Shown: in pieces, positions 1-64,000 of the stretch | Layout: each line of letters opens with the position of its first letter | How positions within the stretch are numbered: the stretch's first letter is position 1 | DNA from: Wenjunlia tyrosinilytica | Lineage (GTDB): Bacteria; Actinomycetota; Actinomycetes; Streptomycetales; Streptomycetaceae | Assembly: GCF_014646055.1 (NCBI RefSeq) | Contig: NZ_BMMS01000011.1 | Coordinates: 106,167 to 170,166, forward strand | Direction: 5' to 3' | DNA: 64,000 bases | Program-made: the position numbers and the translations under genes | Notes under the pieces: model-generated | What the model saw: only the letters and a program-made list of their open reading frames with translations | Told to the model about the DNA's origin: nothing | Database searches by the model: none

Positions 1-663
1 GGGCTTCGGCTTCTCCGGCTGCTGTTCCTTCGGCTCCTTGTCCTTCTTCGGCTCCTTGTCCTTCTTCGGCTCGTTGTCCCTGTTGGGCTTTTCATCCTTC
101 TTCGGCTCCCTGTCCCCCTTCTCGACCTTCTCCCTCTTCTGCTCCTTCTTGAGCTTGTCCCTCAGCTTGTCCTGCTGCCCGCCGCCACCCGCCGACCCGG
201 GCTCCCCGGCCGGCCCGGGGGCCGGCGACGTACCGTGCGCCGGCGAAACCGTGGCCGGGGCCGACGGCTTCGGCCTGTGGTCGCCATTGCCGGGCTCGAA
301 GGACACCGCCCCGCCCGCCACCGCGACACCGCCGCCCAGCAACGAGGCGACCACCACTCCGAGGACGGCGGAACGGGTGGAGCGCATCCGGCGCCAGCGC
401 GCCGCACCACCCGACCGCCAGTTCTCGCGGGCCGCGCGGAAGGCCGCCGCCGCGCGCTCCTCGCCCTCCCGGTCTTGGAGATCCAGCGGACCGGCCGCGG
501 CCGACACAAGTCGGGCCAGGTCCCGCGCCGTACGCCCGTCCGGTGCGGCCGCACCCTCCCCGTGGCCGTCGCCGCTTCCGCGCCGGCTCCTGCCGCCCTC
601 CGCGATCAGCCGCGCGATCTCGTTCCCGTCGATGCCCCGCCCCCCGTCCATACCGTTGGTCAT
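1..663 (-). CDS. Single-pass membrane protein, putative anti-sigma partner (3' end cut off)
   Basis: The frame stays open from an ATG at 663 to the left edge, so 221 residues are visible and the C-terminus is missing. Residues 1-97 are a charged cytoplasmic region. Residues about 98-120 form one hydrophobic segment (LGVVVASLLGGGVAVAGGAV). The outside part is Pro/Ala-rich, then a Lys/Glu-rich tail with the repeat KEPKKD. The start overlaps the stop of the upstream ECF sigma gene by 4 bp (ATGA), which implies translational coupling. ECF sigma factors are often paired with membrane-bound inhibitors, so an anti-sigma role is inferred. No zinc HxxxCxxC motif is visible, so it is not a classical ZAS protein. 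No closer family was recognised. Confidence 0.6.
   Translation of the reverse strand, partial: MTNGMDGGRGIDGNEIARLIAEGGRSRRGSGDGHGEGAAAPDGRTARDLARLVSAAAGPLDLQDREGEERAAAAFRAARENWRSGGAARWRRMRSTRSAVLGVVVASLLGGGVAVAGGAVSFEPGNGDHRPKPSAPATVSPAHGTSPAPGPAGEPGSAGGGGQQDKLRDKLKKEQKREKVEKGDREPKKDEKPNRDNEPKKDKEPKKDKEPKEQQPEKPKP
28..81. repeat. 18-bp tandem repeat, about 3 copies, in coding sequence
   Basis: Three consecutive 18-bp units starting CTTCGGCTCCTTGTC lie in frame in the Lys/Glu-rich tail of the membrane protein and encode a six-residue KEPKKD-type repeat. The third copy has diverged (TCG for TCC and later changes). Confidence 0.8.
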
Positions 664-1295
664 CCCCGCACATCCGACGTCATCGAGCACCGCTGACCGC
701 ACTGCTCCAACCGCTTTCCGAGCCGCTTGAGGCCACGCGAGACCGACATCCTCACCGTTCCGGGCCGTTTGCCGAGCACTTCACCCACGTCCGCCGTGTC
801 CATGCCCAAAACCACACGCAGCATCACCGCCTCCGCCTGGTCCGGCGGCAGTGTCGCCACCAGCGCCACGGCCCGTTCCGTGGACAGCGCCTCCAGTACG
901 GCGTCGGCCGCGTCCCTGGCACTTCCGCGGGGCTCCGGCAACTGCTCGACGGGCAGCATCACCTCGTCCACCCGCGCGATCCGGCGCCGCAGCAGATCGC
1001 GGGCCCGGTTGCGGGTGACCACGAGCGCGAACCGCCGGAATCTCGGCCCGTCGCCCCGGAACCGGAACAGGTCCCTGGACATCTGCAGCCACGCCTCCGA
1101 GGCCACGTCCTCGGCGTCGTCACCGACCATCACCCGCGCGTAACGCACCAGTTCCGGGTTCAGCGCCTGGTACAGGATCCGGAACGCCGCCTCGTCGCCC
1201 TTCCGGGCCAATAACAGCGCTTCGGTCAGCCGGGCGGTCTCCCCGCCCGAAACCTCATTGAGTCTCCCCGGGACATTATTGTCCTCGTGATCCAT
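660..1295 (-). CDS. ECF-family RNA polymerase sigma factor
   Basis: This 211-residue protein has the two-domain layout of extracytoplasmic-function sigma factors. Region 2 lies at about residues 30-105 (GDEAAFRILYQ, then DDAEDVASEAWLQM). Region 4 lies at about 145-200, with the helix-turn-helix GMDTADVGEVLGKRPGTV. It would direct RNA polymerase to a special promoter class. The start has an AGGA site 7 nt upstream. The gene is followed, with a 4-bp overlap, by a membrane protein that is a candidate regulator. Leu28 is encoded by TTA (1212-1214), the codon read by the bldA tRNA in Streptomyces, so translation may be limited to late growth. The exact ECF group cannot be assigned by eye. Confidence 0.9.
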   Translation of the reverse strand: MDHEDNNVPGRLNEVSGGETARLTEALLLARKGDEAAFRILYQALNPELVRYARVMVGDDAEDVASEAWLQMSRDLFRFRGDGPRFRRFALVVTRNRARDLLRRRIARVDEVMLPVEQLPEPRGSARDAADAVLEALSTERAVALVATLPPDQAEAVMLRVVLGMDTADVGEVLGKRPGTVRMSVSRGLKRLGKRLEQCGQRCSMTSDVRG

Positions 1296-1334
1296 GCGTC
1301 GATCCTGACAGAGCCGCGCAAGGCCGCAACCCCC

Positions 1335-1826
1335 TTAGAGGAGAAGCCACTTGACCACGCTGTCGCCCTCGTCCGCGGCCTTCGCGTAGAAACCGCGCAG
1401 GGCGTCGTGGTGGCGGTCGAAGGTCTTGCGAAGCACGCTGGTGAACCCGGCGCCGTGGGGCGGCACCAGCTGCTCGGCCGCCGCCGACCACAGGTCGTCG
1501 AAGCGGACGTCGTCCAGGAACGCCGATGCCTGCACCACCAGCGGCGGGTCGAGTATCACAAAGGGCGGAACGTCGGGCTCGGCGCCGCGGACGACGCGGC
1601 CGCCCAGGACCGGCAGGGTCTTGGGCTCACCGGTGTCCGGGTAGTGCCGCGCCCCGGTGTAGAAGTGGTGGACGTCGAGGAAGTCCCGCTCCAGGGAGAC
1701 CATGGCGTGGGTGTCCGCCTCGTCCACCAGACCATCCCACGCGAAGTCGAACAGGCGAGTAAGCCACCCGGCGTCCTCCTTGACCTGGTTCACGGCCACC
1801 GCACGCAGATGGAAGTAGAAACTCAA
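1335..1826 (-). CDS. YfbM/DUF1877-like protein, TTG start
   Basis: This is a 163-residue cytoplasmic protein beginning L(M)SFYFHLRAV and ending DSVVKWLLL. That pattern, with AWDGLVDEADTHAM-type and FYAKAADEGD blocks, resembles the YfbM (DUF1877) family, whose function is unknown. I chose a TTG start at 1826 because GAGGGGAC lies 6-7 nt upstream and the family begins at this point. The frame stays open for 44 more codons upstream, but that part is Arg-rich and looks non-coding. It lies 39 bp upstream of the sigma factor gene on the same strand and could be co-transcribed with it. Confidence 0.7.
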   Translation of the reverse strand: MSFYFHLRAVAVNQVKEDAGWLTRLFDFAWDGLVDEADTHAMVSLERDFLDVHHFYTGARHYPDTGEPKTLPVLGGRVVRGAEPDVPPFVILDPPLVVQASAFLDDVRFDDLWSAAAEQLVPPHGAGFTSVLRKTFDRHHDALRGFYAKAADEGDSVVKWLLL

Positions 1827-1894
1827 CGCCCGTCCCCTCGTCTCCGGCTCACGACGGCGACGGCCGCACCCGTGTCCTCCGGTCCGGGACCCCG

Positions 1895-1930
1895 GGCGAA
1901 CGGTCCGCGACCTTCCGCGGACCGTTCGCC
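1895..1930 (-). terminator. Hairpin terminator downstream of mfd
   Basis: A perfect 15-bp inverted repeat with a 6-nt loop (arms 1895-1909 and 1916-1930, core CGAACGGTCCGCG) sits between mfd and the YfbM-like gene. It has no U tract, which is usual for high-GC actinomycetes. It most likely ends mfd transcription. Confidence 0.7.
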
Positions 1931-1995
1931 TTCTCACGACCACCGCTTCACCCGACACAGAGCGCGCGGCGGCCGGAATCCGTCACACCTCGGGC

Positions 1996-4900
1996 TCAGG
2001 TGTCGACGATCGAGGTCAGGAACTCCCTCGCCCAGGCCAGCAGATCGCGTCCCACCACGGGCTTGCCGCCGATGCGGGCCGTGGCCGGCCGCGGGACGAG
2101 GACCTGCCTTGTCGCCTGCTTGACGACCGAGCGCGGGTAGAGGCGCTTCAGGCGCAGTTCCTGGGACTCGCGCAGCTCGACCGGGCTGAAGCGGACATTG
2201 GCTCCCTGCAAGGTGATGTCCGCGACGCCGACCCGGCGGGCCAGCAGGCGCAGGCCGGCCACCAGCAGAAGGTTCTCCACCGGCTCGGGCAGCGGGCCGT
2301 AGCGGTCGGTGAGCTCCTCGCGGACGGCGACGATGTCCTCCTCGGAGTTCACCGACGCGATCGAGCGGTAGGCCTGCAGGCGCAGCCGCTCCCCGGGGGC
2401 GTAGTCGTGCGGGACATGGGCGTCCACCGGCAGCTCGATCTTGACCTCGAGCGGGGCCTCCTCGACCTCGCCGCCACCCGCCTCCAGCGCTGCGCGGTAG
2501 TCCGCGACCGCCTCGCCCACCATGCGGACGTACAGGTCGAAGCCGACGCCCGCGATGTGGCCGGACTGCTCGCCGCCGAGGAGATTGCCCGCCCCGCGGA
2601 TCTCGAGGTCCTTCATCGCCACATACATGCCCGCGCCCATCTCGGTGTGCTGGGCGATGGTGGCCAGCCGCTCGTGGGCGGTCTCGGTGAGGGGCTTCTC
2701 CGGCGGATACAGGAAGTAGGAGTAGCCGCGCTCGCGGCCCCGGCCCACACGGCCGCGCAACTGGTGGAGCTGGGAGAGGCCGAAGGTGTCGCCGCGCTCC
2801 ACGATGAGCGTGTTGGCGTTGGAGATGTCGATGCCGGACTCGACGATCGTCGTCGACACCAGCACGTCGGACTTCTTCTCCCAGAAGTCCACCACGACCT
2901 GTTCCAGCACCGACTCGCTCATCTGGCCGTGGGCGGTGGCGATACGCGCCTCGGGGACCATCTCGCGCAGCCGCGCGGCGGCCCGGTCGATCGACTCGAC
3001 GCGGTTGTGGATGTAGAAGACCTGGCCCTCGCGCAGCAGTTCACGCCGGATCGCCGCGGAGATCTGGCGCTCCTCGTAGGGACCGACGAAGGTCAGGACA
3101 GGGTGCCGCTCCTCCGGCGGGGTGGTGATCGTGGACATCTCGCGGATGCCCGTGACCGCCATCTCCAGGGTGCGCGGGATCGGTGTCGCGGACATGGTGA
3201 GCACATCGACGTTGGCGCGCAGCTTCTTCAGCTGTTCCTTGTGCTCGACGCCGAAGCGCTGTTCCTCGTCGACGACGACGAGACCCAGGTCCTTGAACTT
3301 CGTCTCGTTCGAGAACAGGCGGTGGGTGCCGATGACCACGTCCACCGAGCCCTCGCGCAGCCCCTCGACGACCGCCTTGGCCTCGGTGTCGCTCTGGAAG
3401 CGGGACAGGGCCTTGACCACGACGGGGAACTGCGCGTACCGCTCGGAGAACGTCGTGAAGTGCTGCTGGACGAGGAGGGTGGTCGGCACGAGGACGGCGA
3501 CCTGCTTGCCGTCCTGCACCGCCTTGAAGGCGGCCCTGACCGCGATCTCGGTCTTGCCGTAGCCCACGTCGCCGCAGATCAGCCGGTCCATGGGGACCGA
3601 CTTCTCCATGTCCTCCTTGACCTCGGCGATGGTCGAGAGCTGGTCGGGCGTCTCCGCGTAGGGGAAGGCGTCCTCCAGCTCGCGCTGCCACGGGGTGTCC
3701 GCGCCGAAGGTGTGTCCGGGCGCCGCCATGCGGGCCGAGTAGAGCTTGATCAGGTCGGCGGCGATCTCCTTGACCGCCTTCTTCGCCCGTGACTTCGTCT
3801 TCGTCCAGTCGGCGCCGCCGAGCCGGTGCAGGGACGGGGACTCACCGCCCACGTACTTGGTGACCTGCTCCAGCTGGTCGGTGGGGACGAAGAGCCGGTC
3901 CCCGGGCTGGCCGCGCTTGGCCGGGGCGTACTCCACGACCAGGTACTCCCGGGTGGCGCCCTGCACCGTGCGCTGGACCATCTCGATGTACCGGCCGACG
4001 CCGTGCTGCTCGTGGACGACGTAGTCCCCGGCCTGGAGGGTGAGCGGGTCGATGGTCTTGCGGCGCCGCGACGGCATCCGGCCCATGTCCTTGGTGGAGG
4101 ACTTCTGGCCGGTCAGGTCGGTCTCGGTGAGCACCGCGAGCCGCTGCCCGGGATCGACGAGGCCGAGCTCGACACCGCCGCAGGCCACATGCACCAGGGA
4201 CGGCTCGGGAACGCTCTCCAGGTCGACGTCCAGTCGGGCGGCGATCCCCTCGTTGCCCAGGACCTCGACCATACGGGCCGCGGGGCCGTGGCCCTCGGTG
4301 ACGAAGACGGTGCGCCAGCCGTCGGCGAGCCAGCCCTTGGTGTCGGCCAGCGCCCTCGCCGTGTCGCCGCGGTAGGTCTCGGTGGCGTGCATGCCCAGGC
4401 GCAGGGTGTCCGGGTCCAGCTCCTCGTCCGCGACGAAGGGACTCACCGACCACCACGGCATCCCGATCTCGCGGGCGTGGTCCCTGACGTCGGCCAGCCC
4501 CCACAGCGAGGCCGCGCCCACATCGATCGGGGCCTGTCCGCCGCCCGCCGAAGCCGCCCAGGACGCCTGAAGGAACTCCTGCGAGGTGGCCACCAGATCC
4601 GCCGCCCTCGTGCGCACCCGCTCGGGGTCGCAGACCACGGCCAGGCTGCCCGCGGGCATCACGTCGAGCAGGAGCTCCATGTCGTCGACGAGAACGGGCG
4701 CCAGGGACTCCATGCCCTCGACCGCGATGCCCTCGGCGATCCTGCCGAGCAGATCGCCCAGCTCCGGATGGCGCTCGGCCAGGGCGGCGGCGCGCTCGCG
4801 CACCTTGTCGGTCAGCAGGAGCTCACGGCACGGCGGCGCCCACAGGCCGTGCTCGGCCACCTCCAGGGAGCGCTGGTCGGCGACCTTGAAGTAGCGGATC

Positions 4901-5532
4901 TCCTCGACGTCGTCGCCCCAGAACTCCACCCGCAGCGGGTGTTCCTCGGTCGGTGGGAAGACATCGAGGATGCCGCCGCGCACGGCGAACTCCCCGCGCT
5001 TCTCGACCAGCTCCACCCGCGAGTACGCGGCCGCGGCCAGCCGGTCCACCACATCGCCGAGATCGGCCGACTCACCCGAGCGCAGCCGCACCGGCTCCAG
5101 GTCGCCGAGCCCGGCCACCTGCGGCTGGAGCACCGAGCGGACCGGAGCCACGACGACCTTGACGGGCCCCGCGGACGGGTCGTCCTTGCTGGGGTGGGCG
5201 AGCCTGCGCAGCACGGCGAGGCGTAGGCCGACGGTGTCGGAGCGCGGGGAGAGCCGCTCGTGCGGCAGCGTCTCCCACGAGGGGAACTCCACGACCGAGT
5301 CCGGCGGCAGCAGGGAGCGCAGCGCGGCCACCAGGTCCTCGGACTCTCTGCCGGTGGCGGTGACGGCCAGCACGGTGCGGCCGGAGCGGGCCAGAGCGGC
5401 CGCGGCGAAGGGCCTGGCGGCCGCTGGGCCCACCAGGTCCAGGTGCGGGCGGTTGCCGTCCGACGCTGCCTTCACCGCCTCGGCGAGGGCAGGATCCTTG
5501 ACGACGACGTCGAGCAGACCGGTCAGACTCAT
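1996..5532 (-). CDS. mfd: Transcription-repair coupling factor Mfd
   Basis: This 1178-residue protein is Mfd, the ATP-driven translocase that removes stalled RNA polymerase at DNA damage and recruits UvrA. In order it has a UvrB-like N-terminal region, the RNA-polymerase-interacting region near residues 480-560 (GDYVVHEQHGVGRY), and a superfamily 2 helicase core. The core shows Walker A CGDVGYGKTE, Walker B VVDEEQRFG, the SATPIPRTL motif and QLRGRVGR. The TRCF C-terminal domain follows. The ATG at 5532 begins MSLTGLLDVVV. The frame is open upstream, but that part reads as spacer. A strong hairpin follows the gene. Length fits the family. Confidence 0.97.
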   Translation of the reverse strand: MSLTGLLDVVVKDPALAEAVKAASDGNRPHLDLVGPAAARPFAAAALARSGRTVLAVTATGRESEDLVAALRSLLPPDSVVEFPSWETLPHERLSPRSDTVGLRLAVLRRLAHPSKDDPSAGPVKVVVAPVRSVLQPQVAGLGDLEPVRLRSGESADLGDVVDRLAAAAYSRVELVEKRGEFAVRGGILDVFPPTEEHPLRVEFWGDDVEEIRYFKVADQRSLEVAEHGLWAPPCRELLLTDKVRERAAALAERHPELGDLLGRIAEGIAVEGMESLAPVLVDDMELLLDVMPAGSLAVVCDPERVRTRAADLVATSQEFLQASWAASAGGGQAPIDVGAASLWGLADVRDHAREIGMPWWSVSPFVADEELDPDTLRLGMHATETYRGDTARALADTKGWLADGWRTVFVTEGHGPAARMVEVLGNEGIAARLDVDLESVPEPSLVHVACGGVELGLVDPGQRLAVLTETDLTGQKSSTKDMGRMPSRRRKTIDPLTLQAGDYVVHEQHGVGRYIEMVQRTVQGATREYLVVEYAPAKRGQPGDRLFVPTDQLEQVTKYVGGESPSLHRLGGADWTKTKSRAKKAVKEIAADLIKLYSARMAAPGHTFGADTPWQRELEDAFPYAETPDQLSTIAEVKEDMEKSVPMDRLICGDVGYGKTEIAVRAAFKAVQDGKQVAVLVPTTLLVQQHFTTFSERYAQFPVVVKALSRFQSDTEAKAVVEGLREGSVDVVIGTHRLFSNETKFKDLGLVVVDEEQRFGVEHKEQLKKLRANVDVLTMSATPIPRTLEMAVTGIREMSTITTPPEERHPVLTFVGPYEERQISAAIRRELLREGQVFYIHNRVESIDRAAARLREMVPEARIATAHGQMSESVLEQVVVDFWEKKSDVLVSTTIVESGIDISNANTLIVERGDTFGLSQLHQLRGRVGRGRERGYSYFLYPPEKPLTETAHERLATIAQHTEMGAGMYVAMKDLEIRGAGNLLGGEQSGHIAGVGFDLYVRMVGEAVADYRAALEAGGGEVEEAPLEVKIELPVDAHVPHDYAPGERLRLQAYRSIASVNSEEDIVAVREELTDRYGPLPEPVENLLLVAGLRLLARRVGVADITLQGANVRFSPVELRESQELRLKRLYPRSVVKQATRQVLVPRPATARIGGKPVVGRDLLAWAREFLTSIVDT

Positions 5533-5916
5533 GCGCCTTAGTGTCCTGTGGCTTCGGGGATTCCTGGATGACGCGATGCGGGCGTGCGGGCAACGCGAAC
5601 AGCCCCGTACGCGCAAACGCCCCGGGGTCCTTCCAGGCTAGCCGGTGCCTGGGACAACTGTCCGAGGGCCGGAACGGGACCGGCCGCGGGCGGTTTCGCG
5701 CGCCGCGCCGACGGGGGCGGCTTCCCGGTGGGCGGGGCGCTGCTCCCCGGTGGGCCGGGCCCCGCGGGGCCGGAGGGGGAACGGGGCCCGAGCGGGAAAG
5801 GGGCCCGAGCGGCGATAGGGCCCGAGCGGGAAAGGGGCCACAGCGGGCAAGGGAGCGGCCCCGGTGCGCGGATTGGAGGGATGCGCACCGGAGCCGCGGT
5901 CTGCGGGTCGCCGCGG
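5533..5916. other. Gene-free interval holding a repeat array
   Basis: These 384 bp between the ABC permease and mfd (same strand) contain no convincing gene. The left two thirds hold the mfd promoter region and GC-rich low-complexity sequence. The part at 5767-5851 is a 17-bp tandem array (separate entry). Confidence 0.6.
5767..5851. repeat. 17-bp tandem array, five degenerate copies
   Basis: Units begin at 5767, 5784, 5801, 5818 and 5835. The clearest unit is GGGCCCGAGCGGGAAAG (5784-5800, again at 5818-5834). The copies at 5801 and 5835 differ by a few bases and the first is degenerate. The array lies outside genes. A similar 17-bp-period array occurs at 46165-46309. Confidence 0.85.
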
Positions 5917-8481
5917 CTACTCCGTGGCGATGGCGTTCAGGACATTCATCCGTCCCGCCCGGAAGGCCGGGACCAGGGCCGCGATCAGGCCCACGACCGC
6001 CGAGCCGAAGAAGACCCAGATGATGGTCGCCCACGGGATCTCCAGCACCCCGAGGCCCTCCAGCGCCAGGAGCTTCTGCGCGGTGGCGCCCCAGCCCATG
6101 CCGAGCCCGAGCCCGACGAGGGCGCCGAACAGGGCGATGACGACCGACTCCAGCCGGATCATCCGGCGCAGCTGCCGCCGGGACAGCCCGATCGCCCTCA
6201 TGAGGCCGATCTCACGGGTCCGCTCGACCACCGAGAGGGCCAGGGTGTTCACGACACCCAGGACCGCGACGATGATCGCGAGGCCCAGCAGGCCGTAGAC
6301 CAGGTTGAGCAGCTGGCTGACCTGGCTCTGGATCTGCTCCTTGAAGTCGGCCTGGTTGCGCACCTGGAACGTCGGGTACTTGCTCAGGGCGTCCTTCAGG
6401 GCGGCGTAGGACTGCTTCTCCTGGCCGTCCTTGGCCTCGGCGAACATGATCACATCGAGCGGGAGCTTGTCGGCCGGAAGGTACTTCTGGGCCGTGCCGA
6501 TGCTCGTGTACAGGGCGCCCTTGTCGAACGAGGTGTCGTCCGTGGTGATGGCGGCGATCTTGAGCTTCGCGGTCCGGCCGCCGACGAACGCCGCCGTGAC
6601 CTCGTCGCCCAGCTTGATCTTGTGGTCCTTGGCGTATCCCTCGTTGACCGACATCGAGTCCGTCGCGTAGGCGTCCTCGAGCTTGCCGTGGACGGTCTCG
6701 ACCCGAAGGTCCTTGGTGTACGAGGCGTCGGCGGCGGTCATCTGGCTGTCGTCGGACTTGCCGTCGGGCAGGGTCAGCCTGGCGTTGACCACCTTGTAGT
6801 CGGTGACGTGGTCCAGGCCCGGAACACCCTTGATCGCCTCCTCGGCCTTGGGGGTGATCTGCTGTTGGTTGTCGGCCTGGATGATGAAGTCCGCGCCCAC
6901 CGACTTGTCGAGCTGGTCGTTGGCGGAGGCCACCATCGAGGAGCCGACCACCGACAGGGCGGCCACCAGCGCCAGGCCGATCATGAGCGCGGCGGCGGTG
7001 GCGCCGGTACGGCGCGGGTTGCGCAGCGCGTTGCGCTCGGCCAGGCGGCCGACGGGGCCGAAGACCCGCAGCACGACGGCGCTGATGGCCTTGACCACCA
7101 GGCCGGCGAGCAGCGGCCCGACCACGACGAACCCGATGAGGGTCAGCAGCACACCCAGACCGAGGAACTGCGCCCCCGTGCTCCCGGTGTCCGCGCTGGC
7201 CGCGGCGTACAGGCAGGCCCCGCCGATGAGGGAGAGCGCCACACCGATCCAGGCGCGCACCTTGCCCGACTTGCCGTCAGCGGGCATCCCGGAGTCGCGC
7301 AGGGCGGCCATCGGGGAGACCTTGCCGGCCCGGCGGGCAGGCAGGTAGGCGGCCAGGACGGTGACGATGACACCGAGGGCCAGACCGGTGACGGGCGTTG
7401 CCGTCTTGATGGTCAGCTCGGAGGTGTCCAGGTGCATGCCCACGCTGCCCATGAGCTTCATCAGCCCTATCGCCAGGCCCACACCGGCGCCGATGCCGAG
7501 GAGGGAGCCGACGACGCCGAGCAGGAGCGCCTCGACGAGCACGGAGCGGTTGACCTGCCGACGGCTGGCGCCGACGGCCCGCATGAGGCCGATCTCCCGG
7601 GTGCGCTGGGCGACGAGCATCGAGAAGGTGTTGACGATGAGGAAGATGCCGACGAGGACGGAGACCGCCGCGAAGCCGAGCATGGCCTTCTTCATGAAGC
7701 CGAGGAACGAGCCCAGGTCCTTCTGGTTGTCCTTGACGATCTCGGCCTTGGTCTGCACCTCGTAGTCGGTGCCGAGCGCCGCCACCACGCTCTTCTTCAG
7801 CTGGCCGTTCGAGACGCCGGACTTGGCGTCCAGGTTGATGGAGGAGAAGGCGTCCGGCTTGCCGAGCAGCTTCGTCTGCGCCGTCGGGGTGTCGAAGTAG
7901 AAGATGGCCGCACCGGGGTTGGTGGTGCGGAAGGTCACGATGCCGGTGACCTTGACCGTGAAGTCACCGGGAACGGCGATGACCCGGAGCTCGTCACCGA
8001 TCTTGACGTGCTTCTTGTCGGCCGTGTCCTTGTCGATCATGGCCTCGGAAGGGCCGCTGGGCGCCTTGCCGGAGGTGAGGTCGACGGCCTTGTGCTCGGA
8101 GGGGTCCCAGTCGGTGCCTATGGTCGGGGCTCCACCGGTCGGGCCGACCTTCTTGTTGTCGGCGTCGACGACGGTGATCTTCTCGCTGTAGGCGTCACCG
8201 CGGGCGGACTTGACGCCGTCCACCGCGCGGATCCGCGTGATCAGCGAGGCCGGGAGGGTCTCGGCGCGCCCGGTCTCCTGGGCGTGCTCGACCTCCTTGG
8301 GCTTGACCGCGACATCGGCGGCCGTCGTGTTGAAGAGCTTGTCGAAGGTGGCATTGATGGTGTCGGTGAACACCAGGGTGCCGCAGACGAAGGCCACGGA
8401 CAGCAGGACAGCGACCGCAGACAGCGCCATTCTCCCCTTGTGGGCGAAGAAGTTGCGCAACGAGGTCTTGACGACGGTCAC
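5917..8481 (-). CDS. ABC transporter permease, FtsX/MacB type
   Basis: This 854-residue membrane protein has the layout of FtsX-like exporters. There is an N-terminal transmembrane helix (residues about 18-40), a large extracellular MacB-type domain, and three helices in the middle. A second extracellular domain follows, then a C-terminal FtsX set. Both FtsX modules carry the signature RTREIGLMRA(V/I)G. Such proteins work with a dedicated ATPase to move lipids, peptides or lipoproteins, or to signal across the membrane; the substrate is unknown. The GTG start overlaps the ATPase stop by 4 bp (GTGA), so the two subunits are translationally coupled. Confidence 0.93.
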   Translation of the reverse strand: MTVVKTSLRNFFAHKGRMALSAVAVLLSVAFVCGTLVFTDTINATFDKLFNTTAADVAVKPKEVEHAQETGRAETLPASLITRIRAVDGVKSARGDAYSEKITVVDADNKKVGPTGGAPTIGTDWDPSEHKAVDLTSGKAPSGPSEAMIDKDTADKKHVKIGDELRVIAVPGDFTVKVTGIVTFRTTNPGAAIFYFDTPTAQTKLLGKPDAFSSINLDAKSGVSNGQLKKSVVAALGTDYEVQTKAEIVKDNQKDLGSFLGFMKKAMLGFAAVSVLVGIFLIVNTFSMLVAQRTREIGLMRAVGASRRQVNRSVLVEALLLGVVGSLLGIGAGVGLAIGLMKLMGSVGMHLDTSELTIKTATPVTGLALGVIVTVLAAYLPARRAGKVSPMAALRDSGMPADGKSGKVRAWIGVALSLIGGACLYAAASADTGSTGAQFLGLGVLLTLIGFVVVGPLLAGLVVKAISAVVLRVFGPVGRLAERNALRNPRRTGATAAALMIGLALVAALSVVGSSMVASANDQLDKSVGADFIIQADNQQQITPKAEEAIKGVPGLDHVTDYKVVNARLTLPDGKSDDSQMTAADASYTKDLRVETVHGKLEDAYATDSMSVNEGYAKDHKIKLGDEVTAAFVGGRTAKLKIAAITTDDTSFDKGALYTSIGTAQKYLPADKLPLDVIMFAEAKDGQEKQSYAALKDALSKYPTFQVRNQADFKEQIQSQVSQLLNLVYGLLGLAIIVAVLGVVNTLALSVVERTREIGLMRAIGLSRRQLRRMIRLESVVIALFGALVGLGLGMGWGATAQKLLALEGLGVLEIPWATIIWVFFGSAVVGLIAALVPAFRAGRMNVLNAIATE

Positions 8482-9269
8482 ACGGTCCTCCCGCGAGCGT
8501 CGAAGCGCTTCATACGCTCGAGGACGGCGTCAGCGGTGGGCTTGAGCATCTCGTCGACGATGCGGCCGTCGGCGAGGAAGAGCACGCGGTCCGCGTAGGA
8601 GGCGGCGACCGGGTCGTGGGTCACCATGACGATGGTCTGACCGAGCTCGTCCACCGAGCGGCGAAGGAAGCCCAGCACCTCGGCGCCGGCGCGCGAGTCC
8701 AGGTTTCCGGTGGGCTCGTCACCGAAGATGATCTCCGGACGGGCGGCGAGGGCGCGCGCGACCGCGACACGCTGCTGCTGACCGCCGGACAGCTGGGACG
8801 GCCGGTGCTTGAGGCGGTCCGCCAGGCCGACGGTCTCCACCACCCGCTCCAGCCAGCCCGCTTCGGGCTTGCGGCCCGCAATGTCCATCGGGAGCGTGAT
8901 GTTCTCACCGGCGGACAGGGTGGGCAGCAGGTTGAACGCCTGGAAGATGAAGCCGATCTGGTCCCGGCGCAGCTTGGTGAGCTGCTTGTCCTTGAGCCCC
9001 GTGATCTCGGTCTCGCCGATCCAGATCCGGCCCTCGCTCACCGTGTCCAGACCGGCGAGGCAGTGCATGAGGGTCGACTTGCCGGAGCCCGAGGGACCCA
9101 TGATCGCGGTGAACCGCCCCCGGGCGATGTCGACGTCCACGGCGTCCAGCGCCACGACCCGGGTCTCGCCCGAACCGTAGGCCTTGGTCACCTGACGCCC
9201 TCGGGCCGCGACCGCAGTAGGTCCACCGCCACTGCCGCCGGCCCTGGGTTCGGCAACTGCCGTCGTCAC
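8478..9269 (-). CDS. ABC transporter ATP-binding protein (MacB/LolD type)
   Basis: This 263-residue nucleotide-binding subunit partners the downstream FtsX-type permease. Visible motifs are Walker A GPSGSGKST, the signature LSGGQQQRVAVARAL, Walker B IIFGDEPTGNLD and the switch histidine in VTHD. The sequence around PTLSAGENITLPM is typical of the LolD/MacB group. A GGAG site lies 6 nt before the GTG start at 9269. The gene heads a two-gene operon divergent from the MFS exporter gene, with about 500 bp between them. Confidence 0.95.
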   Translation of the reverse strand: MTTAVAEPRAGGSGGGPTAVAARGRQVTKAYGSGETRVVALDAVDVDIARGRFTAIMGPSGSGKSTLMHCLAGLDTVSEGRIWIGETEITGLKDKQLTKLRRDQIGFIFQAFNLLPTLSAGENITLPMDIAGRKPEAGWLERVVETVGLADRLKHRPSQLSGGQQQRVAVARALAARPEIIFGDEPTGNLDSRAGAEVLGFLRRSVDELGQTIVMVTHDPVAASYADRVLFLADGRIVDEMLKPTADAVLERMKRFDARGRTV

Positions 9270-9421
9270 TGTTGTCTCCTGGTATCTCGTCGCTCACCCG
9301 GATTCCGTCTCGGTCGATCCGGTCCAGGCAAGCATGCTGGGTGTAGGGCGGGGGCTGCGATGGGGAAAGGCCCCGTCTTGGGCGGGGGCCGGCCCCACCG
9401 CGGATGGTGGAGCCAGGCCCA

Positions 9422-9469
9422 CCGCCTGCGGCGAACACCCCCGTTGCTCTGTCCGTTCGCCGCAGGCGG
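9422..9469. promoter_or_regulatory. Perfect 15-bp inverted repeat with 18-nt loop
   Basis: Arms CCGCCTGCGGCGAAC (9422-9436) and its exact complement (9455-9469) flank 18 nt. It lies between two divergent exporter genes with no gene ending nearby, so it may be a regulator-binding site or a leader hairpin rather than a terminator. Its role is not known. Confidence 0.55.
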
Positions 9470-9638
9470 AGTCTCTCCTGACCTGCGAGCACAAGGTTAT
9501 GAGCCGGTCCGCGTGATTCCGTCATGCCCCAGGACGAACCCGTGGGTCGGAGGTTGTACGCGGGTACCCCTAGGGGCTGCTACTTCGGTACCGCTCCGCC
9601 GATCGCCTCAGCCTCGAGGATGACTGTGCATCCTCACA

Positions 9639-9682
9639 CCACGTGAGGTGCAAGCCCGCCCCACGTAAGGTGCGAGCCCGCC
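9639..9682. repeat. Two 22-bp direct repeats upstream of the MFS gene
   Basis: CCACGTGAGGTGCAAGCCCG and CCACGTAAGGTGCGAGCCCG begin at 9639 and 9661 and continue with CC. They differ at two positions. They lie about 100-140 bp before the chosen start of the MFS gene and could be a tandem operator. Confidence 0.6.
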
Positions 9683-9777
9683 CCGGCCTGCGCCGACGCG
9701 GGGTGTCGCGGCGGCGCTCCGCATGGAAAGGTGTGGATGACACGTATCTGTGGCGCGTGTCCCGGGAGGAGGACCAC

Positions 9778-11595
9778 GTGGGAGCGTCGGCGGAGTCCGC
9801 GGGGTCCCGATCCGCGGGGGCGGGGTTCGAATCCGCCGGAGCGGGGTCCGCGAAGTCCGGATCCGCGAAGTCCGGATCCGCGAAGTCGGGGTCGGTGAAC
9901 GCGCAGTCGACGAACGCGCAGTCGACGAACATGAAGTCGGCGGTGGCGGCAGAGGGGGCAGAAGGGGCAGAGGTACGGCTCGAGAAGGGGAACGACGGGC
10001 GCGCGGGGAGAAGTTCCCCGGCGGAGACTTCCCCGGCCACGACTTCCCCGGCCAGGTCCCCGGCCAGGACTTCCCCGCCCCAAGCTCCCCCACCCAGGCG
10101 CGGCCTGCTCGTCCTCGCGCTCATGCTCACCATGGCGCTCGCCGCCGTGGACACCACCATCGTCTCCACCGCGGTTCCCCAGATCGTCTCCGACCTCGGC
10201 GGCTTCACCGTCTTCAGCTGGGTCTTCAGCGCCTACCTGCTGGCGCAGACCGTCACCATCCCCGTCTACGGCAAGCTCGCCGACCTCTACGGCCGCAAGC
10301 CGGTCCTCGTCGCCGGAACCCTGATCTTCCTGCTCGGCTCGGCGCTGTGCGCCGCCGCGTGGGACATGCCGAGCCTCATCGTCTTCCGTGCGGTGCAGGG
10401 GCTCGGAGCGGGCTCGATCCAGGCCACCGTGCTGACCGTCGCCGCCGACCTGTACCCGCTCAAGGAACGCGGCCGCATCCAGGCGGCGCTGTCCACGGTG
10501 TGGGGAGTGGCGGCGGTCGGCGGCCCCTCGGTGGGCGGCGCGTTCGCGGCCTACGCCACCTGGCGGTGGATCTTCCTCATCAACCTTCCCCTCGGGGCGG
10601 TCGCGCTCGCCCTCATCGCCCGCCATCTGCACGAACGGGTGGACCGCGGCAGAATCCGTATCGACTGGCTGGGCGCGGGGCTCATGCTCGGCGCGGGCGT
10701 CACCCTCATCCTCGCCCTGGTGCAGGGCGGCACCGCCTGGCCCTGGCTCTCCCTGCCCAGCATGGGACTTCTGGGAGCGGCGGTCCTGCTCACCGCCGCC
10801 ACCGTGGCGGTGGAACGGCGGGCGCCCGAGCCGGTCATGCCACCGTGGATATGGACCCGCCGGGTGCTGGCAGGGGTCAACCTCTCCGGGCTGTGCATCG
10901 GCGTCATCATGATCGGCCCCAGTGTCTTCCTGCCGGTGTACGCGCAGGAGGTGCTGGGCCTGGGGCCGATCGCCGCCGGACTGGTGATGGCCACGATGAC
11001 CATGTCCTGGCCGGTGGCCGCGGCCTTCTGCAACCGGGCCTATCTGCGCATCGGCTTCCGCGACACCGGGCTCGTCGGCGCCGCCGTGGCCTGCGCCGCC
11101 GTCGTCTGGGTGCTCCTGCTGCCCTACCGGCCGCCGCTGTGGCACGTGGTGGGGGCGACCCTGCTGCTCGGCGCCGGCATGGGGCTGTTCTCGCCCAGCA
11201 TGGTCATCGGTGCGCAGCAGACGGTCGGCCAGTGGCAGCGCGGCACGGTCACCGCGGCCGTGGTGTTCTCCCGCTACCTCGGCCAGAGCGTCGGCGCGGC
11301 GCTGCTGGGCGCGATCTCCAACGCCGCTCTGCGCGGACGGCTCGACGACGCCCCGGCGGCGCTGCGCGGGCAGCTGCCCGACCGCATCGACGACATCGGA
11401 CGCGGGCTCGGACCCGAATCGCACCTCAGCCCGGCCGCCGCCGACTACCTGCGGCACGCCCTCGACACGGCCACCCACCATGTCTACCTGGGCGTGGCCG
11501 CCGGTTGCGGCGCGGCGGTGCTGCTGCTCGCCCTGGTGCTGCCGAGGAAGTTCCCCACGCCTGCGCCAAACGAGACCGGCGCGGTGCCCGACTGA
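9778..11595 (+). CDS. MFS drug exporter, DHA2 (EmrB/QacA) type
   Basis: This is a 605-residue proton-driven efflux protein of the 14-helix DHA2 family. Residues about 1-107 form a long hydrophilic tail with pentapeptide repeats (SAKSG three times, NAQST twice). The first helix starts near residue 109 (LLVLALMLTMALAAVDTTIV), and motif A GKLADLYGRK is at 165-174. I chose the GTG at 9778 because GGAGGAGG lies 6 nt upstream. An ATG at 9643 is also in frame but has no such site. The substrate is unknown. The long repeated N-terminal tail is unusual for this family. Confidence 0.9.
   Translation: MGASAESAGSRSAGAGFESAGAGSAKSGSAKSGSAKSGSVNAQSTNAQSTNMKSAVAAEGAEGAEVRLEKGNDGRAGRSSPAETSPATTSPARSPARTSPPQAPPPRRGLLVLALMLTMALAAVDTTIVSTAVPQIVSDLGGFTVFSWVFSAYLLAQTVTIPVYGKLADLYGRKPVLVAGTLIFLLGSALCAAAWDMPSLIVFRAVQGLGAGSIQATVLTVAADLYPLKERGRIQAALSTVWGVAAVGGPSVGGAFAAYATWRWIFLINLPLGAVALALIARHLHERVDRGRIRIDWLGAGLMLGAGVTLILALVQGGTAWPWLSLPSMGLLGAAVLLTAATVAVERRAPEPVMPPWIWTRRVLAGVNLSGLCIGVIMIGPSVFLPVYAQEVLGLGPIAAGLVMATMTMSWPVAAAFCNRAYLRIGFRDTGLVGAAVACAAVVWVLLLPYRPPLWHVVGATLLLGAGMGLFSPSMVIGAQQTVGQWQRGTVTAAVVFSRYLGQSVGAALLGAISNAALRGRLDDAPAALRGQLPDRIDDIGRGLGPESHLSPAAADYLRHALDTATHHVYLGVAAGCGAAVLLLALVLPRKFPTPAPNETGAVPD
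9847..9930. repeat. 15-bp tandem repeats in the MFS gene
   Basis: TCCGCGAAGTCCGGA is repeated at 9847, 9862 and 9877 (third copy altered at its end). GCGCAGTCGACGAAC is repeated at 9901 and 9916. Both periods are 15 bp and keep the frame, encoding SAKSG and NAQST pentapeptides. Confidence 0.85.
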
Positions 11596-11658
11596 CCTAC
11601 GCTGACTGGTGTTCGCGGCTTCTGGGGAGAGCGCCGCGGACGACCTTTTCGGCTGGGG

Positions 11659-11675
11659 TTCCCCCGCTGGGGGAA
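11659..11675 (+). promoter_or_regulatory. Small hairpin just before the sugar dehydrogenase start
   Basis: TTCCCCC, a GCT loop and GGGGGAA form a perfect 7-bp stem ending 17 nt before the ATG at 11693. The right arm abuts the purine-rich ribosome site. It could influence translation, but this is inference. Confidence 0.4.
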
Positions 11676-11692
11676 AGGGGGGTGGGACGCGC

Positions 11693-12964
11693 ATGCGCGT
11701 GGTCATCGCTGGTCAGGGTTACGTCGGATTACCGCTCGCCGTACGCGCCGCGGAGGCGGGGCACGACGTCGTCGGCTACGACGTGGACGACAGACGGATC
11801 AAACGGCTCGCCGTCGGCGAGTCCTATGTGGAGGACATCCCGGCCGAACGGCTGGCGCCGGTCCTCACCTGCGGGGCGTACCGGCCGAGCATCGAGGCGA
11901 GGGACTGCGCGGGCTTCGACATCGCGGTGATCACCGTGCCGACGCCGCTGCGCGACGGAGTGCCCGACCTGTCGTTCATCGAGTCGTCCGCCCGCCTGCT
12001 CGCGCGCTATCTGCGCCCGGGCGCCACCGTGGTGCTGGAGTCCACCACCTATCCGGGCACCACGCAGGAGCTCCTGGGGCCGCTGCTGGAGGAGGGTTCG
12101 GGCCTGGTGCCCGGCCGGGACTTCCACCTGGGTTACAGCCCCGAGCGCATCGACCCGGGCAACCCGACCTGGCGCCTGGAGAACACGCCGAAGGTCGTCT
12201 CCGGCATCGACGGCCCGTCCCTGGAGGCGGTCCGCGACTTCTACGCCTCGCTCGTGGAGACGGTCGTGCCCGTCTCCACCTGCAAGGAGGCCGAGCTGAC
12301 CAAGCTGCTGGAGAACACCTTCCGGCATGTGAACATCGCGCTCGTCAATGAACTGGCCATGTTCGCCCACGACCTGGACATCGATGTGTGGGAGGCCATC
12401 GACGCGGCCTCCACCAAGCCGTTCGGGTACATGCGGTTCACGCCGGGTCCCGGGGTGGGCGGGCACTGCCTGCCCATCGACCCGTCGTACCTGTCGTGGC
12501 GGGTCGAGCGGACGCTGGGCCGCAGCTTCCGCTTCGTGGAGCTGGCCAACGACGTCAACAGCCATATGCCCGACTACGTCGTCAGGCGGCTCGCCGAGAG
12601 CTTCAACGAGAGGCGCAGGTCCGTCAACGGCTCCCGGGTGCTCCTGCTGGGCCTGGCCTACAAGGCGAACACCGGCGACGCCAGGGAGACCCCGGCCGCG
12701 CGGATCGCATCGCTTCTCGCCCGGATGGGCGCCGAGGTACGGGCCGCGGACCCTCATGTGGTGGCCGGGGTGCACTCGGGCGAAGGCGGGGCGCTCGCGG
12801 AGGTGGTCCGTGTCGAGGCGACCAAGGAGGAACTGACGGCCGCGGACGCGGTGGTGCTGCTGGCCGACCACAGCGAGTTCGACTACGAGGCGGTGGTGGC
12901 GCACTCCTCGTTCGTCCTGGACTGCCGAAGGAGGCTGAGCGGGGCCAACGTCGAGGTGCTGTAG
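11693..12964 (+). CDS. Nucleotide-sugar dehydrogenase (UDP-GlcNAc/ManNAc 6-dehydrogenase type)
   Basis: This 423-residue enzyme oxidises C6 of a UDP-sugar to a uronic acid in two NAD-dependent steps. The N-terminal Rossmann motif is AGQGYVGLPLA (residues 6-16). The central domain has the conserved ELTKLLENTFRHVNIALVNE helix. The catalytic cysteine is Cys259 in GPGVGGHCLPIDPSYLSW, the form usual for UDP-N-acetyl-hexosamine dehydrogenases (WecC/WbpA) rather than UDP-glucose dehydrogenase. The substrate assignment is therefore inferred. Leu13 is a TTA codon (11729-11731), suggesting bldA dependence. A purine-rich site precedes the ATG. It may feed the amino-sugar operon at 19.6-24.1 kb. Confidence 0.88.
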   Translation: MRVVIAGQGYVGLPLAVRAAEAGHDVVGYDVDDRRIKRLAVGESYVEDIPAERLAPVLTCGAYRPSIEARDCAGFDIAVITVPTPLRDGVPDLSFIESSARLLARYLRPGATVVLESTTYPGTTQELLGPLLEEGSGLVPGRDFHLGYSPERIDPGNPTWRLENTPKVVSGIDGPSLEAVRDFYASLVETVVPVSTCKEAELTKLLENTFRHVNIALVNELAMFAHDLDIDVWEAIDAASTKPFGYMRFTPGPGVGGHCLPIDPSYLSWRVERTLGRSFRFVELANDVNSHMPDYVVRRLAESFNERRRSVNGSRVLLLGLAYKANTGDARETPAARIASLLARMGAEVRAADPHVVAGVHSGEGGALAEVVRVEATKEELTAADAVVLLADHSEFDYEAVVAHSSFVLDCRRRLSGANVEVL

Positions 12965-12969
12965 TCGGC

Positions 12970-12989
12970 GCCCGGCCCCCGCGCCGGGC
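12970..12989 (+). terminator. Short hairpin after the sugar dehydrogenase
   Basis: GCCCGGC and GCCGGGC (12970-12976 and 12983-12989) form a 7-bp stem with a 6-nt loop just after the stop codon, between two converging genes. A weak terminator is the likeliest reading. Confidence 0.45.
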
Positions 12990-13039
12990 TCGTCGCCGCG
13001 CCGCTGGGCGCCGGGATCGGGGCCGGGCTCGCCGGCGGC

Positions 13040-14077
13040 TCAGCCGTCGGCGGCCTGCCCGCCGGCGGCCCGACCGTCCCGCCGGCCCTCTTCGGCGTCG
13101 TCCGGCCCGAGGCCGCCGTCGTCGTAGTCGCCGCAGTCGTAGTCGTCGTAGTCGCCGTCGTAGTCGTCGTAGTCGTCGTAGTCGTCGTAGTCGTCGATGA
13201 CGGACGAACCGGTCACGGCGGCCAGGCTGCTGCGGACGTGGGCCAGATGCGCCCTGATCTGCTCGCGGCGCTCGTCCTGGTCGCGCTTGTTCCGCTGGGC
13301 GTCCTGGTGGATTCTGTCCGCCTCGGCGTTGGCCTCGGCGAGGAGCGCCCGCGCGCGGGCGCTCGCCTGCTCGGCGGACTGCCGGCTCGACCGCTCCGCG
13401 CGTTCGCGTGCCTGCTGGGCCTCCTCCAACGTGGCGTTGGCGTGGTCGAGCAGGCCGTTCACGCGGCGCCGCACCCGGCCCTCCCGCTCGGACAGCTCCT
13501 GCTCGAAGGCCTGCTCGCGCTGTTTGCGGGCCGCCTCCAGCTCGGCCAGGGTGACGGCTATGCGCTCCCGTATCGCCGCCGCGTCCCGCTCGGCCTTCCC
13601 GCGCGCCTCGGCCGCCTCCGCCATGGCCTCCTCGCGCAGCGCCCGCCCCTGCCCGTTGGCCGCGTCGAGCATCTGGCGCGCCCGCTCCTCGGCGGCCTCC
13701 CGTGCCCGCTGGGCCTCGGCCGCGGCCTCGGCGTAGAGGCGTCTGCCCTCCCGTTCGGCCCCGTCCCGCTCGGCCTCACCGGCGGCGACGGCGGCATCGC
13801 GCACCTGCCGCGCCTCCTCCTCGACCAGGCCCAGGAGGGTACGGGCGCGCTCACCGAGCTCGCCGAAGGTGGGCGGGGCATGCGACTCGGCCTTGCGGCG
13901 CAGCGCCTCCAGCTCGGCCTCCGCCTCGTCGGCCAGCGCGGTCAGCCGCGCCAACCGCTCCCGCGCCGACTCCCGTTCGCCCGCGAGCACCTCCAGCACC
14001 CGGTGCACCTGCTCTGGGCGGTAGCCGCGGCCGCGGACGGTGCCGAACTCGTCCCGCGATGAGGCCGTCGAACCCAT
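13040..14077 (-). CDS. FilP/'cellulose-binding protein'-like coiled-coil protein
   Basis: This 345-residue protein is almost wholly coiled coil, rich in Ala, Glu and Arg heptads from about residue 25 to 295. It starts with a short segment (FGTVRGRGYRPEQVHRVLEVL) that resembles DivIVA-like N-termini. The arrangement matches Streptomyces FilP-type filament proteins, once called cellulose-binding proteins, which help polar growth. The C-terminus is a low-complexity acidic stretch of DYDD repeats. I preferred the ATG at 14077, with AGGGG 8 nt upstream, over one two codons earlier. A cytoskeletal role is inferred from composition; it need not be the FilP orthologue. Confidence 0.65.
   Translation of the reverse strand: MGSTASSRDEFGTVRGRGYRPEQVHRVLEVLAGERESARERLARLTALADEAEAELEALRRKAESHAPPTFGELGERARTLLGLVEEEARQVRDAAVAAGEAERDGAEREGRRLYAEAAAEAQRAREAAEERARQMLDAANGQGRALREEAMAEAAEARGKAERDAAAIRERIAVTLAELEAARKQREQAFEQELSEREGRVRRRVNGLLDHANATLEEAQQARERAERSSRQSAEQASARARALLAEANAEADRIHQDAQRNKRDQDERREQIRAHLAHVRSSLAAVTGSSVIDDYDDYDDYDDYDGDYDDYDCGDYDDGGLGPDDAEEGRRDGRAAGGQAADG
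13117..13198. repeat. Low-complexity GTCGTCGTA repeat encoding an Asp/Tyr tail
   Basis: A run built mostly on 9-bp GTCGTCGTA units, interrupted by GCC and GCA variants, encodes the DYD-rich C-terminal tail of the coiled-coil protein. Copy number is likely to vary between strains. Confidence 0.8.
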
Positions 14078-14154
14078 GCTCATGTCCCCTTGTCGTCGCC
14101 CCCTTCCTCCTACCCAGGCCGGGCGGCCCGCCCACCCCGGAGCCGGGGGCGCGT

Positions 14155-15246
14155 TCAGGCCAAGCGGGGCGGAAGCCGCCGGTCGCCGCGCATCGCGTCG
14201 AACAGCGCCTCCGCCCGCGCCCTGTCCCACAGCACGACATCGCCGACGCCCGCCGCTGTGGCCGCCGCGTTGCCCACGGGGACCGTACGGGCACCCCCGC
14301 CGACCGCTCCGCGCAGGCCGAGCACCAGCCGGGAGACATCCATGGCGCCGCTGCCCTCGTCCACGGTGGCGGCCTCCAGGACCGAGCCGACCAGGGGGTA
14401 GAGGAGGAAAGGATTGAACACCAGCGACGGCTGCGCCGCGGTGTCGGCCAGTCCGGAGAGCAGCCGCCGCTGCCGTCCGACCCGGCCGAGATCGCCCTCG
14501 GGGTCGAAATAGCGCGCCCGTACGAACGCCAGGGCCTGCCCGCCGTCGAGCGTGCGGCAGCCCTTGGCCAGACGGGCTCCCGACCGGCTGTCGTGGATCG
14601 CCTCGCTCAGGCAGGTACGGACGCCTCCCACGGCGTCCACCACGGAGACGAACCCGGAGAAGTCGATCTCGGCGTAGTGGTGGAGCCGCAGGCCGGTCGC
14701 CTCCTCCACCGTCCGGGTGAGCAGGAGGGGGCCGCCGAGCGCGAAGGCGGCGTTGGCCTTGTTGTACTGGACGGGGTGGCGGCGCCCCGTGCGGTCGGTG
14801 AAGGCCGGGATCCGCACATAGGAGTCGCGCGGCAGGCTGACCAGCTCAGGTCCGGAGTCGCCGTCGTGGAGCAGCATGATCGTGTCGGTGCGGCCGCCGT
14901 CGGCCGCGTGGCCCACATGGAGCCGCCTGCGCTGCTCGGCGGACAGGTCGGTGCGGCTGTCGGACCCGACGATCAGCCAGTTGACGCCCGCGCCGGAGGG
15001 AGGGCGGCCCGCGTACTCGGCCAGGGCGGGGACCCTGTGCAGCCGCCCGTCCGCCCAGTCCCGGCCCATGACGCAGACCACCGAGGCGAGCAGGACCAGT
15101 CCCGACGCCCCGGCCGCGATCCGGCGCGCCCACGGCGAACGCGGCCGCCGCCGGCGGGACGGCGGCCGGACGGTGCTCAGGGGCCGCGCCCCCGCCCCCG
15201 GCTGCTCCTTCGCTTCACTCATGGACTGACCCGTGGACTGATCCAT
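14155..15246 (-). CDS. LytR-CpsA-Psr (LCP) family protein
   Basis: This 363-residue membrane-anchored protein has a basic cytoplasmic N-terminus and one transmembrane helix at about 43-60 (AAGASGLVLLASVVCVM). Its extracellular LCP domain shows NWLIVGSDSRTD, RTDTIMLLHDG, SLPRDSYVRIP and the later KGCRTLDGGQALAFVRAR. The conserved Asp and Arg residues of the family are present. LCP enzymes transfer undecaprenyl-linked glycopolymers onto peptidoglycan or other cell-wall acceptors. The neighbouring nucleotide-sugar genes fit a role in cell-wall glycopolymer attachment. No good ribosome site separates the ATG at 15246 from another in-frame ATG at 15222. Confidence 0.9.
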   Translation of the reverse strand: MDQSTGQSMSEAKEQPGAGARPLSTVRPPSRRRRPRSPWARRIAAGASGLVLLASVVCVMGRDWADGRLHRVPALAEYAGRPPSGAGVNWLIVGSDSRTDLSAEQRRRLHVGHAADGGRTDTIMLLHDGDSGPELVSLPRDSYVRIPAFTDRTGRRHPVQYNKANAAFALGGPLLLTRTVEEATGLRLHHYAEIDFSGFVSVVDAVGGVRTCLSEAIHDSRSGARLAKGCRTLDGGQALAFVRARYFDPEGDLGRVGRQRRLLSGLADTAAQPSLVFNPFLLYPLVGSVLEAATVDEGSGAMDVSRLVLGLRGAVGGGARTVPVGNAAATAAGVGDVVLWDRARAEALFDAMRGDRRLPPRLA

Positions 15247-15263
15247 GGTCAGAAATTGAACAG

Positions 15264-15301
15264 AGGGCGGCGGGCCGTCATGGTCGACGACCCGCCGCCC
15301 T
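15264..15301 (-). terminator. Hairpin between the SUKH-4 gene and the LCP gene
   Basis: AGGGCGGCGGG and its exact complement (15264-15274 and 15291-15301) form an 11-bp stem with a 16-nt loop. It probably terminates the long gene at 15382-18219. Because it ends 18 nt before the LCP start it could also act in the LCP leader. Confidence 0.6.
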
Positions 15302-15381
15302 TCGAGGGAAACGGAAGGACTGGACGCTCCTCGGACCGCCCCCGGACTCTCCCCGGACGGTCCGGGGCTCTGCTCGGGCCC

Positions 15382-18219
15382 CTAGAGCAGCCCGTCCCAC
15401 ATCTGTTCGAGCAGGACCGCCCACCAGTTGTCCGGCGAGGACAGCGAAGGGGGATCGAGCGCGGCCAGCTGCGCCTGGAAGTCGACCGTCCAGCGGCCCG
15501 CCTGGTCCGGTGTCAGGCCCACCCTCAGCCGCCACATACGGCCGAGCAGGGCAAGGCAGCGCACGAACTCCGGCAGTCCGCTGTTGACGAACTGCGGCAC
15601 GGCGGGGTGCCCGCCAGGGTCCGCCTCCAGGGGCACGGCGACTATCGCCGCCGTCCCGTACTGGACGCACAGCTGGCGGCCGAAGTCATTGCCCATGACC
15701 AGGTAGGAGGCGGCGTCCGGGCCCGGCTGGAGACCGCGCTCCACCGCCAGCTCGGCGAGCGTCGGCACCGGGCGGCCCGGCTGCGCCTGCGCCCAGAAGA
15801 ACGGGCCGAAGTCGACCGGCAGCCCGGCCCACACCAGCGTGGTGGCGACCGCCTCCGGCACTCCGGCACGTGAGACCGCGCGCTGGTCGAACCGGAACAC
15901 CCCTTGCGGGCCGAATGCCTGAGCGAGCTCATGCGCGATGCCGTCGGGGGCGATCGGGGGGATCTGCTGCACCTGGTGGGGGTGCGGCAGCGGGACCCGC
16001 TGCGGACGGGGACGGGCGGGACCGCCCGCCACCTGGTGCAGCTCGCCCTGGTGCTCCATCAGATGGTTGACGCCCTGCTGGCGCGAGGCGTGGTCACGGC
16101 CGTACGGCGCGGTGTGGCTGATCCGCACCGACGGCCAGGACTCATGGATCATGCGCGAGCAGTAGCCGCCGGGCAGATCGCACGACTCGAGCTCGGTGTG
16201 CAGCTCCAGCACCTGCTGCGGAGGAACGTTCAGCGCACGCAGCTCATGCAGGATCTGCCACTCCGGGTGCGGGGTGCCGGGCGCGCTGCGCCGGATGATC
16301 TGCTGTTCCGAGCCGTCGGGCGCGCGGTAGCGCAGCACGGCCATGTAACCCGGCCCCACGGTGGGCACCCCCGGCTGCACGGGATGCGGTTGAGGAGCCA
16401 TCGGCCGACCGGGGACGGGCTGGCCGGGCACCGGCCGACCCGGAATGTGCTGGCCCGGTACCTGCTGGCCGGGCACCGGCTGGCCGGGAAAGTGCTGTCC
16501 CGGCACCTGCTGGCCGACCGGCGGCGCGGGCGGCTGCCCGCCGTGCGCGAACGCGCCCGGTGGAGGAGGCGGCGGAGGCGGTGCGCCCTGGCCCGCCGGT
16601 GGATGCGCGAGCACCGTCGGGGCCGCGTGGCCGCCGGAGGGGTCGCCCGGTCCCGGTCCCGGTGGCGCGGGTGCCGGTCCGGGCGGGGGCGGGACGTGGC
16701 CCCCTTCGCCCGGACCGACCGGAGGCATGAGCCGCGTCGGGACATAGCCGCCCGCACCGGCGCCGGGAGGAGCCGACGGATCCGGCACGGCAGTGCCGTG
16801 CCCGGGTGTGCGGGACGCCTTGGCCGTCTCCTCGTCGGCGACGGAGGAGGGGTTCTGCCAGCCGTGCGGGGCGGGCGGAGGCGGAGGAGGCGCGCCGTGG
16901 CCGGAGGGCGGAGGCGTCTGCCCGGACGGCGGGGCGAACATCGTCGGCGCCGCGTGAGCGTCCGCGGCGTCACCCGCGCCGGGCTGCGGGCCCGGCTGCG
17001 GGTAGGCGTAGCCGCCACCGCCCTGCGACGGCTGGGGCTGTCCCTGCGGGTACGGCTGTCCCTGCGGATACGGCCGGCCCTGCGGCTGCGGCTCCTCCTG
17101 GGCCGCCCGCTTCTTGCGCCTGCCGAGCAGACCGCGCTTGGGCGCGGGCTCCGGGGCGGGGGGCGGCGTCCGGCCCTGGCCCGGGATCGCGAACCCGTCG
17201 TCGCCCGGCGGGGCGAACAGCGTCGGCGCCGCAGCGGGGGCATCGCCGTCCGAGGGCTGCGCCGACTGCCAGGGCCGGCCGGACTGCGGCTGCGCGCCCT
17301 GCGGCTGCGCGCCCTGCGGCTGCGCGCCCTGCGGCGGACCGTCCTGCGGGTCCTCGCCACCGGTGGGCAGCGGAGAGGTGATCTTCAGGGGCGGCGGGCC
17401 GTCGGGGTCCCTGCTGCCGGCGGGCAGCAGTTCCGTGCGGGCCTCCGAGCCGGGTGGGGCGTCCTCGGGCTCCGCGGGGGTGGAGTCCCGCACGTCCTCC
17501 GGAACGATCGGCGGAGCGAACACGGTCGGCGGCGGCGCCACGGAACCGGCTCCGACGCTGTCGTTGGTGTCCGCGCCGTCCCAGGGCGTCGCGGACGAGG
17601 GCCCGGCCGACGGCTCCGGCGAGGGCGAGGGCCCGGGCGCGGGCCCGGCCTCGGGTGCCGCCGTGGGCACGGCCGCGTCGTCGACCGGCGCCGATGCGGA
17701 GGAGGACGGCGGCGTGGACGTCGGCCGCGTGGAGGCCGCCTGGGGCGTGGACGCCGGAGGAGCGGACGTGCCGAACCCGGCCCGCCCCGCGGACTCCGAC
17801 TGCTCCTGCGGCTCGGAGGAGGAGGAGGAGGACTTGGTGCCGTTGGGGATCCCCGCCGCGTCCGCCGCGTCCTGGAGCCACTGCGGCGGGCTCAGCAGGA
17901 AGGACGTCGCCTCCAGGTCGGTGCGCTTGGGCCGCTCGGGGGCTGGCGCGGCGGAGGCGGCGGTGCCGTACTCCTCCTCGTACCGGCGCACGACCTCACC
18001 GATCGGCAGCCCCGGCCACAGCGTGGCCTCGCCGCTGTCGCGGGCGATCACCAGGCGCACCTGGCCGTCGTCGGACTGCGGCCCGTCCTGGCGGTCCACT
18101 GCCCAGCACACGAAGCCGAGGTCGAACTCGCGCACCCGCACCTCGCGGCGCTGGTACGACGGCACCTCACCGTTGACCCACTGCTCGGCGCGCTCCTGCG
18201 CCTGCGCGAACGTCACCAA
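15382..18219 (-). CDS. Multidomain protein: Imm35-like, Pro-rich linker, deaminase-like, SUKH-4
   Basis: This 945-residue protein has no signal peptide or membrane helix. Residues 1-85 (ending VVRRYEEEYG) resemble the YrhB/Imm35 immunity fold. Residues about 115-620 are Pro/Gly/Gln-rich with a recurring APTxFAPP-like motif and PVPGQ repeats. Residues about 624-745 look like a deaminase-fold domain, with H651-P-E653 followed by C680 and C687 as possible zinc ligands. Residues about 760-900 match SUKH-4 immunity proteins (GVFRFDQ, YLVMGNDFGRQL, PQFVNSGLPEF). In polymorphic toxin systems these domains normally sit on separate proteins. The start is TTG at 18219 with AGGAG 7 nt upstream; GTG one codon later is also possible. 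Substrate and partner are unknown. Confidence 0.7.
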   Translation of the reverse strand: MVTFAQAQERAEQWVNGEVPSYQRREVRVREFDLGFVCWAVDRQDGPQSDDGQVRLVIARDSGEATLWPGLPIGEVVRRYEEEYGTAASAAPAPERPKRTDLEATSFLLSPPQWLQDAADAAGIPNGTKSSSSSSEPQEQSESAGRAGFGTSAPPASTPQAASTRPTSTPPSSSASAPVDDAAVPTAAPEAGPAPGPSPSPEPSAGPSSATPWDGADTNDSVGAGSVAPPPTVFAPPIVPEDVRDSTPAEPEDAPPGSEARTELLPAGSRDPDGPPPLKITSPLPTGGEDPQDGPPQGAQPQGAQPQGAQPQSGRPWQSAQPSDGDAPAAAPTLFAPPGDDGFAIPGQGRTPPPAPEPAPKRGLLGRRKKRAAQEEPQPQGRPYPQGQPYPQGQPQPSQGGGGYAYPQPGPQPGAGDAADAHAAPTMFAPPSGQTPPPSGHGAPPPPPPAPHGWQNPSSVADEETAKASRTPGHGTAVPDPSAPPGAGAGGYVPTRLMPPVGPGEGGHVPPPPGPAPAPPGPGPGDPSGGHAAPTVLAHPPAGQGAPPPPPPPPGAFAHGGQPPAPPVGQQVPGQHFPGQPVPGQQVPGQHIPGRPVPGQPVPGRPMAPQPHPVQPGVPTVGPGYMAVLRYRAPDGSEQQIIRRSAPGTPHPEWQILHELRALNVPPQQVLELHTELESCDLPGGYCSRMIHESWPSVRISHTAPYGRDHASRQQGVNHLMEHQGELHQVAGGPARPRPQRVPLPHPHQVQQIPPIAPDGIAHELAQAFGPQGVFRFDQRAVSRAGVPEAVATTLVWAGLPVDFGPFFWAQAQPGRPVPTLAELAVERGLQPGPDAASYLVMGNDFGRQLCVQYGTAAIVAVPLEADPGGHPAVPQFVNSGLPEFVRCLALLGRMWRLRVGLTPDQAGRWTVDFQAQLAALDPPSLSSPDNWWAVLLEQMWDGLL

Positions 18220-18259
18220 AGCAGTACTCCTTTGTTCGCGTGTGTGTCGCTCACGGGGT

Positions 18260-19267
18260 TCACTCCCCCACCTGGACGGCGTACGCGAAGCCGCCGTCCA
18301 CCATCAGATTGGCCACGGTCTCCAGCTCAGGGGGGTTCCCGGCCAGCCGCAGCAGGAAGGCGTCCAGGTCGTCGCCGCACGGCAGCAGCAGTTCCTCCGT
18401 CCGCTGCTGGACGGAGCGCCCGTCGTGGTCGCGTGCGTCGTCGTGGGCGCAGAACCACACCGTGCCCTTGCCCTCGCCCTTCACCTTGACGGCGAGGATC
18501 CCGCCCTGGACGTAGCCGATGGCCAGGTAGTCCTTGGTCAGATGGTCACGCAGGCACTTGTTGGCGTACACGAGGTCGTTGACGGCGGCCTCGTCGCGGA
18601 CGGTGAAGAACGGCTGGTCGAGCAGGAGGCCGAGCTCCGGGTCGAGCGCCACCCCGACGGGGGCGCAGCCGCCCGCCGCCTTGAGGAAGGTCCGGTAGGC
18701 GCCGGGCAGCCGGTAGCCGAGGTCCTCCTCGACGCCGAGGACCTGCTCCTCGGTCACCGCCACCGGGTCCTTGGGCAGGGCGAAGTGGACGGGGCGCTGG
18801 TCCTGGAGCGGGCGGGTGCCGCGCTTGGCGTGGTCGGCGGTCGAGGTGGCCAGGCCGCCGTGGTGGCGCAGCAGGCTCTTGACCTCGACGGGGATGAGCT
18901 CCAGGCCGCGGGTGTTGGCGACGTGGTGCCAGGTCCAGCCGTGCGGGGTGGCGACCTCCGGGAGGTTCCGCCACAGTTCGTGGCCGGAGCGGGCGAGGGC
19001 GACATTGGCGGACACGTAGTCGGTCAGGCGCATCTCGTCGACGCCGAAGCCCTCGGGCGGCTCGGCGATCTCGGCGGCCGCCCGGGCGTAGGGCGAGAAG
19101 TCCGGGATGCCGTCCTCGTCCACCTGCACCCCTTGGGGGTGGCGGGCTGCGCGGACCGGGTCCGGGAAGTGCACGACCTGCCCGGCGTAGGCCGCGTTGG
19201 GCGGCGTCCCTTCTCCGGGCAACGGTCCTCCGGGCGTGGCCGGAGCACCGGGCCGACCTGTCGTCAT
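18260..19267 (-). CDS. HNH (WHH-type) nuclease-like domain fused to SUKH-1 (SMI1/KNR4)
   Basis: This 335-residue soluble protein appears to join a toxin-like nuclease to an immunity domain. Residues 53-61 are GIPDFSPYA and residues 111-115 are WTWHH, followed by LELIPVEVKSLLRHHGG (122-138). This is the pattern of the WHH/LHH HNH toxin nucleases. Residues about 173-310 match SMI1/KNR4 (VEEDLGYRLPGAYRTFLKAAGG, then LDPELGLLL and VWFCAHDD). The ATG has AGGGGG 8 nt upstream. It lies 40 bp before the 945-residue deaminase/SUKH-4 gene on the same strand, so the two probably form an operon. Nuclease activity is inferred from motifs only. Confidence 0.72.
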   Translation of the reverse strand: MTTGRPGAPATPGGPLPGEGTPPNAAYAGQVVHFPDPVRAARHPQGVQVDEDGIPDFSPYARAAAEIAEPPEGFGVDEMRLTDYVSANVALARSGHELWRNLPEVATPHGWTWHHVANTRGLELIPVEVKSLLRHHGGLATSTADHAKRGTRPLQDQRPVHFALPKDPVAVTEEQVLGVEEDLGYRLPGAYRTFLKAAGGCAPVGVALDPELGLLLDQPFFTVRDEAAVNDLVYANKCLRDHLTKDYLAIGYVQGGILAVKVKGEGKGTVWFCAHDDARDHDGRSVQQRTEELLLPCGDDLDAFLLRLAGNPPELETVANLMVDGGFAYAVQVGE

Positions 19268-19639
19268 TGCGGTTGCCCCCTGCTGGATGACACTGTTGGG
19301 CCACAGCCTATGGGGTCGCGCGACGGTCGGACGCCCTGCGTCCGGGTCGGTCCGGGCTCACGCCCGTCAGCTCATGTCACCGCCTGTCGGCTCGTGCCGC
19401 CGCGCCCGGTTGGCCTCGGGCGGTTCTCCACCCGCCCGGTGACGGTGTCCACTGACGAGGTCCACCGGTTCGCCGTGAACACCACCGGCTCCTCACCGGC
19501 GGACGGAGCGGGGACGCTCCGGCGCAGGGTCGAGCATTCCGCTCGCCCGGCGTGAAGCAAAGGGACTCGACAGGGACATGGCGCAGGGACGTGACGCAGT
19601 GACATGGCGGCGGCCGGACAGGCCCGGCCACGGACAGGC
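19268..19639. other. Gene-free interval upstream of the SUKH operon
   Basis: These 372 bp between the SUKH-1 gene start and the first aminotransferase stop show no supported gene and no strong hairpin. They should contain the promoter of the SUKH operon. Confidence 0.5.
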
Positions 19640-20764
19640 TCAGATCATGACCGCCTTTCCCAGCGCCTCCGCCACCCGCAGCTGCTGCGCCTCGGTGATC
19701 TGCGGGAACAACGGCAGCGTCAGCAGCTCGCCCGCGGCGCGCTCGGTGACCGGGTAGCGGCCCCGCGCGGTCGAGGGCCCTGCGAACGCGGGCTGCCGGT
19801 GCACCGGCACCGGATAGTGCACGCCCGCGCCGATCCCCGCCGCGTGGAGCGCTGTCAGCACCTCGTCACGGCGTTCCACCCGCACGGCGTACAGGTGCCA
19901 GACGTGCTCATTGCCCGGAAGAGTGCTCGGCGGGCGTATCCCCTCGGCACCGCGGAGCAGGGCGTCGTAGCGGGCGGCGGCGGCCCGGCGGGCGGCGTTC
20001 CAGGCCGGGAGGCGGCGCAGCTTGGCCCTCAGCACCACCGCCTGGAGCGCGTCCAGGCGGGAGTTGAAACCGAACCGCTCGTGCACGTACTTCTGCCGCG
20101 AACCGTGGTCGCCCATCATGCGCACGGCCCGCTCCACCGCCTCGTCGCCGGTGAGGACCGCCCCCGCGTCGCCGTAGGCGCCGAGGTTCTTGCCCGGGTA
20201 GAAGCTCGTGGCCGCCGCCCGGCCCCAGCTCCCGGCGGCGCGCCCCTCCTGACGGGCGCCCTGGGCCTGGGCCGCGTCCTCCACCACCGGCAGCCCGTGG
20301 GCCTGCGCCAGCTCCAGCAGCGGCCCCATGGGGGCGAGTTGCCCATTGAGGTGCACGGGCAGCACGGCGGCCACGCCCGGGTCCTCCTCCAGGGCCGCGC
20401 GCACGGCCTCGGGGTCCATCAGCAGACACTCGTCGTCGACGTCGACCAGCACCGGCCGCAGCCCTGCCCGCACCACGGCCTCGACCGTGGCGACGAAGGT
20501 GTTCGCCGGGCAGACGACCCCGCCGCCGGCCGGCAGGTCCAGGGCGCGCAGGGCCAACTCCAGGGCGTCCGTGCCATTGCCCGCGCCCACGCAGGCCCGC
20601 ACCCCGCAGAACCGAGCGAACTCCCGCTCGAAGGCGTCGACTTCGGGGCCCTTGAGGAACCCCGTGGAGTCCACCACCCGCGCCCAGCCCTCGCGCACCT
20701 CGTCGGCGACCTCGGCGTGCGCCGCCGCCAGGTCCACCAGCGGGATCCGGTCGTCCTCAGGCAT
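19640..20764 (-). CDS. DegT/DnrJ/EryC1/StrS-family PLP aminotransferase (second in operon)
   Basis: This 374-residue enzyme belongs to the sugar aminotransferase family that adds an amino group to keto-sugar nucleotides using PLP. Family blocks are GAGNGTDALELALRAL, VLPVHLNGQLAPM and VVEDAAQAQGA. The internal-aldimine lysine is in SFYPGKNLGAYGDAG. The final block QITEAQQLRVAEAL is typical. The ATG at 20764 overlaps the stop of the preceding aminotransferase gene by 8 bp. It is the last gene of the four-gene amino-sugar operon. Which sugar carbon it aminates cannot be read from sequence. Confidence 0.9.
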   Translation of the reverse strand: MPEDDRIPLVDLAAAHAEVADEVREGWARVVDSTGFLKGPEVDAFEREFARFCGVRACVGAGNGTDALELALRALDLPAGGGVVCPANTFVATVEAVVRAGLRPVLVDVDDECLLMDPEAVRAALEEDPGVAAVLPVHLNGQLAPMGPLLELAQAHGLPVVEDAAQAQGARQEGRAAGSWGRAAATSFYPGKNLGAYGDAGAVLTGDEAVERAVRMMGDHGSRQKYVHERFGFNSRLDALQAVVLRAKLRRLPAWNAARRAAAARYDALLRGAEGIRPPSTLPGNEHVWHLYAVRVERRDEVLTALHAAGIGAGVHYPVPVHRQPAFAGPSTARGRYPVTERAAGELLTLPLFPQITEAQQLRVAEALGKAVMI

Positions 20765-21911
20765 CGCCGCCCCCCGACCCCTCCACGGTGCCCGCGGTCT
20801 CGAACAGCGCCTCGACCACGCGGTCCTGCTGCTCGGCGGTGAGCGAGTGGAACAGCGGCAGCGTCAGCGAGTGCCCGGTCAGCCGCTCGGTGTGCGGCAA
20901 CGGGACCCGCTCGCTCCCGGCGTAGGGCGGCTCCAGATGGGCGGCCATGATGCCGCGCCGCGCGGAGATCCCCCGCGCCGCCAGATGAGCCAGCACCCCG
21001 TTGCGCGGCATCGGGTGGCCGCGGCCCAACAGCAGCCAGCACGACTGGTAGTTGGTCGTGCCGTGCGCCGGATCCCCGACCAGTCGGGCCCCGGGGAGCC
21101 CCTTGAGGAGCTCGCGGTACCGCTCCGCCAGTTCCCTGCGCCTGGCCACCATCGCGGGCAGTTTGCGCAATTGCACCAGCCCCACCGCGGCCTGGATGTC
21201 GGTCATCCGGTAGTTGAAGCCCACCTCGCCGTAGCTCTCCGGCACCGCGCTGCCGGAGGCGTGCCGCTCGGCGGCGCCGACGCTCATCCCGTGCTCGCGC
21301 AGCCGCCGCAGCCGCGCCGCGACCGCCCCGTCGTCGCACGTGACCATGCCGCCCTCGCCGGTGGTGAGCACCTTGCGCGGGTGGAACGAGAACGCGGCCA
21401 GCCGCGCCCCCGCCCCCACCGGCCCGCCCCGGTAGGTGCTTCCGGCCCCGCAGGCGGCGTCCTCCACGACGGCGATGCCGCGCGGCTCGCACAGCGCCCG
21501 CACCCCGTCGAGGTCGACGGGCACCCCGCCCTGGTCGACGACGATCACCGCCCGGGTGCGGGCGGTCAGCAGCGGCTCGACGGAACCGGCCGTCAGATTG
21601 CCGCTCTCCTCGTCCACGTCGGCGAAGACCGGCACCGCGCCGACGTACCGCACCGCGTTGGCGGTGGCGATGAACGACAGGGAGGGCACCACGACCTCGT
21701 CGCCCTCACCGACCCCCGCCGCGACCAGGCACAGGTGCAGGGCGGCGGTGCAGGACGAGACCGCCACCGCGTGCCGCACCCCCAGCGCCTGCGCGAAGGC
21801 CCGTTCGAACCGCTCCACCCGGGGGCCCTGGGCCACCCACCCGGAGCGCACGGCCTCCGCCGCGGCCTCGGCCTCCTCCTGGCCGAGCCACGGCACCATG
21901 ACGGGGATCAC
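20757..21911 (-). CDS. DegT/DnrJ/EryC1/StrS-family PLP aminotransferase (first in operon)
   Basis: This 384-residue sugar aminotransferase shows the family opening VPWLGQEEAEAAAEAVRSGW and AVSSCTAALHLCLVAAGV. VVEDAACGAGSTYRG and the PLP lysine in SFHPRKVLTTGEGG follow. I chose the GTG at 21911 because it overlaps the epimerase stop as GTGA and has GGGAGG just upstream. A GTG five codons earlier lacks a ribosome site. Together with the next gene it gives two different aminotransferases in one operon, so the final sugar may carry two amino groups or the enzymes act on separate intermediates. Confidence 0.9.
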   Translation of the reverse strand: MIPVMVPWLGQEEAEAAAEAVRSGWVAQGPRVERFERAFAQALGVRHAVAVSSCTAALHLCLVAAGVGEGDEVVVPSLSFIATANAVRYVGAVPVFADVDEESGNLTAGSVEPLLTARTRAVIVVDQGGVPVDLDGVRALCEPRGIAVVEDAACGAGSTYRGGPVGAGARLAAFSFHPRKVLTTGEGGMVTCDDGAVAARLRRLREHGMSVGAAERHASGSAVPESYGEVGFNYRMTDIQAAVGLVQLRKLPAMVARRRELAERYRELLKGLPGARLVGDPAHGTTNYQSCWLLLGRGHPMPRNGVLAHLAARGISARRGIMAAHLEPPYAGSERVPLPHTERLTGHSLTLPLFHSLTAEQQDRVVEALFETAGTVEGSGGGDA

Positions 21912-22894
21912 CGCGCCTCCCGCCACCAGGCCACGAGCCGGCGCAGCCCCTCGTCGAGGCCGATCTCGGGCTTCCAGGCCAGCTCCGCCTCGGCCCGGGA
22001 GATGTCGGCCAGGCGGCGTGTCACGCCGTTGACCGCGCGCTCCGGGCCGTGCTCGACCGGCAGATCGCAGTCCATCGCCCTCAGCAGCGCCTCGGCCAGA
22101 CCCAGCAGCGACACCTCCGTACCGGTGGCGATGTTGTAGACGGTGTCCGTCACCGGGGCCCCGGCCGCCGCCAGATTGGCGCGGGCGATGTCCTCGGTGT
22201 ACACGAAGTCCATCGTCTGGCTGCCGTCACCGAAGACCAGCGGCGGCTTCCCCTGCTCGATCCGCTCCATCCAGCGGATCAGCACCTCGGTGTAGAGGCC
22301 GTGCACATCCATCCTCGGCCCGTACACGTTGAAGTAGCGCAGTGCCACGTAGTCCAGGCCGTACATGGCGTGGAAGCTGCGCAGCAGGCCCTCGTTGAAG
22401 GTCTTGGCCGCGCCGTACAGCGTGTCGTTGGCCCACGGCGACTGCGTCTCGGGGGTGGGGAAGGTGTCCGCCAGCCCGTACACCGACGCGGAGGACGAGG
22501 CCACGACCTTGCCGACTCCCGCCTCCACCGCCGCCTCCAGCACGTCGAAGGTGCCGTCCACCAGCACTTCCAGCGCCAGCCTCGGCTCCTCGGCGCACTG
22601 GGTGATGCGGATGGCCGCGAGATGGAAGACCACGTCGGTGCCGTCCATCAGGCCCCGCAGCAGCCCCCGGTCGCGGATGTCGCCCTTGACCGTGCGCAGC
22701 CGTGCCCCGGCCGAGCCCTTTGCCTCCGAGCGCTTCGCCTCCGACAGATTCCGCAGGCGCCCGCGCACGAAGCTGTCGAGGACGACGACCTCGCGGGCGC
22801 CCGCGTCGAGCAGCTGGTCCACCACCGTGGAGCCGATCGTCCCGGCGCCCCCGGTGACCAGGCACCGGCTCCCCGACAGGCTCACGCTCCTCAC
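21908..22894 (-). CDS. NAD-dependent sugar-nucleotide epimerase/dehydratase
   Basis: This is a 328-residue extended short-chain dehydrogenase. The Rossmann motif VTGGAGTIGSTVV is near the N-terminus. Asp in VVLDSFVRG binds the ribose, and VVASSSASVYG followed by LYGAAK supplies the Ser and Tyr-x3-Lys catalytic residues. The C-terminus (VTRRLADISRAEAELAWKP) is typical of UDP-hexose epimerases. The GTG start at 22894 overlaps the oxidoreductase stop by 4 bp, with GGAGG upstream. It lies between the oxidoreductase and two aminotransferases of one operon. Confidence 0.92.
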   Translation of the reverse strand: MRSVSLSGSRCLVTGGAGTIGSTVVDQLLDAGAREVVVLDSFVRGRLRNLSEAKRSEAKGSAGARLRTVKGDIRDRGLLRGLMDGTDVVFHLAAIRITQCAEEPRLALEVLVDGTFDVLEAAVEAGVGKVVASSSASVYGLADTFPTPETQSPWANDTLYGAAKTFNEGLLRSFHAMYGLDYVALRYFNVYGPRMDVHGLYTEVLIRWMERIEQGKPPLVFGDGSQTMDFVYTEDIARANLAAAGAPVTDTVYNIATGTEVSLLGLAEALLRAMDCDLPVEHGPERAVNGVTRRLADISRAEAELAWKPEIGLDEGLRRLVAWWREAR

Positions 22895-24108
22895 AGCGCA
22901 CCACCTCCGGCCGAAGCGGCACGGCCGGCCGCAACGGCGGGAGAGGCGGGACCAGCGGTCCCGGCAACCGCGGCCGCGCCGACCGCCGGGGCCGCCAACG
23001 GGGCCCCGCCGGGGACCCGCGGGAGCCGGCCGCCCGTGACCGGCACGGTCAGCCCGCCCTCCTCCAGGCTGCGGGTCGCCGCGTGCAGCAGCGACAGCAC
23101 CCGCGCCCCGGCCCGCCCGTCGGTCAGCGGCGTCCTGCCCCGCAGGATCGAGGCCGCGAACTCCTGCGTCATCGCCAGCAGCGCCTCGTGCTCCGGCAGC
23201 GCGGGAGCCACCATGTCGCCGACGCGGTAGGCCACCAGCGCCCGGTGCCTGATGTCCTCGGTCATCCGGTCGGGCGGGGTCAGATCCACCCCGCGGTCGT
23301 AGACGGTCAGCCTCTGCTGGGGATTGAGGTCGTCCCACAGCACCGTGCGCCGCGAGCCGCCGATGATCGTGGTGCGCACCTTCGTCGGCGACAGCCAGTT
23401 GACATGGCAGTGCGCCAGCGCGCCGCTGGACAGATGCACCGTCAGATAGGCCACGCAGGAGCGGCCCGCGCCGATCGGATCGGCCGCCTGCGCGCTGACC
23501 CCGACCGGCTCCACCCCGTCCGGCAGCACGAAGTCCAGGATGGACAGGTCGTGCGGCGCCAGGTCCCACAGCACATCGACGTCCGGCTGCACCAGCCCGA
23601 GGTTGATCCGCACCGAGTCGAAGAACTGGACGTCCCCCAGGTCCCCCGACCTGATCAGCTCCCTGATCCGGCGCACCACCGGCGTGTAGCAGAACGTGTG
23701 GTCGCACATGAGCACAAGGCCGCGGTCGTCGGCCACGCGCACCAGCTCGAGCGCGTCCTCGATCCGCGTGGTGATCGGCTTCTCCACCAGGACGTGCTTA
23801 CCGGCCTCCAGGGCCGCCCTGGCCAGCCGGTAATGGCTGCCCGCCGGCGTCGCGATCAGCACCGCGCGCACCGCCGGATCGTCCAGCACTTCGTCGAACG
23901 ACTCCGTCGCCCTCACCGTGCTGTACGGGCCGAGCACCCGTGCGGCCCTGTCCAGGTCCAGATCGCACAGCCAGCGGACCGAGAACTCCGGCACCGCTTG
24001 GGCGTTCCTGATCAGGTTCGGACCCCAGTAGCCCGCGCCGATGACGGCGATCCCCACGGGCTCCGCGGATCCAGGTCCATGACTGTCCAATAATGGCATG
24101 GCTGACAT
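22891..24108 (-). CDS. Gfo/Idh/MocA-family sugar-nucleotide oxidoreductase
   Basis: This 405-residue NAD(P)-dependent oxidoreductase shows the Rossmann motif VIGAGYWGPNL near residue 22 and the catalytic EKP in VLVEKPIT. The HDLSILDFVLPD block follows. In WbpB/WlbA-type pathways such enzymes oxidise C3 of a UDP-N-acetylglucosaminuronic acid before transamination, which would fit the aminotransferases downstream; this is inference. Residues from about 360 on are an Ala/Pro-rich tail that family members usually lack. Leu6 is TTA (24091-24093), so the operon lead gene may depend on bldA. A GGGGGG tract precedes the ATG by 9 nt. Confidence 0.9.
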   Translation of the reverse strand: MSAMPLLDSHGPGSAEPVGIAVIGAGYWGPNLIRNAQAVPEFSVRWLCDLDLDRAARVLGPYSTVRATESFDEVLDDPAVRAVLIATPAGSHYRLARAALEAGKHVLVEKPITTRIEDALELVRVADDRGLVLMCDHTFCYTPVVRRIRELIRSGDLGDVQFFDSVRINLGLVQPDVDVLWDLAPHDLSILDFVLPDGVEPVGVSAQAADPIGAGRSCVAYLTVHLSSGALAHCHVNWLSPTKVRTTIIGGSRRTVLWDDLNPQQRLTVYDRGVDLTPPDRMTEDIRHRALVAYRVGDMVAPALPEHEALLAMTQEFAASILRGRTPLTDGRAGARVLSLLHAATRSLEEGGLTVPVTGGRLPRVPGGAPLAAPAVGAAAVAGTAGPASPAVAAGRAASAGGGAL

Positions 24109-24409
24109 CGCTCACTACCCCCCAGCCCTCATCCCTCCCCGGCCGGACGAGGCCGGCACGGCAGGAGGGGAACCCACGGCCGGACTCCCCTTCCGGTCCG
24201 CGGGCATGTCGAGTTCCTGAGAAAGAACGCTAGCGGGCACCGCCGACAACCGAGGGAGAATCACACAAACACGCGCTGTCACACAGAGCGGGGAAGACCT
24301 GTGACGCGCCGCTCAATCCACCCTGCGGGAGCACCCCGGTCTTCCGTTGCCCCGTCAGGTTTTGGCAGGCTGAGGCCCGCACGCCGGGGGAGCGTGCCGG
24401 AAAGGGACC
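24109..24409. other. Divergent promoter region: amino-sugar operon and deaminase gene
   Basis: This 301-bp spacer has no supported gene. A small stem, GCACGC with GCGTGC around a 7-nt loop near 24380-24400, sits just before the deaminase start. Otherwise nothing distinctive was seen. Confidence 0.5.
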
Positions 24410-24943
24410 ATGATCGTGAACGTGCACGCAGAGCCACGACCACCCGCGGCCACCGCCGCGAACCAGGCAGACCCCAGGCTCGACTGGCAGGCCACCGCCA
24501 CACCCCGAGCACCCGGCCGCGCCCCCGCCCTGCGCCACCACCGCGACGGGATACTCCCGGCGGCCGCCGCCGCCCTCTCCGTCAGGGGCTCGACCTACAC
24601 CTGCGCCGGCAGCAAGCCCGAGCAGGCCCCCGCCCTGCACCCGCTCGTGCGGGACTTCCTCGACGCCCTGCCCGTCCCCCAGCGCGAACGGTTCACCGGG
24701 CGCTGTCCCGAGGCCGTGCTGCTGTCGCAGTACCTGACCACCGTGGACGACGGGCGCAGCAAACGCGCCTCCCGCAAGGCGCTCAGCCTCAGCGAGGCCA
24801 AACGCGCCCTGAAGCACGCCAAGCTCACCACCCGCCGCATACGCGAGGACGGCGACCCCGAGCACGGCAGCTTCGCCCCGCCGTGCCGCTCCTGCGCCCC
24901 GATGCTCGACCACTTCGGTGTCCGGACGGTGGATGGAGCATGA
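24410..24943 (+). CDS. YwqJ-like deaminase-fold protein
   Basis: This is a 177-residue soluble protein. The zinc-site pattern of the cytidine-deaminase superfamily is visible as C99-P-E101 (GRCPEAVLLSQYL) and P158-C159-R-S-C162 (HGSFAPPCRSCAPML). A CxE in place of HxE with PCxxC is typical of YwqJ-type toxin deaminases. It lacks the N-terminal delivery region usual for such toxins. It is followed after 7 bp by a SUKH-3 gene, matching the known deaminase-SUKH pairing. The start is uncertain: ATG at 24410, or GTG two codons on with a better-spaced AGGGA. The target nucleotide is unknown. Confidence 0.75.
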   Translation: MIVNVHAEPRPPAATAANQADPRLDWQATATPRAPGRAPALRHHRDGILPAAAAALSVRGSTYTCAGSKPEQAPALHPLVRDFLDALPVPQRERFTGRCPEAVLLSQYLTTVDDGRSKRASRKALSLSEAKRALKHAKLTTRRIREDGDPEHGSFAPPCRSCAPMLDHFGVRTVDGA

Positions 24944-24950
24944 TCGGCGC

Positions 24951-25439
24951 ATGACCACCGCTCGTTTCCCCGCCATCGTCGACTCCGCCCTGCGCGAGGC
25001 GGGCTGGCAGCCGGGCCGCTGGGACATGCCACAGGCCGAGGCATGGGCGGACCGGCTGCGGGCCCACACCTCACCGGGCGGGCACCAGCACAGCCTGTCC
25101 CCCGCGGCGGTCGAGGCATGGGCGGAGTTCGGGGGGCTGAGGGTCGAGGTGAGCGGCGCGGGACGGCAGATCGCCCGCACCCCCTTCACCCTCGACCCGC
25201 TGCGCGGCCTGCACCTGGCGCGCACCTTCTCCGACCTCGGGCGGGCGCTGGAGACCGAGGTGAGCCCGCTGGGCGAGGAGGCCGGCGGGCGGGCGGCCCT
25301 GGCCATCGACACCCAGGGCCGCGTCTACAGCCTCGACCACACCGGCGACTGGTTCCTCGGCCCCGACCTCGACCAGGCCCTGACCACACTGATCTCCGGC
25401 ATCCAGCCGGAGCGCCTCACCGTGGAAACGGCCCCATAG
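24951..25439 (+). CDS. SUKH-3 family immunity-like protein
   Basis: This 162-residue protein matches SUKH-3 in its ordered blocks: [62 protein letters not shown] and [21 protein letters not shown] proteins usually bind and neutralise nucleic-acid-degrading toxins. It begins 7 bp after the YwqJ-like deaminase, so it is the likely antidote. Earlier in-frame starts overlap the deaminase gene. The ATG at 24951 was chosen because the family similarity begins there. Confidence 0.85.
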
Positions 25440-25501
25440 GCCGGGCATCCCCTCCCACCGGCGTCGCCGGACAGCGACGCCCCGGCCCCGGTGCCCACCC
25501 G

Positions 25502-25556
25502 TCCATGCCCGCCCGTGAATGCCCGCCCGTCAATGCCCGCCCGTCAATGCCCGCCG
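25502..25556. repeat. 14-bp tandem repeat spanning the sensor kinase stop codon
   Basis: About four units of TCAATGCCCGCCCG (plus strand) begin at 25502, 25516, 25530 and 25544. The last one contains the TGA stop of the leftward sensor kinase gene (TCA at 25544-25546). The first two begin TCC and TGA instead. Confidence 0.85.
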
Positions 25557-27052
25557 TCCGGCAGCATCGCCGAGACCCGGAAGCCTCCCCCCTGCCGGGG
25601 GCCGGCCGCGAAACCGCCGCCGAGCGCCACCACCCGCTCCCGCATGCCCACCAGCCCGTTCCCGCCGCTGGGCAGGGCCGCCGAGGGCCGCCCGTCGGAA
25701 GGACCGTTCTCCACCAGGACCGCGATCTCCGCCTCCCGGTAGGCCACCCTGACCCGCGCCTTCGCACCCGGGGCGTGCTTGTGCACATTCGTCAGCGCCT
25801 CCTGCACCACCCGGTACGCCGTGCGCTCGGCCTCCGCCGCCAGCGGGCGCCGCTCCCCCTCGACCGACAGGTCCACCGCCATCCCGGCCGCCCTCGACTC
25901 CTCCACCAGCTTGCCGACATCGCCCAGTGCCGGACCGTCCTGACCGCCCTCGGCGACCTCGGCGACCTCGGCGACCTCGGCGACCTCCCCGGGAGCGTCC
26001 GCCCCGGCCCGGGCGTCCGCCTCCAACGCCACCGCCGCCAGCGCCGCCGCCTGGGCCGCGACCACCGACGCCACCGACGCCACCACCGTCCCGGGCGCCA
26101 CCTCCGTCCCCGGCGCCACCACCGTCCCCGGCGCCGCCGACGGCATCTGCGGCACCGGCCCGGACTCCCCCGGCTCGTTCGCCCGCAGCACCCCCAGCAT
26201 CTGCCGCAACTCGTCCAGCGCCTGCCGGCCCATGTCACCGAGCAGCTCGGCGTTGCGCGCCGCCCGCTCCGGATCCTTCACCGCCACCGCCTGCAACGCC
26301 CCCGCGTGCACCACCATCAGACTCACCCGGTGCGCCACCACATCGTGCATCTCCCGCGCGATCCGCGTCCGCTCCTCTATCCGCGCCAGCCGCGCCCGCT
26401 CCGACGCCTTCTCCGCCAGCAGCGCCAGCTCCCGCTCCAGGCCGTCCGCCCGGTCCACCAGGCTCTCCACCAGCCGCCGCCGCGCCCCGATGTACAGGCC
26501 CAGCAGCAGCGGCGCGACCGTCACACCCACCGCCACCAGCGACGACGTCAGGATCTGCCCCGACAGCGGCATCGTGTACCCGCCCTCGCGGACATGCGCC
26601 TGATCACGGTGCACATCCAGCAGGGTCACCACGAACGTGCCCAACGTGTTCAGCGCCGAAAGCGAGAAAGTGATCCGGCGCACCACCGCGGACGCCGCCA
26701 GCGTGTACAGGCCGACCAGGCTCAGCAGGATGCCGACCTGCATAGGAGTGACCGCCACACTGACCAGCACCACCGCCACCGGCCACCGGCGGCGCAGCAG
26801 CAACGACGCCCCCGCCACCAGCCCGACCAGCACGAACGGCGGCGACGGCACCCCCACCTTGTGGGCGAACGAGGCGCCCTCCACCGCACACTCCACCGCC
26901 GAGAGCACCGCCAGGACAACATCCAGCACCACACCGCGCCGACGCGCCCACCACCACACTCCCGCGGCCACCGAGCCCCCCTCGACCAAGGAGGAAGCAC
27001 GGCCCTTGCCCCCAGCCCCACCCTCGGTACCCACAGCCCCCGTCGCACTCAT
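25544..27052 (-). CDS. Orphan NarL-family sensor histidine kinase
   Basis: This is a 502-residue membrane sensor. The N-terminal half has about five hydrophobic helices (residues 42-190). The dimerisation helix contains phospho-acceptor His236 ([18 protein letters not shown]). The ATPase domain has the N box [13 protein letters not shown] (415-427) and G box [12 protein letters not shown] (463-474). Residues about 293-375, between these domains, are an unusual low-complexity insert with APGT and AEV repeats. No response regulator gene adjoins it. The ATG at 27052 follows the usual start of such kinases but has a weak ribosome site. It is divergent from ppc. Confidence 0.88.
25951..25986. repeat. 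9-bp tandem repeat, four copies, in the sensor kinase
   Basis: CGGCGACCT is repeated exactly four times and encodes the AEV tripeptide repeat in the linker between the two kinase domains. Confidence 0.85.
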
Positions 27053-27238
27053 ACCCGCCAGCCTAAGCGCCAACCCGGCGACCCTCCCGGTGGTCTTTAC
27101 CAATCCACCCCTTACACGCCCCCTGTCCGCCACACGGATACCCGACGCCCCGCCCGCCGCCTGCAACTATTCTGGTCAGGTCGGACAGCGCGGTCCGCAC
27201 CCCGCCGTTGCCAGTCACGCCCTGAGGAGCCGCACCCC

Positions 27239-29965
<2,727 letters not shown>

Positions 29966-30015
29966 CCCCACCCGGCGGCCCGAACAACCGCGCCCAACAG
30001 CCCCGGAACAGCCGA

Positions 30016-30050
30016 GAGGGCCACCGCGAATCCCCCTCGCGGTGGCCCTC
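30016..30050 (+). terminator. Hairpin terminator after ppc
   Basis: GAGGGCCACCGCG and its exact complement (30016-30028, 30038-30050) form a 13-bp stem with a 9-nt loop. It lies between converging ppc and a membrane protein gene and could work in both directions. Confidence 0.8.
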
Positions 30051-30107
30051 CGGCACTCTCCCGACCCACCCGGGAGCCCGAACGGCACGTCCCCGAGCCG
30101 GCGAGCC

Positions 30108-30617
30108 TCACAACGTCACGAACGAAGCCCCCATCAGCGCCACCCCCGCGATGCCCGCCACCCAACCGGTGCGCCGCAGCCCCAGACCACCCACCAGGAC
30201 CAGCGACGCCAGCAACAGCGCACCGCCCAGCGGCAGCCACGCGTGCAGCACCCCCGCCGGCCCCGTCCGCACCACCGAGTCCGTCCCCGGCTTCACCGCC
30301 ACCCGAAGCGTCTCGCCGGTCCGCCCCACCACCGACTCGTCGATCCTCATCCGCCGCCGGACACGCCCCGTGCCGTCCTCCATGAACTCACCCGTGCACA
30401 CATGCTTCGAACACGACGATACGGTCAGCACACCGCGCACCCGGTCACCGTTCATCGCGTCCTCGGAGGCACGCCACGACACCCACACACCACCCGCCAG
30501 GACCAGGAACACCAGGCAGACCACAACCACGATCTTGGCGAGCAGCGCAAGGCCCACCATCCGCTCGCCCATGCGCCGCACCGGACCGCGAGGGACGCGT
30601 TTCACCTTCGCCGACAT
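30108..30617 (-). CDS. Small membrane protein of unknown function
   Basis: This is a 169-residue protein with a basic N-terminus and a helix at about 19-42 (MVGLALLAKIVVVVCLVFLVL). A soluble extracellular loop carries two cysteines (SSCSKHVCTGEF). Two C-terminal helices follow (HAWLPLGGALLLASLVLVGG and WVAGIAGVALMGASFV). The start is unsure: ATG at 30617 was taken, while ATG at 30671 is also in frame and neither has a clear ribosome site. It lies downstream of pth on the same strand. I do not recognise the family. Confidence 0.65.
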   Translation of the reverse strand: MSAKVKRVPRGPVRRMGERMVGLALLAKIVVVVCLVFLVLAGGVWVSWRASEDAMNGDRVRGVLTVSSCSKHVCTGEFMEDGTGRVRRRMRIDESVVGRTGETLRVAVKPGTDSVVRTGPAGVLHAWLPLGGALLLASLVLVGGLGLRRTGWVAGIAGVALMGASFVTL

Positions 30618-30689
30618 GGGACCGGATACTTGGGCCAACGCCCGCGCCCTGTCAAACCCCGAGCGCGACATGCTCGCAAATACGATCGA

Positions 30690-31268
30690 TTAAGAGTTAT
30701 AGGTGCCCTGGGCTCTTTCGAGCCCATCTGCGATCAGCGACTCCACCGAATCCGCGGCACGGTCCACGAAGTACCCCAACTCCTTGCGCTCCGAACCGGA
30801 GAAGTCCCTCAGCACGAACGCCGCCACATCCATCCGCCCCGGCGGACGCCCCACCCCGAACCGCACCCGGTGATAGTCCGGCCCCAGCGACTTCGTGATC
30901 GACTTCAGGCCGTTGTGCCCGTTGTCACCGCCACCCCTCTTCAGACGCAGCGCCCCGTAATCGATGTCCAACTCGTCATGGACCACCACGATCCGGCCCA
31001 CATCGGCCTTGTAGAAGTCCCGCAGCGCCGTCACCGGACCACCCGAGACATTCATGAACGACATCGGCTTCGCCAGCACCACCCGCTCACCCGACAGCCG
31101 CCCCTCCACCACCTGGGACCGGCTCTTGTGGCTCTTGAACCTCCCCCCGATCCGCCCGGCCAGCAGATCGGCGACCATGAACCCCACATTGTGGCGGTTG
31201 CCCGCGTACTCGGGACCGGGATTGCCCAGGCCCACGACGAGCCACGGGCCGACAGCGGTGTCCGTCAC
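30690..31268 (-). CDS. pth: Peptidyl-tRNA hydrolase
   Basis: This 192-residue enzyme releases tRNA from peptidyl-tRNA dropped by ribosomes. Motifs are [18 protein letters not shown], with the catalytic histidine in [26 protein letters not shown] and [11 protein letters not shown]. The GTG at 31268 has GGAG 7 nt upstream; an upstream extension of the frame reads as spacer. It follows rplY by about 90 bp on the same strand, a common bacterial arrangement. It ends with a TAA stop. Confidence 0.96.
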
Positions 31269-31359
31269 TTCACAACTCCGAAGATCGGCGCAGGGCCTGC
31301 CCCCCGGCCGGGAGACAGGCCCCACATTGACGTCGAACGCGGATCGCAAGACCCGCGGA

Positions 31360-31971
31360 TCAGGCCTCGGAAGCCTCGGAAGCGGCCTCTTCGCCCTCAC
31401 CCTCGGCAGCCTCGGCGGCCGGCTCCTCGGCCTGCGCCGACACGACCTGGATCACCACGGCGTCCCCGTCCACCGCCAGGGTCGAGCCCGCGGGCAGCTC
31501 GATGTCCTTGGCCTGGATGGCGGCACCGGACTCCAGACCCTCGACCGAGACCGTCACGGCCTCCGGCAGGTGGGTGGCCTCGGCCTCGATCGGAAGGGTG
31601 TTCAGCACATGCTCGAGCAGGTTGCCGCCCGGGGCCAGCTCGCCCTCGATGTGGATCGGGACCTCGACGGTGACCTTCTCGCCGCGCTTGACCGCGAGCA
31701 GGTCGACGTGCTCCAGGAAACCCTTGATCGGGTCGCGCTGCACGGCCTTCGGCAGGACCAGCTCGGAGCCGCCGCCCTGGATGTCCAGGCTGATCAGCAC
31801 GTTCGGGGTCTTCAGGGCGAGCATCAGGTCGTGGCCCGGAAGCGACAGGTGGACCGGGTCGGCGCCGTGGCCGTACACCACAGCCGGGACCTTGCCCTCG
31901 CGGCGGGTACGGCGAGCGGCGCCCTTGCCGAACTCGGTGCGCGGTTCAGCGGCGATACGTACCTCGGACAC
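31360..31971 (-). CDS. rplY: 50S ribosomal protein L25 (Ctc/TL5 form)
   Basis: This 203-residue protein has the two-domain Ctc form: an L25 domain that binds 5S rRNA ([28 protein letters not shown]), then the TL5 C-terminal domain ([24 protein letters not shown]). It ends in an acidic Ala/Glu-rich tail, common in actinomycetes. The GTG at 31971 has GAGGAG 6 nt upstream. It lies between prs and pth on the same strand; pth and ctc are often adjacent in bacteria. Confidence 0.95.
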
Positions 31972-32202
31972 AGCGGGCTCCTCGTACAAAGCGATGGGGA
32001 TCTTGCGATGGATCGGTCAGTCGCTCGGCCCCGACGGGCGTACGAAGAGCACGTCGATAACGGAAACCCCGAGAATGGGGCGTCCCTCGCCGGGCAACCC
32101 CGTGAGTCTACCCGCACCGGACGCCAGGGACGAAACCGGGCCGCGGCCCCCGAAGGAACCACGGCCCGCCATCCATCACCACGCACATCTCAGTGGACGC
32201 CC

Positions 32203-32232
32203 CAGTGCACCTCGCCCCAGTGCACCTCGCCT
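32203..32232. repeat. 15-bp repeat just downstream of prs
   Basis: CAGTGCACCTCGCCC and CAGTGCACCTCGCCT lie in tandem. A partial copy (CAGTGCACGTCG) at 32244 overlaps the prs stop region. The repeat sits in the prs-rplY spacer. Confidence 0.7.
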
Positions 32233-32242
32233 CAGCCTCAGC

Positions 32243-33220
32243 TCAGTGCACGTCGTCGAACAGGCTCGTCACCGAACCGTCCTCGAACACCTCACGGATC
32301 GCACTGGCGATCACCGGAGCCATCGACAGCACCGTGACCTTGTCCAACTCCAGCTCACCCGGCGTCGGCAACGTATTCGTGAACACGAACTCACTCACCC
32401 GCGAATTCTTCAGCCGATCCTTCGCCGGACCCGACAGCACACCGTGCGTCGCCGCCACCAGCACATCCGCCGCACCGTTCTCGAACAGCGCGTCCGCCGC
32501 GGCGCAGATCGTCCCACCGGTGTCGATCATGTCGTCCACCAGCACACACACCCGGCCCTTGACCTCGCCCACCACCTCGTGGACCGTGACCTGATTCGCC
32601 ACATCCTTGTCCCGGCGCTTGTGCACGATCGCCAGCGGCGCGCCCAGACGGTCGCACCACTGGTCCGCCACCCGCACCCGGCCGGCGTCCGGCGAGACCA
32701 CCGTCAGCTTCGACCGGTCCACCTTCTCGCCCACGTAGTCCGCCAGCAGCGGAAGCGCGAACAAGTGATCCACCGGACCGTCGAAGAAACCCTGGATCTG
32801 CGCCGTGTGCAGATCCACGGCCAGCAGCCGGTCCGCCCCCGCCGTCTTGAACAGATCCGCCATCAGACGCGCCGAGATCGGCTCACGGCCGCGGTGCTTC
32901 TTGTCCTGGCGCGCATAGCCGTAGAACGGCATGACCACGGTGATGCGCTTGGCCGAAGCCCGCTTCAGCGCGTCCACCATGATCAACTGCTCCATGATCC
33001 ACGTATTGATGGGAGCCGTGTGACTCTGGATCACGAAGGCGTCGCTGCCACGCGCCGACTCCTGGAAACGCACATAGATCTCACCGTTGGCGAAGTCGAA
33101 GGCCCTCGTGGGAACGATCCCGACGCCGAGCTGCTCGGCCACCTCCTCCGCCAGTTCGGGGTGAGCGCGACCGGAGAAGAGCATCAGCTTCTTCTCGCCG
33201 GACGTCTTGATGCCGGTCAC
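32243..33220 (-). CDS. prs: Ribose-phosphate pyrophosphokinase
   Basis: This 325-residue enzyme makes PRPP from ribose 5-phosphate and ATP for nucleotide, histidine and tryptophan synthesis. Motifs are FANGEIYVRFQESARG, DKKHRGREPISARL and the PRPP-binding loop CVLVDDMIDTGGTI. The GTG at 33220 has GAGGAG 8 nt upstream. It lies about 130 bp downstream of glmU on the same strand, the usual glmU-prs pairing. Confidence 0.97.
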   Translation of the reverse strand: MTGIKTSGEKKLMLFSGRAHPELAEEVAEQLGVGIVPTRAFDFANGEIYVRFQESARGSDAFVIQSHTAPINTWIMEQLIMVDALKRASAKRITVVMPFYGYARQDKKHRGREPISARLMADLFKTAGADRLLAVDLHTAQIQGFFDGPVDHLFALPLLADYVGEKVDRSKLTVVSPDAGRVRVADQWCDRLGAPLAIVHKRRDKDVANQVTVHEVVGEVKGRVCVLVDDMIDTGGTICAAADALFENGAADVLVAATHGVLSGPAKDRLKNSRVSEFVFTNTLPTPGELELDKVTVLSMAPVIASAIREVFEDGSVTSLFDDVH

Positions 33221-33349
33221 TGCACTGTCTCCTCGGTGTTCAACGCAGCCTCGCCCCTGCAAAAACGCGAGCCGGCGGAAATTGTGTGCACGGCCCACGG
33301 TACGCGCTGCACAGCACCCCCGTGAACCTCGCGGAACGTGACAGTCCGG

Positions 33350-34813
33350 TCACTCCGGACCCCCCTCACCCGCACCCTCCCGAGCCCGCTGCGCCGCCTC
33401 CGCGGCAGCGCTGCCGGGGCGCTTGCGCGCCACCCAGCCCTCGATATTGCGCTGCTGGCCGCGGGCCACAGCGAGCGAACCCGGGGGCACATCCTTGGTG
33501 ATGACCGACCCGGCGGCGGTGTACGCGCCGTCCCCGATGGTCACCGGAGCGACGAACATATTGTCCGAACCGGTCCGGCAGTGGCTGCCGATCGTCGTGT
33601 GGTGCTTGGTCACACCGTCGTAGTTCACGAAGACGCTGGCCGCGCCGATGTTGCTGTACTCACCGATCGTGGCGTCGCCCACATAGGACAGGTGAGGCAC
33701 CTTCGTGCCCTCCCCGATCCGGGCGTTCTTCATCTCGACATACGTACCCGCCTTGGACTTCGGCCCCAGCCGGGTCCCCGGCCGCAGGTACGCGTACGGG
33801 CCCACACTCGCCTCGGGGCCGATGTGAGCGCTGTCCGACGTGGTGTTGCTCACGTTCGCGCCGGCGCCGACGAACGTGTCCTTCAACGTGGAGTTGGGAC
33901 CCACCTGGGCACCCACCCCCACATGCGTGCCGCCCTGGAGCTGCGTATTGGGCAGCACCACCGCGTCGGGCTCGAAGGTCACCTGCACGTCGAGCCACGT
34001 CGTGGCCGGATCCACCACCGTGACACCCGCCCGCATCGCGGCCTCGGTCAGCCGGCCGTTGAGGATCCGGCGCGCCTCGGCGAGCTGCACCCGGTCGTTG
34101 ATCCCGAGGATCTCGCGATGGTCCCCCGCGATCACCGCACCGACCCGGTGCCCGGCGGAGCGCAGGATCGCCAAGGTGTCCGTGAGGTACTCCTCGCCCT
34201 GGCTGTTGTCCGTGCGCACCTGACCCAGCGCCTGCACGAGGAGCTTGCCGTCGAAGGCGTACACCCCGGAGTTGATCTCGTCGATGCCCCGCTGCTCGTC
34301 GGTGGCGTCCTTGTGCTCCACGATCCCGGACACCGAACCGTCGGCGGAGCGCACGATCCGCCCGTAGCCGGTGGGGTCGGGCATGCGCGCGGACAGCACG
34401 GTCACGGCGTTCCCGTCGGCCTGGTGCGCGGCGACGAGGCCGCGCATCGTGTCGGCGGTCAGCAGCGGGGTGTCGCCGCAGGTGACGATGACGGTGCCGT
34501 CGAAGGTGACGCCCTCGGCGGCGAGCGCCTCGAGCCCGACCCGCACGGCGTGACCGGTCCCGTTCTGCTCCTCCTGGACGACGGAGCGCGCGGCGGGGTC
34601 GATCTCGGCGAGGTGCTCGGCGACCGTCTCGCGCATGTGCCCGACGATCACCACGAGGTGCTCGGGCGCGAGCTCGCGGGAGGCGGCGACGACATGCCCG
34701 ACGAGGGAGCGCCCGCAGACGGGGTGCATGACCTTGGGGAGGGTCGCGGACTTCATGCGGGTGCCCTCACCCGCGGCGAGTACGACTACGGCAGCCGGAC
34801 GGGTGGGGCTCAC
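33350..34813 (-). CDS. glmU: Bifunctional UDP-GlcNAc pyrophosphorylase/GlcN-1-P acetyltransferase
   Basis: This 487-residue enzyme performs the last two steps of UDP-GlcNAc synthesis. The N-terminal uridyltransferase shows [24 protein letters not shown] and VTCGDTPLL. The C-terminal left-handed beta-helix acetyltransferase shows many hexapeptide repeats, [17 protein letters not shown] and [12 protein letters not shown]. The GTG at 34813 has GAGGAG 7 nt upstream; an ATG six codons earlier is possible. It lies between tRNA-Gln and prs. Its product is the precursor for peptidoglycan and for the amino-sugar genes elsewhere in the window. Confidence 0.97.
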
Positions 34814-34886
34814 GAGGTGGCTCCTCGGCATCGCTGGCAGGAAGACATGTGCAGGATACCGGGGGTTCACACCGCCCAGGATTGAG

Positions 34887-34958
34887 CTCCGCCGCCAGGA
34901 CTCGAACCTGGACAAAGGGTACCAAAAACCCTGGTGCTGCCTATTACACCACGGCGGA
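34887..34958 (-). tRNA. tRNA-Gln (anticodon TTG)
   Basis: A 72-nt cloverleaf reads on the minus strand. The acceptor stem is TCCGCCG/CGGCGGA, the anticodon stem AGGGT/ACCCT encloses the loop TTTTGGT with anticodon TTG, and the T arm contains GGTTCGAGTCC. G is the discriminator base and CCA is not encoded. Confidence 0.95.
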
Positions 34959-34965
34959 ATTCCAC

Positions 34966-35661
34966 TCAAGAAGGCACGTCGGAACCTGCCGTCTGAGCGC
35001 TGGCAACCACTATGCCGTACCACCACCCTTCGATGCGACGGTATAGGTCGGCGCTGTCGCTGACGTAGACAGCAAGGCACCCCCGATACGAGTCCCCGAC
35101 GTTCTTACGGACAGTCTTCGGGTTGTGCTTCTTGATGACCGTCTTCCCCAGTGACTCGATTGGCACCCCGGCAAGATCCGCCCAGTACCGCTCCGCCTCT
35201 GCGACCTGCCCGCTCTCGTGGATCGACACCGTGAACCGCCGCCGCCCACCTTCCACTCCGAGAAGTTCCAGCCAGCGCAGGAACAGCTTCAACACGTCGG
35301 GATCACTATTGACGAACTGGATGTACTCCCGCCGGGCGTGCGGCTTGCTCTTCGTACCCTCCGCCCAGTACAGCCCCACCCCCACGAGGAACAGCTCGCG
35401 GTCGGTGAGCTGTCCGACCTCCTTCGCCGCCGCCAGCTTCGTCTCCTGACGGTGGATGTCCCGTTCCCTCCGGTACGGCCCCCAGCGGGCCTCCCGCATC
35501 ATCGCCATGTGCTCCGCTCGCGGAGCGGGCTTCGGTAAGTCCCTCACCCACAGGGACACCGAACTCTTCGCCACCCCCAGCGCCTCGACGATCTCGTCGT
35601 ACGTCCTGCCCTGCCTGCGCAGCTCCCTGGCCTGCTCGCGGGCCTCGGTCTTCGCTCTCAT
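34966..35661 (-). CDS. HTH protein with a LAGLIDADG endonuclease-like domain
   Basis: This is a 231-residue protein. Residues about 5-41 are a resolvase-type helix-turn-helix ([20 protein letters not shown] then [12 protein letters not shown]). Residues about 90-220 resemble LAGLIDADG homing endonucleases ([39 protein letters not shown]). The gene ends 7 bp before the 5' end of tRNA-Gln on the same strand. Codon use looks less GC-biased than in its neighbours, and codon 42 is TTA (35536-35538). These signs fit gene acquisition. No clear ribosome site precedes the ATG. The function is unknown and the endonuclease likeness is moderate. Confidence 0.6.
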
Positions 35662-35691
35662 ACCGCACACGTTCGCAAACGGTCCGTACAC

Positions 35692-35706
35692 CTGTCCGGC
35701 GGACAG
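35692..35706. promoter_or_regulatory. Palindrome upstream of the HTH/LAGLIDADG-like gene
   Basis: CTGTCC GGC GGACAG is a perfect 6-bp inverted repeat about 30 bp before the ATG at 35661, in a region less GC-rich than its surroundings. It may be an operator, perhaps for the gene's own HTH domain; this is inference. Confidence 0.4.
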
Positions 35707-35845
35707 AGTTGGTTCACATTTTCGAGTGAATGTACTCAAGCCGTTACCGGAGGCTCCCACTAGTAAACGCGTCTCAAATGGGCACACTCCACCGGGATGA
35801 AAGCCGAAGGTCGGGGTACTCCCCCAGCCCGAGGCACTGCCATAC

Positions 35846-35874
35846 TTACGGCGCCGTAGGTTACGGAACCGTAG
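35846..35874. promoter_or_regulatory. Twin palindromic operator upstream of the desaturase-TetR operon
   Basis: Two 14-bp copies of TTACGGnnCCGTAG lie 15 bp apart: TTACGGCGCCGTAG at 35846-35859 and TTACGGAACCGTAG at 35861-35874. The inner TACGGnnCCGTA is palindromic in both. The pair lies 44 bp before the desaturase ATG and is the likely binding site of the TetR protein encoded downstream. Confidence 0.75.
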
Positions 35875-35917
35875 CCCACACTCCCCCCCATCCCCGCGAG
35901 CCTGACGAGGGACGCTC

Positions 35918-36901
35918 ATGACCACAACTCCCGACGTGATCGACGACGCCCCGAATACCGCAGCACCCGACGCCCAGCCATTGGCGACGCTCGGGGGTGA
36001 GAGCAAGGGATCCATCGAGCAGATCACGCTCGGCCTCTTCATCGGTGTTCCGTTCATCGCCCTGATCGCCGCCGTCCCCTTCGCCTGGGGCTGGGGGGTG
36101 AGCTGGCTGGACCTGTCGCTGATGGTCGTCATGTACTACATCGGCTGCCACGGCATCACCATCGGCTTCCACCGTCACTTCACCCATGGCTCCTTCAAGG
36201 CGAAGCGGCCCCTGAAGATCGCCCTGGCCATCGCCGGGTCCCTCGCCGTCGAGGGGCCGATCGTGCGGTGGGTCGCGGACCACCGCAAGCACCACAAGTT
36301 CTCCGACGCCGAGGGCGACCCCCACTCGCCCTGGCGCTACGGCGAGACCGTGCCCGCCCTGCTCAAGGGGCTGTGGTGGGCGCACATGGGGTGGATGTTC
36401 GACGAAGAGCAGACCCCCCAGGGCAAGTACGCGCCGGACCTGATCAAGGACCCGATGATCCGCCGGATCTCGCGCCAGTTCGTGCTGTGGACGATCGTGT
36501 CGCTGTCGATCCCGCCGCTGGTCGGCGGGCTGGTCACGATGTCCTGGCAGGGCGCGGCGACCGCGTTCTTCTGGGGGTCGCTCGTGCGGGTGGCCCTGCT
36601 CCACCATGTGACCTGGTCGATCAACTCCATCTGCCACGCGGTGGGCAAGCGCCCGTTCAAGTCCCGGGACAAGTCGGGGAACGTGTGGTGGCTGGCGGTC
36701 CTGTCGTGCGGCGAGTCGTGGCACAACCTCCACCACGCCGACCCGACGTCCGCCCGTCATGGCGTGCTCAGGGGCCAGATCGACTCCAGCGCCCGGATCA
36801 TCCGCTGGTTCGAGCAGCTGGGCTGGGCCACGGATGTGCGCTGGCCCGATGCCGAGCGCATTGCCGCCCGCCGCAAGGGCGACATCACAGAAGCGGCATG
36901 A
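35918..36901 (+). CDS. Membrane acyl-CoA (delta-9 type) fatty acid desaturase
   Basis: This 327-residue membrane di-iron desaturase introduces a double bond into acyl chains. The three histidine boxes are HRHFTH (in GFHRHFTHGSF), HRKHH and HNLHH (in ESWHNLHH), with hydrophobic helices between. GAGGGA precedes the ATG. The TetR gene overlaps its stop by 4 bp, and twin palindromes precede it. That arrangement suggests lipid-responsive control like other desaturase-TetR pairs, an inference from context. Confidence 0.94.
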   Translation: MTTTPDVIDDAPNTAAPDAQPLATLGGESKGSIEQITLGLFIGVPFIALIAAVPFAWGWGVSWLDLSLMVVMYYIGCHGITIGFHRHFTHGSFKAKRPLKIALAIAGSLAVEGPIVRWVADHRKHHKFSDAEGDPHSPWRYGETVPALLKGLWWAHMGWMFDEEQTPQGKYAPDLIKDPMIRRISRQFVLWTIVSLSIPPLVGGLVTMSWQGAATAFFWGSLVRVALLHHVTWSINSICHAVGKRPFKSRDKSGNVWWLAVLSCGESWHNLHHADPTSARHGVLRGQIDSSARIIRWFEQLGWATDVRWPDAERIAARRKGDITEAA

Positions 36902-37602
36902 TTGATGCTGTGAACGATCCGAGCGGCAGTCATAAGAGCAGGAACGGATCCAGCGCCCGCCGTACCCGTTCATCGGGCGGCGGGCGCGCCCGTGTTCGGA
37001 TGACCGGCAAGGAGCGCCGCGAGCAATTGCTCGACATCGGGCGCACGCTGTTCGCGGAACGGGGATTCGAGGGCACGTCGGTGGAGGAGATCGCGGCGAA
37101 GGCCGGGGTTTCCAAGCCGGTGGTGTATGAGCATTTCGGGGGGAAGGAGGGCCTTTACGCGGTGGTGGTGGACCGTGAGATGCGGATGTTGCTGGAGATG
37201 GTGACGGGTGCGCTGACCGGGGGGCATCCGCGGGAGTTGCTGGAGGAGGCGGCTTTCGCGCTGCTGGATTACATCGAGCAGTCGACGGACGGTTTCCGGA
37301 TCTTGGTTCGGGATTCGCCGGTGGCGCAGTCGACGGGGACTTTCGCGTCGTTGATCAGTGACATCGCCCGGCAGGTGGAGGACATTTTGGGTCTGGAGTT
37401 CAAGGCCCGGGGGTTCGATCCGAAGCTTGCGCCGATGTATGCGCAGATGCTGGTGGGCATGGTGGCGCTGACGGGGCAGTGGTGGCTGGATGTGCGTAAG
37501 CCGAAGAAGGCGGAGGTGGCGGCGCATCTGGTGAATCTGGCGTGGAACGGCTTGGAGGGCATGGAGCCCAAGCCTCGGCTGATCGGTCACCGCAAGAGCT
37601 GA
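36898..37602 (+). CDS. TetR-family transcriptional regulator
   Basis: This is a 234-residue regulator. After a basic, Ser-rich N-terminal tail, the TetR DNA-binding domain begins near residue 38 (RREQLLDIGRTLFAERGFEG, then TSVEEIAAKAGVSKPVVYEH). A helical ligand domain follows. The ATG at 36898 overlaps the desaturase stop (ATGA); a GTG at 36910 is an alternative. It probably represses the operon through the TTACGGnnCCGTAG sites. The likely ligand is an acyl-CoA, by analogy only. Confidence 0.92.
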   Translation: MIDAVNDPSGSHKSRNGSSARRTRSSGGGRARVRMTGKERREQLLDIGRTLFAERGFEGTSVEEIAAKAGVSKPVVYEHFGGKEGLYAVVVDREMRMLLEMVTGALTGGHPRELLEEAAFALLDYIEQSTDGFRILVRDSPVAQSTGTFASLISDIARQVEDILGLEFKARGFDPKLAPMYAQMLVGMVALTGQWWLDVRKPKKAEVAAHLVNLAWNGLEGMEPKPRLIGHRKS

Positions 37603-37624
37603 GGCCGGGCTCCACGCGGTGCCG

Positions 37625-37987
37625 TCAGGTGGTGGGTTCGAGGAATTCGAGGCGGTTGCCGAAGGGGTCCTCGGAGTAGAAGCGCCGGTGGCCGGGGAGG
37701 TTGTCGTCCCAGGTGACGGTGGCTCCTCGGGCGGATATGCGGCGGGCGAAGTCCTCGATGCCGGTGACGGTGATTCCGGGGTGGGCTTTTCTGGCGGGGC
37801 GGAAGTCGGCTTCTATGCCGATGTGGAGTCTGAGGGCTCCGGCTTCGAACCAGCAGCCGCCGCGGGTGGCGAGCGCGGGGGGTTTGTCGGCCTCGGCCAT
37901 GCCGAGGATGTCGAGGTAGTAGGCGCGCAGGCGTTCTTCGCTTCCGGGTGGTGCGGCGAGTTGGACGTGGTCGAGGGAGCTGATCAT
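37625..37987 (-). CDS. VOC-family (glyoxalase-like) protein
   Basis: This 120-residue single-domain vicinal-oxygen-chelate protein starts ISSLDHVQLAAPPGSEERL and ends FYSEDPFGNRLEFLEP. His7 and the late Glu of RLEFLE are in metal-ligand positions. The ATG overlaps the stop of the methyltransferase gene by 4 bp. VOC proteins include dioxygenases, glyoxalases and drug-binding proteins; the reaction here is unknown. Confidence 0.85.
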   Translation of the reverse strand: MISSLDHVQLAAPPGSEERLRAYYLDILGMAEADKPPALATRGGCWFEAGALRLHIGIEADFRPARKAHPGITVTGIEDFARRISARGATVTWDDNLPGHRRFYSEDPFGNRLEFLEPTT

Positions 37988-38832
37988 GCGTTTGCCCTGG
38001 TGGCGATGGCGAAGACGCGGCGGAAGGGGAAGAGGGTGCCGGCCGGGCCCCGGGGGTATGCGTCGCGCAGGAGTGCGCCGTATTCGGTGAGGAATTCGTC
38101 TTGTTCGCGGGGGTCTTCGAGGGCGCTGAGGACGGGGCGCAGCGCGGTGCCTTTGACCCAGTCGAGGACGGGGTCGTCGCCTTGGAGGACGTGGACGTAG
38201 GTGGTTTCCCAGGCGTCGACGGTGCAGCCGAGGGTGGTGAGTTGTTCGAGGTAGCGGCCGGGGGTGTGGATGTGGACGTATCCGCGGGTGATGTCGGCGA
38301 GGCGGTGGCGCCAGCGGGGGCGTGCGGCGACTTCGTGGAGGAGGCTGTGGCTGGGTGCGGTGAAGTTGCCGGGGACTTGGAAGGCGAGGGTGCCTGCGGG
38401 GTGGAGGCCGTTGATCCATCGGGGGAAGAGTTGGTCGTGGTGGGGGAGCCATTGGAGGGTGGCGTTGGAGACGATCAGGTCGTGGGGTTCGCTGGGGGTC
38501 CATTCGGCGACGTCGCGTAGGTCGAAGTCGAGGCTGGCGGTGCTTTCGAGGGAGGGTGGGGGTGCGGTTTCGGTGGCGGCTTTGAGCATTTCTTCGGAGT
38601 TGTCGATGCCGGTGATGCGGGCGGTGGGCCAGCGGTCGAACATGGTGATGGTGACGTTTCCGGGGCCGCAGCCGAGGTCGGTGATGCGGGGTTGGTGGTG
38701 GTGGGGGAGGCGGGGGATGCGGGCCAGGAGGTCCTGGAAGGGGCGGGAGCGGTTGTGGGCGTAGCGGAGGTATTGGTGGGGGTCCCATGTCCCGGAGGGT
38801 TTGGCGGGTCCGGTGGCTTGGGCTTTCGACAT
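37984..38832 (-). CDS. tam: Trans-aconitate 2-methyltransferase-like SAM methyltransferase
   Basis: This 282-residue SAM-dependent methyltransferase has motif I ITDLGCGPGNVT and the following acidic residue in ITGIDNSEEML. It also has the Tam-type opening WDPHQYLRYAHNRSRPF and the block LIVSNATLQWLPHH. Tam detoxifies trans-aconitate, an aconitase inhibitor. GAGG lies 6 nt before the ATG. It is co-transcribed with the VOC gene and divergent from marR across two palindromes. Substrate assignment rests on family likeness. Confidence 0.85.
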   Translation of the reverse strand: MSKAQATGPAKPSGTWDPHQYLRYAHNRSRPFQDLLARIPRLPHHHQPRITDLGCGPGNVTITMFDRWPTARITGIDNSEEMLKAATETAPPPSLESTASLDFDLRDVAEWTPSEPHDLIVSNATLQWLPHHDQLFPRWINGLHPAGTLAFQVPGNFTAPSHSLLHEVAARPRWRHRLADITRGYVHIHTPGRYLEQLTTLGCTVDAWETTYVHVLQGDDPVLDWVKGTALRPVLSALEDPREQDEFLTEYGALLRDAYPRGPAGTLFPFRRVFAIATRANA

Positions 38833-38863
38833 GCCGCACCTCTTCGGTCGTCAAGTTCCAAGT

Positions 38864-38879
38864 ATCTCGACGTCAAGAT
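38864..38879. promoter_or_regulatory. MarR-type operator, copy 1
   Basis: ATCTCGACGTCAAGAT is a 16-bp near-perfect palindrome (one mismatched pair) about 30 bp upstream of the methyltransferase start, in the marR intergenic region. Confidence 0.75.
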
Positions 38880-38907
38880 TTCTTGGGGGGAGCTTGCTCC
38901 TCTTCCT

Positions 38908-38923
38908 ATCTCGACGTCAAGAG
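38908..38923. promoter_or_regulatory. MarR-type operator, copy 2
   Basis: ATCTCGACGTCAAGAG repeats copy 1 with one change, 44 bp away and 35 bp before the marR ATG. Two sites in a divergent region suggest autoregulation and control of the methyltransferase operon. Confidence 0.75.
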
Positions 38924-38957
38924 ACTTCACATCGACACAACCACTACACTGATCGCC

Positions 38958-39464
38958 ATGGAGGACGAGGTCGACCGGTTGGTGGCTGCGTGGCGCAGAG
39001 AGCGCCCTGACCTCGACGTGGAGCCGCTCGAAGTGCTCAGCCGGGTCAGCCGCCTCGCCCGGCACCTCGACCGGGCCCGCCGCATCGCCTTCTCCGAGCA
39101 CGGTCTCGAGCCGTGGGAGTTCGATGTACTCACCTCCCTGCGTCGGGCGGGTGCGCCGTACCAACTCTCCCCGGGGCAACTGCTGACGCAAACCCTGGTC
39201 ACTTCGGGAACGATGACCAATCGTATCGACAGGCTCACCAAGAAGGGCCTTGTCGAGCGTCAGCCCGACCCCAGCGACCGGCGGGGGGTCCTGGTGCGGC
39301 TGACCCGGGAGGGCCAGGACCGCGCGGACCAGGCGCTGGCGGGTCTGCTGGCGCAGGAGCGGGAGATCCTCGCGCAGCTATCGGACCGGCAGCGCGATGA
39401 TCTGGCGGCGCTGCTGCGGCATCTGGTGGCGCCCTTCGACAACATGGACAACGTGCCCGGCTGA
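38958..39464 (+). CDS. MarR-family transcriptional regulator
   Basis: This is a 168-residue regulator. The winged helix-turn-helix covers about residues 55-120, with LLTQTLVTSGTMTNRIDRL as the recognition region and DPSDRRGVLVRLTREG as the wing. The N-terminus (MEDEVDRLVAAWRRERPDL) is typical of actinomycete MarR proteins. It is divergent from the tam-VOC operon and flanked by two ATCTCGACGTCAAGA palindromes. A strong hairpin follows. Confidence 0.93.
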   Translation: MEDEVDRLVAAWRRERPDLDVEPLEVLSRVSRLARHLDRARRIAFSEHGLEPWEFDVLTSLRRAGAPYQLSPGQLLTQTLVTSGTMTNRIDRLTKKGLVERQPDPSDRRGVLVRLTREGQDRADQALAGLLAQEREILAQLSDRQRDDLAALLRHLVAPFDNMDNVPG

Positions 39465-39471
39465 ACGACGG

Positions 39472-39508
39472 CGTGCCCGGCCGAACCGGGTGCGTTCGGC
39501 CGGGCACG
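39472..39508. terminator. Bidirectional hairpin terminator
   Basis: A perfect 15-bp stem (39472-39486 with 39494-39508, core GTGCCCGGCCGAAC) with a 7-nt loop lies between the converging marR and polysaccharide-biosynthesis genes. Confidence 0.8.
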
Positions 39509-39536
39509 GTGCACGGTCAACTTGGGTACCGCCGGG

Positions 39537-41048
39537 TCAGAACCCGTCCGGGTACGGTGCGGCGGCGGCCACCGGGAGTTGGACGGTCGTCAGTTCGGCG
39601 GTGGCGTAGCCGGGCAGGAGGTCGCCGAGCAGTTTGCGCACCACGGTGTCGTCGTTGTCCTCGGCGGCGTCGTAGAGCGCGGTCAGGGCTCCGGCCAGGT
39701 CCTCGGGTTCTCCTTCCGAGACGGTGGCGTAGATGCGCTGGTGGACGGTGGGCAGCCGTTCCTCGGCGGCGGAGAACAGTGCCTCGTTGAGCTTCTCGCC
39801 CGCCCGCAGGCCGGTGAAGCGGATCTCGACGTCCCCGGCGTTCACCTGGGCGGCGAAGTTGTGCACGAGGTCGACGATGCGGACCGGTTCGCCCATGTCG
39901 AGCACGAACACCTCACCGCCGCGGGACATCCGCCCGGCCTCGAGGACGAGGCCGACCGCTTCCTCGATGGTCATGAAGAACCGGGTGACGTCGGGGTGGG
40001 TGACCGTCACCGGACCGCCGCTGCCCATCTGTTCGGCGAGCACGCTCAGCAGTGAGCCGCGTGAGCCGAGGACGTTGCCGAAGCGGACGGCGCTGTAGAC
40101 GCCGGTGCCCAGGTTGCGGGCGTCGCGGGCGTGCCGCTGCACGATGAGTTCGGCCAGCCGTTTGCTGGCGCCGAGCACCGAGGTGGGGTCGGCGGCCTTG
40201 TCGGTGGAGATGAGCACGAACCGCTGCACTCCGACGTCCAGCGCCGCCTCCACCAGGTGGGCGGTGCCGAGGACGTTGGACTTGACGGCCTCGCAGGGGT
40301 GGCGCTCGAGCAGCGGCAGGTGCTTGTGCGCGGCGGCGTGGAAGACGATGTCGGGGCGCAGGGTCCGGAAGACGTGGCGGACCCTGGAGCGGTCGCGGAT
40401 GTCGGCGATGACGAGTGATTCGTCGGTCAGCAGTGCCTCGCCCCAGATCTCGAGCTGGAGGCGGTGCAGATTGGACTCGTCGTGGTCGAGCATGTAGAGC
40501 CTGGCGGGGCCGAACGCGTGGATCTGGCGGCACAGTTCGCTGCCGATGGACCCGCCGGCGCCGGTCACCAGGACCCGGCGGCCGCCGATGATGGAGGCGA
40601 CGTCGGGGCTGGCCACATGGACCTCGTTGCGTCCGATGAGCCTGCCGACGTCGAGGGCCCTCATGTCCGTGCCGACGACCTCTCGGCGCAGCGCGGCGAG
40701 GAACGAGGGCAGGTAGCGCACGGATGCCCCGGCGGCGCCGGCTGCCTTGGCGAGTCTTCGTACCTCGTGGGAGGGAAGTCCCGGGATGGCCAGGGCCACC
40801 ACCTGCGCCCGGTGGCGCAGGGCTATCGGGGTCAGGTCGGCCAGTGGCCCGAGGACGGGAAGTCCCAGGTGCTCGGTGCCGACCTTGGCGGGGTCGTCGT
40901 CGACGAGTCCCACCGGGACGAGGCCGAAGTCGGGGGTCCGCAGGAGGTCGCGCACGAGGGCGCTGCCCGCGGATCCCGCTCCGACGACGAGTGTTCTCAG
41001 GCCTGGTGTTAAAGAGTCCCCCACCTCGCGCGCATGCCGAAGCACCAT
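39537..41048 (-). CDS. FlaA1/CapD-like nucleotide-sugar dehydratase, soluble form
   Basis: This 503-residue protein has a CoA-binding/Rossmann region (residues 19-130, LVVGAGSAGSALVRDLL) then the extended SDR domain (VLVTGAGGSIGSELCRQI, residues 159-176). Family motifs include FHAAAHKHLPLLE and FVLISTDKAADP. WbpM-type enzymes normally have four membrane helices first; here they are absent. In the catalytic region the usual Tyr or Met before GA(T/S)K is Leu292 (VLGASK). Leu13 is TTA (41010-41012). GGAGG precedes the ATG by 6 nt. It likely modifies a UDP-sugar for glycan synthesis, but activity is uncertain. Confidence 0.85.
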   Translation of the reverse strand: MVLRHAREVGDSLTPGLRTLVVGAGSAGSALVRDLLRTPDFGLVPVGLVDDDPAKVGTEHLGLPVLGPLADLTPIALRHRAQVVALAIPGLPSHEVRRLAKAAGAAGASVRYLPSFLAALRREVVGTDMRALDVGRLIGRNEVHVASPDVASIIGGRRVLVTGAGGSIGSELCRQIHAFGPARLYMLDHDESNLHRLQLEIWGEALLTDESLVIADIRDRSRVRHVFRTLRPDIVFHAAAHKHLPLLERHPCEAVKSNVLGTAHLVEAALDVGVQRFVLISTDKAADPTSVLGASKRLAELIVQRHARDARNLGTGVYSAVRFGNVLGSRGSLLSVLAEQMGSGGPVTVTHPDVTRFFMTIEEAVGLVLEAGRMSRGGEVFVLDMGEPVRIVDLVHNFAAQVNAGDVEIRFTGLRAGEKLNEALFSAAEERLPTVHQRIYATVSEGEPEDLAGALTALYDAAEDNDDTVVRKLLGDLLPGYATAELTTVQLPVAAAAPYPDGF

Positions 41049-41178
41049 TCGCCCCTCCGATTCCCCAGCCGAAGTTGAATGGGCGTCCCGGACCCCTACC
41101 CGGGGCTCCCCCCTTGGTTCCGCCCGCTCCCCCGCGGGTGGGCGGCTGCCGTTGGCCGTCGTCTCACGGCGCTGCGGG

Positions 41179-42003
41179 TCAGCCGCTGTTCCTGTTGCTC
41201 CCCGCCGTTCCCAGGTCCACCGGTCCCACTCCGGCGCGGCGGGCGAGTGCCACCGCTGCCAAAGTCGAGTGGACGCCGAGCTTGCCGAGGACGTTCTGCA
41301 TATGGGTGCGGACGGTGTGCGGTGACAGGTAGAGCCGTTCGGCGACGGCCTTGCGACCGAGCCCCGCGACCATGCAGCGCAGCACTTCTTGTTCGCGCGG
41401 GGTGAGCGACTCGACGAGCCGTTCGCTCTCCGTGCGGTGGCGGCGGGCGGCGGTGAGCTCGCGCAGGACACCGGTCAGGAGGGCGGGCGGCAGGTGGGTC
41501 TCGTCGCGCAGTACTCCGCGGACGACGGCGAGCAGGCGGCTGAGCGAGCAGTCCTTGGCCACCCAGCCGGATGCCCCGGCCTGGAGGGCTCTGGCGGCCC
41601 GGCGGGGGTCGTCCCGTTCGGCGAGCACGACGGTCCTGGTGCCGGGGTGGTCGTTGCGCACCCGTTCGACCAGGGCGATGCCGTCACCGGCGGGGTGGGC
41701 GCTCTCGCGGCCGCCGCCGATGTGCTGGACGGCCGGGGCCGGCTGTTCCGCGGTCCGCTGCTCGGGCACCCGTTGGAGCGCCGGTACGGCCGGTGGCCGT
41801 ACGGCGCCGGTGCCGAGGTCGGCGTCGACCAGCAGGACGTTGTAGCGCCGTCCGTCGGCGGCCGCCCGTTCCAGGCATCGTTGCGCCGCGGCGTCGCTGC
41901 CGGCGGCGGAGACGTCGACGTCGGGCTCGGCCGCCAGTGCGGCGGCGAGCGACTCGGCGAATATTCGGTGGTCGTCGACCACGAGGACGCGGATCCGTCC
42001 CAT
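41179..42003 (-). CDS. LuxR/NarL-family regulator with an insertion in the receiver domain
   Basis: This is a 274-residue response regulator. The receiver has Asp10/Asp11, phospho-acceptor Asp60 (NVLLVDADLGTG) and Lys150 (GWVAKD). Residues about 65-105 are an inserted Pro/Gln/Ala-rich segment where other receivers have a few residues. The C-terminal LuxR HTH (LTPREQEVLRCMVAGLGRKA to VRTHMQNVLGKLGV) covers about 198-255. No sensor kinase gene adjoins it. It is upstream of and codirectional with the FlaA1-like gene, with a 130-bp gap, so it might control it; this is inference. Confidence 0.9.
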   Translation of the reverse strand: MGRIRVLVVDDHRIFAESLAAALAAEPDVDVSAAGSDAAAQRCLERAAADGRRYNVLLVDADLGTGAVRPPAVPALQRVPEQRTAEQPAPAVQHIGGGRESAHPAGDGIALVERVRNDHPGTRTVVLAERDDPRRAARALQAGASGWVAKDCSLSRLLAVVRGVLRDETHLPPALLTGVLRELTAARRHRTESERLVESLTPREQEVLRCMVAGLGRKAVAERLYLSPHTVRTHMQNVLGKLGVHSTLAAVALARRAGVGPVDLGTAGSNRNSG

Positions 42004-42230
42004 GGAAACACCCCCCAGTGTCCAGGAGCGGGCCTGCACGGTCTCGACGGCATCCGTGGAACAGCCGCCGCTGTCCGCCACCGACGTGGCGCACCCCGGA
42101 TGCCGCACCGCTCGTCTCGCCCCCTGATACCGGCCCCCACCGATACCAGGGTTCAGCCTACGGCCGCCCACCGGCGAGCGCGGCCGATTCGAGGAACTGC
42201 CTGTGTTCGCCTGTGATACAGCTGTTCTCC

Positions 42231-42679
42231 ATGGTTCGGATCGTGACCGAAGTGGATCAGTCCCGCAGGGATCTGATCGAGGAACGGTTGGTGGACTTCA
42301 ACAGCCGCCGCTCGCCCGTCCTACGAGCTCTGCACGGCCTTCCGGCGGACGAGGAGGAGCCGCTTCAGGTGTACGCGCTCGACGACACGGGCGAGGTGGC
42401 CGGCGGGCTGACCGGCTACACCTGGGGCCACTGGCTCCACATCGACCTGCTGTGGGTGAGCGGCGCCGAGCGCGGCACGGGCCTGGGCTCACGGCTGCTG
42501 GAGCGGGCCGAGGCGGCGGCGGTGGAGCGCGGCTGCGTCCACTCCCGGGTGGAGAGCTGGGGCTTCCAGGCGCCCGGGTTCTACGAGAAGCGCGGCTACC
42601 GCGTCCTCGCCGCCATCGAGGACTACCCGCCCGGCGAGACCGACCACCTGCTCGTCAAGGCTCTCGGCCGGGTGTACGG

Positions 42680-42683
<4 letters not shown>
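42231..42683 (+). CDS. GNAT-family N-acetyltransferase
   Basis: This 150-residue acetyltransferase has acetyl-CoA motif A WVSGAERGTGLGSRLLERAE and the C-terminal block ESWGFQAPGFYEKRGYRV, both typical GNAT features. It transfers an acetyl group to an unknown amine. No clear ribosome site precedes the ATG. Its stop codon overlaps the galK stop on the other strand: CTAG at 42680-42683 supplies TAG to both genes. Confidence 0.9.
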
Positions 42684-43815
<1,132 letters not shown>

Positions 43816-43819
<4 letters not shown>

Positions 43820-44787
43820 CGGCGGCCCTGCGCGAAGGCCCAGGCGTCGGCGACGATCCCGGCGAGGTCGGCGCGGGCGGGCTTCCAGCCGAGCACGGTG
43901 CGGGCACGTTCGGCGGAGGCGACCAGGACGGCCGGGTCCCCGCCCCGGCGCGGCGCCACGATCTCGGGGATCGGGTGGCCGGTGACCTTGCGGACGGTGT
44001 CGACGACCTCGCGCACGGAGAACCCGTTGCCGTTGCCGAGGTTGCAGATGAGGTGCTCTGCCTCCGTGGCGCCGTCCAGGGCCAGCAGGTGCGCCTCGGC
44101 GAGGTCGGCGACGTGGATGTAGTCGCGCACGCAGGTGCCGTCCGGGGTCGGGTAGTCGTCGCCGAAGACGGAGACGGCCTCGCGCTCGCCGAGGGCGACC
44201 TGGAGGATCAGCGGGATCAGATGCGACTCCGGGGCGTGCCGCTCGCCGTAGGAGCCGTAGGCGCCCGCGACGTTGAAGTAGCGCAGGGAGACCGCCGCGA
44301 GGCCGTGGGCCGCGCACTCGCCGGTGATCATGTGGTCGACGGCGAGCTTGGAGGCACCGTACGGGTTGGTGGGGGCGGTCGGGGCGTCCTCGGTGATCGG
44401 CACGGTCGCCGGCTCGCCGTAGGTGGCGGCGGTGGAGGAGAACACCAGCTTGCGCACCCCGGCCTCGCGCATGGCGGCCAGCAGTTCGACGGTGCCGCCG
44501 ACGTTGTTGCGCCAGTACTTGTCCGGGTTGGCCACCGACTCGCCGACCTGGGAGAACGCGGCGAAGTGCAGCACCGCGCCGTAGGAGCCGTCGAGGACGC
44601 GCCCGGCGTCCTGCACACGGCCCTCGACGAACTCCGCGCCGTCCGGCACACCCTCGCGGAAGCCCGTGGACAGGTCGTCGAGCACCGTCACCCGGTGCCC
44701 CGCCTCGAGCAGGTGCGCGGTGACGACGCTGCCGACGTACCCGGCTCCGCCGGTGACCAGGAAACGTCCGGGGGCTTGTGCAGTCAC
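43816..44787 (-). CDS. galE: UDP-glucose 4-epimerase
   Basis: This 323-residue extended SDR interconverts UDP-galactose and UDP-glucose. Motifs are [29 protein letters not shown] with the catalytic Ser/Thr, and [11 protein letters not shown] with Tyr-x3-Lys. The GTG start overlaps the galT stop as GTGA. It is the middle gene of the gal operon. Length is slightly short but complete for actinomycete GalE. Confidence 0.97.
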
Positions 44788-45878
44788 GGGGTGGCAACCT
44801 CTCGGAGTCGGTTCGCCGCGGCTTCCGGCGGCACGTCGTTGATGAACACACTCATGCCGGATTCCGAACCCGCGAGGAACTTCAGCTTGCCGGAAGTGCG
44901 GCGGATGGTGAAAAGCTCGAGGTGGAGGGCGAATTCCTCACGGATGTCCGGGACATTCGGCGACTGGTGCCATCCTGCGATGTAGGGCGTCGGATCCGCG
45001 TCAGTGCCGAAGAGCCGGTCGAAGCGGCGCAGCAGGTCGAGGTAGACCAGCGGGAACTGCGCGCACGCGGCCTCGTCCAGCGCCAGCAGGTCCGGCACCC
45101 GCCGCTTGGGGTAGAGGTGGACCTCGTAGGGCCAGTGGGCGGCGTGGGGGACGAAGGCGATCCAGTGCTCCGCGTCCACGACCACCCGCCCGCCGTCGCG
45201 CGCCTCGAGGGCGAGGACGTCGTCGAAGAGGTTGCGGCCGGTACGGGCCCGGTGGGCGGCGGCGGCGGCCGTCATCCGCTGGGTGCGCGGGGTGGTGAAG
45301 GGATACGCGTAGATCTGGCCGTGCGGGTGGCCGAGGGTCACCCCGATCTCCTTGCCCCGGTTCTCGAAGCAGAAGACCTGCTCGACGCCGGGCAGTTGGG
45401 ACAGCTCGGCGGTGCGGTCGATCCACACGTCGAGGACGAGCCGGGCGTGCTCCGGGGTGAGGTCGGCGAACGAGGCGTCGTGGTCGGAGGTGAAGCACAC
45501 CACCTCGCAGCGACCGGCGCCGGGCCGGGTGGGGAAGTCGGGCACCTCGCCGCCGAAGGCGGGGCCGGGGCCGCCGGTGAGCGAGGGGAAGCGGTTCTCG
45601 AAGACGGCCACGTCGTAGTCGGCGGCCGGGATCTCACTGTGCCGCCCCTCCCTGGAGGGGCACAGGGGGCACTCGTCGGCGGGCGGGTGGTAGGTGCGGG
45701 CCTGGCGGTGGGAGGCGATGACGACCCATTCGTCGCGCAGCCAGTCGTAGCGGATCTCGGAGCTGGTGGCAGTGGACTCCAGCGGCCGTGGGTCCACCTC
45801 CTCGCGGACGACGTCGTCCCGGAGGTCGTAGTAGACCAGCTCACGTCCGTCGGCGAGACGGGTGGTCGTCTTCTTCAC
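44784..45878 (-). CDS. galT: Galactose-1-phosphate uridylyltransferase
   Basis: This 364-residue enzyme exchanges UMP between UDP-glucose and galactose 1-phosphate. The active-site histidine is in [14 protein letters not shown], and zinc-binding cysteines are in CPLCPS. It is the first gene of the gal operon. Upstream lies an AT-rich stretch and an inverted repeat (45924-45942), the likely galactose-regulated promoter. Confidence 0.96.
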
Positions 45879-45923
45879 CTGGGCTCCTAGGCCTCACCAA
45901 ACACAATCCAACATAATGAAGCA

Positions 45924-45942
45924 TGACTGAACAGAACAGTCA
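45924..45942. promoter_or_regulatory. Inverted repeat upstream of the gal operon
   Basis: TGACTG (45924-45929) and CAGTCA (45937-45942) form a perfect 6-bp inverted repeat with a 7-nt spacer, 46 bp before the galT start and next to an AT-rich stretch. A repressor site or promoter element is likely. Confidence 0.5.
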
Positions 45943-46164
45943 ACAGCGGCGGAGGGAACTCACGGAGGTTCCTGCTCGGGAATGTTCGACTACGTTCGGG
46001 GCGTGGGACCTTGAGGCCTCAAGACCCGGTGGACCGCGGGCCTCACCCTCGCCAACGGTCCCGGCGGGCACGGCGTCACGCGCCGGCGGCACATCGCAGG
46101 AGCAAGGGCCGATGTGGACGGGGGGAAGGGGAGAAACGGCCAAAACACACAGATCGGCCGAAGA

Positions 46165-46309
46165 CAGGGAGCGATACCGAGACAGGGAGCGGCCCCGGGC
46201 AGGGAGCGACCGGGACAGGGAGCGCCCCTGGGGCGGGAGCGGCCATGGGCAGGGAGCGGCCATGAGCAGGGAGCGGTCGAGGACACGGAGCGGTCGAGGA
46301 CAGCGAGTG
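46165..46309. repeat. 17-bp-period repeat array, about nine units
   Basis: CAGGGAGCG or close variants begin at 46165, 46183, 46200, 46216, 46233, 46250, 46267, 46284 and 46301, that is every 16-18 bp. Flanking bases vary (GGCC, GACC, GTCG). The array ends 30 bp past the stop of the LuxR gene at 46340 and shares period and GAGCGG core with the array at 5767. Confidence 0.85.
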
Positions 46310-46339
46310 GAGAACGAGGGGTGGCCCGGGTGGCGGGCC

Positions 46340-47017
46340 TCAGATCCGGCCCTCGCCAGACGCCCGGTCCAGCAGCCCGGTCCGGGCGGCGAGCGCCGCC
46401 GCCTCCAGGCGCGACCCGACGCCCAGTTTCATCAGGACCCGCTGCACATGGGTGCGGGCCGTGCTCGGCGCGATCCCCATCCCGGCGGCGATCAGCCGGG
46501 TGTCCTCGCCCTCGGCGACCCGCACCAGCACCTCCACCTCGCGGGGGGTGAGCATCTGCAGCAGCCTCGCCCCCTCGTCGTCGGGCTCGGAGGCGGGGTT
46601 GAGCAGTTCGGCGAACGCCTGCTGGAGCAGTTGCGGGGCGACGGCGACCTCGCCCGCGCGGGCCTTGATCATGGCCCGCTCCACCCCCTCGATCCGCTCG
46701 TCGTGGCGCACATAGCCGCAGGCACCGGCCGCGAAGGCCGCGGCGATCCCCCGCGGGTTGGGCACGGGGCCCAGCACGATGACGGCGACCCCGGGTCTCT
46801 CCCGGCGGATACGGGCCACCGGGTCGAAGACGCCCGGTTCCGCCGGGGCCGAGGTGCCGACCAAGCACACCTCGGGCGAGCGGCTGAGCACGAGCTCCGC
46901 GGCCGCCGCGCTGGGTGCGGCGGCCGCGAGCACACGGTGGCCGCGCAGTTTCAACGCCGAAGCGAGTGCTTCGGCGAGCAGCCGGTGGTCGTCCACGACG
47001 ACGAGCCGAACGCCCAT
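46340..47017 (-). CDS. Atypical LuxR/NarL-family regulator with degenerate receiver
   Basis: This is a 225-residue response-regulator-like protein. The receiver keeps the acidic pair (VVVDDH, residues 6-11). The phospho-acceptor position near residue 54 reads CLVGTSAP with no Asp, and the conserved Lys is Arg104 (GYVRHD). The LuxR HTH (MLTPREVEVLVRVAEGEDTR to VQRVLMKLGVGS) is intact at about 155-210. It is probably controlled without phosphorylation. GAGGGG precedes the ATG. No kinase gene adjoins it. Confidence 0.9.
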   Translation of the reverse strand: MGVRLVVVDDHRLLAEALASALKLRGHRVLAAAAPSAAAAELVLSRSPEVCLVGTSAPAEPGVFDPVARIRRERPGVAVIVLGPVPNPRGIAAAFAAGACGYVRHDERIEGVERAMIKARAGEVAVAPQLLQQAFAELLNPASEPDDEGARLLQMLTPREVEVLVRVAEGEDTRLIAAGMGIAPSTARTHVQRVLMKLGVGSRLEAAALAARTGLLDRASGEGRI

Positions 47018-47118
47018 ATCGGTGTTCCCCTCCCCGTGGACCCCCGAAATGCAGCTGATCCACTGAACCCTAGCGCCGGAAGGTACACGCTTGTTCGACG
47101 CAACGTGCGGTTCCGCGC

Positions 47119-47156
47119 CAGAAAGCCCCGGCCTGAGGACGGACCAGGGCTTTCTG
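47119..47156 (-). terminator. Hairpin terminator after the PQQ-propeller gene
   Basis: CAGAAAGCCC and its exact complement (47119-47128, 47147-47156) form a 10-bp stem, 47 bp after the TAA stop of the leftward gene. Confidence 0.65.
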
Positions 47157-47202
47157 ACTCGAATTTGACGTCTCGTGACAGGGCGTTCGCCGCTCGCGCT
47201 CG

Positions 47203-48777
47203 TTACTTGTACGCCGTGATCAGTTTGTCCGCGGTGTCGTCCAGGGTCTCGTGGACGAGGTACAGGCGGCCGTCGTGGAGGTGTTTGCGCGCCGTGGCGC
47301 CCTGCGACTCCTGGGTGCCGCCCTTGTCCGGATTCTGCTGGTACAGCGCCTTCTTGCCGGACTTGGGGTCCAGCCGCAGCAGCTTGCCGCCCTGTTTGCC
47401 GGTCGCCCCGAGATAGACGACGGGATCGCCGTCGGCGGTGCCGACCGGCAGCGCGGTGCGCTCGGGGTCGGCCTGCTCGCGCCACCGCTCGGCGCCCGTG
47501 GACAGGTCGACGGCGACGATCTCATTGGTCCGGTCGGCCGTGCCGCCCGGCACCTTCTTGTCGTTCGTCGGCAGGTAGACGGTGTCCTTGGTGGTCAGGA
47601 TGTTGACGCAGCTCTCCAGGCCGAGGGAGCAGCCGGTCTTGTAGGCCGTCTTGTTGGGATCGGCGGTGTCCTCGTTCTTGCCCAGGTCGATCTCGACGCC
47701 CGGTTCGCCCTTGTCGTCCAGGGTCAGCAGGCCGGTCGGCCCGACGGAGTTCCCCGTGCTGGTGCCGAGCACGACGGGAGAGGTGGACAGGACCGCCTCG
47801 ACCTCCACGCCCTTGGGCGCCCTCCACTTCCAGCGGGCGTTGCCGGTGGCGGGGTTGCGCTCGCGGACGTAGTACTGGACGGCGTTGTCCTTGGGCGCCT
47901 TCTTCTCCTTCTTCTTGTCCTTCTTCTTGTCCTTGGGATCGGGCTCGTCGTCCGCGCCCTGCCGGCACCAGCCGACGGCCAGCAGGCGGTCGCCGCCCAC
48001 GAAGCCCTCGGCGGTGCAGTTGCGGCTGGAGGAGCGGCCCCAGCGCGGCTCGCCGTCGCTGAGCCGGTAGCCCTTGGTGCCCTCGCCCCAGGCGACGGCC
48101 ACATTGTTGGCCGCGACCGCCACCGAGGCGCTCTCGATGGGCTTCCCGTCGCGGTACTCGGACTTGGGCAGCAGCCTCGTCCACAGCATCTTGCCCGCGT
48201 TGAGGTCGATGCCCATCAGATGAGTGCAGGACCTGCCGGTGCGGTAGAGCACCGCGGTGCGGCGGCCGTTGGCGGTGGACGCGGCGGCGCACACGGGACC
48301 GGGCACCGGCACGCTCCACGCCTTGGAGCCGCTGTCGAGCCGGTAGCCGGTGACCGACGCGGTCGTGGTCTTGGCGACGACCTTGTCGGTGAACCAGGTT
48401 CCCGGCACCACCGCCTTGTCGCCGGAGAACTCCGGAACGGGCGCCTGCCAGGCCACCTGGCCCTTGGTGTCGTGCGGCTTCCTGGCGGCCTTCTTCTCGC
48501 CGTCGCGCGAGGAGTTGACGAAGAACACCCCGCCCGCGGCCACCAGCGCGACGACCACCCCGCCGACGGCCATGAGGATCCTGCGCCGCCCGGACTTCAG
48601 CGGGGGCGACGGGTTGGGCGGCGGAACGGGTCGCGGCGGCGGGTAACCGTACAAGTGGGGCTGCGGCCGGGCCTGCCCGGGCAGGCCGGCGGAGGGCTGC
48701 TGCGGTGGCTGCGTGTACGGGTTGGGGCCACCCCAGGGCTGCTGCGGCGGGTAGCCGTACTGGGGCGGTTCAGACAT
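47203..48777 (-). CDS. Membrane-anchored PQQ-type beta-propeller protein
   Basis: This is a 524-residue protein with a Pro/Gln/Tyr-rich cytoplasmic N-terminus, one helix at about 67-87 (ILMAVGGVVVALVAAGGVFF) and a large extracellular domain. The domain has repeated propeller blades such as GYRLDSGSKAWSVP, IDLNAGKMLWTRLL and VDLSTGAERWREQ. A Lys/Asp-rich insert (DPKDKKKDKKKEKK) sits mid-domain. GGAGG precedes the ATG. Related Streptomyces proteins are annotated as PQQ-binding-like; real cofactor binding and function are unknown. Confidence 0.85.
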   Translation of the reverse strand: MSEPPQYGYPPQQPWGGPNPYTQPPQQPSAGLPGQARPQPHLYGYPPPRPVPPPNPSPPLKSGRRRILMAVGGVVVALVAAGGVFFVNSSRDGEKKAARKPHDTKGQVAWQAPVPEFSGDKAVVPGTWFTDKVVAKTTTASVTGYRLDSGSKAWSVPVPGPVCAAASTANGRRTAVLYRTGRSCTHLMGIDLNAGKMLWTRLLPKSEYRDGKPIESASVAVAANNVAVAWGEGTKGYRLSDGEPRWGRSSSRNCTAEGFVGGDRLLAVGWCRQGADDEPDPKDKKKDKKKEKKAPKDNAVQYYVRERNPATGNARWKWRAPKGVEVEAVLSTSPVVLGTSTGNSVGPTGLLTLDDKGEPGVEIDLGKNEDTADPNKTAYKTGCSLGLESCVNILTTKDTVYLPTNDKKVPGGTADRTNEIVAVDLSTGAERWREQADPERTALPVGTADGDPVVYLGATGKQGGKLLRLDPKSGKKALYQQNPDKGGTQESQGATARKHLHDGRLYLVHETLDDTADKLITAYK

Positions 48778-48851
48778 GCGGGCTTCCTCCGGCGACGTAG
48801 GGAGAACCCTTTTGTATCACCAGGTATTCGGACCGCAACCCCGGCCCGGCC

Positions 48852-50633
<1,782 letters not shown>

Positions 50634-50717
50634 GTGTTCTCCTGCTTGCTCCGGATTGGTCGACTCCCCAGAGTAGTGCCACCGAATGGGGGAGTTCCCG
50701 GGCCGCGGGCGGGGCGG

Positions 50718-51902
50718 CTACTCCTTGGTGAGCGAGGGGGGCGGCGCGGGCGCGGCGTCCGGCTGCGGTGCCTGGGCGGGCGCGGTGGGCCGGCGGGGCG
50801 GGGTCGGCTCCGCGGCGGGCCCCGGCGGGGCGGGCTGCGGTCGGGCGGGCTGGGGCGGGGCGGGCTGCGGCGGCGCGGGTGGTGGGGAGGGCCGCGGGGG
50901 CGCGGCGCCCGGCGGGTACGCCGGGGGCTGGTGCCCCGGGGGCGGATACGGCGACGGCGGATACGGCGACGGCTGAAACGGCGGGGGGCCCGGGGGCTGC
51001 GGAATGTACGGGGAAGGGGCGTAGGCCCGGCGCGGAGCGGCCACCCCCAGGCGCACATCCTGGGTCTCGCTGATCCGGCGGACGACGAGCGCGGCCAGCA
51101 CGGCGGCGGCCACATTGGCCATGCTGCCGAGGATGAGGAACAGGAGCCCGGTCTGGAATCCGTTGACATCGGCGTCGTCGTCCGCGGCGCCGATGGTGAT
51201 GTATCCGACGACGCCGAGCGCCCAGCCGCCCACCAGTGCCGTCCACCAGCCGTTGAGCATCCCGGCACCGGGCCGCCGGAACGGCGAGGGCGGCGACGGG
51301 TCACTGGCGGCGTGGATGTCGTCGGCGATCTGCTTGGGGAACCACAGGTTGGCCACCGGCACGAACCAGGCGCCGACCGCCCAGCCCCGGCTGAAGCGGT
51401 GGCCGGTGGGCGCCCAGGCCTCGGCGTTGACGCGGACACGGTGGAACCAGGTGAGGAAGACCGCCGCCGAGGCCAGGAAGCCGAGACCGTACAGCGTCGA
51501 CGCGGTCCGGTAGAAGCCCTTGAGCGACCCGTCGAGGTAGTACTGGGCGAGGAAGGGGTTGCCCAGAGCTTCGTCGACGGCGTTGTACACCTTGATGTCG
51601 GCGATCACCACGAGTCCGCCGAGCCCCGCCATCACCCACATCATGACCGAGGCGGCCGTCCCCAGGCCGAGCACGGGAGCGGCGTACGCGGGCGCCACGG
51701 GCACATGGGCGGGCGGTGGCGGAAGAGTCGACGGCGCAGGTCCGGGCGGCGCAGGCACGGGCTGCGCGGGTCCGGGCCGCGGAGGCACCGGCGGCGCAGG
51801 TACGGGCTGCGCCGCCGGGGTGCCGTACGGGAGCGTTGCGTCGCAGTGCGGGCAGCGCCCGTCCGGTCCGAGGTGGGCGCTCCGGCAGCGCTGGCACAGC
51901 AT
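50718..51902 (-). CDS. DUF4328 membrane protein with zinc ribbon and Pro-rich tail
   Basis: This is a 394-residue protein. It starts with a zinc ribbon (CQRCRSAHLGPDGRCPHC), then a Pro-rich linker. Four to five membrane helices follow, around LGTAASVMMWVMAGLGGLVV and later FLASAAVFLTWFHR and WFVPVANLWFPKQI. It ends in a long Pro/Ala/Gln-rich tail. The WFVPVANLWFPKQ block is characteristic of DUF4328. Function is unknown. Confidence 0.85.
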   Translation of the reverse strand: MLCQRCRSAHLGPDGRCPHCDATLPYGTPAAQPVPAPPVPPRPGPAQPVPAPPGPAPSTLPPPPAHVPVAPAYAAPVLGLGTAASVMMWVMAGLGGLVVIADIKVYNAVDEALGNPFLAQYYLDGSLKGFYRTASTLYGLGFLASAAVFLTWFHRVRVNAEAWAPTGHRFSRGWAVGAWFVPVANLWFPKQIADDIHAASDPSPPSPFRRPGAGMLNGWWTALVGGWALGVVGYITIGAADDDADVNGFQTGLLFLILGSMANVAAAVLAALVVRRISETQDVRLGVAAPRRAYAPSPYIPQPPGPPPFQPSPYPPSPYPPPGHQPPAYPPGAAPPRPSPPPAPPQPAPPQPARPQPAPPGPAAEPTPPRRPTAPAQAPQPDAAPAPPPSLTKE

Positions 51903-51988
51903 GAGGATCCGCCCCCGGGTAGACAGCCTGTCGGCTGATCACCTTAGAGGCGCGCTCACACGGCGTCCACCGCCGGTGACCGCGTCCG

Positions 51989-52915
51989 TCAGCCGCCCAC
52001 GACGGCTGCCCCGCCGACCGGGCCGTGGGTGACCCGGACGGAGCGGCAGGTGTTGGAGGCGAGCAGTGCCTCGGCGACGTCATTGGCCGACTCGGGGTCC
52101 TTGGCGAGGAAGGCGCAGGTCGGCCCCGAGCCGGAGACCAGCGCGGCCAGCGCCCCCGCCTCGGTGCCCGTACGCAGTGTCTCGGCGAGCGCCGGGCGCA
52201 GCGACAGCGCCGCCTCCTGGAGGTCGTTGGAGGCGGCGATGCGCGCGCCGAGGGCGGCGGGGTCGCCGAGGCGCAGCGCCTCCAGCAGTTCCGGGGACGG
52301 CTGGGGGGCGGGGATGTCGGCGGTGCTGGAGCCGAGGCCGCGCTCCTCGCGCAGCCGGTCGCACTCGCGGTAGACGGCGGGCGTGGACAGGCCGCCCTGC
52401 GCCATGGCGAAGACCCAGTGGAAGGTGCCGCCGGTCTCCAGGGGCTCGAGCAGCTCGCCCCTCCCCCGTCCGAGCGCGGCGCCGCCGAGCAGGGGGAACG
52501 GGACGTCGCTGCCGAGTTCGGCGGCGAGCGTGTGCAGGTCCTCGCGGGTGGCGCCGGTGCCCCACAGCGCTTCGCAGGCGACCAGGGCCGCCGCGCAGTC
52601 GGCGCTGCCGCCCGCCATACCGCCGGCCACGGGGATGTCCTTGGCGATGTGCAGATGCACCCGCGGGTCGGTCCCGAAGCGTTCGGCGAGCAGGCGGGCG
52701 GCCTTGGCGACGAGGTTGGAGCCGTCGACGGGCACCTGGTGGGCGTTGGGGCCCGAGACGGTGATCCGCAGGGAGTCGGAGGGGGTGACCGTGACCTCGT
52801 CGTGGATGGCGACGGCGAGGAAGACGTTCGCGAGGTCGTGGAAGCCGTCCGGGCGAAGGCCGCCGACCGCCAGTTGCACATTGACCTTCGCGGGCACGCG
52901 GACGGTGACGGACAC
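51989..52915 (-). CDS. ispE: 4-diphosphocytidyl-2-C-methyl-D-erythritol kinase
   Basis: This 308-residue GHMP kinase catalyses the fourth step of the MEP isoprenoid pathway. Motifs are VRVPAKVNVQLAVGG with the conserved lysine, the ATP loop PVAGGMAGGSADCAAAL and the late ALVSGSGPTCAF. The GTG at 52915 has GGAG 9 nt upstream. It follows rsmA by 40 bp in the rpf-rsmA-ispE order also known in mycobacteria. Confidence 0.96.
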   Translation of the reverse strand: MSVTVRVPAKVNVQLAVGGLRPDGFHDLANVFLAVAIHDEVTVTPSDSLRITVSGPNAHQVPVDGSNLVAKAARLLAERFGTDPRVHLHIAKDIPVAGGMAGGSADCAAALVACEALWGTGATREDLHTLAAELGSDVPFPLLGGAALGRGRGELLEPLETGGTFHWVFAMAQGGLSTPAVYRECDRLREERGLGSSTADIPAPQPSPELLEALRLGDPAALGARIAASNDLQEAALSLRPALAETLRTGTEAGALAALVSGSGPTCAFLAKDPESANDVAEALLASNTCRSVRVTHGPVGGAAVVGG

Positions 52916-52955
52916 GGGTGGCTTCTCCAGGGGTGAGGTGCGGTGTCGGCTTACG

Positions 52956-53837
52956 TTAGCGGGGCGGGCGCCCTGGCCTGTTCTCGGCGATCGCGGCGAA
53001 CTGCTCGACGCGCAGTGCCTCTCCCCTGGCCTGGGGGGAGACCGCGGCGGCCACGAGGGCGGCCTCGGCGGCGGCGGCCGATCCCGCCCATCCGGCGAGT
53101 GCGGCGCGCAGGGTCTTGCGGCGCTGGGAGAAGGCCGCGTCGACCACGGCGAAGACCTCGGCACGGCTGGCCGTCGTGCGCGGCGGGTCGCGGCGCACGA
53201 GGGAGACCAGGCCGGAGTCGACGTTGGGCGCGGGCCAGAAGACATTGCGGCCGATGGCGCCCGCGCGCTTGACGTCGGCGTACCAGTTGGCCTTGACCGA
53301 GGGCACTCCGTAGACCTTGTTGCCGGGCACGGCGGCGAGCCGGTCGGCGACCTCGGCCTGCACCATCACCAGGGTGCGCTCGATGCTCGGGAAGGTGGCG
53401 AGCATGTGCAGCAGGACCGGCACGGCCACGTTGTAGGGGAGGTTGGCGACCAGGGCGGTGGGCGGGGGGCCGGGCAGTTCGGTGACCTCCATGGCGTCGG
53501 AGTGCACCAGGGAGAACCTGCCGAAACGGTCCGGCAGCCGGGCCTCGACGGTGGTGGGCAGGGCCAGGGCGAGCGCCGGGTCGATCTCGACGGCGACGAC
53601 CCGGTCGGCGGTCTCCAGCAGGCCCAGGGTGAGCGAGCCCAGGCCGGGCCCCACCTCGACCACCACGTCCTCGGGTGTCACCTCGGCGGTGCGCACGATG
53701 CGGCGCACGGTGTTGGCGTCGATGACGAAGTTCTGCCCGAGCTGCTTGGTGGGGCGTATGCCCAGGGCGGCGGCCAGTTCACGGATGTCGGCGGGACCGA
53801 GGAGGGCGCCCGTGCTGGAGGAGGGGGTGTTGCTCAC
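52956..53837 (-). CDS. rsmA: 16S rRNA dimethyladenosine transferase
   Basis: This 293-residue KsgA enzyme dimethylates A1518 and A1519 of 16S rRNA. Motifs are [17 protein letters not shown] motif [16 protein letters not shown], the acidic ribose binder VAVEIDPAL and the catalytic [13 protein letters not shown]. Its GTG start overlaps the stop of the rpf gene by 4 bp, so the two are translationally coupled. Confidence 0.97.
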
Positions 53838-55294
53838 GAGAAGAGCCTACGGCCGCACACCGGCCACGGGCTCGCCCCCCGCCTGACGTAGAGCTTCTTC
53901 GCCCGGTAGGTCTGCTCCTGCGGGGAGGCGGCCTCGGGCCGCCCGGTGCCGCCGAGGGCGTGCCAGGTCTGGGCGTCGAACTGGTACAGGCCCCCGTAGG
54001 TCCCCGACGGGTCGACCGCGTCGGGGCGGCCTCCGGCCTCGCACCGGGCCAGCCCCTTCCAGTTCAGGCCGTCGGCGCCGTCCACCGACGAGGGCAGCGA
54101 TCTCGTTCCGGCGTTGACGACCTGGGTGACGGGGCGGCGCAGGACCTTCTCGCCGATGCGCCGGGGCCGCTGCCTGACGCCGTTGACGGTGCGGTGGACG
54201 TATGTGACACGCTTCACGCCCTCCTCGCCGCGGGTGACCACGACCTCGGTGCCGGTGAACAGGGTCGGGTCGGGGCGGCGCACGGCCTCGAACGGGATGG
54301 GCTCATCGCGGGTCACGGTCGTTCCCGTGATCCGCAGGACGGAGATGGTCTGGCCGTCGCGCGGGAAGCCGCGGCGGGGAGCGGAGGTGGTGTCCTCGCC
54401 GTTGAGCACGATCCCGGCCTGGTCCAGCACGTCGGCGACCGTGGCGGCGTTGGTCCGCATCCGCATGCGGCGGCCGTCGACGAGGAAGGTGACGGTTCGC
54501 TCCGTGCGCACGTCCAGACGGAGGCCGCGCCGACCGATCGGCATGCTCCGCGAGGCCGACAGGTGGGCGCCCTCCGCGCGCACCCCCAGTTCCCGAAGGG
54601 CCTCCTGGACGGTGGTGGCCGTCGTCCACACGTCGCGGGGCTCGCCGTCGACGGTGAGGGTCACCCGGCGGCCGTAACGGACGATGACCTCGTCCCCGTC
54701 GTGCAGGGCGGTGCCGGGCCCGGGGGCCACGATGTCGTGGTCGCCGACGTGCAGGCCCTGCTGGTCGAGGACGTCGGAGACGTCGGTGCCGAAGGTGTTC
54801 AGGGTGCGGGGGATCCCGTCCACGCTGAGCCGGATCGACTTGTCGCAGCTGACGAACGCGGTCATGCCGCCGGCGAGTACGGCGACGACGAGGGCCTGGG
54901 GAAGGAGCCTGGCCAGCCCCGAGCAGGGCTCCTTGGCGGCGGCTCGGCCGTCGCGGGGTCTGCTGCTGCGGGGGCCGCCTTCACGGGGGCCGCCCCCGCT
55001 CCCGTTCCTGCCCCCGCTCCCGTTCCTGTTCCTGTTCCCCTTCCCGTCCCCGCTCCGCCAGGCCGTGAGCGCTTTGATCCTCCCGGCCATGGCTCCGGTG
55101 TCCCTGGCCCTGGCGTCCTTGGCTCTGGCGTCCTTGGCTCTGGCGTCCTTCGCTCTGGCGTCCTTCGCTCGGCGCTCGGCGGCGCGGCCGGACGGGAGCG
55201 GTTCCGGGGCCGGCGCCTGTCTCGGCACGCTCGGGGAGGCCGGTGCCGCGGCGCGTCCACGCGCGGCCCTGTGGCTGCCGTGCGACGTACTCAT
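53834..55294 (-). CDS. Resuscitation-promoting factor, RpfB type
   Basis: This is a 486-residue membrane-anchored muralytic enzyme that helps germination or resuscitation. Residues 1-125 are a basic cytoplasmic tail with four AKDAR repeats and an Asn/Gly-rich stretch. The helix is at about 130-150 ([20 protein letters not shown]). Three DUF348 domains follow (about 152-200, 209-255, 267-310), a G5 domain (about 321-400) and the Rpf lysozyme-like domain (411-486) with catalytic Glu419 (ARCEAGGRP) and [12 protein letters not shown]. The ATG has GGAGAGG upstream. Other RpfB proteins have much shorter N-termini. Confidence 0.94.
55110..55169. repeat. 15-bp tandem repeat, four copies, in rpf
   Basis: CTGGCGTCCTTGGCT and the variant with TCGCT at its end occur four times in a row and encode AKDAR pentapeptides in the cytoplasmic tail. 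Confidence 0.85.
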
Positions 55295-55471
55295 GGCGCC
55301 TCTCCGTCCGTCTCCCGGGCATGGGGGCTGTCGCGAACGGGACTGTAGCGGAGCCACGGCTACGCTCCAAAGCCAATCGGCCACGCAACGTGACACCGAC
55401 CGACGTGGGGTGACAGTCGTTCAGAAACCGATCAGAACGGGCCGCAGAGGGGCAGCAGGCGTCGGAGGAGG

Positions 55472-56344
55472 TCAGTATCCGAAGGCACGGGCGGTGTTGG
55501 CGGCCACGGCAGCGGCCAGATCGTCCTCGTCGACGCCCTTGAACCGCGCCATCGCCCGCAAAGTGACCGGAATCAGGTAGGGAGCGTTGGGCCGTCCGCG
55601 GTACGGCGCCGGGGTCAGGAACGGCGCGTCCGTCTCCACCAGGACGAGGTCCAGCGGCGCCACCACGAGGGCGTCCCTGAGCTCCGTGGCGGACTTGAAG
55701 GTGACGTTGCCCGCGAACGACATGAAGTACCCCCGCTCGGCGCACACCTTCGCCATCGCGCCGTCGCCGGAGTAGCAGTGGAGGACCACCCGCTCGGGTG
55801 CGCCCTCCTCCTCCAGGATCCGCAGCACGTCCTCGTGGGCCTCGCGGTCGTGGATGACCAGGGCCTTGCCGTGCCGCTTGGCGATGTCGATGTGGCGGCG
55901 GAACGACTCGTGCTGGACCGCCGTGCCCTCGGGCCCGGTCCGGAAGTAGTCGAGCCCGGTCTCGCCGACACCGAGCACCTGCGGAAGCGCGGCCAGGGCG
56001 TCGATCTCGGCAAGCGCCTCCTCCAGCGCGGCCTGCCCACCGGGGGCCCTGCGCTGCCCGCTCCAGCCGTCGGGGTCACCGAGGACGATGCGCGGGGCCT
56101 CGTTGGGGTGCAGGGCCACGGTCGCCCAGACACCCTCGTGCTCCGCGGCCAGCCCGGCCGCCCAGCGTGAGCCGGGGATGTCGCAGCCCACCTGGACGAC
56201 GGTGGCCACCCCGACCGAGGCGGCCTTGGCCAGCCCTTCGGCGGGGGTGCCCTCCTGCATGTCCAGATGGGTGTGCGAGTCCGCCACCGCCACCCGAAGC
56301 GGTTCGGGCAGCGGCGGCGCACTCGCCTTCTCGTTCTTGCTCAG
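55472..56344 (-). CDS. tatD: TatD-family metal-dependent hydrolase, probable CTG start
   Basis: This 290-residue TIM-barrel nuclease family member shows the metal-binding DSHTHLD near its start. GVGETGLDYFRTGP, ALVIHDREAHEDVL, VLHCYSGDG and VLVETDAPFLTP follow. The best start is CTG at 56344, overlapping the metG stop as CTGA. GAGGAG lies 8 nt upstream, and homologues begin with a similar PPLPEPL segment. The next GTG would remove about 20 residues. It lies between metG and rpf, as in mycobacteria. Confidence 0.9.
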   Translation of the reverse strand: MSKNEKASAPPLPEPLRVAVADSHTHLDMQEGTPAEGLAKAASVGVATVVQVGCDIPGSRWAAGLAAEHEGVWATVALHPNEAPRIVLGDPDGWSGQRRAPGGQAALEEALAEIDALAALPQVLGVGETGLDYFRTGPEGTAVQHESFRRHIDIAKRHGKALVIHDREAHEDVLRILEEEGAPERVVLHCYSGDGAMAKVCAERGYFMSFAGNVTFKSATELRDALVVAPLDLVLVETDAPFLTPAPYRGRPNAPYLIPVTLRAMARFKGVDEDDLAAAVAANTARAFGY

Positions 56345-57963
56345 CTCTTCGGCTCCTCGAGGCGCGGGAAGAGGATCTCTCCCTTGGTGACCGTGGCACC
56401 GGCGGGGAGCCTGCCCCACGTACCGGCCTCCTGGACCCGCTGGTCGGCCAGCGCGCCCAGCGCGGCCTCGGCGCCGAGGGAGTCCCACAGCTTCTGGGAG
56501 GTCGCGGGCATCACCGGGTTGAGCAGGACCGCGACCGCGCGCAGCGCCTCGGCGGCCGTGTAGAGGATCGTGGCCAGACGCGCCTGGGCCTGCGGCGACT
56601 CGTCCTTGGCCACCTTCCACGGCGCCTGCTCGGTCAGGTAGCCGTTGACGAGCTTGACGAAGTCGAAGACCTCGGCGATGCCTCCGGCGAAGTCGAGCTG
56701 TTCGCCGATCCTGCGGTCCGCGTCGGTGACGGCCTTGGCCAGGGCGTCGGCGAGCGCCCGCTCGGCCTCGCCGGCGTCCGCGGCCTCGGGCAGCGTGCCG
56801 CCGAAGTACTTGTTGACCATGGCCGCCACACGGGAGGCGAGGTTGCCGAAGTCGTTGGCGAGCTCGCTGGTGTAGCGGGCGGTGAAGTCCTCCCAGGAGA
56901 ACGACCCGTCCTGGCCGAACGCGATGGCCCGAAGGAAGTACCAGCGGTAGGCGTCGACACCGAAGTGGCCGGTGAGCTGCTGCGGCGAGATGCCGGTCAG
57001 GTTCGACTTGCTCATCTTCTCGCCGCCGACCATCAGCCAGCCGTTGGCGAAGACCTTGCCCGGCAGCGGCAGGTCGTTGGCCATGAGCATCGCGGGCCAG
57101 ATCACCGCGTGGAAGCGGAGGATGTCCTTGCCCACCAGGTGCACGTCCGCGGGCCAGGTCGACTCGAACTTCGCCTGGTCGGCGCCGTAGCCGACGGCCG
57201 TCACGTAGTTCAGCAGGGCGTCCACCCACACGTAGATGACGTGCTTGGGGTCCCAGGGGATCGGGATGCCCCAGTCGAAGGTGGACCGGGAGATCGACAG
57301 GTCCTGCAGTCCCTGCTTGACGAACTGCAGCACCTCGTTGCGCGCCGAGGCGGGCTGGATGAAGTCGGGGTTGGCCTCGTAGAACTCGAGCAGCTTGGGG
57401 CCGTAGGCGGAGAGCTTGAAGAAGTAGTTCTCCTCCTTCAGCCACTCCACGGGCTTCTTGTGGATGGGGCACAGCTGCACCAGGGTGCCGTCGGAGGGGT
57501 CGCCCCCGCCGTCGAGGAGCTCGCCGGGTGCCTTGTACTCCTCGCACCCCACGCAGTACGGGCCCTCGTAGCCGCCCTTGTAGATCTCGCCCTTGTCGTG
57601 CAGGTCCTGCACGAACTCCTGCACCCGCTGGGTGTGCCGGGGCTCGGTGGTGCGGATGAAGTCGTCGTTGGCGATCTCCAGGTGCTCCCAGAGCGGCTTC
57701 CACGACTCCTCGACGAGCTTGTCGCACCACTCCTGCGGGGAGACCCCGTTCCCCTCCGCGGTGCGCATGATCTTCTGACCGTGCTCGTCCGTGCCGGTGA
57801 GGTACCACACCTTCTCGCCGCGCTGACGGTGCCAGCGCGTGAGCACGTCGCCTGCGACGGTCGTATAGGCGTGGCCCAGGTGAGGAGCGTCGTTGACGTA
57901 GTAAATGGGGGTCGAGACGTAGAACGCCTTCGCTCCCTGCGCTTCGGATCCAGTGGCCGCCAT
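56341..57963 (-). CDS. metG: Methionyl-tRNA synthetase
   Basis: This is a 540-residue class I synthetase. The HIGH-like motif is HLGH in YYVNDAPHLGHAYTT, and KMSKS is in GGEKMSKSNL. The zinc knuckle CVGCEEY pairs with a later CPIH. No C-terminal tRNA-binding OB fold is present, as in the short actinobacterial form. The ATG at 57963 begins MAATGSEAQG. It heads the metG-tatD run toward rpf. Confidence 0.97.
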   Translation of the reverse strand: MAATGSEAQGAKAFYVSTPIYYVNDAPHLGHAYTTVAGDVLTRWHRQRGEKVWYLTGTDEHGQKIMRTAEGNGVSPQEWCDKLVEESWKPLWEHLEIANDDFIRTTEPRHTQRVQEFVQDLHDKGEIYKGGYEGPYCVGCEEYKAPGELLDGGGDPSDGTLVQLCPIHKKPVEWLKEENYFFKLSAYGPKLLEFYEANPDFIQPASARNEVLQFVKQGLQDLSISRSTFDWGIPIPWDPKHVIYVWVDALLNYVTAVGYGADQAKFESTWPADVHLVGKDILRFHAVIWPAMLMANDLPLPGKVFANGWLMVGGEKMSKSNLTGISPQQLTGHFGVDAYRWYFLRAIAFGQDGSFSWEDFTARYTSELANDFGNLASRVAAMVNKYFGGTLPEAADAGEAERALADALAKAVTDADRRIGEQLDFAGGIAEVFDFVKLVNGYLTEQAPWKVAKDESPQAQARLATILYTAAEALRAVAVLLNPVMPATSQKLWDSLGAEAALGALADQRVQEAGTWGRLPAGATVTKGEILFPRLEEPKS

Positions 57964-58088
57964 GGTCCGAAATCCTATCGGCCATCCGGAGGTGCACCCC
58001 AACCGCTAACGGCGCCCCCGAGAGAGCCCGTCGCCGGCGGGCCGCGACCAGCGGCTTGGACCCTCTGCCCGGCCCAGTGCCCCCTCGG

Positions 58089-58604
58089 TCAGGCGGCGGG
58101 ATCGGACTTGCGGTGGAAGTGCAGGAAGGAGGGCAGATGCCAGTGGTGGCCGCCTTCCCTGGCCCGGCCGGGCTGTGTGCGGGGCTGTGCGCCGTGCCGC
58201 GAGCCCCGGCCCTCCCCGGCGTCGTCCCGGACCGCGTCCCCGGCCCCGGTCCGCGGCCCGCCCGCGGATCCGGCGCCGCTCGCGGATCGGGCTCTGCTCG
58301 CGGAGGCGGAGATGTTCGGCCAGTGCAGGAGGGGGTTGTTGACCGCGCCGGCCTGCATGATCCGCACCAGGTGCCCGCCGCAGTTGGCGCAGGTGGGCCT
58401 GGTCAGCGGAGAGGGGACATGCCTGCCGTCGCAGCGGTAGGCGACCACGGTCTGCCCCCGCGCGTCGACGTGGTGCTCTATCTCGAACGACTGCTCCCAC
58501 AGATGGCCGCAGCGCATGCAGGCGAACGAGTACGCCTCGTGCACGATCTCCAGGCCGGGGGACGCGGGCAGGTCGCCCGCGAAATGTCCGATGGTCTCGC
58601 TCAT
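58089..58604 (-). CDS. Zinc-ribbon protein of unknown function
   Basis: This is a 171-residue protein with two CxxC pairs (FACMRCGHLW at about 28-37 and PTCANCGGHL at about 70-79) that should bind one zinc. The second half is low-complexity Gly/Ala/Ser/Arg and ends in a His-rich segment (HHWHLPSFLHFHRK). GGGAG precedes the ATG. It lies between metG and rsmI on the same strand. No family function is known to me. Confidence 0.8.
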   Translation of the reverse strand: MSETIGHFAGDLPASPGLEIVHEAYSFACMRCGHLWEQSFEIEHHVDARGQTVVAYRCDGRHVPSPLTRPTCANCGGHLVRIMQAGAVNNPLLHWPNISASASRARSASGAGSAGGPRTGAGDAVRDDAGEGRGSRHGAQPRTQPGRAREGGHHWHLPSFLHFHRKSDPAA

Positions 58605-58809
58605 GGCAGCTCCCGATGCCCTCCGGACAGGCGCCCGGTTCGGGTCTTTCCTCTACCAGCGAACGCCCGGGAAATCGGCACGTCTCCCGGGGTTCCCATC
58701 TCTTGGCCCACTGTTGGACCTCTTGTGGGCTCCCGGCGACCTGCGGGCGCCCCGCCTTTACCGTCCACGGTAGACCCTTTACCCGAGCCCCGGCGCCCGC
58801 GCGGGGGCG

Positions 58810-59673
58810 CTAATCCAGGCCGTCCGCGCCACCGGATTTCTTGGCCGCGACCACGGCGTCGAAGACCTCGCGCTTGGGCACTCCGGCGTCGGCGGCGACC
58901 GCGGCGATGGCCTCCTTGCGCCGCTCCCCCGCCTCCTCGCGGAAGGCGACCCTGCGGGCGAGCTCCCCCGGGGACAGTTCCTCGGGTGCGGCCGGCGGCG
59001 CTCCGGCGACCACCACGGTGATCTCTCCGCGCACGCCGTCGCGCGCCCACGCCGCCAGCTCGGCGAGCGGGCCGCGCCTGACCTCCTCGTACGTCTTGGT
59101 CAGCTCCCGGCACACCGCCGCCGGACGGTCGTCGCCGAACGCCTGCGCCATCGCCTCCAGGCACTCGGCGAGCCGGTGCGGGGCCTCGAAGTAGACAAGG
59201 GTGCGCGGCTCGGCCGCCACCTGCTTGAGCCGCCCGGCCCGCTCCCCCGCCTTGCGCGGCAGGAACCCCTCGAAACAGAAGCGGTCCACCGGCAGCCCCG
59301 ACAGGGCGAGCGCGGTCAGCACCGCGGACGGCCCCGGCACGGCCGTCACCTTGATCCCCGCCTCGACGGCCGCGGCCACCAGCCGGTAGCCGGGGTCGGA
59401 GACGGACGGCATTCCGGCGTCCGTGACGAGCAGCACCCTGGCCCCGCCTACCAGCGCCTCCACCAGCTCGGGGGTGCGCGCGGACTCGTTGCCCTCGAAG
59501 TAGGACACCACCCGCCCGGTCGGGACCACACCCAGCGCCCCGGTCAGCCGCCGCAGCCTGCGGGTGTCCTCGGCCGCCACCACGTCCGCCTCGGCCAGCT
59601 CCTCCGTCAGCCGGGGCGGGGCGTCCGCGACGTCGCCGATGGGGGTCCCTGCGAGTACCAGCACACCTGTCAC
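58810..59673 (-). CDS. rsmI: 16S rRNA (cytidine-1402-2'-O)-methyltransferase
   Basis: This is a 287-residue tetrapyrrole-methylase-fold protein. Family motifs are LVLAGTPIGDVADAPPR, EDTRRLRRL, YFEGNE and LLVTDAGMPSVSDPGYRLV. The substrate loop AVPGPSAVLTALALSGLP and FEGFLPRKAGER follow. It 2'-O-methylates C1402 near the ribosomal P site. The GTG has GAGGA 8 nt upstream. It is divergent from pmt. Confidence 0.95.
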   Translation of the reverse strand: MTGVLVLAGTPIGDVADAPPRLTEELAEADVVAAEDTRRLRRLTGALGVVPTGRVVSYFEGNESARTPELVEALVGGARVLLVTDAGMPSVSDPGYRLVAAAVEAGIKVTAVPGPSAVLTALALSGLPVDRFCFEGFLPRKAGERAGRLKQVAAEPRTLVYFEAPHRLAECLEAMAQAFGDDRPAAVCRELTKTYEEVRRGPLAELAAWARDGVRGEITVVVAGAPPAAPEELSPGELARRVAFREEAGERRKEAIAAVAADAGVPKREVFDAVVAAKKSGGADGLD

Positions 59674-59791
59674 GGAGCCATCCTCGCAGCAAGCCGCAGA
59701 GCCCTGTGTTTTCGTCCACTCGGCGGGGCACTCACCGCGCGTTCGGCCGGGGGCACGGGCCGGGCACAGGTTCCTTCCCTACGATGGGCCG

Positions 59792-61498
59792 GTGACCAGT
59801 GACACCGCGACGCCAGCACGCGCTGCCTCGGAGGACGGGGCCGTCCCCGTCCACCCGACCCCGTGGCAGCGGCGGCTGCTGCGCTTCGGCTACTCGGCCG
59901 CACCGCGCAAATCCGTGCGCGAGCGGCTGGTCCCGCCGATGCCGAAACCGAGCGCCCGGCTGTCGGCCCGCCTGGGTCTGGCCCCCGATCCCACGGGTCG
60001 CCTCCTCATCGGCTGGGGCGTCCCCCTGCTGGTCACCGTCTTCGCCGGGCTGCTGAGGTTCTGGCACCTGGGCAGCCCGCACGCGGTGATATTCGACGAG
60101 ACGTACTACGCCAAGGACTCGTGGTCGCTGCTGCACCTCGGCTACGAGGGCACCTGGCCGGACGCCAAGGCCGCCAACGCCGAGATCCTCGGCGATCCCC
60201 AGCGGATCCCCCTGGAGAGCACCGCCTCGTACATCGTCCATCCGCCCGTGGGCAAGTGGATGATCGCGATGGGCGAGTGGATGTTCGGTCTCACGCCGTT
60301 CGGCTGGCGGTTCGTCCCGGCCCTGCTCGGCACGCTGTCGGTGCTGATGGTGTGCCGGATCGGGCGGCGGCTGTTCCGCTCCACCGCGCTCGGCTGCCTG
60401 GCCGGGGCCCTGATGGCCGTCGACGGGCTGCACTTCGTGATGAGCCGGACCGCGCTGCTGGACATCGTGGTCATGTTCTGGGTCGTGGCGGCGTTCGGCT
60501 GCCTGCTGGTCGACCGGGACAAGGCACGGGCGCGGCTCGCCCGCGCCCTGCCGAACGGGCTGCCCGACGACGAGACGGCCTCACGGCTGCGCCTGGGGGT
60601 GCGGCCGTGGCGGATCGCGGCCGGAGTCTGCCTGGGACTCGCGGCGGGCACCAAGTGGAACGGGCTCTACGTCCTGATGGCGTTCGCCGTCATGACCGTG
60701 CTGTGGGACATGGGCGCGCGGCGCACGGCCGGGGCGCGGCAGCCGTTCCGGGCGGCGCTCCTGCGGGACGCCCCGCTCGCGTTCTCGTCCCTCGTGCCCG
60801 TCGCGATCGGGGTGTACATCGCGTCGTGGGTCGGCTGGTTCGCCACGGGCAAGGGGTACTTCAGGGACTGGGCGAACACGCACCCCAGCTCACTGCCGGG
60901 TTTCCTCGATCCGCTGCGCAGCCTGTGGCACTACCACGCGCAGATGTACGACTTCCACACCGGCCTGCACACCCCGCACACCTACCAGTCCAACCCGTGG
61001 AGTTGGCTGCTGGTCGGCAGGCCCGTCTCCTATTTCTACGAGTCGGCGAAGCCGGGCAAGGACGGCTGCGCAGGTCCGGGCGAGTGCGCCCGCGAGGTCC
61101 TCGCCATCGGCACCCCGCTGCTGTGGTGGACCTCGATCCTGGCGCTCGCGTACATGCTCTTCCGCTGGGCGCTGCGCCGTGACTGGCGGGCCGGCGCGAT
61201 CCTGTGCGGTGTGGCGGCGGGCTATCTGCCGTGGTTCATGTACCAGAGCCGCACCATCTTCTACTTCTACGCGGTGGTCTTCGTCCCGTTCCTGTGCCTG
61301 GCGGTGGCGATGGCGATCGGCGCCTTGGTGGGCTCCCTGCGCGCGAGCGAACGCCGCCGCATGTGGGGCTCGGTCGCGGCCGGCGTCCTGGTGCTGCTGA
61401 TCGTGTGGAACTTCATCTACTTCTTCCCGCTGTTCACGGGCGACGCCATCCCCATGGACGCCTGGCGCAACCGGATGTGGCTGGAGACCTGGATCTAG
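59792..61498 (+). CDS. pmt: Polyprenyl-phosphate-mannose--protein O-mannosyltransferase
   Basis: This is a 568-residue multi-pass GT39 enzyme that mannosylates exported proteins. The first loop carries the catalytic Asp-Glu pair in VIFDETYYAKDSW, and HPPVGKWMIAMGEW follows. About ten hydrophobic helices can be seen, with a large loop near 400-450 (TPHTYQSNPWSWLLVGRPV). In S. coelicolor the equivalent enzyme is required for phage phiC31 infection (established knowledge). The GTG at 59792 has only a weak ribosome site. A terminator hairpin follows. Confidence 0.95.
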   Translation: MTSDTATPARAASEDGAVPVHPTPWQRRLLRFGYSAAPRKSVRERLVPPMPKPSARLSARLGLAPDPTGRLLIGWGVPLLVTVFAGLLRFWHLGSPHAVIFDETYYAKDSWSLLHLGYEGTWPDAKAANAEILGDPQRIPLESTASYIVHPPVGKWMIAMGEWMFGLTPFGWRFVPALLGTLSVLMVCRIGRRLFRSTALGCLAGALMAVDGLHFVMSRTALLDIVVMFWVVAAFGCLLVDRDKARARLARALPNGLPDDETASRLRLGVRPWRIAAGVCLGLAAGTKWNGLYVLMAFAVMTVLWDMGARRTAGARQPFRAALLRDAPLAFSSLVPVAIGVYIASWVGWFATGKGYFRDWANTHPSSLPGFLDPLRSLWHYHAQMYDFHTGLHTPHTYQSNPWSWLLVGRPVSYFYESAKPGKDGCAGPGECAREVLAIGTPLLWWTSILALAYMLFRWALRRDWRAGAILCGVAAGYLPWFMYQSRTIFYFYAVVFVPFLCLAVAMAIGALVGSLRASERRRMWGSVAAGVLVLLIVWNFIYFFPLFTGDAIPMDAWRNRMWLETWI

Positions 61499-61524
61499 GC
61501 CTTCGGCCCGTCCGCGGGTGGGCT

Positions 61525-61548
61525 CCGACCCGGGCGGGCCCGGGTCGG
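61525..61548 (+). terminator. Hairpin terminator after pmt
   Basis: CCGACCCGGG and its exact complement (61525-61534, 61539-61548) form a 10-bp stem with a 4-nt loop, followed by GGTTTGGGGTT. It lies between converging genes. Confidence 0.8.
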
Positions 61549-61581
61549 GGTTTGGGGTTGGCGTTGGGGCGTGGCGTTCCG

Positions 61582-62079
61582 TCAGGTGGCGGAGCCGGCG
61601 GCGGCGCCGGTCTTGAGGTCGGAGCCCCACTGCTTCAAGGCGGCGTCGAGGTCCAGCGGGAGGATGCCGGGGCCGTGGTCGGTCGGCCAGTCCTCGCGCG
61701 GTACTCGCCACATGACCTCGAACTCGATCCCGTCGGGGTCCTTGCCGTACAGCGACTTGGAGACGGAGTGGTCGCTGGCGCCGACGAGCGCCCCGCGCTC
61801 GCGCAGTTCCACGGCGAGCGAGGCGAGCTCGCCGAGGGTGCCGACCTCCCAGGCAAGGTGGTACAGGCCGGTGCTGCCGGGCTGGGGTGAAGGGGCGTCG
61901 GCGCCGACCCCGAACAGGCCGAGGTCGTGGTCGTTGTCCGTGCCCGCGGCGCGTAGGAAAGCGGCGCGGTCGCCCATGCGGTCGGCGACCTCGAAGCCGA
62001 AGACGCGTGTGTAGAAGTCCACGGAACGGTCGACGTCGCGGACGTAGAGGACGGCGTGGTTCAGACGGCGAACAGTCAT
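61582..62079 (-). CDS. VOC-family (dioxygenase/glyoxalase-like) protein
   Basis: This is a 165-residue protein with VOC modules: VRRLNHAVLYVRDVDRSVDF with a metal-ligand His, GLYHLAWEVGTL with a second His, and LYGKDPDGIEFEVMW with Glu. The pattern resembles catechol 2,3-dioxygenase-type proteins, but the substrate is unknown. The leader before the ATG is purine/AT-rich. It is divergent from the YbaK-type gene. Confidence 0.88.
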   Translation of the reverse strand: MTVRRLNHAVLYVRDVDRSVDFYTRVFGFEVADRMGDRAAFLRAAGTDNDHDLGLFGVGADAPSPQPGSTGLYHLAWEVGTLGELASLAVELRERGALVGASDHSVSKSLYGKDPDGIEFEVMWRVPREDWPTDHGPGILPLDLDAALKQWGSDLKTGAAAGSAT

Positions 62080-62166
62080 CTTATTCTCACTTTCAATCTC
62101 TTCCTAGAAAGGTACACCCGTGATAAGCGTTCGGCAAGAGCCTGCCCACTTGGGTAGCGTCTGCCC

Positions 62167-62676
62167 ATGTCGACGCCGAACGCCCGCTTCAGCGCAGCAC
62201 TGGAAGAGCTGAAGCTCACCTTGGAAATCCAGTCGTTTCCGGAGTCCACCCGGACCGCGGGCGAGGCGGCGGCCGCGATCGGCTGCGAGCTCGCCCAGAT
62301 CGCCAAGTCCCTCGTCTTCGAGGCGGACGGGCAGCCCGTTCTCGTGCTGATGGACGGCGCGTCTCGGGTCGATGTCGACCTCGTCGCCAAGGAGCTCCGC
62401 GCGGCGAAGGTCCGCCGGGCCGGCGCGGACGTGGTGCGGGAGGCGACCGGCTACGCCATCGGCGGGGTGGCCCCGTTCGGCCACCGCACCCGCATGACCG
62501 TCCTCGCCGACCGGGGCCTGCTGCGCCACGACGTGGTGTGGGCCGCCGCCGGGACCCCGTACGCGGTCTTCGCCATCGACCCCGCCCGCATGATCGAGGC
62601 GGCCGGGGGGCGGCCGGTGGACGTGCGGGAGCTCCCCGCGGACGTCCGCGAGCGCCTCGCGGACGGCGGGGAGTGA
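62167..62676 (+). CDS. YbaK/ProX-type aminoacyl-tRNA deacylase
   Basis: This 169-residue protein has the YbaK fold: AAAAIGCELAQIAKSLVFEA, VDVDLVAKEL, and GYAIGGVAPFGHRTRM. The conserved lysine lies in IAKSL. These proteins hydrolyse mischarged aminoacyl-tRNAs such as Cys-tRNA-Pro. Its stop overlaps the GTG of the following transporter gene by 4 bp. Confidence 0.92.
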   Translation: MSTPNARFSAALEELKLTLEIQSFPESTRTAGEAAAAIGCELAQIAKSLVFEADGQPVLVLMDGASRVDVDLVAKELRAAKVRRAGADVVREATGYAIGGVAPFGHRTRMTVLADRGLLRHDVVWAAAGTPYAVFAIDPARMIEAAGGRPVDVRELPADVRERLADGGE

Positions 62677-63557
62677 GCGGGTCCGAAGAACTCAGCCCCG
62701 CGGTCACCCTGGCGGTACTCGCCGCCGCGGTCACCCATGCCGGCTGGAACGCCATCGCGCACGCCATCGAGGACAAGCTGGTCGCTTTCACGCTGGTCGG
62801 CGGCGCGGGAGCGGTGTGCGGCGGGCTCATCGCGCCGTTCGTCGCCGTGCCGCACGCCGGTGCCTGGCCGTATCTGATCGCCTCGGTCGGTGTGCACGTC
62901 GTCTACCAGCTGCTGTTGATGGAGTCGTTCCGGCTCGGCGACTTCTCCCAGATGTATCCCATCGCCCGGGGCTCGGCCCCGCTCGTCGTCACGGTGCTCG
63001 CCGCCGTCTTCGTCGGGGAGCGGCCGGATGTGTGGCAGGCGCTCGGGGTCCTGGTCGCCTGCTGCGGACTCGCCTTCGTGGCCCTGCTCGGGCCGGGTGA
63101 GCGGCCGAAGGGCGAGGGGCCGCCGTGGCCGGCGATCTGCGCCGCCCTGGCCACGGGGCTGTCCATCGCCGCCTACACGGTCGTCGACGGCGTCGGCGTG
63201 CGTGCCGCCGGCGGCGCCCCCGGGTACACCGCCTGGCTGCTGTTGCTCCAGGGCACCGTGATCCCGTGCATCGCCGCGGTCCGGCTGCGCGGTGAACTGC
63301 CGCGCCGGGCCCGCCCCGTGGCCGGGCGCGGGATCACCGGCGGGGTGATGAGCGTGAGCGCCTACGGCCTGGTGCTGTGGGCGCAGACCAGGGGCGCGCT
63401 GGCGCCCATCGCCGCGCTGCGGGAATGTTCGATCATGGTTGGTGCGGCGATGGGCACCGTGTTCTTCAATGAACGGTTCGGGCGCCCGAGGATCGTGGCG
63501 ACCGTCCTCGTCCTGGCGGGCATCGTGCTCCTCACCACAGGTGGGCGGCCGGCCTGA
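62673..63557 (+). CDS. EamA/DMT-family membrane transporter
   Basis: This 294-residue protein has about ten hydrophobic helices in two EamA-type halves (AVLAAAVTHAGWNAIAHA at the start; MYPIARGSAPLVVTVLAAVF with the typical PIARG). The second half has ALAPIAALRECSIMVGA. It is a metabolite exporter of unknown substrate. The GTG start overlaps the YbaK stop as GTGA. Confidence 0.9.
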   Translation: MSGSEELSPAVTLAVLAAAVTHAGWNAIAHAIEDKLVAFTLVGGAGAVCGGLIAPFVAVPHAGAWPYLIASVGVHVVYQLLLMESFRLGDFSQMYPIARGSAPLVVTVLAAVFVGERPDVWQALGVLVACCGLAFVALLGPGERPKGEGPPWPAICAALATGLSIAAYTVVDGVGVRAAGGAPGYTAWLLLLQGTVIPCIAAVRLRGELPRRARPVAGRGITGGVMSVSAYGLVLWAQTRGALAPIAALRECSIMVGAAMGTVFFNERFGRPRIVATVLVLAGIVLLTTGGRPA

Positions 63558-63616
63558 GCCGCGCCGGTCGGGCCCGAAGACGGGGCTGACGGCAGCGGAC
63601 CACCGTGAATCGGCGG

Positions 63617-64000
63617 CTACGGGACCACGGTGACGGGCCAGCGACCGGCGCGCACCAGGCGCACGGCGACGGAACCGGCGATCCGGTGCCCCGCCTGCGT
63701 CGAGGCGCCGACCAGCACTCCGTCGGCGCGGACCTCGTCGGCCGTGCGCGCCAGCTCGGTGAAGACATCGCCCCGCACGGTCCTGAACTCCCAGTCGTGC
63801 TTGCCGAGCTCACCCATGTACTCACGGATGTTCCGCGCGAACTGCTGGGCCAGTTCGTCATGCGTGCCCGCGATCATCGCGGCCGAGGCGGCGCTGACGC
63901 CGACCGTACCGCCGAAGGACTTGACGTAGAGGAAGACCAGGCGGGAGTTCTGGCGGCGAGCCAGTCCTACGGCGTAGGCGGCGGCGCGCACGGAGGTGTC
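63617..64000 (-). CDS. Universal stress protein family (5' end cut off)
   Basis: The frame runs in from the right edge, so the N-terminus is missing; 127 residues are visible. Blocks DTSVRAAAYAVGLARRQ, DEVRADGVLVGASTQAGHRIAGS and VRLVRAGRWPVTVVP match the UspA fold, including the nucleotide-loop-like G-A-S and the final P-V-T-V-V-P strand. Whether it binds ATP cannot be judged without the N-terminus. It converges on the EamA gene. Confidence 0.85.
   Translation of the reverse strand, partial: DTSVRAAAYAVGLARRQNSRLVFLYVKSFGGTVGVSAASAAMIAGTHDELAQQFARNIREYMGELGKHDWEFRTVRGDVFTELARTADEVRADGVLVGASTQAGHRIAGSVAVRLVRAGRWPVTVVP

Follow-up and report, generated by a model that had tools for sequence, protein, structure and literature searches.

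A conserved fusion of a toxin-family deaminase and a SUKH-4 domain: a possible domesticated, restrained intracellular enzyme

Why should a large family of antibiotic producers keep a toxin-like deaminase and an antidote-type domain together in a single core gene? Such toxin and immunity domains usually belong to weapons that are accessory and change fast. The locus raises a question that is testable in Streptomyces, namely which endogenous job requires a restrained base deaminase. The gene occupies 15382..18219 on the minus strand of the window (the whole stretch of 64,000 nucleotides that was analysed); the plus-strand reading of this interval contains an internal stop, and the real open reading frame is that of the minus strand. 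It encodes a protein of 945 residues from a TTG at 18219, and since several homologues begin with MVT or MIT, the TTG is consistent with the true start. The translated N-terminus is charged and has no hydrophobic leader and Pfam finds no trafficking domain in the protein, in agreement with the original prediction, which had seen no export leader. A scan against NCBIfam gave no match at E <= 1.

The domain order proposed earlier (N-terminal domain, linker, deaminase, SUKH-4) proved correct. Pfam identifies an XOO_2897-family deaminase domain (PF14440) at residues 622-723 (16051..16356, minus strand; E 4.3e-38; score 129.9 bits, cut-off 27) and a SUKH-4 immunity-type domain (PF14435) at residues 762-939 (15403..15936, minus strand; E 2.2e-51; score 174.9 bits, cut-off 25.5). 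A structure model of residues 616-945 (pLDDT 91.8, pTM 0.90) contains deaminase-like and SUKH-like domains, the former with the topology strand-strand-helix-strand-helix-strand-helix. The active-site residues had been named exactly: H651-P652-E653 (16261..16269, minus strand), with the predicted zinc-binding His and catalytic Glu, and C680 (16180..16182, minus strand) and C687 (16159..16161, minus strand), both predicted zinc ligands. In the model, H651 and E653 open helix 1 and C687 immediately precedes helix 2. Cytidine deaminases, APOBEC, DddA (6u08, Z 5.3, Foldseek rank 2) and SUKH structures are among the structural matches, so that the deaminase fold proposed for residues 624-745 was recovered, with no match of the model reaching E 0.001 in Foldseek. 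A sequence search of the PDB with residues 616-945 returned nothing meaningful; the top match, at E 0.015, was to a phage decoration protein. Each of the 132 distinct deaminase sequences of the core group retains the HPE/C..C residues, in a tally that leaves out L193 and L176, fragments that do not reach the motif columns; the His and Cys ligands are thus not lost in close homologues.

Residues 1-90 (17950..18219, minus strand) form a small N-terminal domain. Its earlier description as Imm35/YrhB-like is only suggestive: the Pfam scan of the window's domain gave no match even at E 10, Imm35 (PF15567) was matched by 4 of 12 scanned family members (best E 0.0039), and the Imm35 profile found no match at E 0.001 in the protein's own genome. 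The fold predicted for this domain in a linker-less homologue is helix-four strands-helix and, among the fold families in the comparison lists, matches 4exr (Z 6.3) and YpmB (2gu3, Z 5.7), which may reflect only a common arrangement; a PDB sequence search with the domain found no relative up to E 10. Between this domain and the deaminase runs a Pro/Ala/Gly-rich, presumably disordered linker with repeated Thr motifs (residues 91-620; 16360..17949, minus strand). It is ∼ 530 residues long in the window protein and 279-983 residues across 103 long-linker proteins from the loci retrieved, a set to which some genomes contribute more than one locus, and its composition in these proteins is 61% Pro, Ala and Gly. 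The first Thr motif lies in a conserved stretch, DLEATSFLLSPPQWLQDAAD (residues 101-120; 17860..17919, minus strand), where EATSFLL occurs in 69 and LEATSFL in 59 of the 103 linkers. The Thr motif is strongly enriched (4.26 per linker versus 0.15 in shuffles), for a pattern that was picked after inspection of linkers that share descent. We take these motifs to resemble kinase/FHA-type sites.

Of 297 genomes sampled across its family, 288 have the gene. The nine genomes without it comprise three of g116, four of g119, one of g127 and one of g2, and every genus other than g116 and g119 yielded a match. The g127 and g2 genomes in question are drafts of 460 and 580 contigs. In seven loci that include PEP carboxylase, this enzyme is 83.4-84.8% identical to that of the window, compared with 82.4-87.2% (deaminase) and 80.2-87.7% (SUKH-4); by these figures the fusion gene is conserved about as well as PEP carboxylase. 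Over the C-terminal 325 residues the 80 best relatives show 79-86% identity. Median dN/dS values are 0.24 and 0.23. The N-terminal domain and the C-terminal part share one open frame in 59 of the 80 named loci; 17 of the remaining 21 are cut by contig ends, three have the N-terminal domain elsewhere in the locus and one has none. A frame change inside the gene, perhaps an assembly error, is seen at both L162 and L168. By its genomic record the 945-residue fusion is a core gene, not a polymorphic toxin.

We propose, with about an even chance of being right, that the protein is a domesticated deaminase acting inside the cell under restraint by SUKH-4, with the linker as the probable route of its regulation. 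An XOO_2897-family deaminase would share one chain with SUKH-4, and the long, presumably disordered linker would tether the small N-terminal domain. The enzyme would work in the cytoplasm on nucleic acid or a nucleotide, with SUKH-4 keeping it in check, and its ancestor would be a WXG100-type (type VII) accessory locus for toxin and immunity that later lost delivery. We speculate further that the linker sets the state or location of the protein via its kinase/FHA-like Thr motifs, and that two neighbouring gene products, a WHH-SUKH-1 fusion and a SUKH-3 protein, may act together with the deaminase fusion. A bolder version is tentative and probably goes too far: a family-wide, toxin-derived nucleic-acid or nucleotide deaminase would serve as a permanent switch, held in cis by SUKH-4, with phosphorylation of the linker Thr residues changing its state or place and the altered WHH-SUKH-1 and SUKH-3 proteins forming a control complex. 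The data suggest that a weapon of bacterial warfare has been tamed for use inside the cell. Should the protein prove active, model organisms would possess an endogenous enzyme that edits or that acts on nucleotides, a deaminase with built-in restraint.

In a conserved gene pair, the deaminase fusion comes second. The gene before it (18260..19267, minus strand) encodes a protein of 335 residues in which a WHH/colicin-DNase-like domain (48.5 bits against a Pfam cut-off of 25.1) is fused to SUKH-1 (SMI1/KNR4). Where delivered WHH proteins have His, this protein has K130 (18878..18880, minus strand); Lys replaces the motif His in 62 of 62 aligned upstream proteins, so that the full WHH His set is absent, and in 73 of 73 by a pattern count that leaves out delivered WHH proteins by construction. 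Both genes are on the same strand in all 83 loci containing the two (16 of these exceed a ±700 base limit, the distances having been taken between stop-to-stop frames), and the upstream gene is absent from 5 of 150. The L176 genome is frame-broken in both genes of the pair. A −10-like TAGGCT (19305..19310, minus strand) is conserved 37 nt before the ATG of the upstream gene in an alignment of the window with 60 of 70 upstream regions. The SUKH-3 gene (24918..25439, plus strand) has a counterpart near the pair, in opposite orientation, in many relatives; a first upstream match at 24230-25312 (minus strand) was rejected as an antisense frame of it.

A cassette with SUKH-1, SUKH-3 and SUKH-4 together and an altered nuclease motif in the partner would also suit a decoy or polyimmunity protein, in which SUKH-4, perhaps with the N-terminal domain, neutralises incoming deaminases from competitors. 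The deaminase in the fusion would then be a placeholder or mimic that holds SUKH-4 ready until the real toxin displaces it. SUKH domains are immunity domains and are found in polyimmunity proteins (PMC3482391). Accessory SUKH-4/deaminase fusions of Streptomyces (L143-L146, L225-L227, L261 and L262) adjoin WXG100_2-deaminase genes where the neighbourhood was scanned, and this despite a separate SUKH-4 beside these fusions and same-domain toxins. We nevertheless consider a decoy unlikely: across the 80 named loci the SUKH-4 domain retains 77-88% identity, unlike the fast change expected of arms-race immunity, and a mimic would not need the active-site residues that every core sequence keeps.

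Relatives without the long linker bear on catalysis itself. We examined 39 distinct linker-less relatives (L151-L157, L219, L229-L259), namely seven of family f17, L219, 30 loci of chosen genomes and L259 (L260 repeats L231 and was not counted); the 30 loci are among the matches listed for 30 selected genomes, mostly with at least two matches in the 297-genome survey. The order of N-terminal domain, deaminase and SUKH-4 is that of the core protein in 37 of the 39, the other two having no N-terminal domain in the open frame; unlike in the core protein, only 6-19 residues separate the N-terminal domain from the deaminase. At least one active-site residue, often a zinc ligand, is lost in 33 of the 39, and one altered copy type recurs across many g127 genomes. 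A general rule of alteration, suggested by 8 of 8 linker-less relatives at first, was rejected, six of 39 retaining HPE/C..C in the wider check. The neighbours of two linker-less homologues are metabolic genes, with no toxin or SUKH partner. Given the residue losses, the shared architecture can persist without catalysis, and the six intact copies show that catalysis and the linker do not go strictly together.

The altered WHH partner, seen in every sequence examined, and the many altered linker-less relatives show that such fusions can dispense with enzyme activity. The core deaminase might then be a non-catalytic scaffold whose fold, with a structural zinc, provides a binding module within a SUKH-protein complex, much as the fold is used without catalysis elsewhere in the family. 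This we regard as distinctly improbable, since structure alone would not need the catalytic E653 that is kept throughout the core set; the residues are losable, as the linker-less relatives show, yet are not lost in the core.

The original prediction of an internal defence or regulatory switch fares best, as a predicted function, in its idea of an internally restrained deaminase; its defence half finds little favour. A defence effector would be freed from SUKH-4 by phage infection or another insult and cause cell death or growth stop. AAA/NACHT-type ATPases are common in conflict systems, and an AAA/NACHT- or WD40-like neighbour is present at 5 of 6 complete accessory loci, most of the matches lying below the Pfam cut-off. 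We think such an effector very unlikely: in the window we saw no ATPase gene of this type next to the core pair, the near-ubiquity of the gene in the survey contrasts with the patchy distribution usual for defence genes, and PADLOC models matched none of the three cassette proteins at E 0.1 (0 families), on which a known defence system was rejected. An exported polymorphic toxin with unusual fused immunity, suggested by the deaminase family shared with WXG100_2 toxins, was likewise rejected as extremely unlikely given the missing leader and trafficking domain, the core rather than patchy accessory distribution, and a toxin domain that is internal and conserved (deaminase, then SUKH-4) instead of a variable C-terminus.

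Our literature search found no paper on this Streptomyces gene; earlier mention in the 2011 deaminase and SUKH papers is possible. Fusions of SUKH and toxin domains are noted in PMC3482391. The accessory fusions resemble the core protein in carrying both domains, motif intact, in one chain. They differ in that SUKH-4 comes first and those read have no N-terminal domain or long linker, and their genes are plasmid-borne or confined to a minority of the genomes; their adjacency to WXG100 genes suggests that the core gene descends from a type VII toxin locus. SUKH-4/polyimmunity proteins share SUKH-4 with the core protein and, if its N-terminal domain is Imm35-like, the presence of more than one immunity-type domain; the complete deaminase motif and family-wide conservation set the core protein apart. 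DddA, SsdA and BaDTF3, characterized in PMC7901873 as mutagenic deaminases with immunity proteins, have the same deaminase fold but belong to other subfamilies, are delivered and have separate immunity proteins. The WXG100_2 XOO_2897-like toxins (PF14440) share the Pfam family, the His-x-Glu and the Cys...Cys arrangement; they possess leaders and separate immunity genes, whereas the core protein is leaderless, with its deaminase internal, fused to SUKH-4 and encoded by a core gene.

The gene of the original prediction (15382–18219) is real and lies on the minus strand, and the residues it had named in the 945-residue product (H651, P652, E653, C680 and C687) were all exact. Pfam recognises an XOO_2897-like deaminase (residues 622–723, 129.9 bits) and a SUKH-4 domain (residues 762–939, 174.9 bits) in this fusion protein, and no further domain. 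We favour, with about even confidence, a reading of the protein as a restrained, regulated, intracellular candidate deaminase. The model of residues 616–945 has a mean pLDDT of 91.8 and a pTM of 0.90. In the first domain the order of elements is strand-strand-helix-strand-helix-strand-helix; H651 and E653 open the first helix, and C687 immediately precedes the second. Structural comparison returned the SUKH structures YobK (2prv, Z 8.5), Syd (3ffv, Z 8.1) and Knr4 (Z 7.3), and its matches to the deaminase part included APOBEC3H and cytidine deaminases (Z ∼ 4–5); the top Foldseek rows were APOBEC1 and DddA, none reaching E 0.001. The model of a homologue that lacks the long linker (L151; pLDDT 87.6, pTM 0.76) matched V. 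cholerae cytidine deaminase (Z 8.2) and DddA (Z 5.3) in structural comparison, and Foldseek gave no match to it below E 0.001.

Relatives numbered at least 559 in a scan of named genomes. The 80 highest-ranking ones belong to Streptomyces, Actinacidiphila and Streptantibioticus, with a single actinomycete MAG besides, and share 79–86% identity over the C-terminal 325 residues. The deaminase-fusion gene is present (E ≤ 1e-20) in 288 of 297 sampled genomes of the family, taken as Streptomycetaceae, and the upstream WHH-SUKH-1 gene in 145/150. The family genomes without the deaminase gene are those sampled from two genera (g116, 3/3; g119, 4/4) and two fragmented drafts. PF14440, the deaminase profile, matched 34 of 296 genomes in a class sample (28 from the family with strong scores, six others with weak ones), with no family member among the 20 match-free genomes listed; in a phylum sample (396 genomes) all 12 matches at E ≤ 1e-10 fell within the family. 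The window's own genome has a single PF14440 match, and four plasmid records matched the C-terminal part of the protein, all below 60% identity. At seven loci where PEP carboxylase is encoded as well, conservation of the deaminase (82.4–87.2% identity to the window's) and of SUKH-4 (80.2–87.7%) is much like that of PEP carboxylase (83.4–84.8%, at least 878 residues aligned). Median dN/dS is 0.30 for the N-terminal domain, 0.24 for the deaminase and 0.23 for SUKH-4, with dS probably compressed by codon bias. A polymorphic toxin was rejected because the gene is core in the family.

The upstream gene (18260–19267), 40 bases from the deaminase fusion, is by Pfam a toxin-domain/immunity fusion of a WHH nuclease and SUKH-1. 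A His of the WHH motif is replaced by Lys in 62/62 aligned sequences and in all 73 distinct upstream-gene peptides found with a search pattern that excludes delivered proteins; the motif of this putative nuclease partner is altered. Delivered WHH proteins, namely large g119 proteins and a Sagittula HNH protein, have His at the Lys position. An alignment of 61 upstream regions shows a conserved block with TAGGCT, 37 nt 5′ of the ATG of this partner gene, which is a putative −10 element of housekeeping type. A SUKH-3 gene lies on the plus strand at 24918–25439. In relatives, SUKH-3 sits close to the pair and on the other strand: one scan showed this at 57 of 81 loci (orientation read from the antisense frame, 60/60), and so did the fetched stretches of 13 of 20 divergent genomes. 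Two DegT/DnrJ aminotransferase genes and one GFO/IDH oxidoreductase gene (19640–24108) separate SUKH-3 from the pair in the window, an arrangement not seen in the relatives inspected.

In two g119 genomes, which are without the deaminase gene, a large WHH protein is followed by SUKH-1, next by a WHH-SUKH-1 fusion and then by SUKH-3 joined to a segment resembling the N-domain (L141, 125–9806; L142, 1–6176); the very large first frame combines WXG100_2, Gln_amidase and WHH in one protein, WXG100_2 being seen in L141 only of the two. Streptomyces accessory loci and plasmids carry SUKH-4/deaminase fusions in reverse domain order relative to the core, with the active-site motif intact in 9/9 distinct proteins read. 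In all six complete neighbourhoods scanned the fusion adjoins WXG100_2-deaminase genes and a separate SUKH-4, so these fusions recur as companions of delivered toxins that share their toxin domain. WXG100 proteins are linked to type VII secretion. The recurrent locus, on plasmids and chromosomes (L225, 5016–10071; L226, 4467–9195; L227, 4440–9191; also L143, L145 and L146), includes an AAA/NACHT- or WD40-like gene beside the fusion in five of the six neighbourhoods, mostly below the Pfam cut-off, and none was recognised in L226. The simplest inference from these arrangements is that the core cassette may derive from an accessory-type toxin locus, the delivered toxin having since been lost. A decoy or immunity role for the fusion protein is the most probable of the alternatives, though still an unlikely one.

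A non-catalytic scaffold is marginally less probable again. One or more active-site residues are lost in 33 of 39 distinct linker-less proteins, so the deaminase fold can persist without an active site; retention of HPE and both Cys in 132/132 distinct core deaminase sequences is therefore meaningful. Linker-less homologues are also found in 7/200 genomes of another actinobacterial family (f17), all seven with PPE for HPE and with A/E/V and H/R replacing the two Cys. Linker-less paralogues also occur within the window's own family, and the six of the 39 proteins that keep HPE and both Cys are all from genus g127; a recurrent altered type, in many g127 genomes, has Ala for Glu and neither Cys (HPA/SW and similar). 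Linker-less N-domain/deaminase/SUKH-4 paralogues (L229–L259, from g127 and other genomes) often number two or three per g127 genome, and a 121-aa frame (L219, 2503–2865) directly 3′ of a further linker-less paralogue holds a second N-domain copy (25.6 bits). Defence by suicide we consider improbable, and export of the fusion protein very improbable indeed.

The candidate restrained deaminase of the core has a linker of 279–983 residues (103 linkers). The pattern [AP]T.[FLM][ALVM], picked after inspecting linkers that are related by descent, averages 4.26 per linker versus 0.15 in shuffled linkers and occurs at least three times in 90/103; four looser control patterns gave ratios of 0.9–1.9. 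The fusion protein's is the only frame in the window with at least three copies. This Thr motif may resemble phospho-Thr/FHA sites. The linker's presence as such is no predictor of catalysis.

Among the papers searched, none described the deaminase-SUKH-4/WHH-SUKH-1 cassette, and the passages of PMC7159879 consulted do not mention SUKH. The Sagittula HNH gene adjoins VgrG and is followed by a separate SMI1/KNR4 gene, so that the two halves of the WHH-SUKH-1 fusion stand there as adjacent genes, at 25% identity to those of the window; this plasmid locus (L228, 4371–5783) lies near VgrG and PAAR genes. PMC7901873 shows DNA mutagenesis by deaminase toxins that belong to other subfamilies. Sections of PMC3482391 describe polyimmunity proteins, list XOO2897 deaminases among SUKH-associated toxins and record that SUKH is occasionally fused to toxins.
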